NCBI GenBank assembly: GCA_938003685.1
Contig: CALKXT010000047.1
Location: 1 to 64,000 of the forward strand
Reading direction: 5' to 3'
Length of the DNA stretch: 64,000 nucleotides
Origin: an uncultured Sulfitobacter sp.
Lineage (GTDB): Bacteria; Pseudomonadota; Alphaproteobacteria; Rhodobacterales; Rhodobacteraceae
Part shown: piece after piece, positions 1 through 64,000 of the stretch
Layout: every line of letters begins with the position of its first letter
How positions within the stretch are numbered: the first letter of the stretch is position 1
The notes under the pieces: generated by a model
Told to the model about the DNA's origin: nothing
The model's database searches: none
What the model saw: only the letters and a program-made list of their open reading frames with translations
Position numbers and translations under genes: made by a program

Positions 1-1025
1 TGCGCAGACACCTCCAAGATCAGGGTGATTGGCCAAAAGGATTGGTTGTTGATCTCTGGGGTTCCGCCACGATGCGCACAGCAGGCGAAGAAGTTGCCAT
101 GGCGCTGCACCTTGCTGGGCTGGCCCCAAAATGGGACGAAGGATCAGAGCGCGTTTCCGGCTTTGAAATCCTACCACTCACGTTGCTCAACCGCCCACGA
201 ATTGACGTGACTTTGCGGGTATCCGGCCTGTTCCGCGATGTGTTCCCTGGTCTCAGCCAATTGTTTGAAGCAGGGGCCGCCGCCCTTGCGACGCGCGAAG
301 AAGCGCCTGACATGAACCCGTATCTTACCCAAGCCCCCCGCGTGTTCGGCCCTAAACCGGGGCTTTATGGTTTGAATATGGAAAGTGCGCTTACGGATTA
401 TTCCGACGAAGGCCGTGCAGCAGCAGGTGAGGCGTGGCTAAAGGGGTCCGAATGGGCGATCAACGCCCAAGGTGACGCGCAACAAGATCGTGCGGGGCTT
501 GAGGCGCGGCTTCATGGTGCTGATGGGTTTGCCCATATCCAAGACCTTACCGAAACTGACGTTCTTTTGGCCTCTGACTACGCCAGCCACGAGGGTGGTT
601 TTGCCGCTGCCATGGCGCATTTAGGTGCCGCTAAACCTGCGATCTATCACGTGGACAGCACTGTCGTCGGCACACCGCGCGCCCGTACCATGCCCGAAGA
701 AATCGCGCGCGTTGTGCGCGCCCGTGCTGCTAACCCTGATTGGGCCAGCGGTATGATGCGGCATGGTTTCCGGGGTGGTGCAGAAATTGCCGCAACACTT
801 GATAACCTCGCCGCCTTTGCGCATCTGACACGCGACGTGCCGGCACATCTGTTTGATCTGTATTTTGACGCCACATTAGGTCGTGATGATTTGGTCGCCT
901 TTATGGAAGCCGAAAACCCGCAGGCCCTCCAAGAAATGCGCGACCGTTTCGCGTCTTTGCGCGATGCGGGCCTTTGGATCACGCGGCGAAACTCTATCAG
1001 CGCACTCATGGATGCAGCGGAATGA
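1..1025 (+). CDS. cobN: Cobaltochelatase subunit CobN, C-terminal part (5' end outside window)
   Basis: Frame is open from base 3; the sequence (DLWGSATMRTAGEEVAMALHLAG...VSGLFRDVFPG...) is CobN/magnesium-chelatase-H-like; it lies directly upstream of cobG with an ATGA overlap. Confidence 0.93.
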   Translation, partial: RRHLQDQGDWPKGLVVDLWGSATMRTAGEEVAMALHLAGLAPKWDEGSERVSGFEILPLTLLNRPRIDVTLRVSGLFRDVFPGLSQLFEAGAAALATREEAPDMNPYLTQAPRVFGPKPGLYGLNMESALTDYSDEGRAAAGEAWLKGSEWAINAQGDAQQDRAGLEARLHGADGFAHIQDLTETDVLLASDYASHEGGFAAAMAHLGAAKPAIYHVDSTVVGTPRARTMPEEIARVVRARAANPDWASGMMRHGFRGGAEIAATLDNLAAFAHLTRDVPAHLFDLYFDATLGRDDLVAFMEAENPQALQEMRDRFASLRDAGLWITRRNSISALMDAAE

Positions 1026-2152
1026 GTGCCAAACCTCAAATCAAAGGTTGGTGCCCCGGTGCTTTGCGCCCCATGTTGTCGGGTGATGGCTGGGTTGTGC
1101 GGGTGCGTCCCTATGGTGGCAGATTGACAGCCGCACAGGCCGAGGGTTTAGCCACGCTTGCTGCGGCACACGGCAATGGCATGCTTGATTTGTCTTCTCG
1201 TGGCAATCTTCAGATACGCGGTGTCAAAGAGGCAACTCATGCGACGCTTATCGCAGGGTTACGCGCCTTGTCATTGGTCGATGCGGATGCAAACATCGAG
1301 GGTCGTCGCAATATCTTGGTCACACCGTTCTGGCGTGTTGGGGATGAGGCCGAAGTATTGGCTGCACAGCTTACAGAAGCACTTGCGGCATCAGATGCGC
1401 CTGCTTTGCCCGGCAAATTTGGGTTTGCCATCGACACAGGCACCCAGCCTGTCCTGCAACAGGCGTCAGCGGATGTTCGAGTGGAACGAGATGCACAGGG
1501 CAGAATGATCCTTGTGGCTGATGGGTTTGAATTTGGCAAACACGTGACGCCGGAAACAGCAATCAACGAAGCCATCGCGTTGGCAAGCTGGTTTATGAAG
1601 GCGCGCAACGCAGAAACACGTATGGCGCAGGCGTTTCAAAATCACGCCAAACTGCCATCTGATTTTGCAGTGCCGCGTCAACGTCAATCTTATGTTCCGA
1701 AACCCGGACAGACACAGTCTGGTAATTTGGTTGCATTGGCATTTGGGCAAACGACATCTGAAACGCTTGCGTCATTGGTAAAATACGGCAGTCTACGTAT
1801 GACGCCTTGGCGGATGATGATAGTAGAAGACACGCGGCACATCCCACAGGTTGATGGGATCATCACAGACCCCGACGACCCACTGTTGCGCGTCGTTGCT
1901 TGCACAGGCGCGCCCGGATGTACCCAAGCGCGGGGAAGTACCCGCGATATTGCAGCCCTGCTTGCCCCTCATGTGGCACTCGATCAAATGCTGCATGTCT
2001 CTGGTTGCACCAAAGGTTGCGCACATCCCGGTTCTGCCCCGTTAACAATTGTTGCGACCAAATCAGGATATGACCTGATCCGAAATGGTTCAACGGGCGA
2101 CGCCCCTGACCAAATAAACCTAACCCCTGACACTCTAATCAAGGCGACCTGA
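1022..2152 (+). CDS. cobG: Precorrin-3B synthase CobG
   Basis: Nitrite/sulfite-reductase-like fold with Fe-S cysteines (CTGAPGCTQ...SGCTKGCAHPG). Start taken as the ATG at 1022 overlapping the cobN stop; the track ORF is extended upstream. Confidence 0.9.
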   Translation: MSAKPQIKGWCPGALRPMLSGDGWVVRVRPYGGRLTAAQAEGLATLAAAHGNGMLDLSSRGNLQIRGVKEATHATLIAGLRALSLVDADANIEGRRNILVTPFWRVGDEAEVLAAQLTEALAASDAPALPGKFGFAIDTGTQPVLQQASADVRVERDAQGRMILVADGFEFGKHVTPETAINEAIALASWFMKARNAETRMAQAFQNHAKLPSDFAVPRQRQSYVPKPGQTQSGNLVALAFGQTTSETLASLVKYGSLRMTPWRMMIVEDTRHIPQVDGIITDPDDPLLRVVACTGAPGCTQARGSTRDIAALLAPHVALDQMLHVSGCTKGCAHPGSAPLTIVATKSGYDLIRNGSTGDAPDQINLTPDTLIKAT

Positions 2153-2781
2153 TGCCACACACCTATATCACCGACGGCGCTGAGATTTATCGCCAATCCT
2201 TTGCCACCATCCGCTCCGAGGCCGCGCTAGGCCGTTTCACGCCTGAAGAAGAAATCGTGGCGGTACGCATGATCCATGCTGCTGGCATGGTGGGTCTTGA
2301 AGAACATGTGCGGTTTTCTGATGGCATGGCCATTGCAGCGCGCGCCGCACTTGAGGATGGTGCGCCGATCCTGTGCGACGCCTATATGGTCAGCGAGGGC
2401 ATCACCCGCAAACGCCTGCCAAAGCAGAACGAAGTGATTTGCACGCTGCGTGACCCAAAGGTGCCTGAGATGGCAAAGGACATGGCAAACACCCGATCTG
2501 CGGCAGCGCTTGAGCTATGGCGTCCGCACTTTGCCGGGGCGGTGGTCGCGATTGGCAATGCGCCCACTGCATTGTTTCACCTGTTGAACATGCTCAAAGA
2601 CCCTGAGTGCCCGCGCCCTGCCGCGATCATCGGATGCCCCGTTGGGTTCATCGGTGCGGCGGAATCCAAAGACGCATTGATGCAAGACTTGCCAGTGCCG
2701 TCCATGATCGTACAAGGACGTCTGGGCGGATCTGCGATCACGGTCGCAGCCATCAACGCGCTTGCCAGCAGAGTGGAATAA
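2152..2781 (+). CDS. cobH: Precorrin-8X methylmutase
   Basis: Typical CobH/CbiC sequence (MIHAAGMVGLEEHVRFS...PTALFHLL...GCPVGFIGAAESK); operon context. Confidence 0.95.
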   Translation: MPHTYITDGAEIYRQSFATIRSEAALGRFTPEEEIVAVRMIHAAGMVGLEEHVRFSDGMAIAARAALEDGAPILCDAYMVSEGITRKRLPKQNEVICTLRDPKVPEMAKDMANTRSAAALELWRPHFAGAVVAIGNAPTALFHLLNMLKDPECPRPAAIIGCPVGFIGAAESKDALMQDLPVPSMIVQGRLGGSAITVAAINALASRVE

Positions 2782-2784
2782 ACG

Positions 2785-3516
2785 ATGGGTAAAGTTATTT
2801 GTGCAGGCCTAGGGCCAGGTGATCCCGAACTGATGTCGGTAAAGTCTGATCGGATGATCCGCGGTGCCAAGCACCTTGCGTATTTCCGCAAGAAAGGCCG
2901 TGCCGGGCAGGCCCGCACCATCGTCAAGGACATGTTGCGCGATGATGTGATCGAATACCCAATGGAATACCCGGTCACCACTGAACTGCACTTTAGCTCG
3001 GATGAATACAAACAGCTGATGATCGACTTTTACGCTGAATGGGCGGACAAGCTGGACACTTTGGCGCGCGACCACGATGTTGTCGTTCTTTGCGAAGGCG
3101 ACCCATTTTTCTATGGTTCGTTCATGCATCTGCACACTCGCTTGCAAGGGCGCGCCGAGGTCGAGGTGCTACCGGCGATTCCGGGTATGGTTGGCTGTTG
3201 GAACGCACTGGATACACCCTTCACATGGGGTGACGATGTGATGACGGTTCTGATGGCTACGCTGCCAGAAGACGATCTGGTCAGCCACATGTCCCGCGCC
3301 GATGCGCTGGTCATAATGAAAACTGGACGTAACCTTCCAACTGTGCGCCGTGCGTTGGCCGCCACTGGCCGTTTGGACGATGCGTGGTTGGTTGAAAAAG
3401 GCACGATGCCGGGCCAACGTGTCGCGAAACTGGTTGATGTTGATGATGCGGACTGCCCGTACTTTGCAATTGTTCTGGTACATGGTCAGGGCCGCAGACC
3501 AGAGGCCGCAGAATGA
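2785..3516 (+). CDS. cobI: Precorrin-2 C(20)-methyltransferase
   Basis: Tetrapyrrole methylase motifs (AGLGPGDPELMSVK, CEGDPFFYGSFM, IPGMVG). Confidence 0.94.
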   Translation: MGKVICAGLGPGDPELMSVKSDRMIRGAKHLAYFRKKGRAGQARTIVKDMLRDDVIEYPMEYPVTTELHFSSDEYKQLMIDFYAEWADKLDTLARDHDVVVLCEGDPFFYGSFMHLHTRLQGRAEVEVLPAIPGMVGCWNALDTPFTWGDDVMTVLMATLPEDDLVSHMSRADALVIMKTGRNLPTVRRALAATGRLDDAWLVEKGTMPGQRVAKLVDVDDADCPYFAIVLVHGQGRRPEAAE

Positions 3517-4247
3517 CAGGTTGGATTGCCATAGCAGGCCTAGGGCCGGGACGTGAGGACCTAGTCACACCAGAAGTTAACGCAGCGTTGGCACAAGCCA
3601 CGGACGTTATCGGTTATATCCCCTACGTTGCGCGCGTCGCTCCACGTGCTGGGTTGAACCTACACCCGACAGACAACCGTGTTGAGATCGACCGCGCACT
3701 GCATGCGCTACAACTGGCCGCGTCTGGCGCACGGGTTGTTGTGGTGTCATCTGGTGATCCGGGTGTGTTTGCAATGGCGTCGGCTGTGTTTGAAGCTGTT
3801 GAAAACAATCCTGAATACATCCAAACAGATATTCGTGTGCTGCCGGGCATTACCGCCATGCTGGCCGCCGCCGCCGCCGCTGGTGCGCCTTTGGGGCATG
3901 ATTTCTGCGCGATCAACCTTAGTGACAACCTCAAACCGTGGGCGATTGTTGAACGACGTTTACGTCTGGCTGCACAGGCTGACTTTGCGATGGCGTTTTA
4001 TAATCCACGTTCAAAATCGCGTCCCCATCAGTTCACTGAATGCCTGAACATCCTGCGTGAGGAATGTGGCTCAGATCGCCTGATCACTTTCGCTCGTGCG
4101 GTAAGCACCCCAGAGCAGGCCATCAATACTGTCACCTTGGGTGACGCGACACCGGAAATGGCAGATATGCGAACGGTCGTATTGGTGGGTAATTCAGCGA
4201 CGAAATACGTTGGGCGATACGTCTATACACCGCGGTCCGCACTGTGA
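3513..4247 (+). CDS. cobJ: Precorrin-3B C(17)-methyltransferase
   Basis: Tetrapyrrole methylase motifs (AGLGPGREDLVTPEV, SSGDPGVFAMA, LPGITAMLAAAA, FYNPRSKSRP). Confidence 0.94.
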   Translation: MTGWIAIAGLGPGREDLVTPEVNAALAQATDVIGYIPYVARVAPRAGLNLHPTDNRVEIDRALHALQLAASGARVVVVSSGDPGVFAMASAVFEAVENNPEYIQTDIRVLPGITAMLAAAAAAGAPLGHDFCAINLSDNLKPWAIVERRLRLAAQADFAMAFYNPRSKSRPHQFTECLNILREECGSDRLITFARAVSTPEQAINTVTLGDATPEMADMRTVVLVGNSATKYVGRYVYTPRSAL

Positions 4248-4969
4248 TTCAGCCACGCCATCACTTCGGCCACGTCTTTGGCGATGTTGTTCCCGGGCAA
4301 GGGCGGTCGATCTGCCATGATCACAGGCAGACCCAACATGCGCGCGGCGTCCAGCTTTGCTTGCGCGCCAATACCGCCCGCGTTCTTGGCAACGACATGC
4401 GTGATGGCATGTTCTTGCATCATTGTTTTGTCGTCTTGGGTGGTAAATGGTCCCCGCGCCAACAGAACCGTGGTGCTTGGCAACGGCAGCGTTGCGTCAG
4501 GCGCATCGACCAATCGCAAAACATAATGATGCTGCGGCTTGGCTGCAAACAAACCAATCTGCTGTTTTCCAATCGCGAGAAACACGCGGGCGGGCGCGTC
4601 GGGCAAAGTGGCAGGGATATCTTCTATGCGTGGCACCAGCGTCCAGTTGTCACCGTTTTGCGCAGCCCACGGCGGGCGCTCCAACCGGATCAGCGGCAGC
4701 GCCAATTTGCGGCATGCTTGATGCGCATTTGCGCTCATCCCGGCGGCAAAAGGGTGGGTGGCATCGATTACATGGGTGATGTTTGTGTCGCACAGGTATG
4801 CGATCAATCCAGTTACGCCACCAAACCCACCAATGCGCGTTGTCAACGGTTGGGAAACAGGCGAATTCGTACGTCCCGCATAGGAATAGACGGCATCAAT
4901 GCCAGCTTCGACCAGCGCTTTGGCCATCTGGCCCGCTTCGGTTGTGCCACCCAACAAAAGGACGCGCAT
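4223..4969 (-). CDS. cobK: Precorrin-6A reductase
   Basis: MRVLLLGGTTEAGQMAKAL...IDATHPFAAGMSANA...AKNAGG matches the CobK/CbiJ family. True start is the ATG whose complement ends at 4969; the track ORF is N-terminally over-extended. Confidence 0.92.
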   Translation of the reverse strand: MRVLLLGGTTEAGQMAKALVEAGIDAVYSYAGRTNSPVSQPLTTRIGGFGGVTGLIAYLCDTNITHVIDATHPFAAGMSANAHQACRKLALPLIRLERPPWAAQNGDNWTLVPRIEDIPATLPDAPARVFLAIGKQQIGLFAAKPQHHYVLRLVDAPDATLPLPSTTVLLARGPFTTQDDKTMMQEHAITHVVAKNAGGIGAQAKLDAARMLGLPVIMADRPPLPGNNIAKDVAEVMAWLNHSADRGV

Positions 4970-6152
4970 GATGGGTGATCCTTGGCTTAGTATCATCGGA
5001 ATGGCTGACGATAGCGCGGCAAACCTGCCCTCTGCAAGCCGTGCCGCACTAGATGCGGCAGACGTGATATTCGGCGGACCGCGCCATCTGGAACTGGCGG
5101 GTGCAGGCGCGCGCGGACATCCGTGGCCCATCCCATTTTCAATTGACCCGGTATTGGTGCAACGTGGCAAAAGGGTTGCGGTACTGGCCTCTGGTGATCC
5201 ATTTTGGTTTGGCGCGGGTGGCAGCTTGTCAGCGCATCTTGATCCCAGCGACTGGCAAGTATTTCCAGCCCCCTCTACATTTTCAATCATCGCAGGTCAT
5301 TTGGGTTGGCGGTTGGAAGAGATCACATGCCACGGCCTGCACGCAGCGCCATTTGCGCGCCTGCGTGGTGTATTGGCACCGGGCAAGCGCCTGATTTGTC
5401 TGGTACGCGATGGCGATGCGCCCCGCTTATTGGCGAACTGGCTGACCAATCAAGGGGCGGGCGAAGCCAATTTATGGATATGTGAGCGCATGGGCGGTAC
5501 TTCGCAACGTGTACGAACAAGCACCGCCGCCGCGTTTGACTTAGATGATGTCGCCGCACCGGTTGCGGTGGCCGTTCAACTGCCCATGGGTGTTGGCCTG
5601 TCGCGCGCATCTGGTTTGCCGGATGATAGCTTTGCCCACGATGGGCAGATCACCAAGCGACCTGTGCGTGCGCTGACCCTATCTGCGCTTGCGCCAAAAT
5701 CGGATGAACTCTTGTGGGATATTGGCGCTGGATCAGGCTCAATCTCGGTGGAATGGTGTCTGGCCGGTGGACGTGCGGTTGCGTTTGAACAACATGAAAC
5801 GCGCGTTGCAAACATCACGCAAAACATCAATGATTTTGGTATTGAGTATCGGATGAACGTCATCCACGGCGATGCGGGCACTGGCCTGCGCGATCAACAA
5901 TTGCCAGATGCCGTATTCATTGGCGGTGGTGGCAACGCGGCTTTGTTCGAACAATTGTTTGAATTGCTGCCCAAGGGAACCCGCATCGTGGCGAATGGCG
6001 TGACGTTGGAAACCGAAAGCCTGCTTGCTGGCCTTCACGCCGACAAAGGCGGTGACCTGTTGCGCATCGAACTGGCCCAAGCGGCACCATTAGGTCGGAT
6101 GCGGGGCTGGCAATCGGCCCGCCCTGTTGTGCAGTGGAGCGTTACACTGTGA
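4968..6152 (+). CDS. cobL: Precorrin-6Y C(5,15)-methyltransferase (decarboxylating)
   Basis: Methylase domain (SIIGMADDSA, ASGDPFWFG) plus CbiT-like domain (LWDIGAGSGSISVEW). Start is the ATG at 4968 or 4971. Confidence 0.92.
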   Translation: MMGDPWLSIIGMADDSAANLPSASRAALDAADVIFGGPRHLELAGAGARGHPWPIPFSIDPVLVQRGKRVAVLASGDPFWFGAGGSLSAHLDPSDWQVFPAPSTFSIIAGHLGWRLEEITCHGLHAAPFARLRGVLAPGKRLICLVRDGDAPRLLANWLTNQGAGEANLWICERMGGTSQRVRTSTAAAFDLDDVAAPVAVAVQLPMGVGLSRASGLPDDSFAHDGQITKRPVRALTLSALAPKSDELLWDIGAGSGSISVEWCLAGGRAVAFEQHETRVANITQNINDFGIEYRMNVIHGDAGTGLRDQQLPDAVFIGGGGNAALFEQLFELLPKGTRIVANGVTLETESLLAGLHADKGGDLLRIELAQAAPLGRMRGWQSARPVVQWSVTL

Positions 6153-6517
6153 GATTTGTAGGCATCGGATTTCGCAGCGCGGCGGACTTGTCCAGCTTGC
6201 AAGACGCCCTGCAACAGGCACTTGTACAAGCAGGCGGTGGCGGCGTGGATGCGCTGGTCACAGAAGCGGCCAAAGCCCGTGAAAAAGTGTTCCGCGAATT
6301 GGCGCAGGTGATGGGTGTGCCGGGAATGGGCGTCACGCAAACAGATATTGCTCAGATGATCACACCGACACAATCGGTGCGCATCCAAGATAAATTTGGC
6401 ACTGGATCATTGGCCGAAGCTGCCGCATTGGTGGCAGCAGGCCCCGGTGCGCGATTGCTTGCAGAACGGGTGATCTCAAGCGATGGTATGGCCACTGCGG
6501 CCATTGCAGAGAATTAA
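6149..6517 (+). CDS. cobE: CobE/CbiG C-terminal-like cobalamin biosynthesis protein
   Basis: Small protein ([14 protein letters not shown]...[11 protein letters not shown]...) between cobL and cobM, like the CobE/GbiG domain; GTG start overlaps the cobL stop (alternative GTG at 6134). Confidence 0.82.
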
Positions 6518-6530
6518 GGGGAACGACGGC

Positions 6531-7316
6531 GTGACAGTACATTTTATCGGCGCGGGGCCGGGTGCGCCCGACCTTATTACATTGCGTGGGCGTGACCTGA
6601 TCGCGGCCTGTCCCGTATGTCTTTATGCAGGATCGCTGGTTCCCGAAGCCTTGCTGGCGCATTGCCCCAAAGACGCAGAAGTTGTGAATACAGCACGCAT
6701 GTCGCTGGATGAAATCATGGACGTTATCGCCAAAGCAGATGCGGCGGGCCATGATATCGCGCGTTTGCATTCTGGTGACCTATCGGTCTGGTCTGCGATG
6801 GGTGAACAACTGCGCCGTTTGCGGGGTTTGGGCATCGCTTATGACGTGACGCCGGGTGTGCCGTCATTTGCTGCTGCTGCCGCTGAACTTGGGGCTGAAC
6901 TGACCCTGCCGGGTGTTGTGCAATCGGTGATCCTGACGCGGACATCAGGCCGCGCCACGGCGATGCCCGATGGTGAAATGCTTGAAAATTTTGCCAAGAC
7001 TGGTGCGACATTGGCGATCCATTTGTCCGTGCATGTGTTGGATAAGGTGATTAATGAACTGACCCCACACTACGGTGCTGACTGCCCCGTTGCCGTTGTG
7101 TGGCGTGCCAGTTGGCCAGATCAGCGCATCGTCAAAGCGACGTTGGCAACCTTACAAACAGCCATTGGCGCAGAAATGGAGCGTACGGCGCTGATCCTTG
7201 TTGGTCACGCCCTAGGATCAGAAGATTTTGGCGAAAGCCGCCTGTATGCAGGGGATTATGATCGTCGATTCAGACCTGTTGGCACAGACCCCAGATTTCC
7301 GGAGACCGCAGAATGA
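6531..7316 (+). CDS. cobM: Precorrin-4 C(11)-methyltransferase
   Basis: [37 protein letters not shown] and [13 protein letters not shown] motifs; GTG start at 6531 is likely. Confidence 0.93.
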
Positions 7317-8638
7317 TCCCCCCCGGCCTTCTCATTTCCGCACCCGCATCTGGCACTGGCAAAACTACGTTGATGCTGGGCCTTCTGGCGGCGCTCAAAG
7401 AACAGGGTGTGAATGTCCAGCCATTCAAAAGCGGCCCAGATTATATTGATCCCGCGTTTCATACCGCTGCATCAGGGCGTGCGTCATTCAACCTTGATAG
7501 CTGGTCGATGGACCGTGCCCGCATTGATGGTCTTGTGGGAAATGCCATGGGCGCTGATCTGATCCTCGCAGAGGGGTCGATGGGCCTGTTTGACGGTGTC
7601 GCAATACCGGGTGCCTGCGGGAATGGTGCAAGTGCGGATGTGTCGGCAATGATGGGCTGGCCCGTTGTTTTGGTGCTGGATGTGTCTGGTGCGGCCCAAT
7701 CGGTTGCAGCCACGGCGCTGGGTTTCAAGACGATGCGCCCAGATGTGAAATTAGCTGGTGTCGTATTGAACCGCGTTGCATCACCGCGTCACGAGGCGCT
7801 GGTACGTGTCGGGATGGCAAATGTGGGAATCCCTGTCCTAGGGTCGCTACCGCGCAGAACGACAATTGAGATGCCTGAACGCCATCTCGGATTGGTGCAG
7901 GCGGGTGAACAGGAAAACCTACCGCAGCTTTTGGCAGAGGCTGCTGCATTTGTGTCCGAGCATGTAGACATCGCGGCACTTCGCGCAGCGGCAACTGGGA
8001 TCATAAGTGATGCACCACCCCCAGCAAAAATACCGGCACCCGGCGGACGTATCGCACTGGCCCAAGACAATGCTTTCGCTTTTGTTTATCCGCACCTTTT
8101 GGCCGGGTGGCGCGCAGCGGGCGCGGAAATCATACCGTTCTCACCGCTAGCCGATGAAGCTCCAGACATGAGTGCGGATGTGTGTTGGCTCCCGGGTGGC
8201 TATCCTGAATTACACGCTGGGAAATTGGCTGCGGCGGTTAACTTCCGCACTGGGTTACAGGCTTTTGCGCAGACCAAACCAGTGCATGGTGAATGTGGTG
8301 GCTACATGGCGATGGGTGCGGGTATCATCGACAAAGAAGGCACGCGGCATGAAATGGCAGGGCTATTGGGGCTTGAGACGTCTTTTGCCAAACGCAAAAT
8401 GCACCTTGGGTATCGCAAAGCAGACCTGAACGCTGCGATCCCCGGTCATAACGCGCGCGCGCGCCTGCGGGGCCACGAATTTCATTACGCCAGCATCTTG
8501 GCAGAACCTGACGCGCCTTTGGCACATATCACCGACAGCAATGATCTGGATGTGCCCGAAACCGGATCGGTGCGCATATTCGACGGCGGTGGACGTGCCA
8601 CGGGGACGTTTTTTCACATGATAGCCGAGGCACCATGA
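7313..8638 (+). CDS. cobB: Cobyrinate a,c-diamide synthase
   Basis: P-loop ([17 protein letters not shown]), [10 protein letters not shown], and GATase domain ([11 protein letters not shown]). Confidence 0.94.
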
Positions 8639-9360
8639 GTGGCTTTGTCTCCTTTGTTTCATCTGGTCCAGGTGATCCGGAACTGTTGACGGTCAAGGCT
8701 GTGGATCGATTGCAGAATGCCGAGGTTGTACTGTTTGATGATCTAAGTTCAGGACCGATATTGGAACATGCCAAACCGGATGCTGACCTGATTGGCGTGG
8801 GTAAACGGGCAGGGCGCGCGTCCCCCAAACAAGATCACGTCAGCCGAGTGTTGGTTGAACACGCCCAAGCAGGCCTGCGCGTTGTGCGGTTGAAATCTGG
8901 CGACAGCGGCATGTTCGGGCGGTTGGAAGAAGAGATCGTAGCCCTGCAAGCAGCAGGTATCTCGTTTGAGATTATTCCCGGTGTGACGTCGGCCTCTGCG
9001 GCGGCGGCAACGGCGGGTATTCCTTTAACGCGCCGCCTTACTGCGCGACGTGTGCAGTTTATCACAGGTGCGGATGTCACAGGTGACCTGCCCGTTGATG
9101 TGAATATGGCCGCCTTGGCCGACCCGATGGCAACCACTGTTGTCTATATGGGCAAGCGCACGTTTGCGGGCTTGGCTGCGCGTTTGATCGAACATGGGTT
9201 GCCCGGCGATACACCTGCGATGCTGGCCGAGGCGGTGTCGACCCCAGCAGAAAAAGTGCAGCGGTTCACCATTGCCACGCTTGCCACACATCTGGAAACA
9301 ACCACCAGCACCACGCCTGCCTTGATCTTTTATGGCCCCTTGGCGGAGCTTGACGGGTGA
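8635..9360 (+). CDS. cobA: Uroporphyrinogen-III C-methyltransferase (SUMT)
   Basis: SSGPGDPELLTVKAVDRLQNAEVVLFDDL, RLKSGDSGMFGRLEEEI, VTSASAAAATAGIPLTRR. Confidence 0.93.
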   Translation: MSGFVSFVSSGPGDPELLTVKAVDRLQNAEVVLFDDLSSGPILEHAKPDADLIGVGKRAGRASPKQDHVSRVLVEHAQAGLRVVRLKSGDSGMFGRLEEEIVALQAAGISFEIIPGVTSASAAAATAGIPLTRRLTARRVQFITGADVTGDLPVDVNMAALADPMATTVVYMGKRTFAGLAARLIEHGLPGDTPAMLAEAVSTPAEKVQRFTIATLATHLETTTSTTPALIFYGPLAELDG

Positions 9361-9659
9361 AGGTATTTGTTTGCGCGACCTGCACAGTGGACGGTGGTTT
9401 TGTCGATGTGATGCGCGACGGACTACCTAACCTAAACGTCATCAGTGTCGACTGCATGTCGGGTTGCACCCGCGCGCAAACAGTGGCGTTTCGCAGCCCC
9501 GGCAAAGTGGCGTATTTGTTTGGTGATATCACAGCAGATGATATGGTCGATTTGCAAAATTTCGCGCAGCTTTATCAGGCATCACAGGACGGCACCTTTG
9601 CGGATGCCCGCGTGCTGGGCAATTTGCGGACCAAAGCCATCGCACGGATACCGGGATGA
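9357..9659 (+). CDS. DUF1636-like small cysteine-containing (possible Fe-S/metal-binding) protein
   Basis: 100 aa with CATC and CMSGC motifs; GTG start overlaps the cobA stop and its own end overlaps cobF, so it sits inside the cob operon. Confidence 0.75.
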   Translation: MKVFVCATCTVDGGFVDVMRDGLPNLNVISVDCMSGCTRAQTVAFRSPGKVAYLFGDITADDMVDLQNFAQLYQASQDGTFADARVLGNLRTKAIARIPG

Positions 9660-10405
9660 ATATGCACCTCACTTTGATCGGCATCGGCACTGGCAACCCA
9701 GAGCACCTGACCCTGCAAGCGATCCGCGCGATCAATGAGCAGGATTTGATCCTGATCCCACACAAAGGCGAAGGAAAGGCTGACCTCGCTGAACTGCGCC
9801 GGGCGATTTGTGACGAAGTACTGACCAACACTGCCACAAAGATTGTGGAGTTTGATCTGCCGGTCCGGGATGAAAACACGGCTGACTATCGCAAGCGCGT
9901 TGATGATTGGCACGATGCGATTGCACTGACATGGCGGTCTGCGATGGCAGCCAACCCCGGCGCTAAAAAAGTCGCATTGCTGGTTTGGGGTGATCCATCG
10001 CTTTATGACAGCACTCTACGCATCGCCGCTCGGCTTGACCCGGCACCTACGCTTGACGTCATCCCCGGCATCACTTCACTGCACGCGCTAACAGCCGCCC
10101 ATGCGATCCCTGTGAACGATATCGGCGCACCGTTTCTCGTGACCACCGGACGGCGGTTGCGAGATGAAGGGTGGCCCGCAGGTGTGGATACTGTTGTGGT
10201 CATGCTGGACGGGGCCTGTGCGTTTCAATCTTTGCCATCTGAAAATTTGCATATCTGGTGGGGCGGATATGTAGGCATGAAAGAACAGATTATCTGCGAA
10301 GGGCCTGTTGCGGATGTTGGTGAGAAGATCGTAGCGATGCGGGCCGAAGCACGTGCGCATCATGGTTGGATCATGGATATCTATATTTTGCGCAAACTAC
10401 CCTGA
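9656..10405 (+). CDS. cobF: Precorrin-6A synthase (deacetylating)
   Basis: Methylase with IGIGTGNPEHLTLQAIRAI...VWGDPSLYDSTLRI...VIPGITSLHALTAAHAIPVN. Confidence 0.93.
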   Translation: MNMHLTLIGIGTGNPEHLTLQAIRAINEQDLILIPHKGEGKADLAELRRAICDEVLTNTATKIVEFDLPVRDENTADYRKRVDDWHDAIALTWRSAMAANPGAKKVALLVWGDPSLYDSTLRIAARLDPAPTLDVIPGITSLHALTAAHAIPVNDIGAPFLVTTGRRLRDEGWPAGVDTVVVMLDGACAFQSLPSENLHIWWGGYVGMKEQIICEGPVADVGEKIVAMRAEARAHHGWIMDIYILRKLP

Positions 10406-10436
10406 AGGGACGCGCACACATCGCCCACCCTCAATC

Positions 10437-10859
10437 TTAGGTGCTTGGATCCACTTTGCCGCGCATGGCTTTGACCTCGCCTCTGACTTTCTTTGCCTTA
10501 AGGCGTCGTTTCTTTGACCCCAAAGTTGGCCGTGTGGCGATGCGCCTTTTTGGGGGCGTCAGGGCATTTTTGATCAATTCCGCCAATCGTTCACGCGCGA
10601 TATCGCGATTGCGTGCTTGTGATCTGGTTTCGTCACATTGAATGACCAACGCCCCTTCGTTTGTCCATCGCCGCCCAGCCAAACGGCGCAGGCGGGTTTT
10701 GACGGGTCCAGCAAGGGACGGGGATGTTGCCGCCTCAAACCGCAGTTCAACGGCAGAAGATACCTTGTTTACATTCTGCCCACCCGGCCCAGAGGCGCGC
10801 ATGAAGCTTTCAGTGAGTTCCCAATCTTGCAGGGCGATAGTGTCGGTAATGCGTAACAT
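10437..10859 (-). CDS. arfB: Ribosome-rescue peptidyl-tRNA hydrolase ArfB (YaeJ family)
   Basis: RASGPGGQNVNK motif (GGQ) and basic C-terminal tail; start refined to the ATG at 10859. Confidence 0.9.
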   Translation of the reverse strand: MLRITDTIALQDWELTESFMRASGPGGQNVNKVSSAVELRFEAATSPSLAGPVKTRLRRLAGRRWTNEGALVIQCDETRSQARNRDIARERLAELIKNALTPPKRRIATRPTLGSKKRRLKAKKVRGEVKAMRGKVDPST

Positions 10860-10915
10860 GTCGCCAACATCGCATGACAGTTGGACAAGGTGAAGGGCGC
10901 GCAACGAAACGAAAT

Positions 10916-10941
10916 GGGCCGCCCCGGTAACGGAGCGGCCC
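10916..10941 (-). terminator. Rho-independent-like terminator hairpin
   Basis: GGGCCGCCCCG-GTAA-CGGAGCGGCCC: 11-bp stem with one mismatch and a tetraloop; on the minus strand it is followed by ATTTCGTTTCG. Confidence 0.6.
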
Positions 10942-11016
10942 AATCGAATGGTTTAAGGAGGTGGGATCGGTTAGACCGACGATCCACTTCAGTGGTTTAG
11001 ACTGCCAAGGATTGCC

Positions 11017-11073
11017 CTAGCAGATACCCTCCAAAGCTGTTCCGACACCTCGCTCCAGTACCTTTCTTGACAC
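11017..11073 (-). CDS. Possible 18-aa mini-ORF (MSRKVLERGVGTALEGIC)
   Basis: GTG start 7 nt downstream of a full-length consensus SD (AAAGGAGGTGATC). Only RBS and frame support; no homology evidence. Confidence 0.4.
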   Translation of the reverse strand: MSRKVLERGVGTALEGIC

Positions 11074-11177
11074 TAGATCACCTCCTTTACATTTGTTGAA
11101 CTCAACAGAAACTTTGCACAGGTTTCCCCAAACGCAAAGCACTTTTTTAGGCGGTGATTTAAACGGCGGCGTTGACG

Positions 11178-11798
11178 TTACGCCGCACGCATTAATTTCG
11201 CTGTGATCATGCGGAATGGCACAAGTGCCGCCAGCGCGATACATAGCTTTACAGCCCAATCTGCCACGGCCAGTGAAACCCAAAGGGGTGCAATGGGGCC
11301 AGCCCCCAGCAACGGCAGTATTTCCGCCGCCCAAGACACATCTGTGGCAGGGTGAATGAAAGACAAGCTGCCAGAGAACGCGATGCTAAAGAAGAGTGCC
11401 GTATCGATGCTGCTGCCGATCAAAGTGCTGATCAGTGGGGCACGCCACCATTTTCCATCCCGAAGTGCGGCAAAAATTGACACATCAAACAGCTGTGCAA
11501 CAAGGAAAGCCACGCCAGAACCGATAGCGATGCGCAAGGTGACCAATGGGCCGAATTCGCCCATGATTTGTGTGCCGATAAGTGAGCAGATCAGCCCAAC
11601 AACAAAACCAACCAGCACAACACGGCGCGCGGCAGATGCGCCATAAACGCGGTTCATGATATCAGTAACCAAAAAGGCAAAGGGATAGGTGAACGCCCCC
11701 CATGTCAGCCACTGGCCATATAGAAATTGGACAAGAATATTAGACGCCACAACGATTGTGGCCATGGCAAGGATGCCGGGAAGGTATGTGCGTGTCAT
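11178..11798 (-). CDS. Queuosine precursor transporter, YhhQ family
   Basis: Membrane protein with ASNILVQF...WGAFTYPFAFLVTDIMNRVYG typical of the YhhQ/VUT family. Confidence 0.85.
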   Translation of the reverse strand: MTRTYLPGILAMATIVVASNILVQFLYGQWLTWGAFTYPFAFLVTDIMNRVYGASAARRVVLVGFVVGLICSLIGTQIMGEFGPLVTLRIAIGSGVAFLVAQLFDVSIFAALRDGKWWRAPLISTLIGSSIDTALFFSIAFSGSLSFIHPATDVSWAAEILPLLGAGPIAPLWVSLAVADWAVKLCIALAALVPFRMITAKLMRAA

Positions 11799-11888
11799 AT
11801 GTAAACCGTTTTTTGCAAGGGTGCGGCGACTTGGCCTGCGGGAATCGCAGACTAGGGCGCTTTACGGTCTTGATGCGCTGGACGCAAC

Positions 11889-12788
11889 CTATTGCGTGAC
11901 GACAAACTCAAGGACTTGAGTGCGCTGGATCGATAGAAAGTTGTCGTCTGATATAAGAGTAAGGATTGTCTGACCGGCACCGTCACGCCAGACACTGATC
12001 GCCTCAAGGTTGTCAAAACGACCGGGGACAGAGGTCAACAACGTCACTTCGCCCCATTTCGCCGCACTTGGGTCAAAACGTCGAATACGCGATCTAAACC
12101 CCAAAGGTGTTGCCGCCCGTTCCAGCAGATACAGCAGTCCAGTATCGTCAAAATCGGCACCCACAGGCAAAAAGGGTCCACGCCGCGGAATGTGAGCCAC
12201 GATCCGCCATTCATTGTTGTTAAGTGTGTACACAGGAAAGGGCGATTTGCGACCACCAGACTTTTCAGGCAGGGCGTAGAGCATCCCGTGGGGATCAATT
12301 GCTAACGCCTCTAGACCCGCGTTCGGCTCAAACCGGGCAAAATCAGATGCCCCGACATACTTTGTCGTTCGCCCAGTGTTCAGGTCCAAATGTGTCACAC
12401 GATGATCATGCTCAAACGAGATAAAAGCTTGCCCATTCTGGTCAATGGCAAGCCCTTCGGCGTCGGTGCGCTTGCCCTTTAGAGGATTGCCGCTGGCATA
12501 TTTCAACGACGTTTGGCCAAGCACTTGTATCTTGGTAAAGGCGCCATTTTTGCGGATCATGCTCCCATGAACCAAGCTGCCTTTATCGGTGATCAGTGTA
12601 ATGCGCGCACCATCAGCGCTGACCTCAGCCCCAGAAAAGCCGCCAAACCATGGGTTCGACAGTGACCAGCTTACGTTGGACACCAGCCGTGCCTTTGGAT
12701 CAGCCAGCGCTGCAAACGGGATGCAGCAGGCCAACCCAATTGTTAACAGGACTTTGGCAAGGATTAGTTGTCCAGAACGGATTTGCAT
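11889..12788 (-). CDS. Secreted esterase-like activity of phytase family protein
   Basis: Signal peptide; WFGGFSGAEVSADGARITLITDKG...DAEGLAIDQNGQAFISFE beta-propeller-like repeats. Confidence 0.75.
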   Translation of the reverse strand: MQIRSGQLILAKVLLTIGLACCIPFAALADPKARLVSNVSWSLSNPWFGGFSGAEVSADGARITLITDKGSLVHGSMIRKNGAFTKIQVLGQTSLKYASGNPLKGKRTDAEGLAIDQNGQAFISFEHDHRVTHLDLNTGRTTKYVGASDFARFEPNAGLEALAIDPHGMLYALPEKSGGRKSPFPVYTLNNNEWRIVAHIPRRGPFLPVGADFDDTGLLYLLERAATPLGFRSRIRRFDPSAAKWGEVTLLTSVPGRFDNLEAISVWRDGAGQTILTLISDDNFLSIQRTQVLEFVVTQ

Positions 12789-13708
12789 TGTGCGGGCAAG
12801 TCAGCGAGCAACAATTCACGCCTGGGTTTTGGCTTTGGCGCGTTTGGGTCTCTGGGTTTAGCTTTGGGTGGGTTCAGGATGTTGGCCTGCCATTCGCGCG
12901 CATCAGCGCAACCATCCCCGGCAGGTGGTGGCGTCTGATTGGTGCAGCCGCGCGCGCCTTTGGGACATCCTAGGCGCACGTGAAAATGATAGTGGTGACC
13001 GTACCATGGGCGGATTTTGCGCAGGTAAGCGCGGTTACCTTTTTCATCAGCACACATTTGCACCTTGGCACCCGGAAATACAAAGATACGTTCAACGCGC
13101 GGATCTTCTGCTGCTGCTTTTAGGATTTCATGGTGCGCGCGTGTCCAGCTGCTGTTGACGTAGGCACCATTCGCGCGGCGTGTTGAAATGGACGAAATAT
13201 TCTCACGCTGTTTGCGTGACAGGTCCAGAGACTTGGCTGGCAACATCCAAATATCTGCATCAAGACCAATTTGGTGACTACGGTGTCCCGTTAACATTGG
13301 GCCGCCACGTGCTTGGCTCATGTCACCGACATATAGGCCTGCCCAACCGGGTTGCTGCGCGGCTTTGACGCTCAACTTCTTTACCATATCGATGGTTTCA
13401 GGATGCGCCCAGTTGCGATTGCGCGACAGCCGCATCGCCTGCCATGTTGGCCCCGTTTCAGGCAATTCCATACCACCAGCAAGGCACCCCTTGGCGTAAC
13501 TGCCATAGGCGGCCGGTGATTGGGACGATGCAGAGCTTTTAGCACCAAAGAGTTTTTTGGCCTGCACATTGCTTAGCGCGCCACCGGATGACCCGATGGT
13601 GGGCAAGATCACGGATTTGCCACTGATATCTTTGCTGGACTTGCCGCCGCCACAAGCAGTTAACGTCAGCGCAAGTGCAACACCGCAAATAAGGCGTGTA
13701 AGGATCAT
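12764..13708 (-). CDS. mepA: Penicillin-insensitive murein endopeptidase MepA (M74), lipoprotein
   Basis: Lipobox-like LTLTACGGG; GPMLTGHRSHQIGLDADIWM and WYGHHYHFHVRLGCP zinc-ligand motifs. Confidence 0.9.
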   Translation of the reverse strand: MILTRLICGVALALTLTACGGGKSSKDISGKSVILPTIGSSGGALSNVQAKKLFGAKSSASSQSPAAYGSYAKGCLAGGMELPETGPTWQAMRLSRNRNWAHPETIDMVKKLSVKAAQQPGWAGLYVGDMSQARGGPMLTGHRSHQIGLDADIWMLPAKSLDLSRKQRENISSISTRRANGAYVNSSWTRAHHEILKAAAEDPRVERIFVFPGAKVQMCADEKGNRAYLRKIRPWYGHHYHFHVRLGCPKGARGCTNQTPPPAGDGCADAREWQANILNPPKAKPRDPNAPKPKPRRELLLADLPAQCKSVLDN

Positions 13709-15078
13709 TTTTCAAAATCTCCGTTCGGTTTAACCCATGCTAGCAGAACCAGCCCCAAGATGAACAGGCCCACGACAGGCGTAATACCAAGGCGTTGGCT
13801 GCCTGTGATATCGGTTGTAACCGCGATGAGCGCAGGTGCTATGAAAGCCGTCGCTTTGCCTGACAGCGCATAAAGACCAAAGGATTCGGTCATCCGTTCT
13901 GGATTGCCTTGGCGCGTCATCATGTTGCGTGATGATGCTTGCAATGCACCACCTGCCGCCCCAATTAGCGCACCTGCGACATAGAACATGATATCAGGCA
14001 GGGCAGACCCTTCTGGGACGTTTACCCACAAAACGGAAGTAGGGGTGAGTGAGATGATCAAGCAGGCAGTGAAGATCAGTATGATACAGCAAAAGACAAT
14101 CACCGGCATGGGGCCAAATCGACGATCAACGCGGCCACCAATGACACAAAAAACTGCGCCAGAAATTGCTGCAAGAATCCCAAAAATGCCTATCTTCTGG
14201 ATCGACCACTCCAGCACACCGGATGCGTACAAACCGCCAAAGGTGTACATGCCATTCAAGGCATCCCTGTAAAACATCGATGACCCCAGGTACGCCATCA
14301 ATGAAGGGTGGCGCGGTAAATCTCGCAAGGTTTGGCTAAGATCGCGAATACCTTTGCCAAGCTTATAGCGTGCAGCGGCAGGTTTTGGCGTATCGCGCAT
14401 GAACATGAAAAACGGAATCATAAACACAGCATACCAAATCGCTGTCAGCGGCCCGACGGCGCGGGTGTCAGCCTTTGTAATAGGGTCCAGACCAAAGAGC
14501 GGTGAAAACCCTGCCATTGTTTTGCCGTTTGCCCCACTTTGAAACAGGGCGATGATGACAATCAACGCCAACACCCCGCCAGCATAGCCAAAGGCCCAAC
14601 CATCCCCAGAAATGCGCCCACGCTCATCGGCGTCCGGCGACAGTTCTGGCAAATAGGCATTGGTAAAGATTGTCGCGAACTCCATCCCGATCAGGCCAAT
14701 GCCAAAAAAGAACAATGCCCAAATTACAGAGAAATCTTGCGGTGCAGTCCACCAAAGCGCACCTGCCCCGACGACATAGAGCGTCGAAAATAGCCATATC
14801 CATGGCAGACGCTTGCCAGATGAATCTGCGACAGCCCCAAGAATGGGCGCAAGTATCGCGATGGTGATGCCAGCAATTGCCAATCCGTAGCCCCAATAGG
14901 CCTGCGCCTGTGCCTTGGCGGCAGATAGGTCCATGCCACCCTCAACCAGCGCAGCAGTCGCAGTTTGGGCAAAGTAAGGGCCAAAGATAAACGTCAACAT
15001 CAACGTATTATACGGCTGGCTGGCCCAATCGAAAAAGTACCAACCCCAGATGCGCTTGCGTGCTGTGATGTTTGCCAT
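13705..15078 (-). CDS. MFS transporter, UMF1/Atg22-like family
   Basis: Multi-TM; WGWYFFDWASQPYNTLMLTFIFGPYFA N-terminus typical of UMF1 family. Confidence 0.85.
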   Translation of the reverse strand: MANITARKRIWGWYFFDWASQPYNTLMLTFIFGPYFAQTATAALVEGGMDLSAAKAQAQAYWGYGLAIAGITIAILAPILGAVADSSGKRLPWIWLFSTLYVVGAGALWWTAPQDFSVIWALFFFGIGLIGMEFATIFTNAYLPELSPDADERGRISGDGWAFGYAGGVLALIVIIALFQSGANGKTMAGFSPLFGLDPITKADTRAVGPLTAIWYAVFMIPFFMFMRDTPKPAAARYKLGKGIRDLSQTLRDLPRHPSLMAYLGSSMFYRDALNGMYTFGGLYASGVLEWSIQKIGIFGILAAISGAVFCVIGGRVDRRFGPMPVIVFCCIILIFTACLIISLTPTSVLWVNVPEGSALPDIMFYVAGALIGAAGGALQASSRNMMTRQGNPERMTESFGLYALSGKATAFIAPALIAVTTDITGSQRLGITPVVGLFILGLVLLAWVKPNGDFEK

Positions 15079-15142
15079 ATCAAACCCGTTCTTTGTTACC
15101 TGACGGTAGAGCAGGGCAGCGGGTTGTACGCAAGTTAAGCTT

Positions 15143-15691
15143 TTAGGCTACCGCGTCCTGCATCGGTGGCCATGGGCGGTGCGCGTCGGCAGCGCACCAT
15201 TCAACTACCCAGTCAGGCATGGGCGGTGAGGTTGTGGGTTGATCCAATGCAGTCAGGACACGTTCAGGTGCGATAATGCCGTTCTTGTCGGTCACCGCAG
15301 AGCGATACAGAACATGGCTCGCGCATTCGCCGTTTCGTTTCCACATGCTTTGTTCCAGATAGATAAACTTGTCATCCCAGCACAACGCCCGGCTGCGCAT
15401 CTCGAAACGCTCAAATCCGCGAATACGACGACGAAACCGGGTTGATGTACCCGCCATGGTCAACCCCCATCCCTCACGCTTGAGCATCCCGAGCATTCCT
15501 GCGCGTTGTGCCATTGCGGTGCGACCCAGATCATAGAGCGACAAGGCGCGACCGTTGTTCAGCTCTAGCCAAACGTCCAGATCATGGGGCCAGCAGATGT
15601 GCTGGCTGATGTGAACCTCGGTCAGAGTTTTAAGTGGGGGCTGACGGCTCGCCAGCCAAACGTCTTTGATCATGCGAACAAATGGGAACAT
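15143..15691 (-). CDS. Acyl-CoA thioesterase-like (hotdog-fold) protein
   Basis: HDLDVWLELNNGRALSLYDLGR...FERFEMRSRALCWDDKFIYLEQSM resembles the THEM6/4HBT-like family. Confidence 0.7.
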   Translation of the reverse strand: MFPFVRMIKDVWLASRQPPLKTLTEVHISQHICWPHDLDVWLELNNGRALSLYDLGRTAMAQRAGMLGMLKREGWGLTMAGTSTRFRRRIRGFERFEMRSRALCWDDKFIYLEQSMWKRNGECASHVLYRSAVTDKNGIIAPERVLTALDQPTTSPPMPDWVVEWCAADAHRPWPPMQDAVA

Positions 15692-15817
15692 ATTGGCGTC
15701 TCCTTTGCCCCCTCAGGTACATTCGGACACGGCGGCGTCAACCATGAACCTCGCGGCACTCTTGCGGTTTAGCGTCACGGCGCTTAATTGACATGCACCA
15801 CCTTGAAAGGGTCTGCC

Positions 15818-16105
15818 ATGACATCGCTTTTTGAAATCTTGATGCTGCTGTTGAACATCGTTTGGTTCATCATCATCGCGCATGTAATCATGTCTTGGTT
15901 GATCAATTTCCAGGTGCTGAATTTACGTCAGCCTCTGGTTGCGCAAATCTGGGATGGTCTGAACCGTTTGCTGGAACCTGTCTATAGCCGTGTACGTGCC
16001 TTCCTTCCTGCTGTGGGTGGTCTTGATCTTGCTCCATTGGTTGTTTTGATCTCAGTTGCGATTCTAAGGATCGTTTTGATCAATAATGCTGCGGCGTTCT
16101 ACTAG
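15818..16105 (+). CDS. YggT family membrane protein
   Basis: Two TM regions; HVIMSWLINFQVLN...LEPVYSRVRAFLPAVGGLDLAPLVVLI is YggT-typical; start refined to the ATG at 15818. Confidence 0.88.
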   Translation: MTSLFEILMLLLNIVWFIIIAHVIMSWLINFQVLNLRQPLVAQIWDGLNRLLEPVYSRVRAFLPAVGGLDLAPLVVLISVAILRIVLINNAAAFY

Positions 16106-16213
16106 GCTAATACTGCTTTTGTATATTTTCAGAACAATGAAGCGCAAGGCCTTGTTCACCTATTCTTAGTGTGGGAGTCTGCACAAAAGAGCAGATAATT
16201 TGCAGGTCCCCAC

Positions 16214-18262
16214 ATGAATTCCAGCGCTGCCACGCTGATACGTGATGTATTCGGCTTTGACGCGTTCCGCCCCGGTCAACAAGAAATTGTTGAGGCGGTG
16301 ACTGCGGGTGAAAACGTGTTGGCAATCATGCCCACGGGTGGCGGTAAATCGCTGTGCTTCCAATTGCCTGCGTTGATGCGTGATGGTGTAACAGTTGTCA
16401 TTTCGCCTTTGATTGCTTTGATGCGCGATCAGGTGCGGTTTTTGCAAGAGGCGGGCGTGTCAGCGGGTGCATTAACCTCTGGCAACACACCCGAAGAAAC
16501 CGATGCCGTTTGGGAGGCTTTAGAGGCTGGCACACTCAAGTTGCTTTACATGGCCCCAGAGCGGCTCGCGGCAGGATCAGCAATGGGAATGCTGCGGCGC
16601 GTGAACGTACAGATGATCGCTGTGGACGAGGCGCATTGCGTCAGCCAATGGGGGCATGATTTCCGCCCTGATTATCTGCGCATTGGTGAGTTGCGGCGCA
16701 GTTTGAACGTGCCACTGGCGGCGTTCACTGCCACTGCAGATGCCGAAACGCAGGCAGAGATTGTTCAAAAGCTGTTTGATGGGGCATCACCCCGCGCGTT
16801 TCTACGCGGCTTTGATCGTCCGAACATTCACCTCGCTTTTGCCGCCAAAAACAAACCGCGTGACCAGATTTTGAATTTTGCTGCAGCCCGCAAAGGGCAA
16901 TCCGGCATCGTCTATTGCGGCACGCGGGCAAAGACCGAAGGGCTGGCCAAGGCATTGCGCGATCAGGGGCAGTCGGCTTTGCACTATCATGGCGGTATGG
17001 AGGCCGAGGATCGCCGTATTGCAGAGCGACGGTTCCAGCAAGAAGACGGGCTGATCGTCGTGGCTACTGTCGCCTTTGGGATGGGCATTGATAAGCCGGA
17101 TATCCGCTGGGTCGCTCATGCTGATCTGCCCAAATCCATTGAATCCTATTACCAAGAAATTGGGCGCGCTGGGCGTGATGGCGCACCTGCCGAAACGCTG
17201 ACGTTATTTGGGGCTGATGATATTCGTCTGCGCCGCAGTCAGATCGACGAGGGGTTGGCACCGCCTGAACGGCGCAGTGCAGATCATGCGCGCTTAAATG
17301 CGCTTTTGGGGCTGGCAGAAGCATTGGAGTGTCGACGCAAAACGCTGCTTGGGTATTTCGATGAAACCGGGATTACCTGTGGCCGTTGTGACCTATGTGA
17401 TGCTCCTGCCGACGTGTTTGACGGCACCACAGCTGTGCGCAAGGCACTATCTGCGATCTTGCGCACTGAGGAATGGTTTGGCGCAGGGCATTTGATTGAT
17501 ATTCTGTTAGGTATTGAGACCGACAAGGTAACGCAGCGCGGCCACACAAGCCTGCCGACATTCGGTGTCGGTACTGAATATGACCGCCGCCAATGGCAGG
17601 CTGTGTTTCGTCAGATGATGGGTCATGATCTGATCCGCCCTGACCCAGAACGCCATGGCGCGCTGCGGATGACAGATGCCGCATTGCCGATCTTGCGAGA
17701 TGAGGCCAAGATTAGCCTACGCCGGGATTCGATCAAGGCGGCATCAGCCACACGCAGGCCCGCCGTTAAGGAAATGGTGAGCGAAGAGGATGCGCCCTTG
17801 CTTTCCGCGCTCAAGGCCAAGCGGCGGGGGCTGGCCGAGGCCGCCAAAGTACCTGCTTATATTATTTTCAATGACCGTTCCTTGATCGAGATGGCAGAAA
17901 CCCGGCCTCGCGATTTGGACGGTATGGCGCGCATTGGTGGTGTGGGTGCGAAAAAATTGGAAACCTATGGAAAAGCCTTCCTTGAGGTGATCAACGGTGA
18001 AGTTGAACAAATGCACCCGACCAGGCGTAAACTTGCAGGCCGTGAGGCGGGGACAGTTTATGATCAGTTGTTGCAGGTGCAGGCCGATCTGGCACGTGGT
18101 GAGGCGGGGGCGGACAAACCAATGTCGTGTTCTGCATCAGTTTTGGCCAAGGTTGCGCAACTGCGAAACGCTGATGATGGCGCGCTCAAAAGGCTGCTAG
18201 GTGAAAGACACGCCGAACGATTTGGCCCGGCATTTCTGGACGTTCTGCGAGACGCGGGCTAG
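16214..18262 (+). CDS. recQ: ATP-dependent DNA helicase RecQ
   Basis: MPTGGGKSLCFQLPAL, DEAHCVSQWGHDFRPDY, QEIGRAGRDG, zinc-binding CRRKTLLGYFDETGITCGRCDLC, HRDC domain. Confidence 0.96.
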   Translation: MNSSAATLIRDVFGFDAFRPGQQEIVEAVTAGENVLAIMPTGGGKSLCFQLPALMRDGVTVVISPLIALMRDQVRFLQEAGVSAGALTSGNTPEETDAVWEALEAGTLKLLYMAPERLAAGSAMGMLRRVNVQMIAVDEAHCVSQWGHDFRPDYLRIGELRRSLNVPLAAFTATADAETQAEIVQKLFDGASPRAFLRGFDRPNIHLAFAAKNKPRDQILNFAAARKGQSGIVYCGTRAKTEGLAKALRDQGQSALHYHGGMEAEDRRIAERRFQQEDGLIVVATVAFGMGIDKPDIRWVAHADLPKSIESYYQEIGRAGRDGAPAETLTLFGADDIRLRRSQIDEGLAPPERRSADHARLNALLGLAEALECRRKTLLGYFDETGITCGRCDLCDAPADVFDGTTAVRKALSAILRTEEWFGAGHLIDILLGIETDKVTQRGHTSLPTFGVGTEYDRRQWQAVFRQMMGHDLIRPDPERHGALRMTDAALPILRDEAKISLRRDSIKAASATRRPAVKEMVSEEDAPLLSALKAKRRGLAEAAKVPAYIIFNDRSLIEMAETRPRDLDGMARIGGVGAKKLETYGKAFLEVINGEVEQMHPTRRKLAGREAGTVYDQLLQVQADLARGEAGADKPMSCSASVLAKVAQLRNADDGALKRLLGERHAERFGPAFLDVLRDAG

Positions 18263-18294
18263 ATCACGTAATACGCGCAAAAAGGGGACTTAAA

Positions 18295-19074
18295 ATGCTG
18301 GTTGTTATATCGCCTGCCAAACGATTGGATTGGGACGCACGTGACGTTGACGTCACGCAGCCGGACTTTCAGGAAGATGCCGTGCGGTTGGTCAAGACAG
18401 CGCGCAACCTGACATTGGGAAACCTTAAAGGTTTGATGAACCTCTCTGATGACCTTGCCCGATTGAACCGCGATCGATTTGCCGCGTTTGAGGCAGAACC
18501 GTCTGCGGATATGACCCGCCCTGCGGCATTGGCGTTTGCTGGGGATACCTATCAAGGTCTGGAGGCCGCGACCCTAGATGCTGATGAAATGGTCTGGGCA
18601 CAGGACCATTTGCGTATTTTGTCTGGTCTATATGGCGTGTTGCGCCCCTTGGACGCGATCCAACCCTATCGTCTGGAAATGGGTAGCCGTTTGAAAACCC
18701 GGCGTGGCGGCAACCTCTATGACTATTGGCGCGATGATTTGTCTAAGGCGTTGAATGAACAGGCATCGGCTGTTGGAAGCGACGTGTTGGTCAATTGTGC
18801 CAGTCAGGAATATTTTGGCGCAGTCGCGCTCAAGGCGTTGAAATTGCGGGTGATCACACCACAATTTATGGAAGACAAAGGCGACGGAAAAGGCCCAAAG
18901 ATCGTGAGTTTTTTTGCTAAAAAAGCCCGCGGTGCCATGGCACGTTTTATTGTCCAGCATCGTTTGACAGAGGCAGATGCACTACGGGATTTTGATCTGG
19001 GTGGATACGTCTGGCAAAGTGAGACATCCACACCCGACCGTCCGGTTTTTGTCCGCCCCTATCCGGTGGCCTGA
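18295..19074 (+). CDS. yaaA: Peroxide stress protein YaaA (DUF328)
   Basis: MLVVISPAKRLD...YDYWRDDL...NCASQEYFGAV...FFAKKARGAMARFI. Confidence 0.93.
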   Translation: MLVVISPAKRLDWDARDVDVTQPDFQEDAVRLVKTARNLTLGNLKGLMNLSDDLARLNRDRFAAFEAEPSADMTRPAALAFAGDTYQGLEAATLDADEMVWAQDHLRILSGLYGVLRPLDAIQPYRLEMGSRLKTRRGGNLYDYWRDDLSKALNEQASAVGSDVLVNCASQEYFGAVALKALKLRVITPQFMEDKGDGKGPKIVSFFAKKARGAMARFIVQHRLTEADALRDFDLGGYVWQSETSTPDRPVFVRPYPVA

Positions 19075-21251
19075 AGCGTTTCACGGCGAATTGGCGGGGT
19101 AACATCTGTTCCGCATGCTGCTTCAATTTGCGCAATGATTTCAGGTTTTCGCAAAGGCTTGGTGAGGTAGTGGTCAAGACCCGCTGCCAAAATCCCTTCA
19201 TCATCGCCTTCCATCGCGTGCGCAGTAACAGCAACAATTGAAACGTGGCCGCCAGTTCTTTCTTCAAGCGCGCGAATGGCTTTTGTCGCTTGTTTCCCAT
19301 CCATTTTGGGCATCGAGATATCCATGAATATGATGTCTGGCACAAATCTTTGAAACAAGGTCACGGCTTCTTCTCCATTGTCGGCAAAAGCCAATTCAAT
19401 ATCCAAGCCTTTGACCATCTTGCGAAACACTAGTTGATTAGTCTTATTATCTTCTGCGGCAAGCACGCGCAGTTTTCGTAAAGTGACGGGTGTAGTTTCG
19501 GAAAGCTGTGGTGTTGAAGGAGCCGGAGTAAGTATTAAAGTCTCAAGGCGTTCAAACAATTCTTGGCGCGGCACAGGTTTTTGTAGCACGGCCTGAACAT
19601 GAGATTTTGCAGGATCTTTTTCGGCTTGGTTCGGGTTCGAGCTGAGCAAAAAGATAGGAACGCCATACCCCTTTGCGCGCACAGTTTTAGCCAACTCGAG
19701 ACCGTCCATTTCGGGCATGTTGTGATCTGTTAAGATCAAATCGATATCAGTATCTAAATTTTTCAACGCCTCTGCGCCGCTCGAACACGATGTTACACCG
19801 ATGCCCAACCTTTCCAGTTGTCTTTCGAGGATGTCCCGATTGATTGTAGTGCCATCAACAATCATGACCCGCCGCAACCCTTCTGGCAGCGCGCGGTGTT
19901 CAGGGTGCAATGCACCTGCTGGATCCATCACAACCTTAAAGCCAAAACATGATCCGATGCCTTCTTCGGATTTGACCCAAATTTTGCCACCCATCATTTC
20001 AATCAAACGCTGCGAGATCGCAAGGCCAAGACCCGTGCCGTCAAACTGACGGTTTCTTTCATTCTCAACTTGATTGAATTCACCAAAGATATGATCGACC
20101 ATGCTTTCTGGAATACCGATGCCGGTGTCTTCGATGGTGATGTGCAACGTAACATTCCCAGCCACTTCATCCGGTACACCCGTCACGCGGACCAGCACGT
20201 GACCAGTGGTTGTGAACTTGACCGCATTGCCTACCAAATTTGTCAGCACCTGTCTGATGCGCCCAGGGTCGCCAATCAGTTCAGTGGGAAGGAACATGTC
20301 GTAATCCATCAACAAGGAAAGCCCCTTGTTGCGCGCTGATGTTTGCAACAGCATCAGGACTTCTTGAATCGCCCGTTCAAGGTCAAAAGGTTGTGGATGC
20401 AGATCCAACTTCTTTGCTTCAATTTTTGAATAATCAAGCACGTCGTTGATGATCACCAATAGCGCCTCACCAGAGTTCTTGATCGTATCAACATAGAGCC
20501 GTTGTTCTTCGTCTAATTCCGTATCAATCAACACATCGGCCATCCCCACAACGCCGTTCATCGGTGTCCTGATTTCGTGGCTCATATTGGCAAGGAACGC
20601 AGATTTTGCACGATTGGCACTTTCGGCCACTGTACGAGCCTCTTTCAACTGCTGTTCATAGGCGACGGTCGCGGTAATATCGTGGCCCAATGACACGATG
20701 TCGCCGCCCGGCGCACGTTGGTCTGTCAGTTTAATATGATTCCCATTCCACAGTTGGATAATAACGGGTTCTGGTTGTGGTTTTTGCAGCCTTTGCGTCA
20801 TCATCTGTCGCCAAGCCGAGGGGCCAAGGTCGCCGGTATTTACAATGCCCTCGTCCGTTAACGTCTGAAGGATTGTCACATAATTTACGCCCGGCTTAAT
20901 CACCTCAAGCCCATCAAATACGGCTAGATAGGCCCGGTTTGCCATGATCATTTCATTGTCGCCCGTGAAAAAAGCGAACCCATCCGTGATGCTTTCGATT
21001 GAATGCCATAGCCTGCGTTCGACAACCTGAATCTTTTGATTTGCTGCCGTCAGATCGGATTTAACGCGCTGGTTTTCACCTCTAATAGTTTCCACTTCGG
21101 CACGTGTTTCGACTATTTCTTCGGTAAGTTGCTGCGCATGCTTGCCCAACTTGCGGTTCGCCGCGAACAATTCTGCCTGTTTCAGCTCAAGCATGCGTTC
21201 CGCTGCAAGGCGACGGCGCCGCTCTTCGGTCAGTTTGTTGGCTAGGCTCAT
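19059..21251 (-). CDS. Hybrid sensor histidine kinase: coiled coil, PAS, HisKA, HATPase_c, two REC domains
   Basis: H-box FLANMSHEIRTPMNGVVGMADVL, N/G boxes, REC motifs LILTDHNMPEMDGLEL and IIFMDISMPKMDGKQA. Confidence 0.93.
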   Translation of the reverse strand: MSLANKLTEERRRRLAAERMLELKQAELFAANRKLGKHAQQLTEEIVETRAEVETIRGENQRVKSDLTAANQKIQVVERRLWHSIESITDGFAFFTGDNEMIMANRAYLAVFDGLEVIKPGVNYVTILQTLTDEGIVNTGDLGPSAWRQMMTQRLQKPQPEPVIIQLWNGNHIKLTDQRAPGGDIVSLGHDITATVAYEQQLKEARTVAESANRAKSAFLANMSHEIRTPMNGVVGMADVLIDTELDEEQRLYVDTIKNSGEALLVIINDVLDYSKIEAKKLDLHPQPFDLERAIQEVLMLLQTSARNKGLSLLMDYDMFLPTELIGDPGRIRQVLTNLVGNAVKFTTTGHVLVRVTGVPDEVAGNVTLHITIEDTGIGIPESMVDHIFGEFNQVENERNRQFDGTGLGLAISQRLIEMMGGKIWVKSEEGIGSCFGFKVVMDPAGALHPEHRALPEGLRRVMIVDGTTINRDILERQLERLGIGVTSCSSGAEALKNLDTDIDLILTDHNMPEMDGLELAKTVRAKGYGVPIFLLSSNPNQAEKDPAKSHVQAVLQKPVPRQELFERLETLILTPAPSTPQLSETTPVTLRKLRVLAAEDNKTNQLVFRKMVKGLDIELAFADNGEEAVTLFQRFVPDIIFMDISMPKMDGKQATKAIRALEERTGGHVSIVAVTAHAMEGDDEGILAAGLDHYLTKPLRKPEIIAQIEAACGTDVTPPIRRETLQATG

Positions 21252-21384
21252 CCAATCGCTCCGGCGTATTCAGTCGTCTGCTGCAAACTGCGATAACAGG
21301 GTGAACATCTGCTTAATGAATACCACGCCACTTGCCCGATACCCGGCTGCATGCGACCATGAAGCTGTTGATAAGGAGAATACC

Positions 21385-24300
21385 ATGCCCTTTGCCCACC
21401 TGATGCGTTTGCTGCTACTGATTCCGATCAGTTTTGCCACCCCCCTTTGGGCGCAAGATATCCTGCCGGATCACCGCTATGTTTTCACGCAGAATGTGGA
21501 TTTTTATGGGGCCGACCTGACCAACCTTTTTGATACGACGCAGTCTGCTTGTGAACGGGCATGCTCAGCGCAACCCAATTGTGTGGCCTTTACCTATAAC
21601 AAACGCTCTAACGCTTGTTTTCCAAAATCGGCCATCACCGATCAACAGCCCTACAGCGGCGCGATGTCCGCCCGCAAATTGGTGACTGATCAACAAGTGC
21701 TTGCCAGTTCGATAGCGCGCGCGGATGACCTTAGCTTTCTATCCAAAACTGATTTTTCTAATGCGCGCGCGCTGGTGGGCAGTAACGCGCGACGCCTGCC
21801 AGTGGGTGATGCCGCTTTGGATGATTTGATTGCAGCTATGGTTGGGTCCAGTCAGTCAGGTGCGACCCGGTCCGCTTTGATTTGGGCAGGCAAGGCTGTT
21901 GCGCTGTCTGATCGTGCCGATCTGTGGGCGCGCTATGCGCGGTTGTCCCTGCGCGAAGCAAAGCGTGACGGTAATTCTGAACGCAGCCGCAACCGTCGCG
22001 AAGCTGTTTCTGCTGCGTTGAACGCCTATTTGCGGAGCAGTGATGTGGGCGTACGCGTTGACGCATTGGATGTGATGGCACAAGCGCTAGAGGCGAACCG
22101 CCGTGGCCGCGACATGATTCCGGCCTTGCGGTTGGCGCTATCCCTTTCACCGCGTGACGACTTGGAAGCATCACTAGACGCAGCCATCGGAAAATACGGG
22201 TTTCGCATCGTCGAACACCGCGTTGATAACAACGCTGCTGCCCCGCGCATCTGTGCAGAGTTCTCAGAAAAAATGGTACAGGTGGGTGTTGATTACGAAC
22301 CGTTTGTACGGATCGAAGGCAAAGGGTTGGTGGTGCAAGCAGATGAAAGTCAGTTGTGTATCGATGGGGTCGAACATGGCGCGCGATACGATGTGACGTT
22401 CCGACAAGGTCTGCCAGCAGGAAGCGGCGAGACCCTGCACAAGGACGTGCGCCTCAAGCTGTATGTAAAAGACCGCAATCCGCTTGTCCGGTTCCCCGGT
22501 CGCGCCTATGTATTGCCGCGCTCTGCACAGGCCACACTGCCTGTTGAAACCGTTAATGTGGATACGCTGAACCTGAAACTGCGTCGCGTGAGTGATCGCA
22601 ATCTGGTGCGTGCCATCCGCGAGAGTTATTTCGGAAAACCACTTAGCAAATACGAAGACGACCAGTTTTCCAGTGATCTGGCAGAAGAGATTTGGACAGG
22701 CAAAGGGGATGTACAGAATACGCTAAACACCGACATGACCACACGTCTTCCTATCGGTGATGCTTTGGCTGATCAAACTGCGGGCATCTATGCATTAAGC
22801 GCCTCTGTTCCCGGTCAAGACCCGTATGACAATCCTGCGGCGACGCAATGGTTTGTATTGTCTGATCTGGGCCTATCCACATGGGTGGGAGTCGATGGGA
22901 TGCAGGTTTCCGTGCGCCGTCTAGGGGATGCCACTGCACGTGAAGGTATCAAGCTTACGTTGATTTCACGGGCCAATGCGGTGCTGGGTTCTGTCATGTC
23001 TGGCGCGGATGGGTTTGCGACGTTCCCCGCAGGCCTAACCCGAGGCACAGGGGCGGCCAGCCCTGCTTTATTGATGGCAGAGGATGGCACGCTGGATGTT
23101 GCTTTCCTGCCGCTGACCGATCCGGCATTTGATCTGTCCGATCGCGGTGTCGAAGGGCATCCGCCCAGCCCACCAATCGATACATTCCTGACAACTGACC
23201 GGGGTGCGTATCGTGTTGGTGATACAATCTATGCCACTGCTTTAACCCGCGACGCGCAGGCCAAGGCGCTGACCGATATGCCAGTGACTGCTATCCTGAA
23301 ACGCCCCGATGGCGTCGAATACAGTCGTCAGCTAAGTCAAAACGCTGTCGCTGGTGGCCATGTCTTTGCATTGCCATTGGGCAATGGCGTGCCGCGCGGC
23401 GCATGGCGTCTGGATATCATGTCTGACGTCGAAGGCCCTGCATTGGCGAGCCAAACCGTGCTTGTTGAGGATTTTCTACCTGAACGGATTGATTTCGACA
23501 TCACGCTCCCAGATGCCCCCCTGCGGATCACGTCCACACCCCCACTCTCAGTGGATGTGCGTTACCTTTTTGGCGCGCCGGGGGCTGATTTGGCTGTCCA
23601 AGGGGATTTACGCCTGCGCGCCACACGCGAACTGGCTGGATGGGATGGCTATCAATTTGGCCGCTACGATATCCGCTTTGGCACGCGTACCCGGTCGTTG
23701 GGCGATGCTGTGACTGATGCCCAAGGCCAAGCGACCCTGCCACTGCAATTACCGGATCTGAAAGAAGACCCCGGCCAACCTTTGGAAGCACAAGTGATCC
23801 TACGTGTATCCGAAGGATCTGGCCGCCCGGTTGAACGCCGTTTGACCAAAGCAATTGCACCAGCAACATCCATGATTGGGATCAAATCTAATTTTGATGA
23901 CGTCTTGCCGGAAGGCAGTGAAGCGTCCTTTGATCTGATCGCCGTTTCTCCAACTGGTGAAGCGATTGAAATGCCTGTGCGTTGGACCCTGAACAAAGTT
24001 GAAACCCGCTATCAGTGGTATCAACTCTATGGGAACTGGGAATGGGAACCGACCACGCGCCGTATCCGCCAAGACACTGGCGAGGTGAGTTTGGGTGCTA
24101 CACCACTGAACCTGACTGCGCCTACGGAATGGGGCGAATATGAACTGGTCGTGGAACGCATTGGCGCGCCTTATGCCGCATCGTCTGTTCAATTCTATTC
24201 CGGTTGGTACGGTGGTGATGGGGCGAGCGACACGCCTGATCGTCTTGAGCTGTCTTTGAACGCTACCGAATTTAGCGTGGGCGATACTGTCCAACTGCGC

Positions 24301-26823
24301 ATCGTACCCAAACGCGATGGTGTGGCTCTAGTCAGCGTCCTGTCTAACCAAGTGATTGAACGCAAAGCGATTGCAGTTACCGCAGGCGAAAACCTGATTC
24401 CGCTTGAGGTGACAGATGCGTGGGGCAGTGGCGCCTATGTCACCGCATCGGTGTTGAGCGGTATGGATGAAGCAGCAGGCCAAAACCCAGCACGCAGCCT
24501 AGGCTTGGGGCATGCTGCGGTGCGACCGGGTGACAAGGAACTGTCGGTCAGTTTTGACGCACCCGAGGCAGTGGACGGACAGGCAGGAACCTTGCGCGCG
24601 AGTGTTTTGGTAGATGGCATAAAGCCGGGCGAAACTGCTTATGTTACGCTTGCCGCCGTGGATGTGGGTATCTTGAACCTCACAGGTTTTACCGCACCTG
24701 ATACGACAGACCATTACTTTGGCCAGCGCCGTTTGGGCGTTGAAATGCGGGATGTTTACGGCCGTTTGATCGACGGCATGAACGGCGCGCTTGGCACAGT
24801 GCGTTCCGGCGGGGACGCCGCCGCAAGCGCGCAGGTGCAATCCCCGCCGCCAACCGAAAAGCTGATGGCGTTTTTCAGCGGTCCGATTGAGGTCGGCGCA
24901 GATGGCCGCGCTGAGGTTGAGATCATTCGCCCTGCTTTCAATGGTACTATCAAACTGATGGCCGTGGCGTGGTCTGATAGTTCGGTTGGGGATGCATCCC
25001 AAGATGTGCTGGCACGTGATCCGGTTGTTGTTACCGCGTCCTTGCCGCGTTTCCTCGCGCCCGGTGATCAAAGCCGTCTGTTATTGGAATTGGTTCATGC
25101 AACGGGCGCGTCTGGTGACATGAAACTGCAAGTACTGGCTGACGCAGGTGTTGCTCTGGCAGAGGCACCAGCCATTGTAGTGTTAGCAGATCAAGGTTCT
25201 GAGCGCCTTAGTATCCCGGTCATTGCGCGTGAAATCGGGGATCATTTGATCACCGTGATACTGACGACTCCAGATGGCAAAGAGTTACGCAAAGTGCTGA
25301 CCATGCCTGTGCGTGACAATGATCCAGAGACATCCGTGACGCGCCAGTTCGCACTGGGCGTGGGCGAAAGCTTTACCTTTGACAGCAATGTCTTTGCGGG
25401 TCTGCGTTTGGGAACGGGTACGGCGACTTTGACCGCTGGACCGCTTGCACGTTTCGATGTGCCGGGTCTGTTACGTCAATTGGATCGCTATCCCTATGGC
25501 TGCACCGAACAAGTTACATCCGGCGCGATGCCGTTGCTGTACCTCAGTTCGATGGCACAAGCCGCTGGCATTGGTGAACCCGCACAGATCAATGAAAAAA
25601 TCAGCAAATCGATAGAACGCGTTTTGACTCGGCAAGCCAGCAACGGTGCATTTGGCATGTGGCGTGCGCAATCGGGTGAATTCTGGCTTGATGCCTATGT
25701 GACCGATTTCCTGAGCCGTGCAAAACGCGAAGGCCATGCCGTGCCTGACCTCGCCTTTGCCCAAGCCATGGACAACCTGCGCAACCGGATCAGCTATGCC
25801 CCTGATTTTGATAGCGGCGGTGAAGATATTGCCTATGCGCTGCTGGTTCTCGCACGCGAAGGCGCGGCGAGCATGGGCGATTTGCGGTACTACGCAGACA
25901 CCAAGATGAATGATTTTGGTACGCCCTTGGCTGCGGCGCAGTTGGGTGCGGCATTGGCGGCATATGGTGATCAAATTCGCGCCGATACGATGTTCCGCCG
26001 GGCTGGTGTGATGTTGCTGCGAGATCGGGATCGACGGCGTAGTTGGCGCGCTGACTTTGGCACGAACCTGCGCGATACAGCAGGGGTTTTGAAACTGACA
26101 GCTGAGGCTGGTAGCACTGCGATTGATCCCGCAACTTTGGTGTCGTGGGTGGGCAAGGATAAGAAATACCTCTCCACGCAAGAGGCCGCTCAGGTCATTT
26201 TAGCAGCCCATGCTTTAGCCGCACCTGACGCAGTACCGGGATTGAGGGTCGACGGTGAGGCGATCAACGGACCGGTGGTCAAACGCCTTAGCGATGCAAA
26301 TCCGCAGCCTTCAGTCATTCAAAACGTCAGCGAAATCACAATGGATGTGACCATGACGGCCTACGGTGTACCAGAGGTGCCCCCAGTTGCGGGTGGCTAT
26401 GGCTATGCAATCACGCGGACCTATTACACAATGGATGGTGTTGTTGCCTCGGGGCCTATTACGTCGGGGGATCGGATGGTTGTGGTGCTAGAGGTCAAGC
26501 CATTTGAGGACGTTGGCGCGCGGTTGATCTTGGATGATCCGCTGCCAGCCGGGTTTGAGATCGACAATCCGAACTTGCTGCGCAGTGGTGAGGTCGGTGC
26601 ACTCGATTGGCTGAAAACAAAAGAGGCTGAAACCGCTGAATTCCGCAGTGATCGTTTTATTGCGGCAGTCAATCACCGTAGTGCTGATCCATTCCGATTG
26701 GCCTATATCGTGCGCGCCGTAACACCGGGCAGTTATCATCATCCGGCAGCGATAGTGACGGATATGTACCGCCCTGAATACCGCGCCAATACTGATACAG
26801 GCGGGATCACTGTGAACCCATGA
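21385..26823 (+). CDS. Bacterial alpha-2-macroglobulin family protein with N-terminal PAN/Apple-like domain and CTEQ thioester motif
   Basis: Signal peptide; Cys-rich PAN-like segment (ACERACSAQPNCVAFTYNKRSNACFPK); A2M architecture; YPYGCTEQ thioester; immediately followed by pbpC. Start ATG 21385 preceded by AAGGAG. Confidence 0.92.
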   Translation: MPFAHLMRLLLLIPISFATPLWAQDILPDHRYVFTQNVDFYGADLTNLFDTTQSACERACSAQPNCVAFTYNKRSNACFPKSAITDQQPYSGAMSARKLVTDQQVLASSIARADDLSFLSKTDFSNARALVGSNARRLPVGDAALDDLIAAMVGSSQSGATRSALIWAGKAVALSDRADLWARYARLSLREAKRDGNSERSRNRREAVSAALNAYLRSSDVGVRVDALDVMAQALEANRRGRDMIPALRLALSLSPRDDLEASLDAAIGKYGFRIVEHRVDNNAAAPRICAEFSEKMVQVGVDYEPFVRIEGKGLVVQADESQLCIDGVEHGARYDVTFRQGLPAGSGETLHKDVRLKLYVKDRNPLVRFPGRAYVLPRSAQATLPVETVNVDTLNLKLRRVSDRNLVRAIRESYFGKPLSKYEDDQFSSDLAEEIWTGKGDVQNTLNTDMTTRLPIGDALADQTAGIYALSASVPGQDPYDNPAATQWFVLSDLGLSTWVGVDGMQVSVRRLGDATAREGIKLTLISRANAVLGSVMSGADGFATFPAGLTRGTGAASPALLMAEDGTLDVAFLPLTDPAFDLSDRGVEGHPPSPPIDTFLTTDRGAYRVGDTIYATALTRDAQAKALTDMPVTAILKRPDGVEYSRQLSQNAVAGGHVFALPLGNGVPRGAWRLDIMSDVEGPALASQTVLVEDFLPERIDFDITLPDAPLRITSTPPLSVDVRYLFGAPGADLAVQGDLRLRATRELAGWDGYQFGRYDIRFGTRTRSLGDAVTDAQGQATLPLQLPDLKEDPGQPLEAQVILRVSEGSGRPVERRLTKAIAPATSMIGIKSNFDDVLPEGSEASFDLIAVSPTGEAIEMPVRWTLNKVETRYQWYQLYGNWEWEPTTRRIRQDTGEVSLGATPLNLTAPTEWGEYELVVERIGAPYAASSVQFYSGWYGGDGASDTPDRLELSLNATEFSVGDTVQLRIVPKRDGVALVSVLSNQVIERKAIAVTAGENLIPLEVTDAWGSGAYVTASVLSGMDEAAGQNPARSLGLGHAAVRPGDKELSVSFDAPEAVDGQAGTLRASVLVDGIKPGETAYVTLAAVDVGILNLTGFTAPDTTDHYFGQRRLGVEMRDVYGRLIDGMNGALGTVRSGGDAAASAQVQSPPPTEKLMAFFSGPIEVGADGRAEVEIIRPAFNGTIKLMAVAWSDSSVGDASQDVLARDPVVVTASLPRFLAPGDQSRLLLELVHATGASGDMKLQVLADAGVALAEAPAIVVLADQGSERLSIPVIAREIGDHLITVILTTPDGKELRKVLTMPVRDNDPETSVTRQFALGVGESFTFDSNVFAGLRLGTGTATLTAGPLARFDVPGLLRQLDRYPYGCTEQVTSGAMPLLYLSSMAQAAGIGEPAQINEKISKSIERVLTRQASNGAFGMWRAQSGEFWLDAYVTDFLSRAKREGHAVPDLAFAQAMDNLRNRISYAPDFDSGGEDIAYALLVLAREGAASMGDLRYYADTKMNDFGTPLAAAQLGAALAAYGDQIRADTMFRRAGVMLLRDRDRRRSWRADFGTNLRDTAGVLKLTAEAGSTAIDPATLVSWVGKDKKYLSTQEAAQVILAAHALAAPDAVPGLRVDGEAINGPVVKRLSDANPQPSVIQNVSEITMDVTMTAYGVPEVPPVAGGYGYAITRTYYTMDGVVASGPITSGDRMVVVLEVKPFEDVGARLILDDPLPAGFEIDNPNLLRSGEVGALDWLKTKEAETAEFRSDRFIAAVNHRSADPFRLAYIVRAVTPGSYHHPAAIVTDMYRPEYRANTDTGGITVNP

Positions 26824-28847
26824 TACGGCGCTATGGCCTTTTTGCGCTGGTTGCGGTGCTGGGCATTGCAGCGGGCCTGCGTGACGGATTTGAAAGATGG
26901 GTAGACACAACCAAAGTGCCGCCGGTTTTGGTGGAAACATCTGTTGAGGTCCGTAGCCGTGAAGGCAGATTAATGCGCGTTTTCCCGGTTGAAGATGGGC
27001 GCGTGCGGCTATCCTTGGCTTTGGCAGATGTGGACGCTGATTATCTGTCGATGCTTATCACCTATGAGGACAAACGGTTCTATCAACACAATGGCGTTGA
27101 TCCCGTCGCTGCCCTGCGTGCCACAGTGCAGGCTGCGTGGAATGGGCAGATTGTGTCGGGTGGTTCCACCCTAACGATGCAAGTGGCCCGATTGCTGGAA
27201 AATTCTGGGACGGGAAAATGGCAAGGCAAGTTGCGTCAGGTTCGGCTGGCGCTGGCGCTGGAGCGTAAGCTAAGCAAGGATCAAATTCTTGAACTCTATC
27301 TCACGCATGCACCCTATGGCGGTGCGGTCGAAGGCTTGCGTGCGGGGTCACTGGCGTGGTTTGGCAAAGAACCTGCGCGCCTGACCATGGCCGAAGCCGC
27401 ACTACTGGTCGCCTTGCCACAGTCGCCGGAACTGCGTCGCCCTGATCGGCATCCAAAGGCTGCGCAATCAGCGCGCGCACGGGTGTTGGAACGGGTGGAT
27501 GCACCAACGCAAACACGATTGGCAGCGGTGCCAGATAAAATGAAACCTTTTGTCAGGTTAGCACCTCATCTTGCTGATCAATTGCGACGGGATGATCCTT
27601 TGGCAGGTCGCCATGACGTAACGATAAATGCAGACCTGCAAGCCCAGATCGAAGACCTCGCACGTCGTGCTGTAAAAGATCAGGCTCGGGGCGTTTCTGC
27701 GGCGATTGTGGTTGCTGATCACAAAACAGGTGAGGTTCTGGCCTCAACTGGGTCACCCGCATATTCTGCACAAAATGGTGCGCTGGGATTTGTTGATATG
27801 ACGCGCGCGGTGCGTTCTCCAGGATCGACGCTCAAACCCTTCATTTATGGCTTGGCCTTTGATCAGGGATTAGCCCATCCAGACACCTTGATTGACGACA
27901 GCCCTGTCGCGTTTGGGCGATATGCACCGCAAAATTTTGACGGACAGTTTCGTGGCGAACTCACCGTACGCGAAGCCCTGCAACTGTCGCTTAACATACC
28001 ACCTGTGTTGCTCACCCAAGAGCTTGGCCCCGCCCGATTGATGGCGACCCTGCGTGCAGGTGGTGCACGTCCACAGGTGCCCGGTGGCAAACCCGGTTTG
28101 GCTGTGGCACTAGGTGGTGTTGGGCTGACCCTGAATGAGTTGGTGCAGCTTTACGCTGGCCTTGCGAACGCCGGGCAAACCCAACCTCTTATCTGGCGGT
28201 TGGGCGAACAGAACACCACAGGCCCACGCATGATGTCTCGCGCAGCAGCGTGGCAAGTTGGGCATATCCTCGCCAGTATCGCACCGCCTTCTGGCACCGC
28301 TTCGCGCGTCGGTGAAATCGCATATAAAACAGGTACGTCCTATGGCCACCGCGATGCATGGGCGATTGGATATGATGGCGTGCATGTGATTGGCGTGTGG
28401 CTGGGACGCCCTGATGGCACGCCAGTGCCGGGGGCCTTTGGTGGTGATCTGGCAGCGCCGATATTATTCGAAGCATTTGGCCGTTTGAAACCCAACACCG
28501 CACCCATGCGCGCACCACCACCTGAAACGCTGATCCTAAGTACAGCAGCCCTGCCAACCCCTTTGCAACGGTTTCGCAGCCGTGATGCTGTTTTCCAAAA
28601 AGCCAATGACGCGCCTGTCGTTAGCTTCCCGCCAGATGGGGCGGTCTTGCGCCAAAGTGGCGCGGTGATCCCGCTGAAGGTGCGCGCTGGAATTTTACCG
28701 ATGTCGGTACTTGTGGATGGAGCGCTTGTACTGAGTGGCGTGAGAGAACGGAGTGTGATGTTGCCAATGACTGGGCCGGGCTTTTCCAAAATCTCAGTAA
28801 TCGATGCCAAGGGGCGGGGTACTCAGGTGCAAATCAGGCTGGACTGA
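26820..28847 (+). CDS. pbpC: Penicillin-binding protein 1C
   Basis: Transglycosylase motifs (TYEDKRFYQHNGVDPVAALRA, GGSTLTMQVARLL), transpeptidase SPGSTLKPFIYG and KTGTSYGHRDAWAIG, C-terminal PBP1C domain. Confidence 0.95.
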   Translation: MIRRYGLFALVAVLGIAAGLRDGFERWVDTTKVPPVLVETSVEVRSREGRLMRVFPVEDGRVRLSLALADVDADYLSMLITYEDKRFYQHNGVDPVAALRATVQAAWNGQIVSGGSTLTMQVARLLENSGTGKWQGKLRQVRLALALERKLSKDQILELYLTHAPYGGAVEGLRAGSLAWFGKEPARLTMAEAALLVALPQSPELRRPDRHPKAAQSARARVLERVDAPTQTRLAAVPDKMKPFVRLAPHLADQLRRDDPLAGRHDVTINADLQAQIEDLARRAVKDQARGVSAAIVVADHKTGEVLASTGSPAYSAQNGALGFVDMTRAVRSPGSTLKPFIYGLAFDQGLAHPDTLIDDSPVAFGRYAPQNFDGQFRGELTVREALQLSLNIPPVLLTQELGPARLMATLRAGGARPQVPGGKPGLAVALGGVGLTLNELVQLYAGLANAGQTQPLIWRLGEQNTTGPRMMSRAAAWQVGHILASIAPPSGTASRVGEIAYKTGTSYGHRDAWAIGYDGVHVIGVWLGRPDGTPVPGAFGGDLAAPILFEAFGRLKPNTAPMRAPPPETLILSTAALPTPLQRFRSRDAVFQKANDAPVVSFPPDGAVLRQSGAVIPLKVRAGILPMSVLVDGALVLSGVRERSVMLPMTGPGFSKISVIDAKGRGTQVQIRLD

Positions 28848-28968
28848 AGTGAGTTTGGAATCGCTTGGTGCAACGAGTCATTGCGCCCAAACATCTAGCT
28901 GCGTAATTTTGCCGAACCTTGCGGGCATTGATTGCCGCCTAGGAGGTGTTGGGGTAGGCATAGCACCA

Positions 28969-29619
28969 ATGAAATATATCGCTCCCTTTCTCTTATCACT
29001 TATGATCGCAAACCCCGTTGCGGCGCATCCTCACATCTTTATTGATACAGGGTTAGAGATGCTCTTTGATCCGCAAGGGCAGCTGACACATGTGCGCGTG
29101 ACGTGGCAATATGATGAATTCTATTCCTTGTTGGTCACCGAAGACATGGGATTGGATGCTGATTTTGATGGTGTCCTAACCGAGGCTGAAAATACAAAGC
29201 TCACAGGTTTCGACATGCAATGGGTCCAAGGATACAATGGTGATCTTGAAATTATGAGCGGCACACAGATTTTATCTCTATCCGGCCCCACAGAAATCAG
29301 TGCAGAATTTGCAGAAGGGCGGATCACAACGACACATTTACGTAGTGTTCTATCGCCCCTTCCAGCGCGCGAAACGATTGTGATCAAGCCCTATGATCCC
29401 ACCTATTATACTGCCTATGACGTGACCCGCCCCCTGATCATCACAGGGTCCGAGGACTGCCGCGCGCGTGTGAAAATGCCGGATATCAATGCGGGGCTTC
29501 AGGCGTTGCGTGAACAGCTAAACACACTTGCTGCGGATGCTGATCCAGAAGATGAGGGTCTTCCCAATATCGGTGCCCAACTTGCCAGTGATGTGATTGT
29601 GACATGCAGCGTATCTTAA
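28969..29619 (+). CDS. DUF1007 family periplasmic protein (metal-transport associated)
   Basis: Signal peptide then AHPHIFIDTGLEM...VTWQYDEFYSLL typical of DUF1007; start refined to ATG 28969. Confidence 0.85.
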   Translation: MKYIAPFLLSLMIANPVAAHPHIFIDTGLEMLFDPQGQLTHVRVTWQYDEFYSLLVTEDMGLDADFDGVLTEAENTKLTGFDMQWVQGYNGDLEIMSGTQILSLSGPTEISAEFAEGRITTTHLRSVLSPLPARETIVIKPYDPTYYTAYDVTRPLIITGSEDCRARVKMPDINAGLQALREQLNTLAADADPEDEGLPNIGAQLASDVIVTCSVS

Positions 29620-30494
29620 CATGGGCAACACTGGCCGTGATCGCGTGTCTTGCGCTGATCTGGTTTGGTGGAGGGTTCACGCAAGTGGCGGTATGGGCGG
29701 CAGACCAACAACGCGCTTTTCAAAATACAATTGCAACTGCCTTACGCGGTGCGCGGGCGGGTGAGGCGGGCGCGGTGCTGGCTCTGGTGTCTGCTTGTTT
29801 CGCCTATGGATTGGCCCATGCGGCCGGGCCGGGCCATGGTAAGGTGCTGATCGGCGGTTATGGATTTGCGCGTAAGGTGCCAATGCTCCGCCTCTCTCTT
29901 ATCGCGCTGGCCGCGTCTTTGGGCCAGGCCATTACCGCGATTGCTTTGGTCTATACAGGTGTGTTGGTTTTGAACCTCAGCCGTCAGGCGATGATCGGCG
30001 TGACAGAGCAGTTTTTTGCCCCTGCCAGCTACGCCGCGATTGTGGCTGTTGGACTGTGGCTGGTGTGGCGAGGTACGCGTCGTCTGCGGACCAAGCCGCT
30101 GCATGAACATGTTGGCGCTGAACATGAATGTGCCAGTTGTGGACATGCGCATGGGCCAAGCTTGGAGCAAGTTGACCAAGCCAATTCGCTGCGTGAAATT
30201 GCAGCGTTGATTGTGGGTATCGCCATTCGACCCTGCACAGGTGCGCTGTTTGTGTTGATCATCACATGGCAAATGGGGATCGCGATGATTGGCATCCTTG
30301 GCACTTTTGCAATGGCGATTGGAACAGCTGCGGTCACTATTGGTGTGGGTCTTGCGGCAACGGGATTGCGGGGCGGCGTATTTGCTGGATTGGCGGATTC
30401 AGCGCGTAGTGCCCAGATCGCTGCACTGGTCGAAATCGCTGCTGGATGCGTGGTTGTTCTGCTCGCGGGTGGTTTGCTCGTGCGTGCGATTTAG
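29604..30494 (+). CDS. Nickel/cobalt transporter, NicO/RcnA-like
   Basis: Multi-TM; AYGLAHAAGPGHGKVLIGGY, His-rich loop EHVGAEHECASCGHAHG, IVGIAIRPCTGALFVLI. Confidence 0.88.
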   Translation: MQRILTWATLAVIACLALIWFGGGFTQVAVWAADQQRAFQNTIATALRGARAGEAGAVLALVSACFAYGLAHAAGPGHGKVLIGGYGFARKVPMLRLSLIALAASLGQAITAIALVYTGVLVLNLSRQAMIGVTEQFFAPASYAAIVAVGLWLVWRGTRRLRTKPLHEHVGAEHECASCGHAHGPSLEQVDQANSLREIAALIVGIAIRPCTGALFVLIITWQMGIAMIGILGTFAMAIGTAAVTIGVGLAATGLRGGVFAGLADSARSAQIAALVEIAAGCVVVLLAGGLLVRAI

Positions 30495-30497
30495 ACC

Positions 30498-32540
30498 TCA
30501 ACGCCGCCCTTCACGCAACCATGCGGCAGTGATCAAAGCCGCGCTCAGCAACAACACCAACCAACCCGGCAAGATCGGGGTTTGCCGCACATCGCGTGTC
30601 TCGTATGCGCCACGTGGCGTGAGGCCCAGCCAACCACGGCCCGCAGCAGGACGGCCCGCGCGCACATTGCGCAAACGCGGTATGCCATCCTCAATCCGCG
30701 CGACGCCGCCGCGCAGCGCAACAATGGTAGGCGACAACGCTGCGGCATCTGCAATCGGTTCAACAAATTCGCGTGGCGCTGCGGGGCCAAGGCCAATCAC
30801 GGAGGTCTGATCTCCATTTTCCAAACGATATAGGCCGATATCAGGCCCCTGAAATGTGCCTTCAAACGACCCCGCACCATTGGAGTTCATATCAACTGTG
30901 CTGGTGCTACCATCCGGCGCGGTCACTGTCACAGGCGGTACTGTTTCGCCCAAGGTGCGCCGGGTAATCCGCATGTTTTGCCCATCTGCGGTGGCGGTCA
31001 GTGCTTCTTCTTCCAACTCGGGTTCTTTCATCATCCAGTGGGCCAGACGGCGCAGCAACTCAAGCTGGGGCCCTCCGCCTTCATAGCCTCGATTCCAGAG
31101 CCATGCGTGATCTGAGGCCAACAGCGCAACGCGGCCCTCTTGGACCCTGTTCAACACCAAGAGGGGGTGTCCTTCGACACCTTCCATCACGACGTTACCT
31201 TGAGGTTGTGCGACCTCAATCTGGCGGAGCCACCGGCCCCAATCGCCATTGTCAGGCAGACCAGCAGTTACAGGATGTCGCTGGCCCAGATCCGTGACCT
31301 TTGGCAGATACGCATCTTCAAAAACACGTGCGGTTGGTGTGGCTGGTAAAACAGCGCCAAGTGGTGAACGGAATATGCTGTCGGCACTGGCAAAATCTGG
31401 CCCCGCAGCGACCAAAACGGCACCACCTTTGCGCACATAATTGGCGACATTTTCAAGGTAGAGACCCGGCAAAATACCGCGACGTTTGTAGCGGTCAAAG
31501 ATGATCAGATCAAAATCATCGATCTTTTCCATAAACAATTCGCGGGTCGGAAAGGCGATCAATGACAGCTCATTCACGGGCACGCCATCTTGCTTTTCTG
31601 GAGGGCGCAGGATGGTGAAATGTACCAGATCGACGGAACTGTCCGATTTTAGCAGATTGCGCCATGTGCGCCCGCCGGGATGTGGTTCACCGCTGACCAA
31701 TAGCACAGACAATCGATCCCGCACGCCATTCATCTGGATCAGGGCCGCGTTGTTGCGATCCGTCAACTCACCGTCTGCAAGCGGCAATGAAAAGCGGATC
31801 ACATTGCGCCCGCCATGCGGCAGTGTCACAGGCAGTGTGATGTCTTCGCCTATTGGCACGCGAAACGTCTGTGCAGGTTCACCGTCGATTGAGATGTCCA
31901 GCGGCGCAAGGGTCTGGCCTGCAGGCACGGCACCCAAATCATCAATGCGCAGCGTTAGGGTGACTTCTTCTCCGATAATGGCAAAGGCGGGGGCATTGCG
32001 CACAGTCAGACGGCGATCCCAATCGGCCTCATTGCCAGATAGCATAAGGTGCATGGGCGCAGGCAAATCAATCGGCAGGTCCGCATCGTGTACGCGCCCG
32101 TCACTGATCGCTACAATCCCTGCGATACGTCCGCGCGGTTCTTCTGCCAGCGCATTTGTGATTGCCGTCATCATCTCTGTGCCCGCATCACCCGCGCCAT
32201 CAGGCACAGAGATACGGCGCAGTTCTGTATTAGGGCGCGCGGTGACTTGGCTGGCAATGGCGGCGGCGGCATCTGTGCTTTGTGCCGACCGATCCCCCAG
32301 CTTTTGGCTGGCGCTGTTGTCTTGAACCAGCAGAACAATATCGCTTAGCGGTGCGCGATCTTCCTGTTGGTATGACGGACCTGCGAGTGCGCCAAGGACA
32401 ACCAAAGCAGCCGCCCCGCGAAATGCCCAGCCCTGAAGGCCACGTACCAACGCCAAGATAACACCTGCCAACGCAATGATCGCAACGACGATCAGCAATG
32501 ACAGCGGAATAAGTGGATCATAGACAAGAGTTGCGGTCAT
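30498..32540 (-). CDS. Large membrane-anchored protein with glutamine-amidotransferase-like/VWA-like extracytoplasmic domain
   Basis: N- and C-terminal TM helices; VLLVQDNSAS segment; DLIIFDRYKRRGILPGLYLENVANYVRKGGAVLVAAGP; 4-nt overlap with the upstream gene. Confidence 0.7.
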   Translation of the reverse strand: MTATLVYDPLIPLSLLIVVAIIALAGVILALVRGLQGWAFRGAAALVVLGALAGPSYQQEDRAPLSDIVLLVQDNSASQKLGDRSAQSTDAAAAIASQVTARPNTELRRISVPDGAGDAGTEMMTAITNALAEEPRGRIAGIVAISDGRVHDADLPIDLPAPMHLMLSGNEADWDRRLTVRNAPAFAIIGEEVTLTLRIDDLGAVPAGQTLAPLDISIDGEPAQTFRVPIGEDITLPVTLPHGGRNVIRFSLPLADGELTDRNNAALIQMNGVRDRLSVLLVSGEPHPGGRTWRNLLKSDSSVDLVHFTILRPPEKQDGVPVNELSLIAFPTRELFMEKIDDFDLIIFDRYKRRGILPGLYLENVANYVRKGGAVLVAAGPDFASADSIFRSPLGAVLPATPTARVFEDAYLPKVTDLGQRHPVTAGLPDNGDWGRWLRQIEVAQPQGNVVMEGVEGHPLLVLNRVQEGRVALLASDHAWLWNRGYEGGGPQLELLRRLAHWMMKEPELEEEALTATADGQNMRITRRTLGETVPPVTVTAPDGSTSTVDMNSNGAGSFEGTFQGPDIGLYRLENGDQTSVIGLGPAAPREFVEPIADAAALSPTIVALRGGVARIEDGIPRLRNVRAGRPAAGRGWLGLTPRGAYETRDVRQTPILPGWLVLLLSAALITAAWLREGRR

Positions 32541-35308
32541 TGGCCAAGTCGATCCAAAAGAGCAGGAACATGCACCTGATCTGATTTATAATTTCCAGTC
32601 AGCACATGCATAACCAAATTTACGCCAAAGCGGTTGGCCAATTCGCGTTGCCGTTCACCAGAATAACCCCGTCCGACTGGCAGCAAAGGCGCGCCATCAC
32701 GACGCACCGCCCATGCTGCGGCCCAATCGTTGCCGCCGATGATCACTGGGGTCACACCATCATTGAGGTTTCTAAACGGCATGCCTTCGATGCGTTCAAC
32801 ATCAGGTGGCGATGCCTCAACCCATACATCGCGGCTATTGTGGCGACCGGGGAAATCCTGAAGCAGATAAAAGGTCCGCGTCAGCACGTGATCACCGGGC
32901 AATGGTTCGAGCGGTGGAATATCCAGCGGTGCGGCAAGTTCTTTTAACTTGCGACCATTTGGACTGGACGCCCCAAAGCGCGCAATATCGGCGTCACGTG
33001 TGTCAAAGACGATCAATCCACCGGACCGCAGATATTCATTCAGCTTGCTGTATGCCTCTGATGAGGGGCGTGGCTGATCGGAGGTGACAGGCCAGTATAG
33101 AATTGGAAAAAACGCTAACTCGTCAATTTCCAGATCAACGCTTGTCGGTGGAGCAGGTTCTATGGAGGTGCGGAAAAACAGCGTGTCAGACAGACCAACA
33201 AGGCCCGCTTGGGCGATCTCATCAACTTGCGCATTTCCAGTAACAACATGCGCTAGTGACACTTCATTCGTAGCCTCAAGCGCAAAGATGTCCGCAGCAT
33301 TCTGTGCCTGACCTTGGCTTGGTTGACCGAGCAGCGGCAAGGCAAGCAACACTGCCGCTGCTGCATTGCTCCGGCTGAGCAACCGACCGGACAGTGCTAA
33401 TGACGCAACGACATCTGCCAGGAGCAACAAAATCGATAGGCTCAACAACCATCCTGCGATGGGTTGTTCTGGTGCAACGGCAAGCCCGCGCACAGGTATA
33501 TCCGAAGGCCAAGTAACGGGCGTCAAAGTGTCGTCTACGCCAAACACATTACGCGCCAACCGACGATCACCAGACCCGTATATACCGGGCTGCATCTGTG
33601 GTCCGGCTGCGGCGTTGATCAGATCGGGGCCAGCAACACCCGGCAAATTTCCAGCGTCAGACAAGACGCCATAACCATCCATCACACGTAATGGCGTCCA
33701 TGTGGTGCCGGCCAAATCACCAGCATCAGGGGACGACGCAGCAGAGGATATGGCCAGCCGTTCCAGCATCTCAACGAACAATCCAGACAGGGGTAGTGTC
33801 GACCATTCTGCCGTTGCTGTGACATGGAAAAGAACGATCTGCCCCTGTCCCGATGTTTTACGCGTGACCAAAGGCGTGCCATCGCTGAGGGCCGCAATGA
33901 CGCGGCCTGCCAATGTCGGATCGGGTTGTGCCACCACTTGGGCTGAGACAACAACATCATTCGGGATGGTCAGGCCAAAGAACGGTGATGTATCCTTGAA
34001 AGGCGCTAGTGATTTAGGTTCGCCCCAAGACATCGCACCACCAACGCTGCGACCGCCCGCACGCAAACGCACGGGCATCAACGGGTCTTCCTCAATGCGG
34101 CTGATATCGCTGGCGGCAATGCGTGGTCCGGCAAAGCGTACTAACATACCGCCCTGTTCAATCCACTCCATCAACGGGCCAGATTCAGCATCAGATAATG
34201 TGGCAATATCGGCCAGCACAATCACATCGGGGTTTGCGGGCAAGACATCTGTAAGTGACCCGTCAATCAGATCAGCAGTAGGGGCCAGCGCTTGTTCAAT
34301 GTAGTGCAGCGGGGACAACAGTTGTAGGCTTTCTCGGTCGTTACGCCCGCCAATCAATGCAACTTCGCGGCGGCGCAAACCATCATCCACCACTGTAATC
34401 GCCCCGGCAGAGCGTTGCCCGGAGATTACAAAACCTGTGATGCGCGCGCGAATTTCCGAAGGTAACGCGAGTTCGGCATTTGCGATCACTTCGCCCTGTC
34501 CAAACGTCGCTGGAACACTTGCCAAGATGCGCGCATTGCCAGCAGGGTCACGGCCCTCAGCTTGAAGGGTTACTTCACGTTCCAATCCTGGCGTAGCGCG
34601 CGAAACACTCAACTTGATCACGCTGTCTTCGTAGACAGCCGGTGTAATCGCAAGAACATTTGCTGCTGTCTGATAGACTTCTACAGCGCCGCGACGTTGC
34701 AGGGCGCCAAGCGCAGCGTCACGTCCTTCAAACGCCAAGCCATCGCTGAACCAAAGCGTATCAAAAGCGGGCAATGCCGTAATTATCTCCACTGCTTTGT
34801 CTATATCGGCCAATGCAGGTTGCCATGGTGCCGGGGTGAACCCGGCCAGTCGCGTGCGCCAGACATCAGCAGATTGAAATACGGGTACGTCTGGTCGGGC
34901 AAGCACGATAAAACCAACGGTCCGCCCTGCACGGCCTGCACGTGTCAATTGTGCCTCTATCGCCTCTGATTGCTGCGACCAACGTGCCGCCCCCGCCCAT
35001 GTGCCATCCAAAACGATCAGCAGCGGCCCGGACCCTTCGGCTTGATCTACTTCAGGATTTAGAACCGGTCCCGCCAACCCCAGAATGATCGCTGTAACCG
35101 CCAACATACGTAGCAACAACAGCCACCATGGCGTGCGATCAGACACCGTTTCATCGTCATTAAGGCCCAACAACAACGCCACGCCGGGAAAACGACGGCG
35201 GATCGGAGCAGGCGGGACGGCGCGCAAGATCAACCAAAGGATAGGGAGTGCGAAAAGTGCGATCAGCAGCCAAGGTGCTGTAAATCCGATGCCGCCCAGA
35301 ACCGTCAT
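32537..35308 (-). CDS. DUF4159 domain protein with BatA-like N-terminal membrane region
   Basis: N-terminal FTAPWLLIALFALPILWLILRAVPP (BatA type); C-terminal LRSGGLIVFDTRDAD...PGDHVLTRTFYLLQDFPGRH...GGNDWAAAW (DUF4159). Start refined to 35308. Confidence 0.85.
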   Translation of the reverse strand: MTVLGGIGFTAPWLLIALFALPILWLILRAVPPAPIRRRFPGVALLLGLNDDETVSDRTPWWLLLLRMLAVTAIILGLAGPVLNPEVDQAEGSGPLLIVLDGTWAGAARWSQQSEAIEAQLTRAGRAGRTVGFIVLARPDVPVFQSADVWRTRLAGFTPAPWQPALADIDKAVEIITALPAFDTLWFSDGLAFEGRDAALGALQRRGAVEVYQTAANVLAITPAVYEDSVIKLSVSRATPGLEREVTLQAEGRDPAGNARILASVPATFGQGEVIANAELALPSEIRARITGFVISGQRSAGAITVVDDGLRRREVALIGGRNDRESLQLLSPLHYIEQALAPTADLIDGSLTDVLPANPDVIVLADIATLSDAESGPLMEWIEQGGMLVRFAGPRIAASDISRIEEDPLMPVRLRAGGRSVGGAMSWGEPKSLAPFKDTSPFFGLTIPNDVVVSAQVVAQPDPTLAGRVIAALSDGTPLVTRKTSGQGQIVLFHVTATAEWSTLPLSGLFVEMLERLAISSAASSPDAGDLAGTTWTPLRVMDGYGVLSDAGNLPGVAGPDLINAAAGPQMQPGIYGSGDRRLARNVFGVDDTLTPVTWPSDIPVRGLAVAPEQPIAGWLLSLSILLLLADVVASLALSGRLLSRSNAAAAVLLALPLLGQPSQGQAQNAADIFALEATNEVSLAHVVTGNAQVDEIAQAGLVGLSDTLFFRTSIEPAPPTSVDLEIDELAFFPILYWPVTSDQPRPSSEAYSKLNEYLRSGGLIVFDTRDADIARFGASSPNGRKLKELAAPLDIPPLEPLPGDHVLTRTFYLLQDFPGRHNSRDVWVEASPPDVERIEGMPFRNLNDGVTPVIIGGNDWAAAWAVRRDGAPLLPVGRGYSGERQRELANRFGVNLVMHVLTGNYKSDQVHVPALLDRLGQ

Positions 35309-36213
35309 GCAGCCACCCCAGCGCGTGCATCCAACGCACCATAGAGCCACAGCAGAGCTGATTGCGCAGAGGTATCGGTGTGATGCAATCCATATTGCCA
35401 GCCCGTCAACGCACACAGGCGCTGCAATTCGGCTTTGCGTTCTGCCAAGCGTTCGAGATAGCGCCCTTTTAGATCGTTGGCCTTGAGGGTTTCATGGCTC
35501 AGCGTGCCGCCGACGCTTTCAAAAATTGTACGGCCAGTGAATGGGAAAGCTTCCTCTGATGGGTCCAAGACGTGGTACAGAACACCCCGCACCCCGCGAT
35601 CCGCAGCCTTGGTCAACGCCAGTTGCACGCTTGCAAGATCACCCATGAAATCAGAGATAAAGACAGCCCGCGCATGAGGTATCATCGCGCGGTGTTCTGG
35701 TGGGCTATAATCCACCTCGTCGTCCTGACAAAACATCTCGGCTAGCCGCAAGACTTGAGGATTGCCCCGACGTGGCGGCAATGTTGTGCCCGTCAGGCCA
35801 ACACGTTCTCCACCGCGCAACAAGAGTATCGAAAGGGCAAGGCCCAACAACCGCGCGCGATCAGCTTTTTGCGGTAGATTTGTGTCAGAGGCAAAGCGCA
35901 TAGACGCCCCTTGATCCACCCATAGCATTACGGACTGCGCAATCTGCCATTCGCGTTCACGCACAAATTCCTGATCACCCATGGCTGAACGTCGATGATC
36001 AATCGCGCGGCGGCTGTCGCCCATTTGTGCCGGGCGATATTGCCAGAAATCATCACCCATCCCGGCACGGCGACGTCCATGTGCGCCCAGCAGAACGGCA
36101 CCCGCCAGATGTTCGGCGCGGGCCAGCAGATCAGGCAGGCGGGCCGCCTCGTGTTCTGCGTCGGCACGTAGGGAGGCCGGAACGTAATCGCGAAGGGATT
36201 TGGGATTTGTCAC
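35305..36213 (-). CDS. DUF58 domain-containing protein
   Basis: GRRRAGMGDDFWQYRPAQMGDSRRAIDHRRSAM...REREWQIAQSVMLWVD typical of DUF58. Confidence 0.9.
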   Translation of the reverse strand: MTNPKSLRDYVPASLRADAEHEAARLPDLLARAEHLAGAVLLGAHGRRRAGMGDDFWQYRPAQMGDSRRAIDHRRSAMGDQEFVREREWQIAQSVMLWVDQGASMRFASDTNLPQKADRARLLGLALSILLLRGGERVGLTGTTLPPRRGNPQVLRLAEMFCQDDEVDYSPPEHRAMIPHARAVFISDFMGDLASVQLALTKAADRGVRGVLYHVLDPSEEAFPFTGRTIFESVGGTLSHETLKANDLKGRYLERLAERKAELQRLCALTGWQYGLHHTDTSAQSALLWLYGALDARAGVAA

Positions 36214-37217
36214 GCGGCGGCCTTTTTCCCGGTCAAACTGGCTGCGGTGGTGTCGATCAAATCATACAAGTTGTCACCGCGCGCCCGAGCCGCAAAGTTC
36301 AACGCCATTCTGTGGCTCAGCACAGGCCGGGCCATATCGATCACATCCTCAGCAGAGGGTGCCAGACGGCCTTGCAGCAAGGCACGCGCCCGAACCGCCA
36401 ACATCAAGGCTTGCGACGCCCGTGGTCCCGGCCCCCAAGCAACGGTATCGCGCACCTGCTGGCTTGCGCCTTCTTCTTCGGGGCGAAAGGCGCGGACCAG
36501 ATCAAGGATCATTTCGACAACTGAATCCCCAACAGGCATACGACGCAATAAACGCTGTGCCTCCAGCAGCTCTGCGGCGCTAAATGTCTGCGTCGCTTGG
36601 GCTTCATTCTCGCCCGTTGTGGCGATCAAAATATCGCGTTCGGTGTCGCGGTCGGGATATTCAACATCAATCTGCACCAAAAAGCGATCAAGCTGCGCTT
36701 CGGGCAGCGGATATGTGCCTTCTTGTTCAATCGGGTTTTGCGTCGCCAATACGTGAAACGGCACACCCAGCGCACGATCTTGACCCGCAACAGTCACAGT
36801 CTTTTCCTGCATCGCTTGCAACAAGGCGGACTGCGTGCGTGGCGAGGCGCGGTTAATCTCATCCGCCATCAAGAGCTGGCAAAAAATCGGACCCTCAACA
36901 AAGCGGAACGCGCGCGTGCCATCGGCAGCCGTATCCAGCACTTCTGATCCCAGAATATCCGCTGGCATAAGATCAGGCGTAAATTGCACGCGACTGCCAT
37001 CTAGCCCCATCACAGTCGACAGCGTTTCCACCAACCGCGTCTTGCCCAAACCCGGCAAGCCAATCAGCAACCCATGGCCACCACACAAAAGCGCGGTCAA
37101 TGTCAGGTCCACAACCCGGTCTTGACCAATAAAACGGTTGGTGATCGATGCCTTGGCCTCAGCCAACTTTTCGCCAAGCGCTTCAATCTGCGCTACCATG
37201 TCTTCGGCTTTGGTCAT
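36210..37217 (-). CDS. MoxR family AAA+ ATPase
   Basis: GHGLLIGLPGLGKTRLVETL, ADEINRASPRTQSALLQAMQEK, ATQNPIEQEGTYPLPEAQLDRF. Confidence 0.95.
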   Translation of the reverse strand: MTKAEDMVAQIEALGEKLAEAKASITNRFIGQDRVVDLTLTALLCGGHGLLIGLPGLGKTRLVETLSTVMGLDGSRVQFTPDLMPADILGSEVLDTAADGTRAFRFVEGPIFCQLLMADEINRASPRTQSALLQAMQEKTVTVAGQDRALGVPFHVLATQNPIEQEGTYPLPEAQLDRFLVQIDVEYPDRDTERDILIATTGENEAQATQTFSAAELLEAQRLLRRMPVGDSVVEMILDLVRAFRPEEEGASQQVRDTVAWGPGPRASQALMLAVRARALLQGRLAPSAEDVIDMARPVLSHRMALNFAARARGDNLYDLIDTTAASLTGKKAAA

Positions 37218-37276
37218 GACAATTCGGTTCCTTGGGTTATATCGTTACTAGTGTAAGTGTATCTCGATCACAGGAA

Positions 37277-37873
37277 ATGGCAAAAGCAATGAGCGGACAA
37301 AAAACCGTTACCCCAACCGCAGAAAACCTGCTCGCATCAGCAAAAGCTGCCAAAACACGCGGTTTGCCGCCATTGGAAAAGTGGAATCCGCCGTTTTGTG
37401 GCGATCTGGACATGCAGATTAAACGTGATGGCACGTGGTTTTACGAAGGCACCCCCATCGGGCGGCCCGAACTGGTCAAACTGTTTGCAACGATTCTGTG
37501 GCGTGAGGAGGACAAGTATTTCCTTGTGACGCCTGTCGAAAAGGTCGGGATCACGGTTGAGGACGCACCGTTTGTCGCGGTTGATTTTGATGTGACCGGG
37601 GACGGGGCTGATCAAACGCTCACGTTTGAAACCAATCTAGGTGACACATCTATTGCCGGGCCCGATCTGCCGATCCGAGTTGTACGGGACGAAAAAACTG
37701 GTGAACCATCGCCCTATATTCTGATCCGCCGTAACCTAGAGGCGCTGATTGATCGCAAAAGCTTTTATCGTCTGGTTGATCTGGGCGTACACCACCAAGA
37801 ATGGTTTGGCGTGTGGTCGGGCGGGGCGTTCTTTGGGATCATTCCATCGGATGAATTGCCGGATGATGAGTGA
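37277..37873 (+). CDS. DUF1285 domain-containing protein
   Basis: CGDLDMQIKRDGTWFYEGTPIGRPELVKLFATIL...YFLVTPVEKVGI; start ATG 37277 (or 37289). Confidence 0.87.
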   Translation: MAKAMSGQKTVTPTAENLLASAKAAKTRGLPPLEKWNPPFCGDLDMQIKRDGTWFYEGTPIGRPELVKLFATILWREEDKYFLVTPVEKVGITVEDAPFVAVDFDVTGDGADQTLTFETNLGDTSIAGPDLPIRVVRDEKTGEPSPYILIRRNLEALIDRKSFYRLVDLGVHHQEWFGVWSGGAFFGIIPSDELPDDE

Positions 37874-37889
37874 CTGATGCCCCTGCGTG

Positions 37890-38525
37890 TCATGGAAAGT
37901 ATGTCGGATTATCGCCTTCTGACCACTGTGGATACTTTGACATAATCTCTGAAAACGGGTCTGAGATGAGGAATCGATCCAGCCAACCCTGTAGGCGGGG
38001 CCATGGTTGTGCGTCAAACCAAGCTTTGTCTATAAATGCAAACTGTCGCACGAACGGCAAGATTGCATAATCCGCGATTGTGGGATGATCAAATAACCAA
38101 GTGGTGATGGTTTGATCCAACTCTGCCAAAAAGAACGCGGCATTGGCGCGTTGTTCCTCTGGGTCCGACTCAGGATGGCGAATGGCATATTTGGTGCGAT
38201 CCAAGGCGTCTTTGAATGGGCCGTCTGCACGGGTTATTAACTCCCAGCCAGCCTTTGGCATATCCAGCCAAGTGTTGGGATCATTCTGGGCTAAGGCCCA
38301 TTTCATGATATCAAGGCTTTCGTCGATTGCTGCTGCGTCGGTTGCAAGACAAGGCACCGTACCACTGTCTGAAACGGCTAAGAATGCAGCAGGTTTGTCA
38401 CGCAGCACAACCTCACGCAGTTCTACCTGCACACCAGAGGCAGCAATCGCTAAGCGTGCGCGCATCGCATAAGGGCAGCGGCGGAAACTGTAGAGGATGG
38501 GGGTCACTGTGAAGCCTCTGGCCAT
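37890..38525 (-). CDS. Glutathione S-transferase family protein
   Basis: N-terminal thioredoxin-like LYSFRRCPYAMRARLAIAASGVQVELREV; all-helical C-terminus. Confidence 0.88.
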   Translation of the reverse strand: MARGFTVTPILYSFRRCPYAMRARLAIAASGVQVELREVVLRDKPAAFLAVSDSGTVPCLATDAAAIDESLDIMKWALAQNDPNTWLDMPKAGWELITRADGPFKDALDRTKYAIRHPESDPEEQRANAAFFLAELDQTITTWLFDHPTIADYAILPFVRQFAFIDKAWFDAQPWPRLQGWLDRFLISDPFSEIMSKYPQWSEGDNPTYFP

Positions 38526-39175
38526 GCAAGCGGTGATGGCAGCGGCTTGTTGGCATAATCGATCCGCAATACGCGCCGGGTTGATGCAGATTGGGCTGGC
38601 GGTGAGCGATGCAGCGTCAGCATTTTCAAAACGAGGATGTCGCCCCGTTTCCCAACACAGGTTTCGATATCATGCCGCTCAGCTATGTGTTGCGCATCAG
38701 ATGCGGCAACGCGCCCCTGCTTATGAGAACCCAGCGCGATCTGCATCGCCCCGTTTCCATCTATATCATCATCAAGATGGACGCGGATAAACAACATGTG
38801 CTCAAGAACGTCGATCGATGGCTCGCAATGCCAAGTGTTTCCTTTGTGTGACCAATTCGAACAGCCCTGCACATCGGATCTTTCTGCTACCGCGATCACG
38901 CGATCCTGATGCCAAGGGACACTCCAATTGTGATCTGGGGTTTTGTCAAAGGCCACAATTCGTGTCGGGAATGCCTCTTTCATCAAGGGTTTGAGGGCAT
39001 TTGCAATAGGCCCTCTGCTGCCCAACACGCTTGAAATTGACTCCGAAAGATCAAGGCGTGATCCAGCCCCCAATTTAGTGTCGCACGCCTGATCCAAGAC
39101 CGCTAGATCTTGAGCCTTAAAGGCATTACGGAGCCAAACTCGACTGAATTGATCAAGCTGATCCGCATTCGTCAT
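38504..39175 (-). CDS. Phytanoyl-CoA dioxygenase (PhyH) family protein
   Basis: WSVPWHQDRVIAV Fe-ligand HxD-like motif, later LHRSPPAQSASTRRVLRIDY. Confidence 0.8.
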   Translation of the reverse strand: MTNADQLDQFSRVWLRNAFKAQDLAVLDQACDTKLGAGSRLDLSESISSVLGSRGPIANALKPLMKEAFPTRIVAFDKTPDHNWSVPWHQDRVIAVAERSDVQGCSNWSHKGNTWHCEPSIDVLEHMLFIRVHLDDDIDGNGAMQIALGSHKQGRVAASDAQHIAERHDIETCVGKRGDILVLKMLTLHRSPPAQSASTRRVLRIDYANKPLPSPLAWPEASQ

Positions 39176-41973
39176 TAATGCGCCTCTGCCCAGTTCTTGC
39201 CCTGACCTGCATCAACTGTCAGCTTCACGTCCAGCTTCACAACCGGATCATTCGCGTTTTCCATGACCTCGCGCGCAGCAGTGATCAGCGTTTCTTCGGC
39301 CCCTTCTTCTACCTCAAACAGCAGTTCGTCATGCACCTGCAACAGCATTGTCGCGGGCAGATCAGCAATCGCATCAGGCATGCGGATCATGGCACGGCGG
39401 ATCACGTCAGCGGCGGTGCCTTGGATCGGGGCATTGATGGCGGCGCGGGCGGCAAAACCGGCGTGCGGACCCTTGGCACCAATGTTGGGGGTGTGGATTT
39501 TGCGGCCAAATAGGGTTTGAACATACCCATGCTCTTTGGCAAAGGCCTTGGTGTCATCCATATAGGTGCGAATGCCGGGGAAGCGTTCAAAATAACGGTC
39601 GATGAATCCCTGCGCCTCGGCACGTGGAATCCGCAAATTGCGGGCAAGGCCAAAGCCGCTGATCCCGTAAATCACACCAAAATTGATCGCCTTAGCTTGG
39701 CGGCGCACGTCGGGTGTCATTTCATCCAGTGGGACACCAAACATCTCTGATGCTGTCAGGGCATGAATGTCGATGCCATCCGCAAACGCTTGTTTGAGCT
39801 CGGGTATGTCCGCGATATACGCCAAAATTCGCAATTCAATCTGTGAGTAATCGAGCGCCACCAACGTCTTGCCCGGCTCTGCGATAAAGGCTTCGCGAAT
39901 ACGGCGGCCTTCCTCGGTGCGGATCGGGATGTTTTGCAGGTTCGGATCGGTGGATGCCAAACGACCCGTTGAGGCACCCGCGATAGAATAAGACGTGTGA
40001 ACACGGCCTGTATCGGCATTGATGTGGTTCTGAAGCGCATCTGTGTAAGTTGATTTGAGCTTGGACAGTTGACGCCAATCCAAGACGCGCTTGGGTAAAT
40101 CGTGTTCGGTCGCGAGGTCTTCAAGGACGTCAACGCCCGTTGCGTAAGCTCCGGTTTTGCCCTTTTTCCCGCCCTCTAGCGCCATTTCGTCAAACAGGAT
40201 TTCACCCAGTTGCTTGGGTGATCCGACGTTGAATTTGCGCCCTGCAAGTTCGTAAATCTCGTCCTCTAGCCCGGCCATCTTTTGGGCAAAAGCGTTGGAC
40301 ATGCGCGACAACGTATCGCGGTCAACTTTGATCCCAGATCGTTCCATCGCGGCCAGTACCGGCACCAATGGGCGTTCAAGGGTTTCATAGACTTTGGTGA
40401 CGCCTGCCAAGTGCAATTGCGGTTTAAGCAATTGCCATAGACGCAGCGTGATATCTGCGTCCTCTGCCGCATATTTCACAGCATCCTCAAGCGGCACCTT
40501 GTCAAATGTAATCGCAGATTTACCGGACCCTAACAGCGGTTTGATCGGAATCGGCGTGTGACCCAGATAGCGTTCTGACAGCGTGTCCATGCCGTGATTG
40601 TGCAGTCCCGCGTGCTGCGCGTAAGACATCAGCATCGTGTCATCAAAAGGCGCAACTGTGATGCCGATTTGCGCAAATATCTTGGCGTCATATTTCATGT
40701 TTTGCCCGATTTTCAGGATGCTTGGATCCCGCAACATCGGGGTTAACATTCTTAGCACGTCTTCGGTGGCCATCTGCCCCTCGGCCAGATCGTCAGAGCC
40801 GAACAAATCATCACCGCGATGCGCTTTGTGGATCAGCGGAATGTAACAGGCTTGCCCCGCTTCAACAGCCAACGAAATGCCAACCAGATCAGCAGTCATT
40901 TCGTTTAGGCCAGTGGTTTCGGTATCAACGGCGACATAGCCAAATTCGTAAATTCGGTCGATCCATTTTTGCAGGGCAGCAGCGTCGCTAACCTGTTCAT
41001 ACTTTGCCGGATCAAAAGGGATGTCCGCAGCCACAGGCGCGTCTGGGGTTGCGGGCGCATCTTCGATTGTGGGTGCTTCGCGGCCCATTTGATCAGCCAC
41101 ACGTTTGGACAGCGTGCGGAATTCCATCTCCGCTAAAAAAGTCAGCAGTTTATCCGGGTCCGGGTCTTTTACCTCAAGATCTTCAATCGTGAAATCCAAT
41201 GGGGTATTTTCGTCAAGCAGAACAAGGCGGCGGGACAACCGGATTTGATCTTCGTTGTCGATCAATGTCTGGCGGCGTTTGGGTTGCTTGATCTCACCCG
41301 CACGTTCCAGCAATGCATCCAGATCACCGTATTCATTGATCAACAATGCAGCAGTTTTCACCCCAATCCCCGGCGCGCCGGGAACATTATCGACACTGTC
41401 ACCAGCCAGCGCCTGCACATCCACAACACGTTCGGGGTAAACACCAAACTTCTCAAACACGCCTTCGCGGTCGATTGTTTTGTTCTTCATCGCATCCAGC
41501 ATTTCAACGCCGCCGCCAACCAATTGCATTAAATCTTTGTCAGAACTGATGATGGTACAGCGCCCACCAGCACTTCGCGCCTGTACGGCAAGGGTTGCAA
41601 TGATGTCGTCCGCTTCAAAACCTTCTTTTTCCTCGCAGGCAATATTGAAGGCAATGGTGGCCGCGCGGGTTAGGGGCATCTGTGGGCGCAAATCTTCGGG
41701 CATGGCATCGCGATTGGCTTTGTAGAGGTCATACATGTCATTGCGGAACGTATGGCTGCCTTTGTCGAAAATGACCGCGACGTGGGTGGGCGCATCGGGT
41801 CCGGTGTTGCCCTCAACATAGCGGTGCAGCATGTTGCAAAACCCCGCAACGGCCCCGATGGGCAGGCCATCTGATTTGCGCGTCAGGGGGGGTAACGCAT
41901 GATAGGCGCGAAAGATGAACGCAGAGCCATCGATCAAATGCAGGTGGTGGCCTTTGCCAAATGTCTCGGACAT
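39175..41973 (-). CDS. polA: DNA polymerase I
   Basis: 5'-3' exo, 3'-5' exo (VAVDTETTGLNEM) and polymerase motifs (ALDYSQIELRILA, RRQAKAINFGVIYGISGFGL, LQVHDELLFEV). Confidence 0.97.
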   Translation of the reverse strand: MSETFGKGHHLHLIDGSAFIFRAYHALPPLTRKSDGLPIGAVAGFCNMLHRYVEGNTGPDAPTHVAVIFDKGSHTFRNDMYDLYKANRDAMPEDLRPQMPLTRAATIAFNIACEEKEGFEADDIIATLAVQARSAGGRCTIISSDKDLMQLVGGGVEMLDAMKNKTIDREGVFEKFGVYPERVVDVQALAGDSVDNVPGAPGIGVKTAALLINEYGDLDALLERAGEIKQPKRRQTLIDNEDQIRLSRRLVLLDENTPLDFTIEDLEVKDPDPDKLLTFLAEMEFRTLSKRVADQMGREAPTIEDAPATPDAPVAADIPFDPAKYEQVSDAAALQKWIDRIYEFGYVAVDTETTGLNEMTADLVGISLAVEAGQACYIPLIHKAHRGDDLFGSDDLAEGQMATEDVLRMLTPMLRDPSILKIGQNMKYDAKIFAQIGITVAPFDDTMLMSYAQHAGLHNHGMDTLSERYLGHTPIPIKPLLGSGKSAITFDKVPLEDAVKYAAEDADITLRLWQLLKPQLHLAGVTKVYETLERPLVPVLAAMERSGIKVDRDTLSRMSNAFAQKMAGLEDEIYELAGRKFNVGSPKQLGEILFDEMALEGGKKGKTGAYATGVDVLEDLATEHDLPKRVLDWRQLSKLKSTYTDALQNHINADTGRVHTSYSIAGASTGRLASTDPNLQNIPIRTEEGRRIREAFIAEPGKTLVALDYSQIELRILAYIADIPELKQAFADGIDIHALTASEMFGVPLDEMTPDVRRQAKAINFGVIYGISGFGLARNLRIPRAEAQGFIDRYFERFPGIRTYMDDTKAFAKEHGYVQTLFGRKIHTPNIGAKGPHAGFAARAAINAPIQGTAADVIRRAMIRMPDAIADLPATMLLQVHDELLFEVEEGAEETLITAAREVMENANDPVVKLDVKLTVDAGQGKNWAEAH

Positions 41974-42042
41974 GCGTGCGCTCCTTTGTGGTCACGGCCC
42001 TTGTGCCACGAAGCGCGAAAACCTGCCAGATGCGTTTGTGTG

Positions 42043-42693
42043 CTATCGCGCTTGATAGAGCCTATGTGACAAGCGCACAGAAAGCGGCAGCGGCGTCCAA
42101 ATGCCAAAACGCAAGCCAGCGGCACGCATTATCTCGCCTACCCAAACATTGCAGGTGCGCCCAATGTGAAAACTGCCGTGTGCCGTGAAAAACATATCTG
42201 TGTCGGTGAAGCCTGAAATCGGTAACGGTTGCAGGGGGCCGGGGGCGAAACTATTGCGCAGCGCATTGATCAAGCTGGCATATTGAGTGTCGGAGAGTGC
42301 GATTGTCTGCGCATTCAAATTGGACGACAACGGACCTAGTACATCAACACGCATGACAGATGCATCGCCAGTGAGGCCGCGCCAGATGGACCGCACGCTA
42401 AGGTCTGAATAGCCACCTGTTTGTGTATAGAAATCCCGCGCACCCCATCCAAAGACCAACCATTTTGCATGCTGGTGATGTACCGGAACTCCATGATCAG
42501 ACAGGTTCGCAAATGCGGTTTTGCTAATTGTATCAAGAGGAATCAGGATATCGTAATGAATAGGGCCGCTGATCAAGGCGACCTGATGTCGGCCGATCTC
42601 AGGTTCTTGTGTACCGCTTGGAATGATCGCACCCATGAGTGCGTCAGCCAGATACAGCAAAGGAAGCGCGACAATAAGGGCTATTGCGCGCCA
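42043..42693 (-). CDS. DUF2459/TIGR02117 family protein; start codon uncertain
   Basis: HYDILIPLD...FGWGARDFY...GSFHIGRTCNVWVGEIMRAAGL. The track ORF begins at a TTG inside a TM helix; the frame extends upstream ([23 protein letters not shown]) without ATG/GTG. Confidence 0.75.
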   Translation of the reverse strand, partial: WRAIALIVALPLLYLADALMGAIIPSGTQEPEIGRHQVALISGPIHYDILIPLDTISKTAFANLSDHGVPVHHQHAKWLVFGWGARDFYTQTGGYSDLSVRSIWRGLTGDASVMRVDVLGPLSSNLNAQTIALSDTQYASLINALRNSFAPGPLQPLPISGFTDTDMFFTAHGSFHIGRTCNVWVGEIMRAAGLRFGIWTPLPLSVRLSHRLYQAR

Positions 42694-42704
42694 TAAATAC
42701 CGCT

Positions 42705-42884
42705 TCAGGCTTTGCCCTCAAAATCCGAATGCACAAATTTGCAGTCGCAATAGCCACATTCCACCCATCCTGTATCCTTGGGGATTTGCAGCCAGACACG
42801 TGGATGGCCCAACGCCCCGTCGCCGCCGTCACAGGCGATGCGGTAGGTGTTCACAATGCGGGTTTCGGGCGCTGCAATGGTCAT
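42705..42884 (-). CDS. Short zinc-finger domain protein (CHCC type, NDUFS6-like)
   Basis: 59 aa; C-x(9)-H-x(14)-C-x2-C arrangement ([33 protein letters not shown]). Confidence 0.85.
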
Positions 42885-42966
42885 TGGCTGGTCCTTGGAT
42901 ACAAGCTGATATTCCACCCGTTATGCCCAATGCGTGCCCATGGGACAAGCCCTGCTTGACATAGGC

Positions 42967-43428
42967 TTAATTCCTGTCAATCCGCGCTAAATAGCAATTA
43001 TTGCGCGCAGAGCGGACATGCACATATGTCACTTTTTCGTCCACAAATATCAGCGCCGCATGACCAAGAATGTCCTTTGAAGGAACAACCGCGCCGGTGC
43101 CATAGACGATGCGATCATCGGATGAATATCCTTTGATCAAATAGTCGGGTGAAGTGGTCAGTACAGGCGGCAAGGTATCGCCACCACCGCGTTCACAAGG
43201 GGCAGCGCATAGAAATATTGGCCCGGTTTCTGCGTAAGGATGTAACCCATCGAAAGGCCGATAGGCCAGTATCAACATACCCGCACCCTTTGGGACGTTC
43301 TTCATGCAGTGACGACAGGGGGTGCCGGAACCATCTGACACGGCATGCTCTGGGGCATGGTCATATGCGTCGGGTGCGCCAGCCTGATAGGCACGAACAA
43401 TATCGGTAGGCAGAGCTGAAAATTGCAT
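42967..43428 (-). CDS. DUF1203 family protein
   Basis: SGTPCRHCMKNVPKGAGMLILAYRPF...ETGPIFLCAAPCER motif pattern of DUF1203. Confidence 0.8.
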   Translation of the reverse strand: MQFSALPTDIVRAYQAGAPDAYDHAPEHAVSDGSGTPCRHCMKNVPKGAGMLILAYRPFDGLHPYAETGPIFLCAAPCERGGGDTLPPVLTTSPDYLIKGYSSDDRIVYGTGAVVPSKDILGHAALIFVDEKVTYVHVRSARNNCYLARIDRN

Positions 43429-43603
43429 TTGAGTGTTCCTTTTGTTGACCTTCTTTGTCGCGGTTATGGGGCTGCTCCCTCAATCCGATTTTTGCGCATA
43501 TTTGCCTAAGGACATGAAAATGGTTCACGCCAGCCCTTTCACCCGCTAGAAGGCCAAGAAAACAAAGCAAGTAATCTATCAGTTGAGCGGAGCAGGCATT
43601 TTC

Positions 43604-45121
43604 ATGAGTACCCCTAAGCCAGTGGTTTTGTGCATCCTTGATGGATGGGGTTTGCGCGACGAACGTGAGGGCAACGCGCCATTGCTAGCCAAAACGCCAA
43701 CCTTTGACCACATCATGCAAAACTGTCCCAACGCGACATTGATCACTTATGGTCCTGATGTGGGTTTACCACGTGGGCAGATGGGCAATTCCGAGGTGGG
43801 GCATACCAACATCGGCGCTGGCCGGGTTGTGGCGATGGATTTGGGTCAGATTGATCTGGCGATTGAGGAAGGTAGCTTTGCTAATAACGCGCGGTTGCGG
43901 GCGTTTATCGGGCAGATGTTGGAAACAGGTGGCACGGCGCACTTGATGGGTGTTGTGTCGGATGGTGGTGTGCATGGGCACTTGAACCACATGATCGCGG
44001 CGGCAAAGTCATTAGATGACGCCAAAGTGCCAGTGGTGATTCACGCTTTGACTGATGGTCGCGACGTGGCCCCGCGTTCTGCGCTTGGATTTTTTGAAAC
44101 GCTTGAGGCGGCGTTGCCGACAGGCGTTCAGATTGCCACAGTAACGGGCCGCTATTATGCGATGGACCGTGATAATCGTTGGGACCGCGTCGCCAAAGCA
44201 TATGCCGCGATCGCCTTTGGTGATGGAATTGCTGAAAAAACCGCCAAAACTGCAGTTGAAAGTGCCTATGCACGCGATGAAAATGATGAATTTATCGCAG
44301 CAGCGGTGCTGGACGGATATGGCGGTATCAAGGATGGCGATGGCCTGTTCTGTTTGAATTTTCGTGCAGACCGCGCGCGCGAGATTATGGCAGCATTTGG
44401 TGACCCCAATTTTGATGCGTTTGATACAGGTAGGCGACCAAAATGCGCTGCACTGATGGGCATGGCGGCTTATTCTGATGCCCATTCAGGGTATATGACC
44501 ACAGTTTATCCCAAACCAGAGATCGTGAACACATTGGGGGCATGGGTTGCACAGCAAGGCCTGCGCCAATTCCGGTTGGCAGAAACTGAGAAATACCCCC
44601 ATGTGACGTTCTTTTTGAACGGCGGTGCGGAATTGCCGGAGGCGGGTGAAGATCGTTATATGCCCAAATCTCCAAATGTCGCGACCTATGATTTGCAGCC
44701 GGAAATGTCGTGCGGCGAAGTGACAGACCATTTTGTGCAGGCGATTGAGGAAGGCTATGACCTGATCGTCGTGAACTATGCCAATCCCGACATGGTTGGT
44801 CACACCGGTGATTTGCAGGCAGGTATTGCCGCATGTGAAGCTGTGGATGCAGGGTTGGCGCGTGTTGTCGAAGCTTTGGAAAAAGCTGGTGGTGCGATGA
44901 TTTTGACGGCAGACCACGGCAACTGCGAAACGATGATTGACCCAGAAACAGGTGGCGCGCACACAGCGCATACGCTGAATCCAGTGCCGGTCGCACTGGT
45001 GGGTGGACCTGATGGCGTGAAATTATCTGGAGGGCGGCTGGCCGATTTGGCACCTACTTTGCTGCACCTTATGGGGTTGACCAAGCCAGATGAAATGACA
45101 GGGCAGTGCCTGTTGTCATGA
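43604..45121 (+). CDS. gpmI: 2,3-bisphosphoglycerate-independent phosphoglycerate mutase
   Basis: VLCILDGWGLRDEREGNA, MGNSEVGHTNIGAGR, NYANPDMVGHTG, TADHGNCETM; start refined to 43604. Confidence 0.96.
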   Translation: MSTPKPVVLCILDGWGLRDEREGNAPLLAKTPTFDHIMQNCPNATLITYGPDVGLPRGQMGNSEVGHTNIGAGRVVAMDLGQIDLAIEEGSFANNARLRAFIGQMLETGGTAHLMGVVSDGGVHGHLNHMIAAAKSLDDAKVPVVIHALTDGRDVAPRSALGFFETLEAALPTGVQIATVTGRYYAMDRDNRWDRVAKAYAAIAFGDGIAEKTAKTAVESAYARDENDEFIAAAVLDGYGGIKDGDGLFCLNFRADRAREIMAAFGDPNFDAFDTGRRPKCAALMGMAAYSDAHSGYMTTVYPKPEIVNTLGAWVAQQGLRQFRLAETEKYPHVTFFLNGGAELPEAGEDRYMPKSPNVATYDLQPEMSCGEVTDHFVQAIEEGYDLIVVNYANPDMVGHTGDLQAGIAACEAVDAGLARVVEALEKAGGAMILTADHGNCETMIDPETGGAHTAHTLNPVPVALVGGPDGVKLSGGRLADLAPTLLHLMGLTKPDEMTGQCLLS

Positions 45122-46248
45122 TCCGCAGTGCGCTCATCCTTTTACTGATTTGGCCTGTTGCAGTTTTTGCTCAATCTGAGGCCGCGGTCGAGGCGCGCGC
45201 AGCAGCGGCAGAATTGGAAAGCGCGTCTGCTTTGCTTGACGACGCGGATAGCGCGCGTGATCGGGTCAAAGCGTTGACGGAAACCATACAGGCGTTTGAA
45301 AAGGGTCTGGGGGCAATGCGCGCTGGCTTGCGTCAAGTCGCAATCAACGAGGCGCAACTGACGCAAAAGCTTGAGGCGCGTGACGGTGAAGTCGCCCAAT
45401 TGCTTGGGGTGTTACAGAGCATCGGTGGGTCACCTTCACCCGTATCATTTTTGCACCCGGATGGCCCAACGGGAACTGCGCGTGCTGGTATGTTGTTGGC
45501 TGAATTGACGCCTGCGCTGAATACCCGTGCTGATGCCTTACGCCGTGATCTTGAAGACGTACAAACGCTGCGTACCCTTCAAGTGGATGCTAAAGAACGG
45601 CTGCAAAAAGGGCTTACTGAAGTGCAAGCTGCGCGGACATCTTTGAACCAAGCGATGGCGAACCGCACGGACCTGCCCATACGCTTTACCGAAGATCCCG
45701 TGCGTACTGCTATTCTAATTGCATCGACCGAGACACTTGATGGATTTGCTAGCGGGTTGTCAGAAATTGTAACGGACGAAGTTGCACCAGCGCCTGTTAA
45801 TTTGGATGGCCAGGTCGGGGACCTCACCCTGCCAGTTCAAGGATTACTATTACGGCGCGCAGGTGAGGCCGATGCCGCAGGTGTGAAACGCCCCGGCATT
45901 ATCGTCGCAACACGCCCTCGTGCCATCGTCACAACCCCTACTGCGGCAACGATCCGTTACACTGGGCCGTTGCTTGATTTTGGCAACGTGATCATTTTAG
46001 AACCGCAAGCGGACACATTGTTTGTGTTGGCGGGTTTAGATGTGGTGTACGGAACAGCAGGACAAGTGATCGCTGGCGGCACACCAATTGGGCTAATGGG
46101 CGGGCAAACAGACGGAAATGACACGACATTGTCACTAGGTCGTGAAGGCACTGGCCCTGATCGCTCAGAAACGCTCTATATAGAGGTCAGGCAAGACAAC
46201 ACTCCACAGGACCCAAGCGACTGGTTCCGCACCGACAAGGATGGATAA
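45118..46248 (+). CDS. EnvC-like murein hydrolase activator (coiled coil plus degenerate LytM domain)
   Basis: Signal peptide, coiled coil, C-terminal LytM/M23-like fold; located between gpmI and ctpA as in many alphaproteobacteria. Confidence 0.85.
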   Translation: MIRSALILLLIWPVAVFAQSEAAVEARAAAAELESASALLDDADSARDRVKALTETIQAFEKGLGAMRAGLRQVAINEAQLTQKLEARDGEVAQLLGVLQSIGGSPSPVSFLHPDGPTGTARAGMLLAELTPALNTRADALRRDLEDVQTLRTLQVDAKERLQKGLTEVQAARTSLNQAMANRTDLPIRFTEDPVRTAILIASTETLDGFASGLSEIVTDEVAPAPVNLDGQVGDLTLPVQGLLLRRAGEADAAGVKRPGIIVATRPRAIVTTPTAATIRYTGPLLDFGNVIILEPQADTLFVLAGLDVVYGTAGQVIAGGTPIGLMGGQTDGNDTTLSLGREGTGPDRSETLYIEVRQDNTPQDPSDWFRTDKDG

Positions 46249-46251
46249 AAG

Positions 46252-47592
46252 ATGAAGAAATTTGTGATGGCTGCCATTGGCGGCACTTTGGCAGGTGTTC
46301 TCGTTACAACACAGATTGCCGGCCCCTTGTTGGCGCAGGAATCGGCCAAGACAGAAAATGTTTATGAACAGCTTGACCTGTTTGGCGACATCTTTGAACG
46401 CATTCGCGCGCAATACGTGGAAGAGGTCGAAACTGATGAACTGATCGAAGCGGCCATCAACGGCATGCTGACATCGCTTGATCCACATTCCAGCTATCTG
46501 TCGCCCAAAGCTGCTGCCAAGATGCGCGAACAGACGCGCGGTGAATTTGGTGGTCTTGGTATTGAAGTCACGCAAGAAGACGGCTTTGTCAAAGTTGTAT
46601 CACCCATTGATGGTACACCTGCCGCTGAGGCGGGTATCGAAGCGGGTGATTTTATCACGCAGGTGAACGGCGAAAGCCTGTTGGGTTTGCTTCTCGACGA
46701 TGCGGTCGAACTGATGCGCGGCCCTGTGGGGTCCGAGATTGTCATCACCGTTGTGCGTGAAGGTGAGGCAGAACCGTTTGATGTGTCGATCATTCGTGAC
46801 ACGATCCAATTGACGGCGGTACGTGCGCGCACCGAAGGATCGACTGCGGTGCTGCGTCTGACGACATTCAACGAACAGACCTATCCAAAGATGAAAGAAG
46901 AGCTGGAAAAGCAGATCGAAAACCTTGGCGGCATCGATAACATGAACGGCATTGTCCTCGACCTGCGCAACAATCCGGGTGGATTGTTGAATCAAGCGAT
47001 TGCCGTGTCCGATGCGTTCTTGGAAGAAGGCGAAATCGTCAGCACGCGTGGCCGTGAATTGGCCGATGGTGACCGGGTGAACGCGACACCGGGTGATTTG
47101 TCGCAAGGCAAACCGATTGTTGTGTTGATCAACGGTGGCTCTGCTTCGGCGTCTGAAATTGTTGCGGGTGCGTTGCAAGATCACCGCCGCGCGATTGTGA
47201 TTGGTACAAAAAGCTTTGGTAAGGGGTCTGTTCAGACCGTCATGCCACTGCGTGGTGATGGTGCGATGCGCCTGACGACTGCGCGTTATTACACGCCATC
47301 AGGCCGCTCTATTCAGGCGCTGGGTGTGTCCCCAGATATCATCGTAGCACAGCCCGCAGTAAAGCCGAAAACCGAAGAAGAGGAAGAGGCGGCCACAACA
47401 CGTCGCACACGTTCAGAAGCGGACTTGCGCGGTAGCTTGAACAACGACAGCTTGACCGAAGATCAGATCAAGCAGATTGAAGCCGACCGCGATAAAGCCG
47501 AAAAAGCCGCTGAATTGCGCGAGGAAGATTACCAACTGGCCTATGCCATTGATATTCTCAAGGGTCTGTCTGCATTGGGTCCAAAAGAGTAA
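46252..47592 (+). CDS. ctpA: Carboxyl-terminal processing protease (S41 family)
   Basis: SLDPHSSYLSP, PDZ domain, NGGSASASEIVAGALQDHRRAIVIGTKSFGKGSVQ. Confidence 0.95.
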   Translation: MKKFVMAAIGGTLAGVLVTTQIAGPLLAQESAKTENVYEQLDLFGDIFERIRAQYVEEVETDELIEAAINGMLTSLDPHSSYLSPKAAAKMREQTRGEFGGLGIEVTQEDGFVKVVSPIDGTPAAEAGIEAGDFITQVNGESLLGLLLDDAVELMRGPVGSEIVITVVREGEAEPFDVSIIRDTIQLTAVRARTEGSTAVLRLTTFNEQTYPKMKEELEKQIENLGGIDNMNGIVLDLRNNPGGLLNQAIAVSDAFLEEGEIVSTRGRELADGDRVNATPGDLSQGKPIVVLINGGSASASEIVAGALQDHRRAIVIGTKSFGKGSVQTVMPLRGDGAMRLTTARYYTPSGRSIQALGVSPDIIVAQPAVKPKTEEEEEAATTRRTRSEADLRGSLNNDSLTEDQIKQIEADRDKAEKAAELREEDYQLAYAIDILKGLSALGPKE

Positions 47593-47611
47593 TTTCTATA
47601 GCAGTCTAAAC

Positions 47612-47645
47612 AAAAAAGGCCCGTGCATGATGCATGGGCCTTTTT
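47612..47645. terminator. Bidirectional rho-independent terminator between ctpA and the RND permease
   Basis: AAAAAAGGCCCGTGCA-TGA-TGCATGGGCCTTTTT: near-perfect hairpin flanked by A and T tracts, between convergent genes. Confidence 0.9.
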
Positions 47646-47680
47646 ATGTGTGTGCGCATATCGCCCGCAAACGATGGCCG

Positions 47681-50600
47681 TTACTTGCGAAACATCAGCC
47701 GATAAGCACAAGGCACGAGCAGCAGTGTTAAAGGTGTCGCGGCTGCTAACCCGCCAATCATCAAGGTGGCCATCGGTTCGAACAAGGCACCCCCAGCAAT
47801 CGCCATGGGAAGCAAGCCAAACACCGTTGTGAAAGTCGTCAGTAAAATTGGCGTCACACGTTTCTTTGATGCTGACACAATCGCATCTTCAATCGATTGT
47901 GTGGCGCGTTCAATGTCGATTTGGTCGATCAGAACAATGGCGTTGTTGATGATGATACCGGCCAAGGAAATCATCCCAAGCGTGCCAAAAAATGACATCG
48001 GTTGACCAAACAAATACAAACCAATTCCGGCACCGGATGCGACCAATGGAATGGTCATAAAAGTCAGTGCAACGCGACGGGACGAGTTGAACTGGAACAT
48101 CAAAGCAATCAACATCACGACCACAGTCAGTGGCAAGCCACTTGCCAGATTGCTGTTTGCCTCAGAGCTGTCCGTCAATTCGCCGCCGATCTCTACGCGA
48201 TAATCCGGCCCCAGATCAGCGATGACATCATCAATCGTGGGCTGCAAATGATCCAGCATCTCACCTGCTGAGAAGCGACCGCTTTTGCCTTCGACAATAA
48301 GTTGACGTTCCTGATTTTCGCGCCTGATTTGCGAAAACTCAAACCGGGGCGCAAAGTTTGCTACTTGATCAAGTGCTATCAAGCGGCCGTTGGCAGGAAT
48401 CGATAGATTCGCCAAATCTTCCAGACTGTCACGAAAGCTTTCATCAGCACGCAAGACAATTGGTATGCTGTCACTGCCTTCGCGGTAGGTGGATTCGACC
48501 GTACCGCTTAGGAATGTTTCCATCACATCAGAGATATCGCGCGACGTCACGCCGAATTCGCGCGCTTTGTCCTGTTGGACCTCAACAATCATTTTGACCA
48601 GCTTGTTGCCCCAATTGGTTTTGACGAATATTTGGTCAGGAACTGTGTTAAAGGCGGCCTCCAACTGTTTGGACGCGGCGAGTAATCTATCGCCATCTTC
48701 ACCAATAATCTTGACCTGAACAATACCACTTTCACCCGCCCCCATCGATAGGCGTGTTACCCGAAAACGGGCTGCCGGATGATTGCGCAGAACATGTGCG
48801 CGCAAGCGATCTGCGGCGACAACTGCCCCATCCGCATCGGCAGTGTTCACCACAAAAAATGCGCTTGACGGGTCTGTGTCCGCCGGGGATAGGGCAAGGT
48901 AAAATCGCGGCCCACCAGAGCCAACAAATACCGTTGTATTGACGACCTCGGGGTTAGCATCCGCATCAGACAGCCACTTTTCAACCGCCAGTGCCTCGTC
49001 GCGGGTTGCTTTGATGGATGTGCCACGGGGCATATCCATATACATCAGAAAATCAGCACGCGCAGAAAGCGGAAACATCTCAGACTTGTTTAGGCCTAAA
49101 ACGGAGCTGCCTAAGATCACAACCAGATAAACTGCTGGCACAATCAACAGACCCCAGCGCAAAATGCGCCGCACCAACCAGCCGTACCAACGCACGAGTG
49201 CGTTTTCCTTGGGTTCCTTGCCCGCCTTTAAAATGCGTGCCGCAAGAAATGGCAGGATATATAATGCTGTGACCCATGAACCCAACAACATCAACGCAAC
49301 AACAGCCCCTAGCGAGAAGGCAAATTCGCCTGTCGTGCCCTCAAGGATGAGCATTGGAATAAACGCAGAAACTGTAGTGATGGAAGCTACAGCGAGTGGG
49401 ATAAAGAACTGTTTGCCCGCGTCCAATGCAGCATCTTCAGGGGCGGCACCCGCGCGCAAACGGTTTTGAATATCCTCAACCACAACCAGCCCATTGTCGA
49501 CCAGCAGTCCTAGCGAGATGATCACCGCCGCAATCGAAATTTGTTGCAAAGCGATGCCAAGATAGGACATGCCGAGCAGCGCAAAACCCATAGTAAAAGG
49601 CACGATCATCGCAACCACCAAAGCAGGGCGTAGGCCAAGGAACAACAACAACACCAATAAAACAACGCCAAATGTCTGCGCTACATTGCTGAGCGCGCTG
49701 TTGATCGCGACGGTCACGTTGGTCTCTTGATAGGTTGAAAAGTTATATGAAATCCCAATGGGTTGTGTATCTTCAAACGCGGCAACCCTATCCTTGAGGA
49801 CTTTGCCGATCTTTTGGATGTCGCGTGTGTCGTTCATTTCGACGGCCAGCAACAAGGCAGGCTTGCCATTAAAATAGACCGGCGATTCAGGTGGATCGAC
49901 AAAGCCGCGTCGGACAGTCAGCAAATCCTTGAGTCGCACCAAATTGCCTGTGCTACTGACCTGTGTCAGAATTTCACCAATCTCTTCGACTGAGTTGAAA
50001 TCGCCATTTGCCTCGAGGGCAAGTGTGGTGCCAGCAGCATCCAATTTACCCGCAGGAAGGATGACGTTCTGAGCCTGTAAATCGGCAATCACTTGCTTAA
50101 GTTGCACACCAACAGCGGCCAATTTTCGACTGTCGATCTCAAGGAAAATCCGTTCATCCTGGACGCCAGATAGACTAACCTTGGTGATGCCATCTAACGT
50201 GTATAAATTCTTGCGCAAGGCATCCGCAGAATCCCAGACTTCGCGTAGATCGAACCCTTCGCCAGTGACCGCAATTGTCGCAATCGAAACATCGCCGTAA
50301 TTGGTGTTGATGTTCGGGCCTTGGGTGCCTTCAGGAAACCGGACCTCTTCCATTTTGTTGCGGATGTCTTGAAAGATGGCAGGCAGTTCTGACGAGCCAA
50401 CCGATTCATATAAATTCAGCGTGACAACAGCTGAACCCGTGGTGATTAGCGTCGAAATATCTTCAACTTCACCAATCTCGCGGGCTTTGCGTTCAATTGG
50501 TGTCGCCAAAAGATCTTCGACCCGCTCAGGCGACATGCCCTCAAAACTCGCCGCAACGATTGCCGTGCGAATGGTGATCGCAGGGTTTTCCCGTTTAGGC

Positions 50601-50698
50601 AGCCCGAAATAAGTTATGGCTCCCATGATCAGAAGGCCGATCATCATCAAAACCGTCAGCCTGCTTTTGTTCAGGCCAAAGCGCGTTAGAATATCCAT
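47681..50698 (-). CDS. RND efflux permease (AcrB/CusA-like superfamily)
   Basis: About 1005 aa, 12-TM RND pattern; PKRENPAITIRTAIVAASFEGMSPERVEDL, GLLVDNGLVVVEDI, PLVASGAGIGLYLFGQPMSFFGTLGMISLAGIIINNAIVLID. Confidence 0.93.
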   Translation of the reverse strand: MDILTRFGLNKSRLTVLMMIGLLIMGAITYFGLPKRENPAITIRTAIVAASFEGMSPERVEDLLATPIERKAREIGEVEDISTLITTGSAVVTLNLYESVGSSELPAIFQDIRNKMEEVRFPEGTQGPNINTNYGDVSIATIAVTGEGFDLREVWDSADALRKNLYTLDGITKVSLSGVQDERIFLEIDSRKLAAVGVQLKQVIADLQAQNVILPAGKLDAAGTTLALEANGDFNSVEEIGEILTQVSSTGNLVRLKDLLTVRRGFVDPPESPVYFNGKPALLLAVEMNDTRDIQKIGKVLKDRVAAFEDTQPIGISYNFSTYQETNVTVAINSALSNVAQTFGVVLLVLLLFLGLRPALVVAMIVPFTMGFALLGMSYLGIALQQISIAAVIISLGLLVDNGLVVVEDIQNRLRAGAAPEDAALDAGKQFFIPLAVASITTVSAFIPMLILEGTTGEFAFSLGAVVALMLLGSWVTALYILPFLAARILKAGKEPKENALVRWYGWLVRRILRWGLLIVPAVYLVVILGSSVLGLNKSEMFPLSARADFLMYMDMPRGTSIKATRDEALAVEKWLSDADANPEVVNTTVFVGSGGPRFYLALSPADTDPSSAFFVVNTADADGAVVAADRLRAHVLRNHPAARFRVTRLSMGAGESGIVQVKIIGEDGDRLLAASKQLEAAFNTVPDQIFVKTNWGNKLVKMIVEVQQDKAREFGVTSRDISDVMETFLSGTVESTYREGSDSIPIVLRADESFRDSLEDLANLSIPANGRLIALDQVANFAPRFEFSQIRRENQERQLIVEGKSGRFSAGEMLDHLQPTIDDVIADLGPDYRVEIGGELTDSSEANSNLASGLPLTVVVMLIALMFQFNSSRRVALTFMTIPLVASGAGIGLYLFGQPMSFFGTLGMISLAGIIINNAIVLIDQIDIERATQSIEDAIVSASKKRVTPILLTTFTTVFGLLPMAIAGGALFEPMATLMIGGLAAATPLTLLLVPCAYRLMFRK

Positions 50699-50702
50699 GG
50701 CT

Positions 50703-51821
50703 TTAGTCCTCTAACAGCGTGACGGATTGCCCGTCGGTTAGAAAACTAACGCCTGCGGATGCAACGCGCTCTCCAGCTTCTAGCCCTGAAATCACCAAGA
50801 CGGAGTTTTCGCGTATACCGGCAATCATGACTTCGCGTTTGTTGACAGTTTCTGTCGTTGGGTCATAGACAAACAACTTGAGAGGTGCGGGTTCTGTTGG
50901 GCTGCGCGTGCCGGAAATGTTGCCTTCAACTACGGCCGCGCTGATCGGGATGGTAAAGCCAAGTTCAGCTGGAATGTCGAATTCAAGAGCAACTTCAACC
51001 GCCATACCTGATTTAATATCGGAAGGGGCGTCTTGGAGTGTTATGACGACCGGAAACGAAGAGACAGTATCGGCGCTTGCACCCAATTCGGTGACGACAC
51101 CACGCAGTGTGCGATCAGGTGCATCAGCCAAACGTAATGTGGCGGGTTTGCCAATGGCTAGGCGATTGACCGTATCGTAATTGACAGTGAAACTGACTTC
51201 AAACCCACCCGCTTGATACAGTGTGGCAATGGCTGAACCGACGCCAACGGTTGCAAATGATTGCGCATCAACCGAACTGATGATGCCATCAAAGGGTGCC
51301 AATAGATTTGTGTCGCGTGCTGATTTTTTGGCAGTGTCCAGCGCGCGCTCTGCTTGCACGAAGGCTTGCGCCGATGCGGTTGCGTCTGTCTTAGCATTGT
51401 CTACAGCGACCTTTGTCACAACACCACGTGTCAGCAATTCTTCCTGCCGGGCCAAATTTGCTGCACTGTTTTCAGCAGCCACACGCGATTGTTCGACCGC
51501 AGCTTCAGCAGAAGCGACCTGAATTTCCAGCGTTGCGTCATCAATCTGTGCCAATACTTCGCCTTCTTTGACGACTTGACCTACTTTCAAATCAATTTCT
51601 TTTAGGCGTCCGCCAATCTCAAATCCTACTGTGGTCAGCTCAGAAGGCTGCAATACACTTGGAAAACGGCGCAATACACTGTGCTCGCTCTCAGCCACCA
51701 GCACAGTTTTCAGCCCCCGCACCGGAGCTTCAACATCTTGTGCCGCATCATCTTCGGGTAAACAGGCCGCTACTAAAAAGGTTGCAGCCAAGAGACAAAA
51801 GGTTCTCTTCATGATTTTCAT
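50703..51821 (-). CDS. RND efflux periplasmic adaptor subunit (HlyD family), lipoprotein
   Basis: Lipobox-like FLVAAC; GRLKEIDLKVGQVVKEGEVLAQID; coiled coil; located directly upstream of the RND permease. Confidence 0.9.
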   Translation of the reverse strand: MKIMKRTFCLLAATFLVAACLPEDDAAQDVEAPVRGLKTVLVAESEHSVLRRFPSVLQPSELTTVGFEIGGRLKEIDLKVGQVVKEGEVLAQIDDATLEIQVASAEAAVEQSRVAAENSAANLARQEELLTRGVVTKVAVDNAKTDATASAQAFVQAERALDTAKKSARDTNLLAPFDGIISSVDAQSFATVGVGSAIATLYQAGGFEVSFTVNYDTVNRLAIGKPATLRLADAPDRTLRGVVTELGASADTVSSFPVVITLQDAPSDIKSGMAVEVALEFDIPAELGFTIPISAAVVEGNISGTRSPTEPAPLKLFVYDPTTETVNKREVMIAGIRENSVLVISGLEAGERVASAGVSFLTDGQSVTLLED

Positions 51822-51982
51822 TCTTTGGTCTCCGGGCAATAAGTCAGGTTCAAATAACGCTGCTGGTTATCTGTCAAAATAGGTTAGACGCCCAGTTTTT
51901 GAACGCCCTATTGATTTAGGCTAAGATACTAGAGCTTAATCGGCAATGATGATGGCGCACCGCAGGGTCGGGAACCTGGCGG

Positions 51983-52354
51983 TTACATCGTTTCAAGGCA
52001 ATGACGACGGAAGGCACGTTTCAGCATATCCAACTCGGCACGCAGTAAATCCATTTCAGCACGAATATCATCACCCAAAACCTCACCGGCCATCAATGTA
52101 ACATGCCCGATCTTCTCATTTGCTGCCTTGTCGCAGATGATCAGCGTCTGTACGCCCTCGGCAATCGCATTAGCGGGAATGGGGAACGCCAAAACCCAAT
52201 GGCCCGCATCCGCGTTATGCGTAATGCTGATGCCCTCAACCGCTTCTTTTTGGTGGGTCACTTCAATTTCAGGCTTTGTGTCGCCCGTGTTGGTGACGAT
52301 GCCCTGCCAGACCCCCTGGGAGATTTTGGTCTTTGTCAATTGCACTGCGGTCAT
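51983..52354 (-). CDS. Conserved hypothetical protein with C-terminal helical segment
   Basis: 123-aa ORF in operon-like arrangement with the upstream DUF6478-like gene; no family recognised with confidence. Confidence 0.65.
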   Translation of the reverse strand: MTAVQLTKTKISQGVWQGIVTNTGDTKPEIEVTHQKEAVEGISITHNADAGHWVLAFPIPANAIAEGVQTLIICDKAANEKIGHVTLMAGEVLGDDIRAEMDLLRAELDMLKRAFRRHCLETM

Positions 52355-52366
52355 GCGCGTTGCTCC

Positions 52367-53140
52367 TTATAGATGCGCGCGCGGGCGGCGCGAGAATGTC
52401 AGATCGCGCAAGATCACTTGATTCATTTGTGGACCCTCAAAGATCAGATCAATCCAAGCCCGTTCCACCCGTTTTTCATTCAAGTTGGAATAGGCCAAAT
52501 CAAACTCAACGCGAATATTCTCTTCGCTTAAGGGCAGTTCACGCACGATTTGTTCGGTATTGGGACCATGTCGAATGTTAAGGCGGGCAAAAATCTCAAG
52601 CGGTTTTTCCATTTCAACAATCGCATCCATGCGCAATAGATGTGTACGTTTCAAACCCAAAACACCCGCATCAGGCAGGTCAACAACCAGTGACAGAAAC
52701 GATCCATCAAATTTGAAAACATCCAACCGCAGGCCATAAGGCGCAAGGTCTGCTTCGCGCATGTTGCGCAGTTGGCGCAGGGTCAGTTCCGAATATTCGC
52801 AATCATGAAATAGCGTAACCTCGTCACCTAACATAGATTTCGTTTGAACCGATGACAGGCCAGGCGTCGGTAACGGGCCGCGCCATAATTCGGGCCGCCA
52901 AGACCAATCTGCGTTATGCGGTTTTGGAAAGCTGGTCGAGCCAATCATTGGCAGGGCAAGGCGTTCATCAGCGGTGTGAATAAGGCGATCCAGATGAGTC
53001 TTGAGCAAGCGGGCGCGGCTGCGTTGACGCCGCAATGTCGGCAGTTCAGTCGTTGCCGCCAACCGCGCAGCACGCGCCCATCGTAAAATGTTGCGCGAAT
53101 AAATCTTGCCATCCAGAAAGCGGAAACCGAGTTTGGACAT
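52367..53140 (-). CDS. Uncharacterised protein, possibly DUF6478 family
   Basis: 257-aa ORF, codon-coherent; family assignment is from memory and tentative. Confidence 0.6.
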   Translation of the reverse strand: MSKLGFRFLDGKIYSRNILRWARAARLAATTELPTLRRQRSRARLLKTHLDRLIHTADERLALPMIGSTSFPKPHNADWSWRPELWRGPLPTPGLSSVQTKSMLGDEVTLFHDCEYSELTLRQLRNMREADLAPYGLRLDVFKFDGSFLSLVVDLPDAGVLGLKRTHLLRMDAIVEMEKPLEIFARLNIRHGPNTEQIVRELPLSEENIRVEFDLAYSNLNEKRVERAWIDLIFEGPQMNQVILRDLTFSRRPRAHL

Positions 53141-53258
53141 GAAAGGGGAGCCTCTGATTTTTGCCCACCCTATCTATCCCAAAGGTTTCATTCAAATAAA
53201 TTGGCAACAATCTGGGCGTGAAATGCGATAATGTTGCCAATATTGAAGCAATTGCGGA

Positions 53259-53852
53259 TTAAGAAGCCCCTTGGCTGCGTGACATGACCGCAGAAACAAT
53301 ACTACGCCCCTCTCCAGAGGTGGCGCGCCCGCCCTCAGGGCCGTATAGCGTTACGGCAATGAGTTGCCCGCCGATATGTGTAGCTCCGCGCCAATGTTTA
53401 GTGCCGACCCCATCAATCGGCGCGGGGCCTTCGCCGCGAAATACTAAGGTGCCGTCCGAGGTTTTTGGGTCGCTTGCGTTGCTCAATCCGTTGGCAGATG
53501 CCAAGTCTTGCATGGCGGGAATTGCGGCACCCGGTGCTGACGGTAAAACGCTGACAGTGATGAAGCCCAAAGGCGCATCCCCTGCCGCTTGCGGTACACC
53601 CAAAACGTCGCAACGGGCCATCAGGGCAAATTGTTTTTTGACGCTATTGCTGTCGATGCAAAACCCGCGCGGAGCGACAAGCGTGACTGCGCCATCGGCC
53701 AATTTTGCCTGCGATAGCGGTTTGGCTTGTTGTCCTTTGATCGTTGGTACAGACAACCCTTCAAACAGCGCAGCACCCTGACCGCCTTCGCAAGCGGACA
53801 GGATCAGCAACGCAAGCGCTGCAATGGGGCCTTTACAGGTCCATGTAGTCAT
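53259..53852 (-). CDS. Putative lipoprotein of unknown function
   Basis: Lipobox [15 protein letters not shown] 3' of ilvD with overlapping start (start refined to 53852). Confidence 0.65.
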
Positions 53853-55599
53853 GGGTTTCCACCTTGGCACCCGGATGTGTCACCGCGCCCAAATAGGTTG
53901 GCCCAACAAGTTGCGCGTATTTCCACAGTGCGCCGCTGGCGTAATTGGTTGGGCGTGCGCCTTTCCAATGGGCCTTGCGCTCTGACATTTCCTCGTCGGT
54001 TAGAGCAACGCTGATTGATCCCTCAATGGCGTTCAGCGTGATCATATCGCCGTTTTGCAGCAACCCAATTGGCCCACCAAGAGCGGCCTCTGGACCCACA
54101 TGGCCCACACAGAACCCGCGTGTCGCACCAGAGAAACGGCCATCGGTAATAAGTGCAACTTTCTTGCCCATTCCTTGACCCGAAAGTGCGGCCGTCGTGG
54201 CCAACATTTCGCGCATGCCGGGACCGCCAGCTGGACCTTCGTTGCGGATGACGAACACATCGCCTTCAGAATAGGTGCGGTTTTGCACGGCTTCAAATGC
54301 ATCTTGTTCACATTCAAAGATTAACGCGGGACCGGTGAACACGATGTCTTCTTCTGACATGCCAGCGATTTTCACGATGGCACCTTCGGGCGCAAGGTTG
54401 CCCTTGAGGCCCACAACACCACCTGTTGTGCTGATCGGGTTGGCAACGGAATGGATGACTTTGCCGTCCGCTTCGCGCGTTACCTGATCCAGTACTTCGC
54501 CCATGGAATATCCCGTCGCGGTCATGCAATCGAGGTGGACCAACCCAGCTTTGCGTAACTCGTTCATCACGACGGGAACGCCACCCGCCTCGTACAGGTC
54601 TTTCGCCACATATGCGCCGCCCGGCTTCATATCGACAAAGTACGGCGTGTCGCGGAAGATTTCGCAGACATCCTCAAGGAAGAAATCGATGCCACATTCA
54701 TGCGCCATGGCGGGCAAGTGCAGACCGGCATTTGTTGAGCCACCAGTACACGCCACGATGCGCGCGGCATTTTCAAACGCCTCACGTGTACAGATGTCAC
54801 GCGCACGGATATTTTTTTCGATCAAGTGCATGACCGCAGCACCCGATGCGTGGCCGTATTCATCGCGGTCTTTGTAAGGTGCTGGCATGCCGGATGAGTT
54901 TGGCAGTGCAAGGCCAATCGCCTCAGATACACATGCCATTGTATTCGCGGTAAACTGGCCGCCACAGGCGCCCGCAGACGGGCAGGCGACGCGTTCAAGG
55001 ATTTCCAATTCGGCTTCAGTCATTGTGCCGGACTGATAGTTACCAACCGCCTCAAACATGTCCTGAACGGTCAAATCACGTTCGGCAAAGCTTTGCGGCA
55101 CATCAGCACCTTTTGGCGCGCGGCCCGGTAGGATCGAACCACCATACAAAAACACAGACGGCACATTGAGGCGCAACATGGCCATCATCATACCGGGCAG
55201 GGATTTGTCACACCCTGCAAGACCGACAAGCGCGTCATAGCAGTGACCGCGCATCGTCAACTCAACCGTGTCTGCAATCGCTTCACGTGAAGCAAGTGAA
55301 GACCGCATGCCCTCGTGGCCCATCGCGATGCCGTCTGTCACGGTGATGGTGGTAAATTCGCGCGGCGTGCCCTGCTCGGATTTAACACCTTCTTTGACGG
55401 CCTGTGCCTGACGGGACAGGGCAATGTTACACGGTGCGGCCTCGTTCCAGCATGTTGCGACACCAACCAAAGGCTGATGAATTTCTTCGTCCGTCATACC
55501 CATCGCATAATAATAAGACCGATGTGGCGCGCGGGCGGGCCCTTCGGTCACATGGCGGCTGGGCAATTTTGATTTATCAAAGCGTTGGTTGGTGGACAT
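53833..55599 (-). CDS. ilvD: Dihydroxy-acid dehydratase
   Basis: [53 protein letters not shown]; start refined to 55599. Confidence 0.96.
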
Positions 55600-55771
55600 C
55601 GACAGGCACTCCGTTAAGCATTTCCATTGGAATAGTCGGCTGCGCCGCATGCTGCAAGGCCATGAGAACAATCGCGATCCCTTGATGTTGTATTGAACCG
55701 CCGTAACGCTTACCTTTGTTAAAGTATTTTACGGTGCCTACGAGCGGCCCCTCGCATAGAAAGAGCGGCCC

Positions 55772-58700
55772 ATGGAGCCCAACATATTTTCCTTTATCTG
55801 GAAGTATTCCCGGCGCGATCAAATCTCGTTGTTGGTGTTCACAATTGTTACCTTCCCCTTCCTGTTTGTGACTCTGGAATTGCCAAAACGCATCATCAAC
55901 GATGCGATTGGTGCATCTTCTGAAGTGGTAAAAGTGCTTGGGGTCGAAATGACACAAGTGCAATTTCTGTTGGTGCTGTGCTTTGCTTATCTTGCTGCGG
56001 TGTTTGTGCATGGCCTGATGAAAATGCGTTTGAACACGATGAAGGGTGTCGTAGCAGAGCGGCTTTTGCGGCGGTTTCGGTATCGGTTGATCGAACGGAT
56101 GATGCGTTTTCCGCGCAGCTATTTTCAAACCACCAGCCAAGGTGAATTGGTGAGTATGGTCACCTCTGAGGCAGAGCCAATGGGTGGATTGATGGGCGAT
56201 GCCGTTGCGCAACCTGCGTTTCAAGCAGGGCAAATGTTGATCATCCTGCTGTTTTTGTTCATTCAGTCGCCATGGTTTGGGCTGGCTGGAGTGGCTCTGA
56301 TCCCGCTTCAGGCGTGGCTCATTCCATTGCTGCAACGACAGATTAACTTGTTGAACAAGGAGCGCATCAAAGAGGTGCGCCGCTTGTCCGCTGAAATTGG
56401 CGAAACAGCCGCAGGTATCACAGATTTGCGGACCAATGGCGGCTGGCGGTTCCGCCTTGCGGGCTTTACCGGCACACTGGGTCGGCTTTTTGATATCCGG
56501 TTCCGGATTTACCAAAAGAAGTTCTTTATGAAGTTCCTCAACAACTTCATCACGCAATTAACGCCGTTCTTTTTCTATGCCGTTGGTGGCTATTTGGCGA
56601 TCAAAGGTCAGATCACCGTTGGCGCGCTTGTGGCTGCTTTAGCCGCTTACAAAGACTTGAGCAGCCCGTGGAAAGAGCTGCTAACATATTACAACCAAAC
56701 CCAAGATATGGCTCTGCGCTGGGAAGTTGTGACCGAACGGTTCGCACCCAAAGGTATGATTGACGAAGGATTATTTGTTGGCGCACCAGACAACATTCCG
56801 CATTTGCGTGGGGATATCGACCTGCAAAAAGTCTGGGTGCGCAACAGTGATGGCAACATGCTGCTTGAGGACATAACGCTGCATATTCCCGCAGGTAGCC
56901 GTGTGGCAATTGAAGTGCCTGCGCAATCCGAACGCACAGCACTAGCCGAGATTCTAACCCGAGAAATTACGCCGACACGCGGCAAGATCGCGATTGCAGA
57001 TCATGACCTGTCTGGCCTGCATCAATCTGTGGTCGCGGCCCGTATAGGCTATGCCAGTGCTGCCCCCTATTTGTTTCAGGGAACGGTTGGGGACAACATG
57101 CTGATGTCGCTGCGTACAAGTCCAAAGACCGTGTTGTGGGATCCTGAACATAGCGACCGTGAAACAATTGAAGCTATGCGGGCAGGTAACAGTCGCGACA
57201 GTTTGCGTGCGGATTGGCTTGATCCTGGCATCGCCGATCTTGATTCAGATGACGACATTCTAAAGTGGTGGTTCAAGATCACGCAGGCGCTTGGGACAGC
57301 AAACCTGTTGTTTGAGCGCATGTTGAATTCACGCATGGATCAGTCAAAGCACCCAGAGCTTGCCAAACGTGTGGTTTCTTTGCGCGAAGAAGTTCGCAAA
57401 CGGCTACAGGACCAAGGGTTGGATAAGGTTGTGAACCGTTTTCATCCCGATAAATTCAACCCCTCGGTGCCGCTTGGTGGTAACCTGATGTATGCCAGCC
57501 CTGCGCGAAACATTAGTCCGCAAAGCTTGGTTGCTGAGCGTACATTCCTGGCGATGATCATTGATCAGGGCCTTGCGGAACAGGCGATTGCCATCTCTCA
57601 AACGCTTGTCGAAGCCTTGCACCAGACCTTTGGCATGGACGGCACCGGACACCCGTTGTTCACGGCTTTGGGGATTGAAGAAACGCTCTACGAGCAATTG
57701 GTAGATATTGCCGTGCGTCGTCGTGAAAAGGGCGATGAGGCATTGTCACCTGACGAATTTGCATTGCTCCTGACCGTACCGTTCGCTTTTACAGCTGAAC
57801 AAATCGGCCCTGCCTTCCCAGAAAGCTTCAAGCAAGAAATTTTGCAAATTCGCAAAGTGTGCGGTCAACAATTGCTAGATGACGCCCGTGATTTGTTCAT
57901 ACCAGTTACTCCAGAAACTTATTTGCCACGTCTGACCATTCTTGAAAATATGCTGTATGGGCGCATTTCCGGTGTTGCTGGATTACAGGCTGATCTGGTT
58001 CAAGATGTGGTCACAGAAGTAATGGAAGAACATGGATTGCAGCAATTGGTATCATCAATTCTGTTTGACGTGAACACAACGATTGGTGGGGCTAACCTGC
58101 CTGCTATTTTCCAAGACCGTGTTGCATTTGGCCGGGCTGCGATCAAGCGGCCTGATGTATTGGTGTTTAACCAATTACTGGCGGGCCAAGATGCAAAATC
58201 GCAGGCTGATATTCGCGATCAACTGAGTGATCTGTTGCCTCAAAGCACGCAAATTTATCTGAACGATAAATTTACAGCGCCAGAAGATTTCGACATGCAT
58301 TTGGTCATTCGAAATGGTCGCCTTGATGGCGTGGCCGAAGCTGAAGGGAAGGATGAAGAGGATAGCAGTTCTGATGATCTAAGGAGTAAGTTGCGTATCA
58401 TTTCTCAAAATCCGCTGTTTGGCAGTCTTGATGCCCGCAGCCAGCGGTTGTTGGCATTCGCGGCACAATGGTACGAAGTTGAAAAAGGCGATCGCATCTT
58501 TTCCATGGGTGAACGTCCTGATGCGGCCTATCTGTGCCTATCGGGTCGTGCGGAATTGGCGTGGTTTGATCCAAACGGTGTCTCACATCACGTATCAGAG
58601 GTCGAACCGGGTCGGTTAATCGGTGACCTTGCTGTTATCTTAGATGAGCCGCGGCAATTGGACCTGACAGCGATGGAAACAACTAAATTTCTGCGCATTG

Positions 58701-58879
58701 GTGCAGACCAATTTCTTGCAGTTGTTGAAAATGACAAAACAGTTCTGCTTCGGCTGTTGCACACTGTAGCAGGGCATTTGACTGGTGCTGCTGAGCTGTT
58801 GCGCGCCGCAAAGATTGAGATACCCCGCGAATTTGGCCCCTCTATCCCACCATCGATTGAGCCTGAGGATATCAAGTGA
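55772..58879 (+). CDS. ABC-exporter-like protein with degenerate (pseudo-ATPase) NBD, large NBD insertion and C-terminal cyclic-nucleotide-binding-like domain
   Basis: N-terminal ABC type-I exporter TMD; NBD-like regions with Walker A, Q-loop, signature, Walker B and H-loop all altered; C-terminal cNMP-BD pattern (GDRIFSMGERPDAAYLCLSGRAEL...LIGDLAVILDEPRQLDLTAMETTKFLRI). Confidence 0.85.
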   Translation: MEPNIFSFIWKYSRRDQISLLVFTIVTFPFLFVTLELPKRIINDAIGASSEVVKVLGVEMTQVQFLLVLCFAYLAAVFVHGLMKMRLNTMKGVVAERLLRRFRYRLIERMMRFPRSYFQTTSQGELVSMVTSEAEPMGGLMGDAVAQPAFQAGQMLIILLFLFIQSPWFGLAGVALIPLQAWLIPLLQRQINLLNKERIKEVRRLSAEIGETAAGITDLRTNGGWRFRLAGFTGTLGRLFDIRFRIYQKKFFMKFLNNFITQLTPFFFYAVGGYLAIKGQITVGALVAALAAYKDLSSPWKELLTYYNQTQDMALRWEVVTERFAPKGMIDEGLFVGAPDNIPHLRGDIDLQKVWVRNSDGNMLLEDITLHIPAGSRVAIEVPAQSERTALAEILTREITPTRGKIAIADHDLSGLHQSVVAARIGYASAAPYLFQGTVGDNMLMSLRTSPKTVLWDPEHSDRETIEAMRAGNSRDSLRADWLDPGIADLDSDDDILKWWFKITQALGTANLLFERMLNSRMDQSKHPELAKRVVSLREEVRKRLQDQGLDKVVNRFHPDKFNPSVPLGGNLMYASPARNISPQSLVAERTFLAMIIDQGLAEQAIAISQTLVEALHQTFGMDGTGHPLFTALGIEETLYEQLVDIAVRRREKGDEALSPDEFALLLTVPFAFTAEQIGPAFPESFKQEILQIRKVCGQQLLDDARDLFIPVTPETYLPRLTILENMLYGRISGVAGLQADLVQDVVTEVMEEHGLQQLVSSILFDVNTTIGGANLPAIFQDRVAFGRAAIKRPDVLVFNQLLAGQDAKSQADIRDQLSDLLPQSTQIYLNDKFTAPEDFDMHLVIRNGRLDGVAEAEGKDEEDSSSDDLRSKLRIISQNPLFGSLDARSQRLLAFAAQWYEVEKGDRIFSMGERPDAAYLCLSGRAELAWFDPNGVSHHVSEVEPGRLIGDLAVILDEPRQLDLTAMETTKFLRIGADQFLAVVENDKTVLLRLLHTVAGHLTGAAELLRAAKIEIPREFGPSIPPSIEPEDIK

Positions 58880-59775
58880 TCTGGCGATTGAACTATGACG
58901 CGCATGATGGGTTTGTCGACCCTGCACGCCAGAGTGCGGCGCTATGGAAATTTGTTCTAGGATTCAGCTTGGCGGCCATCGGATACGTGGCCTTGAATCA
59001 GATGTTCTTTCAGATGGTATATTCGGCCATCGGGGCACGCAGCACTGAACTGTACAATCAACTGCTAAGTGGCAGCACTCCACAGGCGATGTTTTTGTTG
59101 CTGTTTAGCTTTGTGTTTATGACTGTGGCCGTCGGTGTTTCTGTCCGCATTGTACACCGTAGATCGGTTTTGAGTTTGTTAGGCGACTTGCGTTTGGGTG
59201 CCCGGCAATTTGGCGCTGTATCGGCTATGATGCTGGGGCTGACATTCATTCTGTTTGTATTGCCGCCTTGGGACATGGGTGGCGAATTTGTGCCAAACTT
59301 GGATTTGTCACGCTGGCTGATGTTGTTGCCCTTGTCGTTGGTTGCAGTGTTTATCCAAGTCAGTGCCGAGGAAGTCGTGTTCCGTGGGTATGTCCAACAG
59401 CAATTGGCCGCGCGGTTCCGCTCGCCTCTGGTATGGATGATCTTGCCCTCTGTGGTGTTCGCAGTGGGGCATTACCTGCCTGAGACAGCGGGTGAAAATG
59501 CACTGATTATTGCCGCTTGGGCTGGTGTATTTGGCATTTTGATGGCCGATCTTACCGCACGATCAGGCTCGCTTGGTCCGGCAATTGCGGTGCATTTTTG
59601 GAACAATGTATCGGCTATATTGATTGTGTCGATGCCCGAAAATCTATCGGGGCTGGCGCTGTATCTTGCGCCATTCAGCATGGGTGACAGTGATGCAATG
59701 CGCGCGTGGTTGCCTGTGGACTTCGCTTTGATGTTTGTCTCGTGGTTGGCGGCACGGCTTGCGATACGCCGCTGA
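58876..59775 (+). CDS. CPBP family intramembrane glutamic endopeptidase
   Basis: Multi-TM; EEVVFRGYVQQQL, VVFAVGHYLP and HFWNNVSA (CPBP/ABI motifs); GTG start overlaps the preceding stop. Confidence 0.9.
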   Translation: MIWRLNYDAHDGFVDPARQSAALWKFVLGFSLAAIGYVALNQMFFQMVYSAIGARSTELYNQLLSGSTPQAMFLLLFSFVFMTVAVGVSVRIVHRRSVLSLLGDLRLGARQFGAVSAMMLGLTFILFVLPPWDMGGEFVPNLDLSRWLMLLPLSLVAVFIQVSAEEVVFRGYVQQQLAARFRSPLVWMILPSVVFAVGHYLPETAGENALIIAAWAGVFGILMADLTARSGSLGPAIAVHFWNNVSAILIVSMPENLSGLALYLAPFSMGDSDAMRAWLPVDFALMFVSWLAARLAIRR

Positions 59776-59833
59776 TTGCAATTCGTGTGCGAGCAGCTTA
59801 TTTCAGATATGACACTGTCAACAGGGACTGCAC

Positions 59834-60787
59834 ATGAACTGGATCACCAATTACGTCCGGCCACACATCAACTCGATTTTTTCGCGTCGTGAAACGCCAG
59901 ATAACTTGTGGACCAAATGCGATGACTGCGGCACCATGCTGTTTCACCGCGAGGTTGCTGAAAATCTAAACGTCTGCACAAGCTGTGGCCACCACATGGC
60001 GATTTCTCCACGTGAGCGGTTTAAGACGTTGTTTGATGGCGGGATTTTCACCGAAGTATCAGTTCCTGCACCGACAGCGGACCCTCTGAATTTCCGTGAC
60101 CAAAAGAAATACCCTGACCGTTTGAAAGCTGCCCAAAAGCAAACCAGCGAATCTGAGGCGATGTTGGTAGCCACGGGTGAAATGGGACGCACGCCAATTG
60201 TTGCTGCGGGCCAAGATTTTTCATTCATGGCTGGTTCCATGGGGATGTATGTCGGCAACGCCATCATCGCTGCCGCCGAAGAAGCCGTGAAGCTTAAGCG
60301 CCCGTTGATCTTGTTCTCTGCTGCTGGCGGTGCGCGCATGCAGGAAGGGATTTTGTCCTTGATGCAGATGCCACGTACCACTGTGGCCGTTCAAATGCTG
60401 AAAGAGGCCGGGTTGCCTTATATCGTTGTGCTCACTCACCCGACAACCGGTGGGGTAACGGCCAGCTATGCAATGTTAGGTGATGTTCACATCGCTGAAC
60501 CGAACGCTTTGATCTGCTTTGCCGGTCCGCGCGTGATCGAACAGACAATCCGTGAAAAATTACCCGAAGGGTTCCAGCGCGCTGAATATCTACTGGATCA
60601 CGGCATGCTTGATCGTGTGACACCGCGTACAGAATTGCGGGATGAATTGATCAATATCACACGGATGTTGCTTGGTCTTACGCCTGCGATACGCGGAGAT
60701 TTACCACCGCCAAGTGACGATACTGCACTGCCCCAAAAGGATGCAGACACCGAAGTTGTGGACGCAAAGGCAGATGCCCCCAAATGA
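59834..60787 (+). CDS. accD: Acetyl-CoA carboxylase carboxyltransferase subunit beta
   Basis: Zinc ribbon [27 protein letters not shown] and AccD core ([17 protein letters not shown]). Confidence 0.96.
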
Positions 60788-62058
60788 CGGGCCAGACATC
60801 GGACGCCATCCTTGCACGGATGTTGGCGCTACACCCTAAGATCATCGATCTCACGTTGGACCGGATGTGGCGTCTGCTAGAGGCGCTTGGCAATCCTCAG
60901 AATGATCTGCCGCCTGTGATCCACATTGCAGGAACAAATGGCAAAGGATCAACCCAAGCGATGATCCGTGCCGGGCTAGAGGCGATGGGAAAGTCCGTTC
61001 ACGCCTATACCTCACCGCATTTGGCGCGGTTTCATGAACGCATCCGCGTTGCCGGATCCCTGATTGACGAAGACGACCTCACAGCGGTCTTAGACGAATG
61101 TTACGCGGCCAATGGCGGCGAAAGCATCACGTACTTTGAGATCACGACATGTGCGGCCATTTTGGCGTTCGCGCGGACCCCTGCGGATTATACGCTGCTT
61201 GAGGTCGGCCTAGGTGGGCGCTTGGATGCAACCAATGTGGTGGACACACCCGCGCTGACGATCATCACGCCTGTTTCTGTCGACCATCAGCAATTCTTGG
61301 GTGAAACTTTGCCCGAGATCGCAGGCGAAAAGGCGGGGATCATCAAACGCCTTATTCCTTGCGTGGTTGGTCCACAGGAAGAAGCGGGTTTGGACGTTAT
61401 TGAAGCCGTGGCCGCCCGTCATGGTGCGCCGCTGTTGGCATACGGTCAGCACTGGCATGTATCCTCCGAAGCTGGGCGGATGGTCTATCAAGATGAACGT
61501 GGTTTGCTTGATCTGCCGCGTCCCAATTTGCCCGGTGATCACCAGATCATGAACGCAGGTGCCGCATTGGCCGCACTGCGCCATCTGGGTGCCGATGATA
61601 CAGCCTGCGAGGCCGCAGTGACCAAGGCATATTGGCCTGCACGTATGCAGCGTCTTACGGCGGGCCCACTGATCGATATCGCTGGTAAGGCTGAGCTTTG
61701 GCTTGATGGTGGGCACAACCCGGCAGCGGGTGACGCACTGGCTGCCGTTTTGGCGGCTGGTGTCAAACGTCCCACTCATTTGATCTGTGGTATGCTCAAC
61801 ACCAAAGACATCACAGGATATATGCGCCCGCTTGCGGCCCATGCTGACACACTGCACGCGGTTTCCATCCCCGGTGAGGCGGCAACGCTTTCTGCTGCTG
61901 AGACTGCGACCGCCGCGCGTGAGGTCGGTCTGATTGCATTCGAAGCGGAGGACGTGACGCACGCGCTAAGCACTATTGTCGCCGATGATCCAACAGCACG
62001 TGTGCTGATCTGCGGATCATTGTACCTTGCCGGCAACGTGTTGCGCGAAAACAGCTAA
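60784..62058 (+). CDS. folC: Bifunctional folylpolyglutamate/dihydrofolate synthase
   Basis: [53 protein letters not shown]. Confidence 0.95.
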
Positions 62059-62170
62059 TCCACAGTATTTTGCGCGCCATAGTGCGCCAACATCCATATC
62101 TGGTCTAAACCCATTCTCAATTCAGGCGCGATATTTCCGTGCAATAACTGAAAAGAATTAGGTGAGCAGC

Positions 62171-62365
62171 ATGAACAAACAGACCAAAACAGCAAGATTG
62201 CCGTCGACGAGAACGGATGAAACGAAAAAATCTCAGACGATTTTTATCGCTGTTGGTTTGGCAATTGTGCTGGGCGGTTTGTGGGTGTTGTACGATACGG
62301 ATGGCCCGTATCATCCAGAAATTCCTGTGACTGATACGCTGCAACACAACAGCGTAGATTCATAA
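62171..62365 (+). CDS. Small single-TM hypothetical protein (64 aa)
   Basis: ATG start at 62171 followed by one hydrophobic helix (IFIAVGLAIVLGGLWVLY); isolated between folC and zapE. Confidence 0.55.
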   Translation: MNKQTKTARLPSTRTDETKKSQTIFIAVGLAIVLGGLWVLYDTDGPYHPEIPVTDTLQHNSVDS

Positions 62366-62375
62366 TCAGACGTTT

Positions 62376-63440
62376 TTAACTGCCCCACCCGTCAGCTTGC
62401 ATTTCACGCAGGCGCGACGCGGTGCGTTCAAATTCGAACGTGCCTTCACCCTCAATATACAGCATTTCAGGCTTTGCTGCGGCTGAACAGATCAACCGCA
62501 CACGTGCCTCATAAAGTGCGTCAATAAGGGTGACGAACCGTTTTGCCTCATTGAAATTGGAACGTCCAAGGCTCGGAATATCATCCAGCAACAAAACGCG
62601 TACGGCCTCTGCCAACGCCAGATAATCAGCTGCACCTAGGGCTGTGCCGCATAAAGCATGGAACTGCGCCCGCGCCATACCATTGCGAAAGGCGGGTATG
62701 ACGACATCACGCCCCTTAACGCGCAAGGTCAGCGGCGTACCTGGCCCACCAGCCAAATCATCCCAAACCGCATTCATTGCCGCGCGACTTTCCGCATTGA
62801 CCGGGGTGAAATATACTTGTGTGCCTGACAGGCGATCCTGACGGTAATCCGTTGGACTCGCCAACTCATGCACAACCATTTTCTCTTTGATTAACTCAAT
62901 GAAGGGCACGAACAAATCGCGGTTTAGTCCGTGCTTATACAATTCATCCGGCAACCGGTTTGAGGTTGTAACGACAACTACACCAGCCGCAAATAAGGCT
63001 TGAAACAAGCGCCCTACAATCATCGCATCGGTGATGTCGCTGATCTGCATTTCATCAAAAGCCAGCAACCTCACAGAAGCTGCGACATCGGCTGCAACGG
63101 GGGCGATCGCATCATCAACGCCGGTTTTTCGCGCCTCGTGCATCGCATTGTGAATTTCCTGCATGAATGCATGAAAATGCACGCGCCGCGATGGGATGTC
63201 AGTCAGGTGCTCAACAAACATGTCCATCAACATGGATTTTCCACGACCGACACCTCCCCACAGATACAATCCCTTTGGAGGCTCAGGCGCTTTGCGAAAC
63301 AGTCCTTTTTTGACTGGCTGCAACAATGCATCGCGAATTCGGTCAAATTCTGACAACACGGCTACTTGTGCGGGGTCAGATTGCAAGTCACCTGAAGCAA
63401 TCAGGGAGTCGTATGTTTCTCGAAGGCTGCTCATTCTCAT
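62376..63440 (-). CDS. zapE: Cell division protein ZapE (AFG1-like ATPase)
   Basis: GLYLWGGVGRGKSMLMDMF Walker A, RVHFHAFM, LLAFDEMQISDITDAMI. Confidence 0.93.
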   Translation of the reverse strand: MRMSSLRETYDSLIASGDLQSDPAQVAVLSEFDRIRDALLQPVKKGLFRKAPEPPKGLYLWGGVGRGKSMLMDMFVEHLTDIPSRRVHFHAFMQEIHNAMHEARKTGVDDAIAPVAADVAASVRLLAFDEMQISDITDAMIVGRLFQALFAAGVVVVTTSNRLPDELYKHGLNRDLFVPFIELIKEKMVVHELASPTDYRQDRLSGTQVYFTPVNAESRAAMNAVWDDLAGGPGTPLTLRVKGRDVVIPAFRNGMARAQFHALCGTALGAADYLALAEAVRVLLLDDIPSLGRSNFNEAKRFVTLIDALYEARVRLICSAAAKPEMLYIEGEGTFEFERTASRLREMQADGWGS

Positions 63441-63550
63441 GGCTTAGCGCGGGATGGGCAGATTGGGAAGGTCGCCGGTGATCTGACATATCAATTCCTC
63501 TGTGTACCCACGCACATATGCTGAATTGACGCAGGTCGGTATTCTTCGCA

Positions 63551-64000
63551 ATGTCACCCAAACACTTGTTGATCGGACGTGCCTTGGAAAAATCTCACAC
63601 ACCGCTTTTTACCCCGGTCCTGATGGTCGGTTGTATCATCATAATGGTTAGCTTTGCTGTGCGCGCGTCTTTTGGTGTTTTCCAAATTCCAATCGCAGAG
63701 GAGTTCGGCTGGCTGCGCAGTGAATTTTCATTGGCAATTGCGATCCAAAATCTGGCGTGGGGGATCGGGCAGCCGATATTTGGGGCGCTGGCAGAAAAGA
63801 TTGGCGACAGACGGGCAATCATTATCGGTGCTATTATCTATGCATTGGGTTTGATGATGTCTGCCAATTCTGGGACGCCTATTGAGCATCAAACCTATGC
63901 CTGGCTGGTAGGCTTTGGTATCGCGGGGACGGGCTTTGGTGTGGTTTTAGCCGTTGTAGGGCGCGCGTCGTCTGATGAAAATCGTTCTATGTCACTGGGC
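63551..64000 (+). CDS. MFS transporter, N-terminal part (3' end outside window)
   Basis: ATG at 63551 opens a frame with no stop to the window end: MSPKHLLIGRALEKSHTPLFTPVLMVGCIIIMVSFAVRASFGVFQIPIAEEFGWLRSEFSLAIAIQNLAWGIGQPIFGALAEKIGDRRAI... Not in the supplied ORF track. Confidence 0.88.
   Translation, partial: MSPKHLLIGRALEKSHTPLFTPVLMVGCIIIMVSFAVRASFGVFQIPIAEEFGWLRSEFSLAIAIQNLAWGIGQPIFGALAEKIGDRRAIIIGAIIYALGLMMSANSGTPIEHQTYAWLVGFGIAGTGFGVVLAVVGRASSDENRSMSLG

Follow-up and report, generated by a model that had tools for sequence, protein, structure and literature searches.

The window, i.e., the whole 64-kb stretch of DNA that was analysed, carries on its plus strand an intact open reading frame of 1035 codons (55772 to 58879) with an ATG start. 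Its product is composed of an ABC-exporter-like transmembrane domain (TMD), a degenerate nucleotide-binding domain (NBD) split in two halves, and a C-terminal cyclic-nucleotide-binding (CNB) domain. The elements of this gene and of those that follow it are:

55772..58879 (+), whole gene, 1035 aa: ABC-exporter-like TMD, NBD degenerate and split, CNB at the C-terminus
55772..56806 (+), TMD, aa ~1-345: type I exporter fold, the best-conserved part across orthologues
56807..57100 (+), N-terminal half of the NBD, aa ~346-443
56903..56950 (+), Walker A position, aa 378-393, VAIEVPAQSERTALAE: glycine loop absent, Lys replaced by Arg
57041..57103 (+), Q-loop position, aa 424-444: Ala in place of Gln; the repeated module, copy 1
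57101..57970 (+), ~290-aa insert separating Q-loop and signature, aa 444-733, carrying module copies 2 and 3
57431..57496 (+), Q-loop/ENLLFG module, copy 2, aa 554-575
57896..57961 (+), Q-loop/ENLLFG module, copy 3, aa 709-730
57971..58345 (+), C-terminal half of the NBD, aa ~734-858
58082..58138 (+), signature position, aa 771-789, IGGANLPAIFQDRVAFGRA: LPAIF versus LSGGQ of exporters
58151..58192 (+), Walker B/D-loop position, aa 794-807, PDVLVFNQLLAGQD: DE replaced by NQ
58247..58288 (+), H-loop position, aa 826-839: Asp in place of His
58478..58735 (+), CNB domain (PF00027), aa 903-988
58610..58666 (+), CNB phosphate-binding cassette, aa 947-965, GRLIGDLAVILDEPRQLDL: Glu replaced by Asp, Arg retained
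58876..59775 (+), CPBP/Rce1-like intramembrane protease, in overlap with the stop codon of the ABC gene
59834..60787 (+), accD, following in conserved order
60784..62058 (+), folC, after accD in the gene order, likewise in Ruegeria

Pfam detects an ABC_membrane domain at residues 39-290 (E 2.5e-21) and a cNMP_binding domain (PF00027) at residues 903-988 (E 2.1e-13), the latter bearing out the C-terminal cNMP-binding-like domain of the original prediction; it detects no C39-type peptidase domain in the protein. The ABC_tran profile does match residues 365-469, but with 22.1 bits it stays under the curated cut-off of 25, which the relatives L043 and L113 pass. Matches to PDB sequences fall in two separate blocks (residues 23-443 and 716-852), and the NBD is therefore split, with a first half at residues ~346-443 and a second one at ~734-858. 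Between the Q-loop and the signature, the window protein harbors ~290 extra residues, versus 57 residues (Q to SGG) in each of nine ordinary exporters. This insert had been missed earlier, when the NBD was taken for a single stretch following the TMD.

A profile self-comparison reveals that the insert is a tandem multiplication of the NBD's own Q-loop/ENLLFG module. The Q-loop module IAYVGxxAYxFxxSxRDNLLYG aligns with VEPFDxDRYNTNATVAENLLFG and VAFFDxxxYNAAASLQDNILFG, and the three module matches stand 10.5, 7.5 and 6.3 SD above the background profile scores. AlphaFold models were built as monomers from 42 sequences. The insert is modelled with fair confidence (pLDDT 83.6), its second and third copies share a strand-helix-strand pattern, and Foldseek returns no known fold for it in the PDB below an E of 1. 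In the full-length model (pLDDT 79.3, pTM 0.66), the long TM helices are kept, as are the sheet of the NBD and the barrel of the CNB, and its best structural matches with Foldseek are ABC exporters. The fold of an ABC exporter, NBD included, is hence preserved in the model.

The catalytic motifs were compared, in a single alignment, with those of nine ordinary ABC exporters encoded in related genomes. All nine controls display GxxGxGK[ST], Q, SGGQ, DE and H in identical columns, where the window protein reads VPAQSERT, A, LPAIF, NQ and D; each degenerate motif quoted in the original prediction lies at the homologous column. None of the catalytic residues of Walker A, Walker B, Q-loop, LSGGQ or H-loop is kept in this alignment. 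The Walker A Lys is indeed lost, as had been claimed: it is replaced by Arg and followed by Thr, the sole canonical residue left beside it, and the position of the catalytic Glu is occupied by Gln. The claim that every canonical motif is degenerate needs one correction, as the D-loop Asp (GQD) is retained. No ATP site was found elsewhere in the window protein, and the model, which puts the sheet of the NBD at the degenerate site, gives no support for one. Proteins of the window's clade very likely do not hydrolyse ATP, a statement to be made with less assurance for those relatives that possess the Lys, Glu and His.

Orthologues with 64-84% identity and intact frames are present in most genomes of the genus. 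The motifs are missing there too, and the replacement residues are themselves conserved, as exemplified by GG[ANTS]NLP at the signature; no orthologue with intact Walker A and B was found. In the folded domains, dN/dS against the nearest orthologue is ~0.04-0.07 where dS can be estimated, dS being often saturated elsewhere, and the TMD is the most conserved domain. Purifying selection thus acts on the orthologues of this motif-less ABC gene, and the earlier view of an intact frame that is not a pseudogene stands. A recent decay of the window gene is ruled out by the conservation of its orthologues and by dN/dS.

The original prediction dealt with a single gene; a large family lies behind it, in which the CNB is frequently a separate gene and which is associated with a set of glycan genes. 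Using the profile of the insert alone, this family is found in 100 of 289 alphaproteobacterial genomes. In a phylum sample, every match of the insert profile falls within Alphaproteobacteria; when named genome contigs were scanned, the family was also seen in MAGs labelled Gammaproteobacteria. Searches of the open literature, which took in few subscription papers and no preprints, turned up no description of the family or of the glycan gene set.

Seven canonical catalytic residues were followed through 173 family members, a set that includes a few near-identical pairs and in which the gene calls of fetched loci are longest-ORF calls. No member possesses all seven, the best one reaching five. 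The window's Rhodobacterales clade, monophyletic in the TMD tree (support 0.999), is devoid of Lys, Gln, SGGQ, Glu and His, the Walker A Lys being kept in 0/43 members. Among the 130 relatives outside this clade, Lys is kept in 80, Glu in 73 and His in 39. There, the residue after the Walker A Lys is Asp or Glu in 100/130, the Walker B Asp is lost in 114/130, with the Glu often retained, and the double Gly of the signature is present in a single relative (1/130). These relatives are rewired in a systematic way, Asp/Glu taking the place of the Walker A S/T, Asn/Ser that of the Walker B Asp, and LSxxQ that of LSGGQ; the acidic residue in Walker A and the loss of the Walker B Asp occur together in 91/130. 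Since Lys, Glu and His are kept in many relatives, and L168 and L077 retain K, T, D, E and H, such relatives may bind ATP or hydrolyse it slowly.

The CNB of the window protein has an altered pocket, GDLAVILDEPRQLDL versus GEIAILCDVPRTATV in the family: the Glu is changed to Asp, the Arg is kept, and the RTA(T/S) end is absent. Outside the genus, the CNB is encoded by a separate downstream gene on the same strand in 62/78 named loci, usually some tens of bases past the ABC gene, and is fused in three more. The phosphate-binding cassette of these separate partners is almost invariant, GEIAILCDVPRTATV (GE...PRTA kept), a textbook cyclic-nucleotide-binding pattern. The adjacent CNB gene is missing in some gammaproteobacterial relatives. 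ABC-CNB-GGDEF fusions are found at loci L160 and L161, and L164 has the same extension; the three belong to uncultured Rhodospirillales, and their GGDEF signature looks degenerate.

The fused paralogues of the genus can be sorted into groups. The window copy belongs to group A; the more diverged group C retains the pocket Glu and Arg (GEL...PRAL). Among the matches listed, a class III cyclase lies within 6 kb of 9/60 fused genes of the genus versus 0.73 expected, a Poisson expectation that ignores relatedness, two of the nine sharing one arrangement and a few listed cyclase hits from very cyclase-rich genomes being outside the count. All nine genes, among the same matches, belong to group C (9/26), and none of the 27 genes of group A has a cyclase within this distance. 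The cyclases beside the fused paralogues are of several different types rather than one dedicated enzyme. At L208-L215, differing class III cyclases adjoin group C paralogues, several of them together with a DUF3307-like small membrane protein. Among the matches listed, class III cyclases are present in 28/40 genomes of the genus and absent from the window's genome (85% complete) and from the complete genome G023. The group C cyclases and the nearly invariant pocket of the partners, set against the altered pocket of the window protein, give the cyclic-nucleotide link good support in the family and weak support for the window copy. Of the ligand control proposed for the window's CRP-type domain, a link to cyclic-nucleotide signalling is supported at the level of the family, through the CNB next door with its canonical pocket and the cyclases beside fused paralogues, and not for the window copy, given its altered pocket and a genome in which no class III cyclase is among the matches listed. 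Control by cyclic nucleotides is probable for the family; for the window copy it is possible but doubtful.

The second feature of the family is its association with glycan genes. Outside Rhodobacterales, glycosyltransferases lie near the ABC gene in 68/80 loci, where frequent companions are a histidine phosphatase, an oligopeptide-type importer and a protein with a WWRDDD motif. The latter has no Pfam hit, and we take it to be deacetylase-like. Among the 289 genomes of the class, 85 have both the ABC family and the WWRDDD protein, 15 the family alone, one the WWRDDD protein alone, and 188 neither (Fisher 3.6e-56, the genomes not being independent of phylogeny). For the same pair, 121 genomes of the taxonomic family give 20/2/3/96 (p 1.1e-17), phylogeny being accounted for incompletely in both tests. 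In several genomes, the two genes are far apart, and their co-occurrence is thus not explained by linkage alone. The glycosyltransferase set of the window's genome is on a contig (L194) other than that of the ABC gene. This conserved set (L194:5747-11747) comprises four glycosyltransferases, a histidine phosphatase and the WWRDDD deacetylase-like protein, and its flanks carry a UDP-sugar dehydrogenase and an MscS-type channel. In G023, glycan genes are located directly upstream of the fused paralogue L036. These associations suggest that the family serves a glycan pathway, a view that we hold to be rather likely.

At the window locus itself, the CPBP protease has intact EExxxR, FxxxH and HxxxN motifs. 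In nearly every orthologue of the genus (group A) and in Ruegeria, the ABC gene is followed by the protease gene and then accD; in Ruegeria, folC and zapE come next in order, matching the window. In the L010 orthologue, the CPBP gene was not found beside the ABC gene, and the ABC gene and accD remain, closer together. The window copy is a diverged branch, with an altered CNB pocket and with the CPBP protease and accD adjoining. In the loci examined, no half of a canonical exporter recurs beside the family genes; a partner encoded at a distance is conceivable. Upstream on the minus strand (window:47681-51839) lie an RND efflux pump and a periplasmic adaptor, assigned by eye and of ordinary type; no RNA families or tRNAs were found within the 64-kb window.

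Among known systems, the type I (ABCB-type) exporters TM287/288, TmrAB, PCAT1 and P-glycoprotein share the TMD and NBD fold with the window protein, both in sequence and by Foldseek on the model. The window protein differs from them by the absence of a canonical site, by the ~290-aa repeat insert, and by the C-terminal CNB. In TM287/288 and TmrAB, the degenerate site is one of two composite sites only (PMC7756269). In open-literature searches, the nearest described exporter carrying a CNB is HetC of Nostoc PCC 7120, an ABC exporter with an N-terminal CNB, reported to bind ppGpp with a Kd of 59 uM, that requires its ATPase Glu and its C39 peptidase domain (PMC10986499). In contrast to HetC, ATPase residues are lost in the family, its CNB is C-terminal or encoded separately, and the window protein has no peptidase domain. 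CFTR and SUR, which belong to an unrelated subfamily and have no CNB, keep one working nucleotide site. These proteins (ABCC7, ABCC8/9) put the ABC fold to another use, as a gated channel or as a receptor (PMC7756269). Resemblance to PglK stems from a weak NBD match to the window protein and from the glycosyltransferase gene context of the family. PglK is an ATP-driven flippase, whereas in the family the catalytic residues are missing. PglK represents an exporter-type ABC protein involved in glycan assembly, flipping a lipid-linked oligosaccharide (PMC5395944). As the defining catalytic features were tested and are absent, the window protein is a variant of the ABC-exporter fold set apart from working ABC exporters.

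We infer, with about an even chance of being right, that the protein is a non-hydrolysing, cyclic-nucleotide-controlled membrane protein of ABC fold acting in envelope-glycan assembly. It would form a homodimer, in which the enlarged NBD may serve as a regulatory platform. Binding of a ligand to the CNB would shift the arrangement of the NBDs, and this shift would open or close the TMD path for a glycan precursor, e.g., a lipid-linked sugar, without ATP hydrolysis. The drifted CNB and the CPBP protease as neighbour indicate that signal and output have probably been retuned in the window subfamily. Taken with all its parts, i.e., a widespread ATP-hydrolysis-free family of ABC fold, controlled by cyclic nucleotides via a partner or fused CNB, with a triplicated Q-loop/helical module in its NBD, and moving or gating a lipid-linked sugar for an undescribed envelope glycan made by the conserved glycosyltransferase set, the proposal is tentative and somewhat unlikely to hold in every part. 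A regulatory receptor or scaffold that does not transport, with a role like that of SUR in KATP channels, is likewise rather unlikely. Its TMD would anchor a CNB/NBD sensor controlling a partner, for instance the CPBP protease where the window subfamily is concerned and glycosyltransferases in other members. Such a role would fit a fold conserved despite the loss of the catalytic residues, the overlap of the CPBP gene with the ABC stop codon, conserved in the genus and in Ruegeria, the fused CNB and GGDEF signalling domains, and the relatives that have a TMD and no NBD. However, the TMD is the best-conserved domain, a better match to a conserved path or substrate site than to a plain anchor, and L010 keeps the ABC gene with no CPBP gene found beside it; on balance, movement of a substrate is moderately favored over a receptor function.

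An unusual working ATPase, in which the acidic residue of Walker A replaces the Walker B Asp for the metal or in which the protein pairs with a canonical half-transporter, is improbable. The joint change in 91/130 relatives looks like such a swap, Lys is retained in 80/130, and transporters with one degenerate composite site do function (PMC7756269), but the window clade has lost Lys, Gln, SGGQ, Glu and His, no canonical exporter half is among the conserved neighbours, and nearly all Lys-retaining relatives lack the signature double glycine. An antiphage system of the Pycsar kind, with the protein as a cyclic-nucleotide-gated membrane effector, is very improbable: the match to PADLOC models of Pycsar-type effectors comes via the CNB domain only, and the cyclases adjoining some paralogues are of differing kinds, none dedicated, with none near the window subfamily (0/27, 6 kb) or in the window's genome among the matches listed. 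Furthermore, the family is widespread and stable, its neighbours are housekeeping (accD) and glycan genes, and the CPBP and deacetylase-like neighbours have no PADLOC hit. That the loss of every catalytic motif reflects a decaying exporter gene is hardly credible: throughout the genus the frames are intact and the replacements conserved, purifying selection acts, and the loss is monophyletic across genera.

The ATP site is what defines an ABC protein. If true, the favored reading of a non-hydrolysing, cyclic-nucleotide-controlled protein would extend the re-uses of the ABC fold known from CFTR and SUR to bacteria, in a family present in about a third of the sampled alphaproteobacterial genomes, and would offer an experimentally tractable system in which to ask if hydrolysis of ATP is dispensable for driving or gating an exporter fold. 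This reading would also mark out a conserved glycan gene set and a possible membrane target for cyclic nucleotides in marine and plant-associated bacteria.

The relatives reduced to a TMD, without any NBD, branch near the window clade in the TMD tree. In the same genus, they are found at L044, L045 and L047-L050 (e.g., L047:1044-2057) as ORFs of ~320-470 aa. At L048, such a gene comes after an oligopeptide-type importer operon (Yej-like by eye), and at L049 it lies upstream of an apparent nuoA. The relatives at L099-L103, which come from another taxonomic family of the class, have no recognisable catalytic motif and are basal in the TMD tree.
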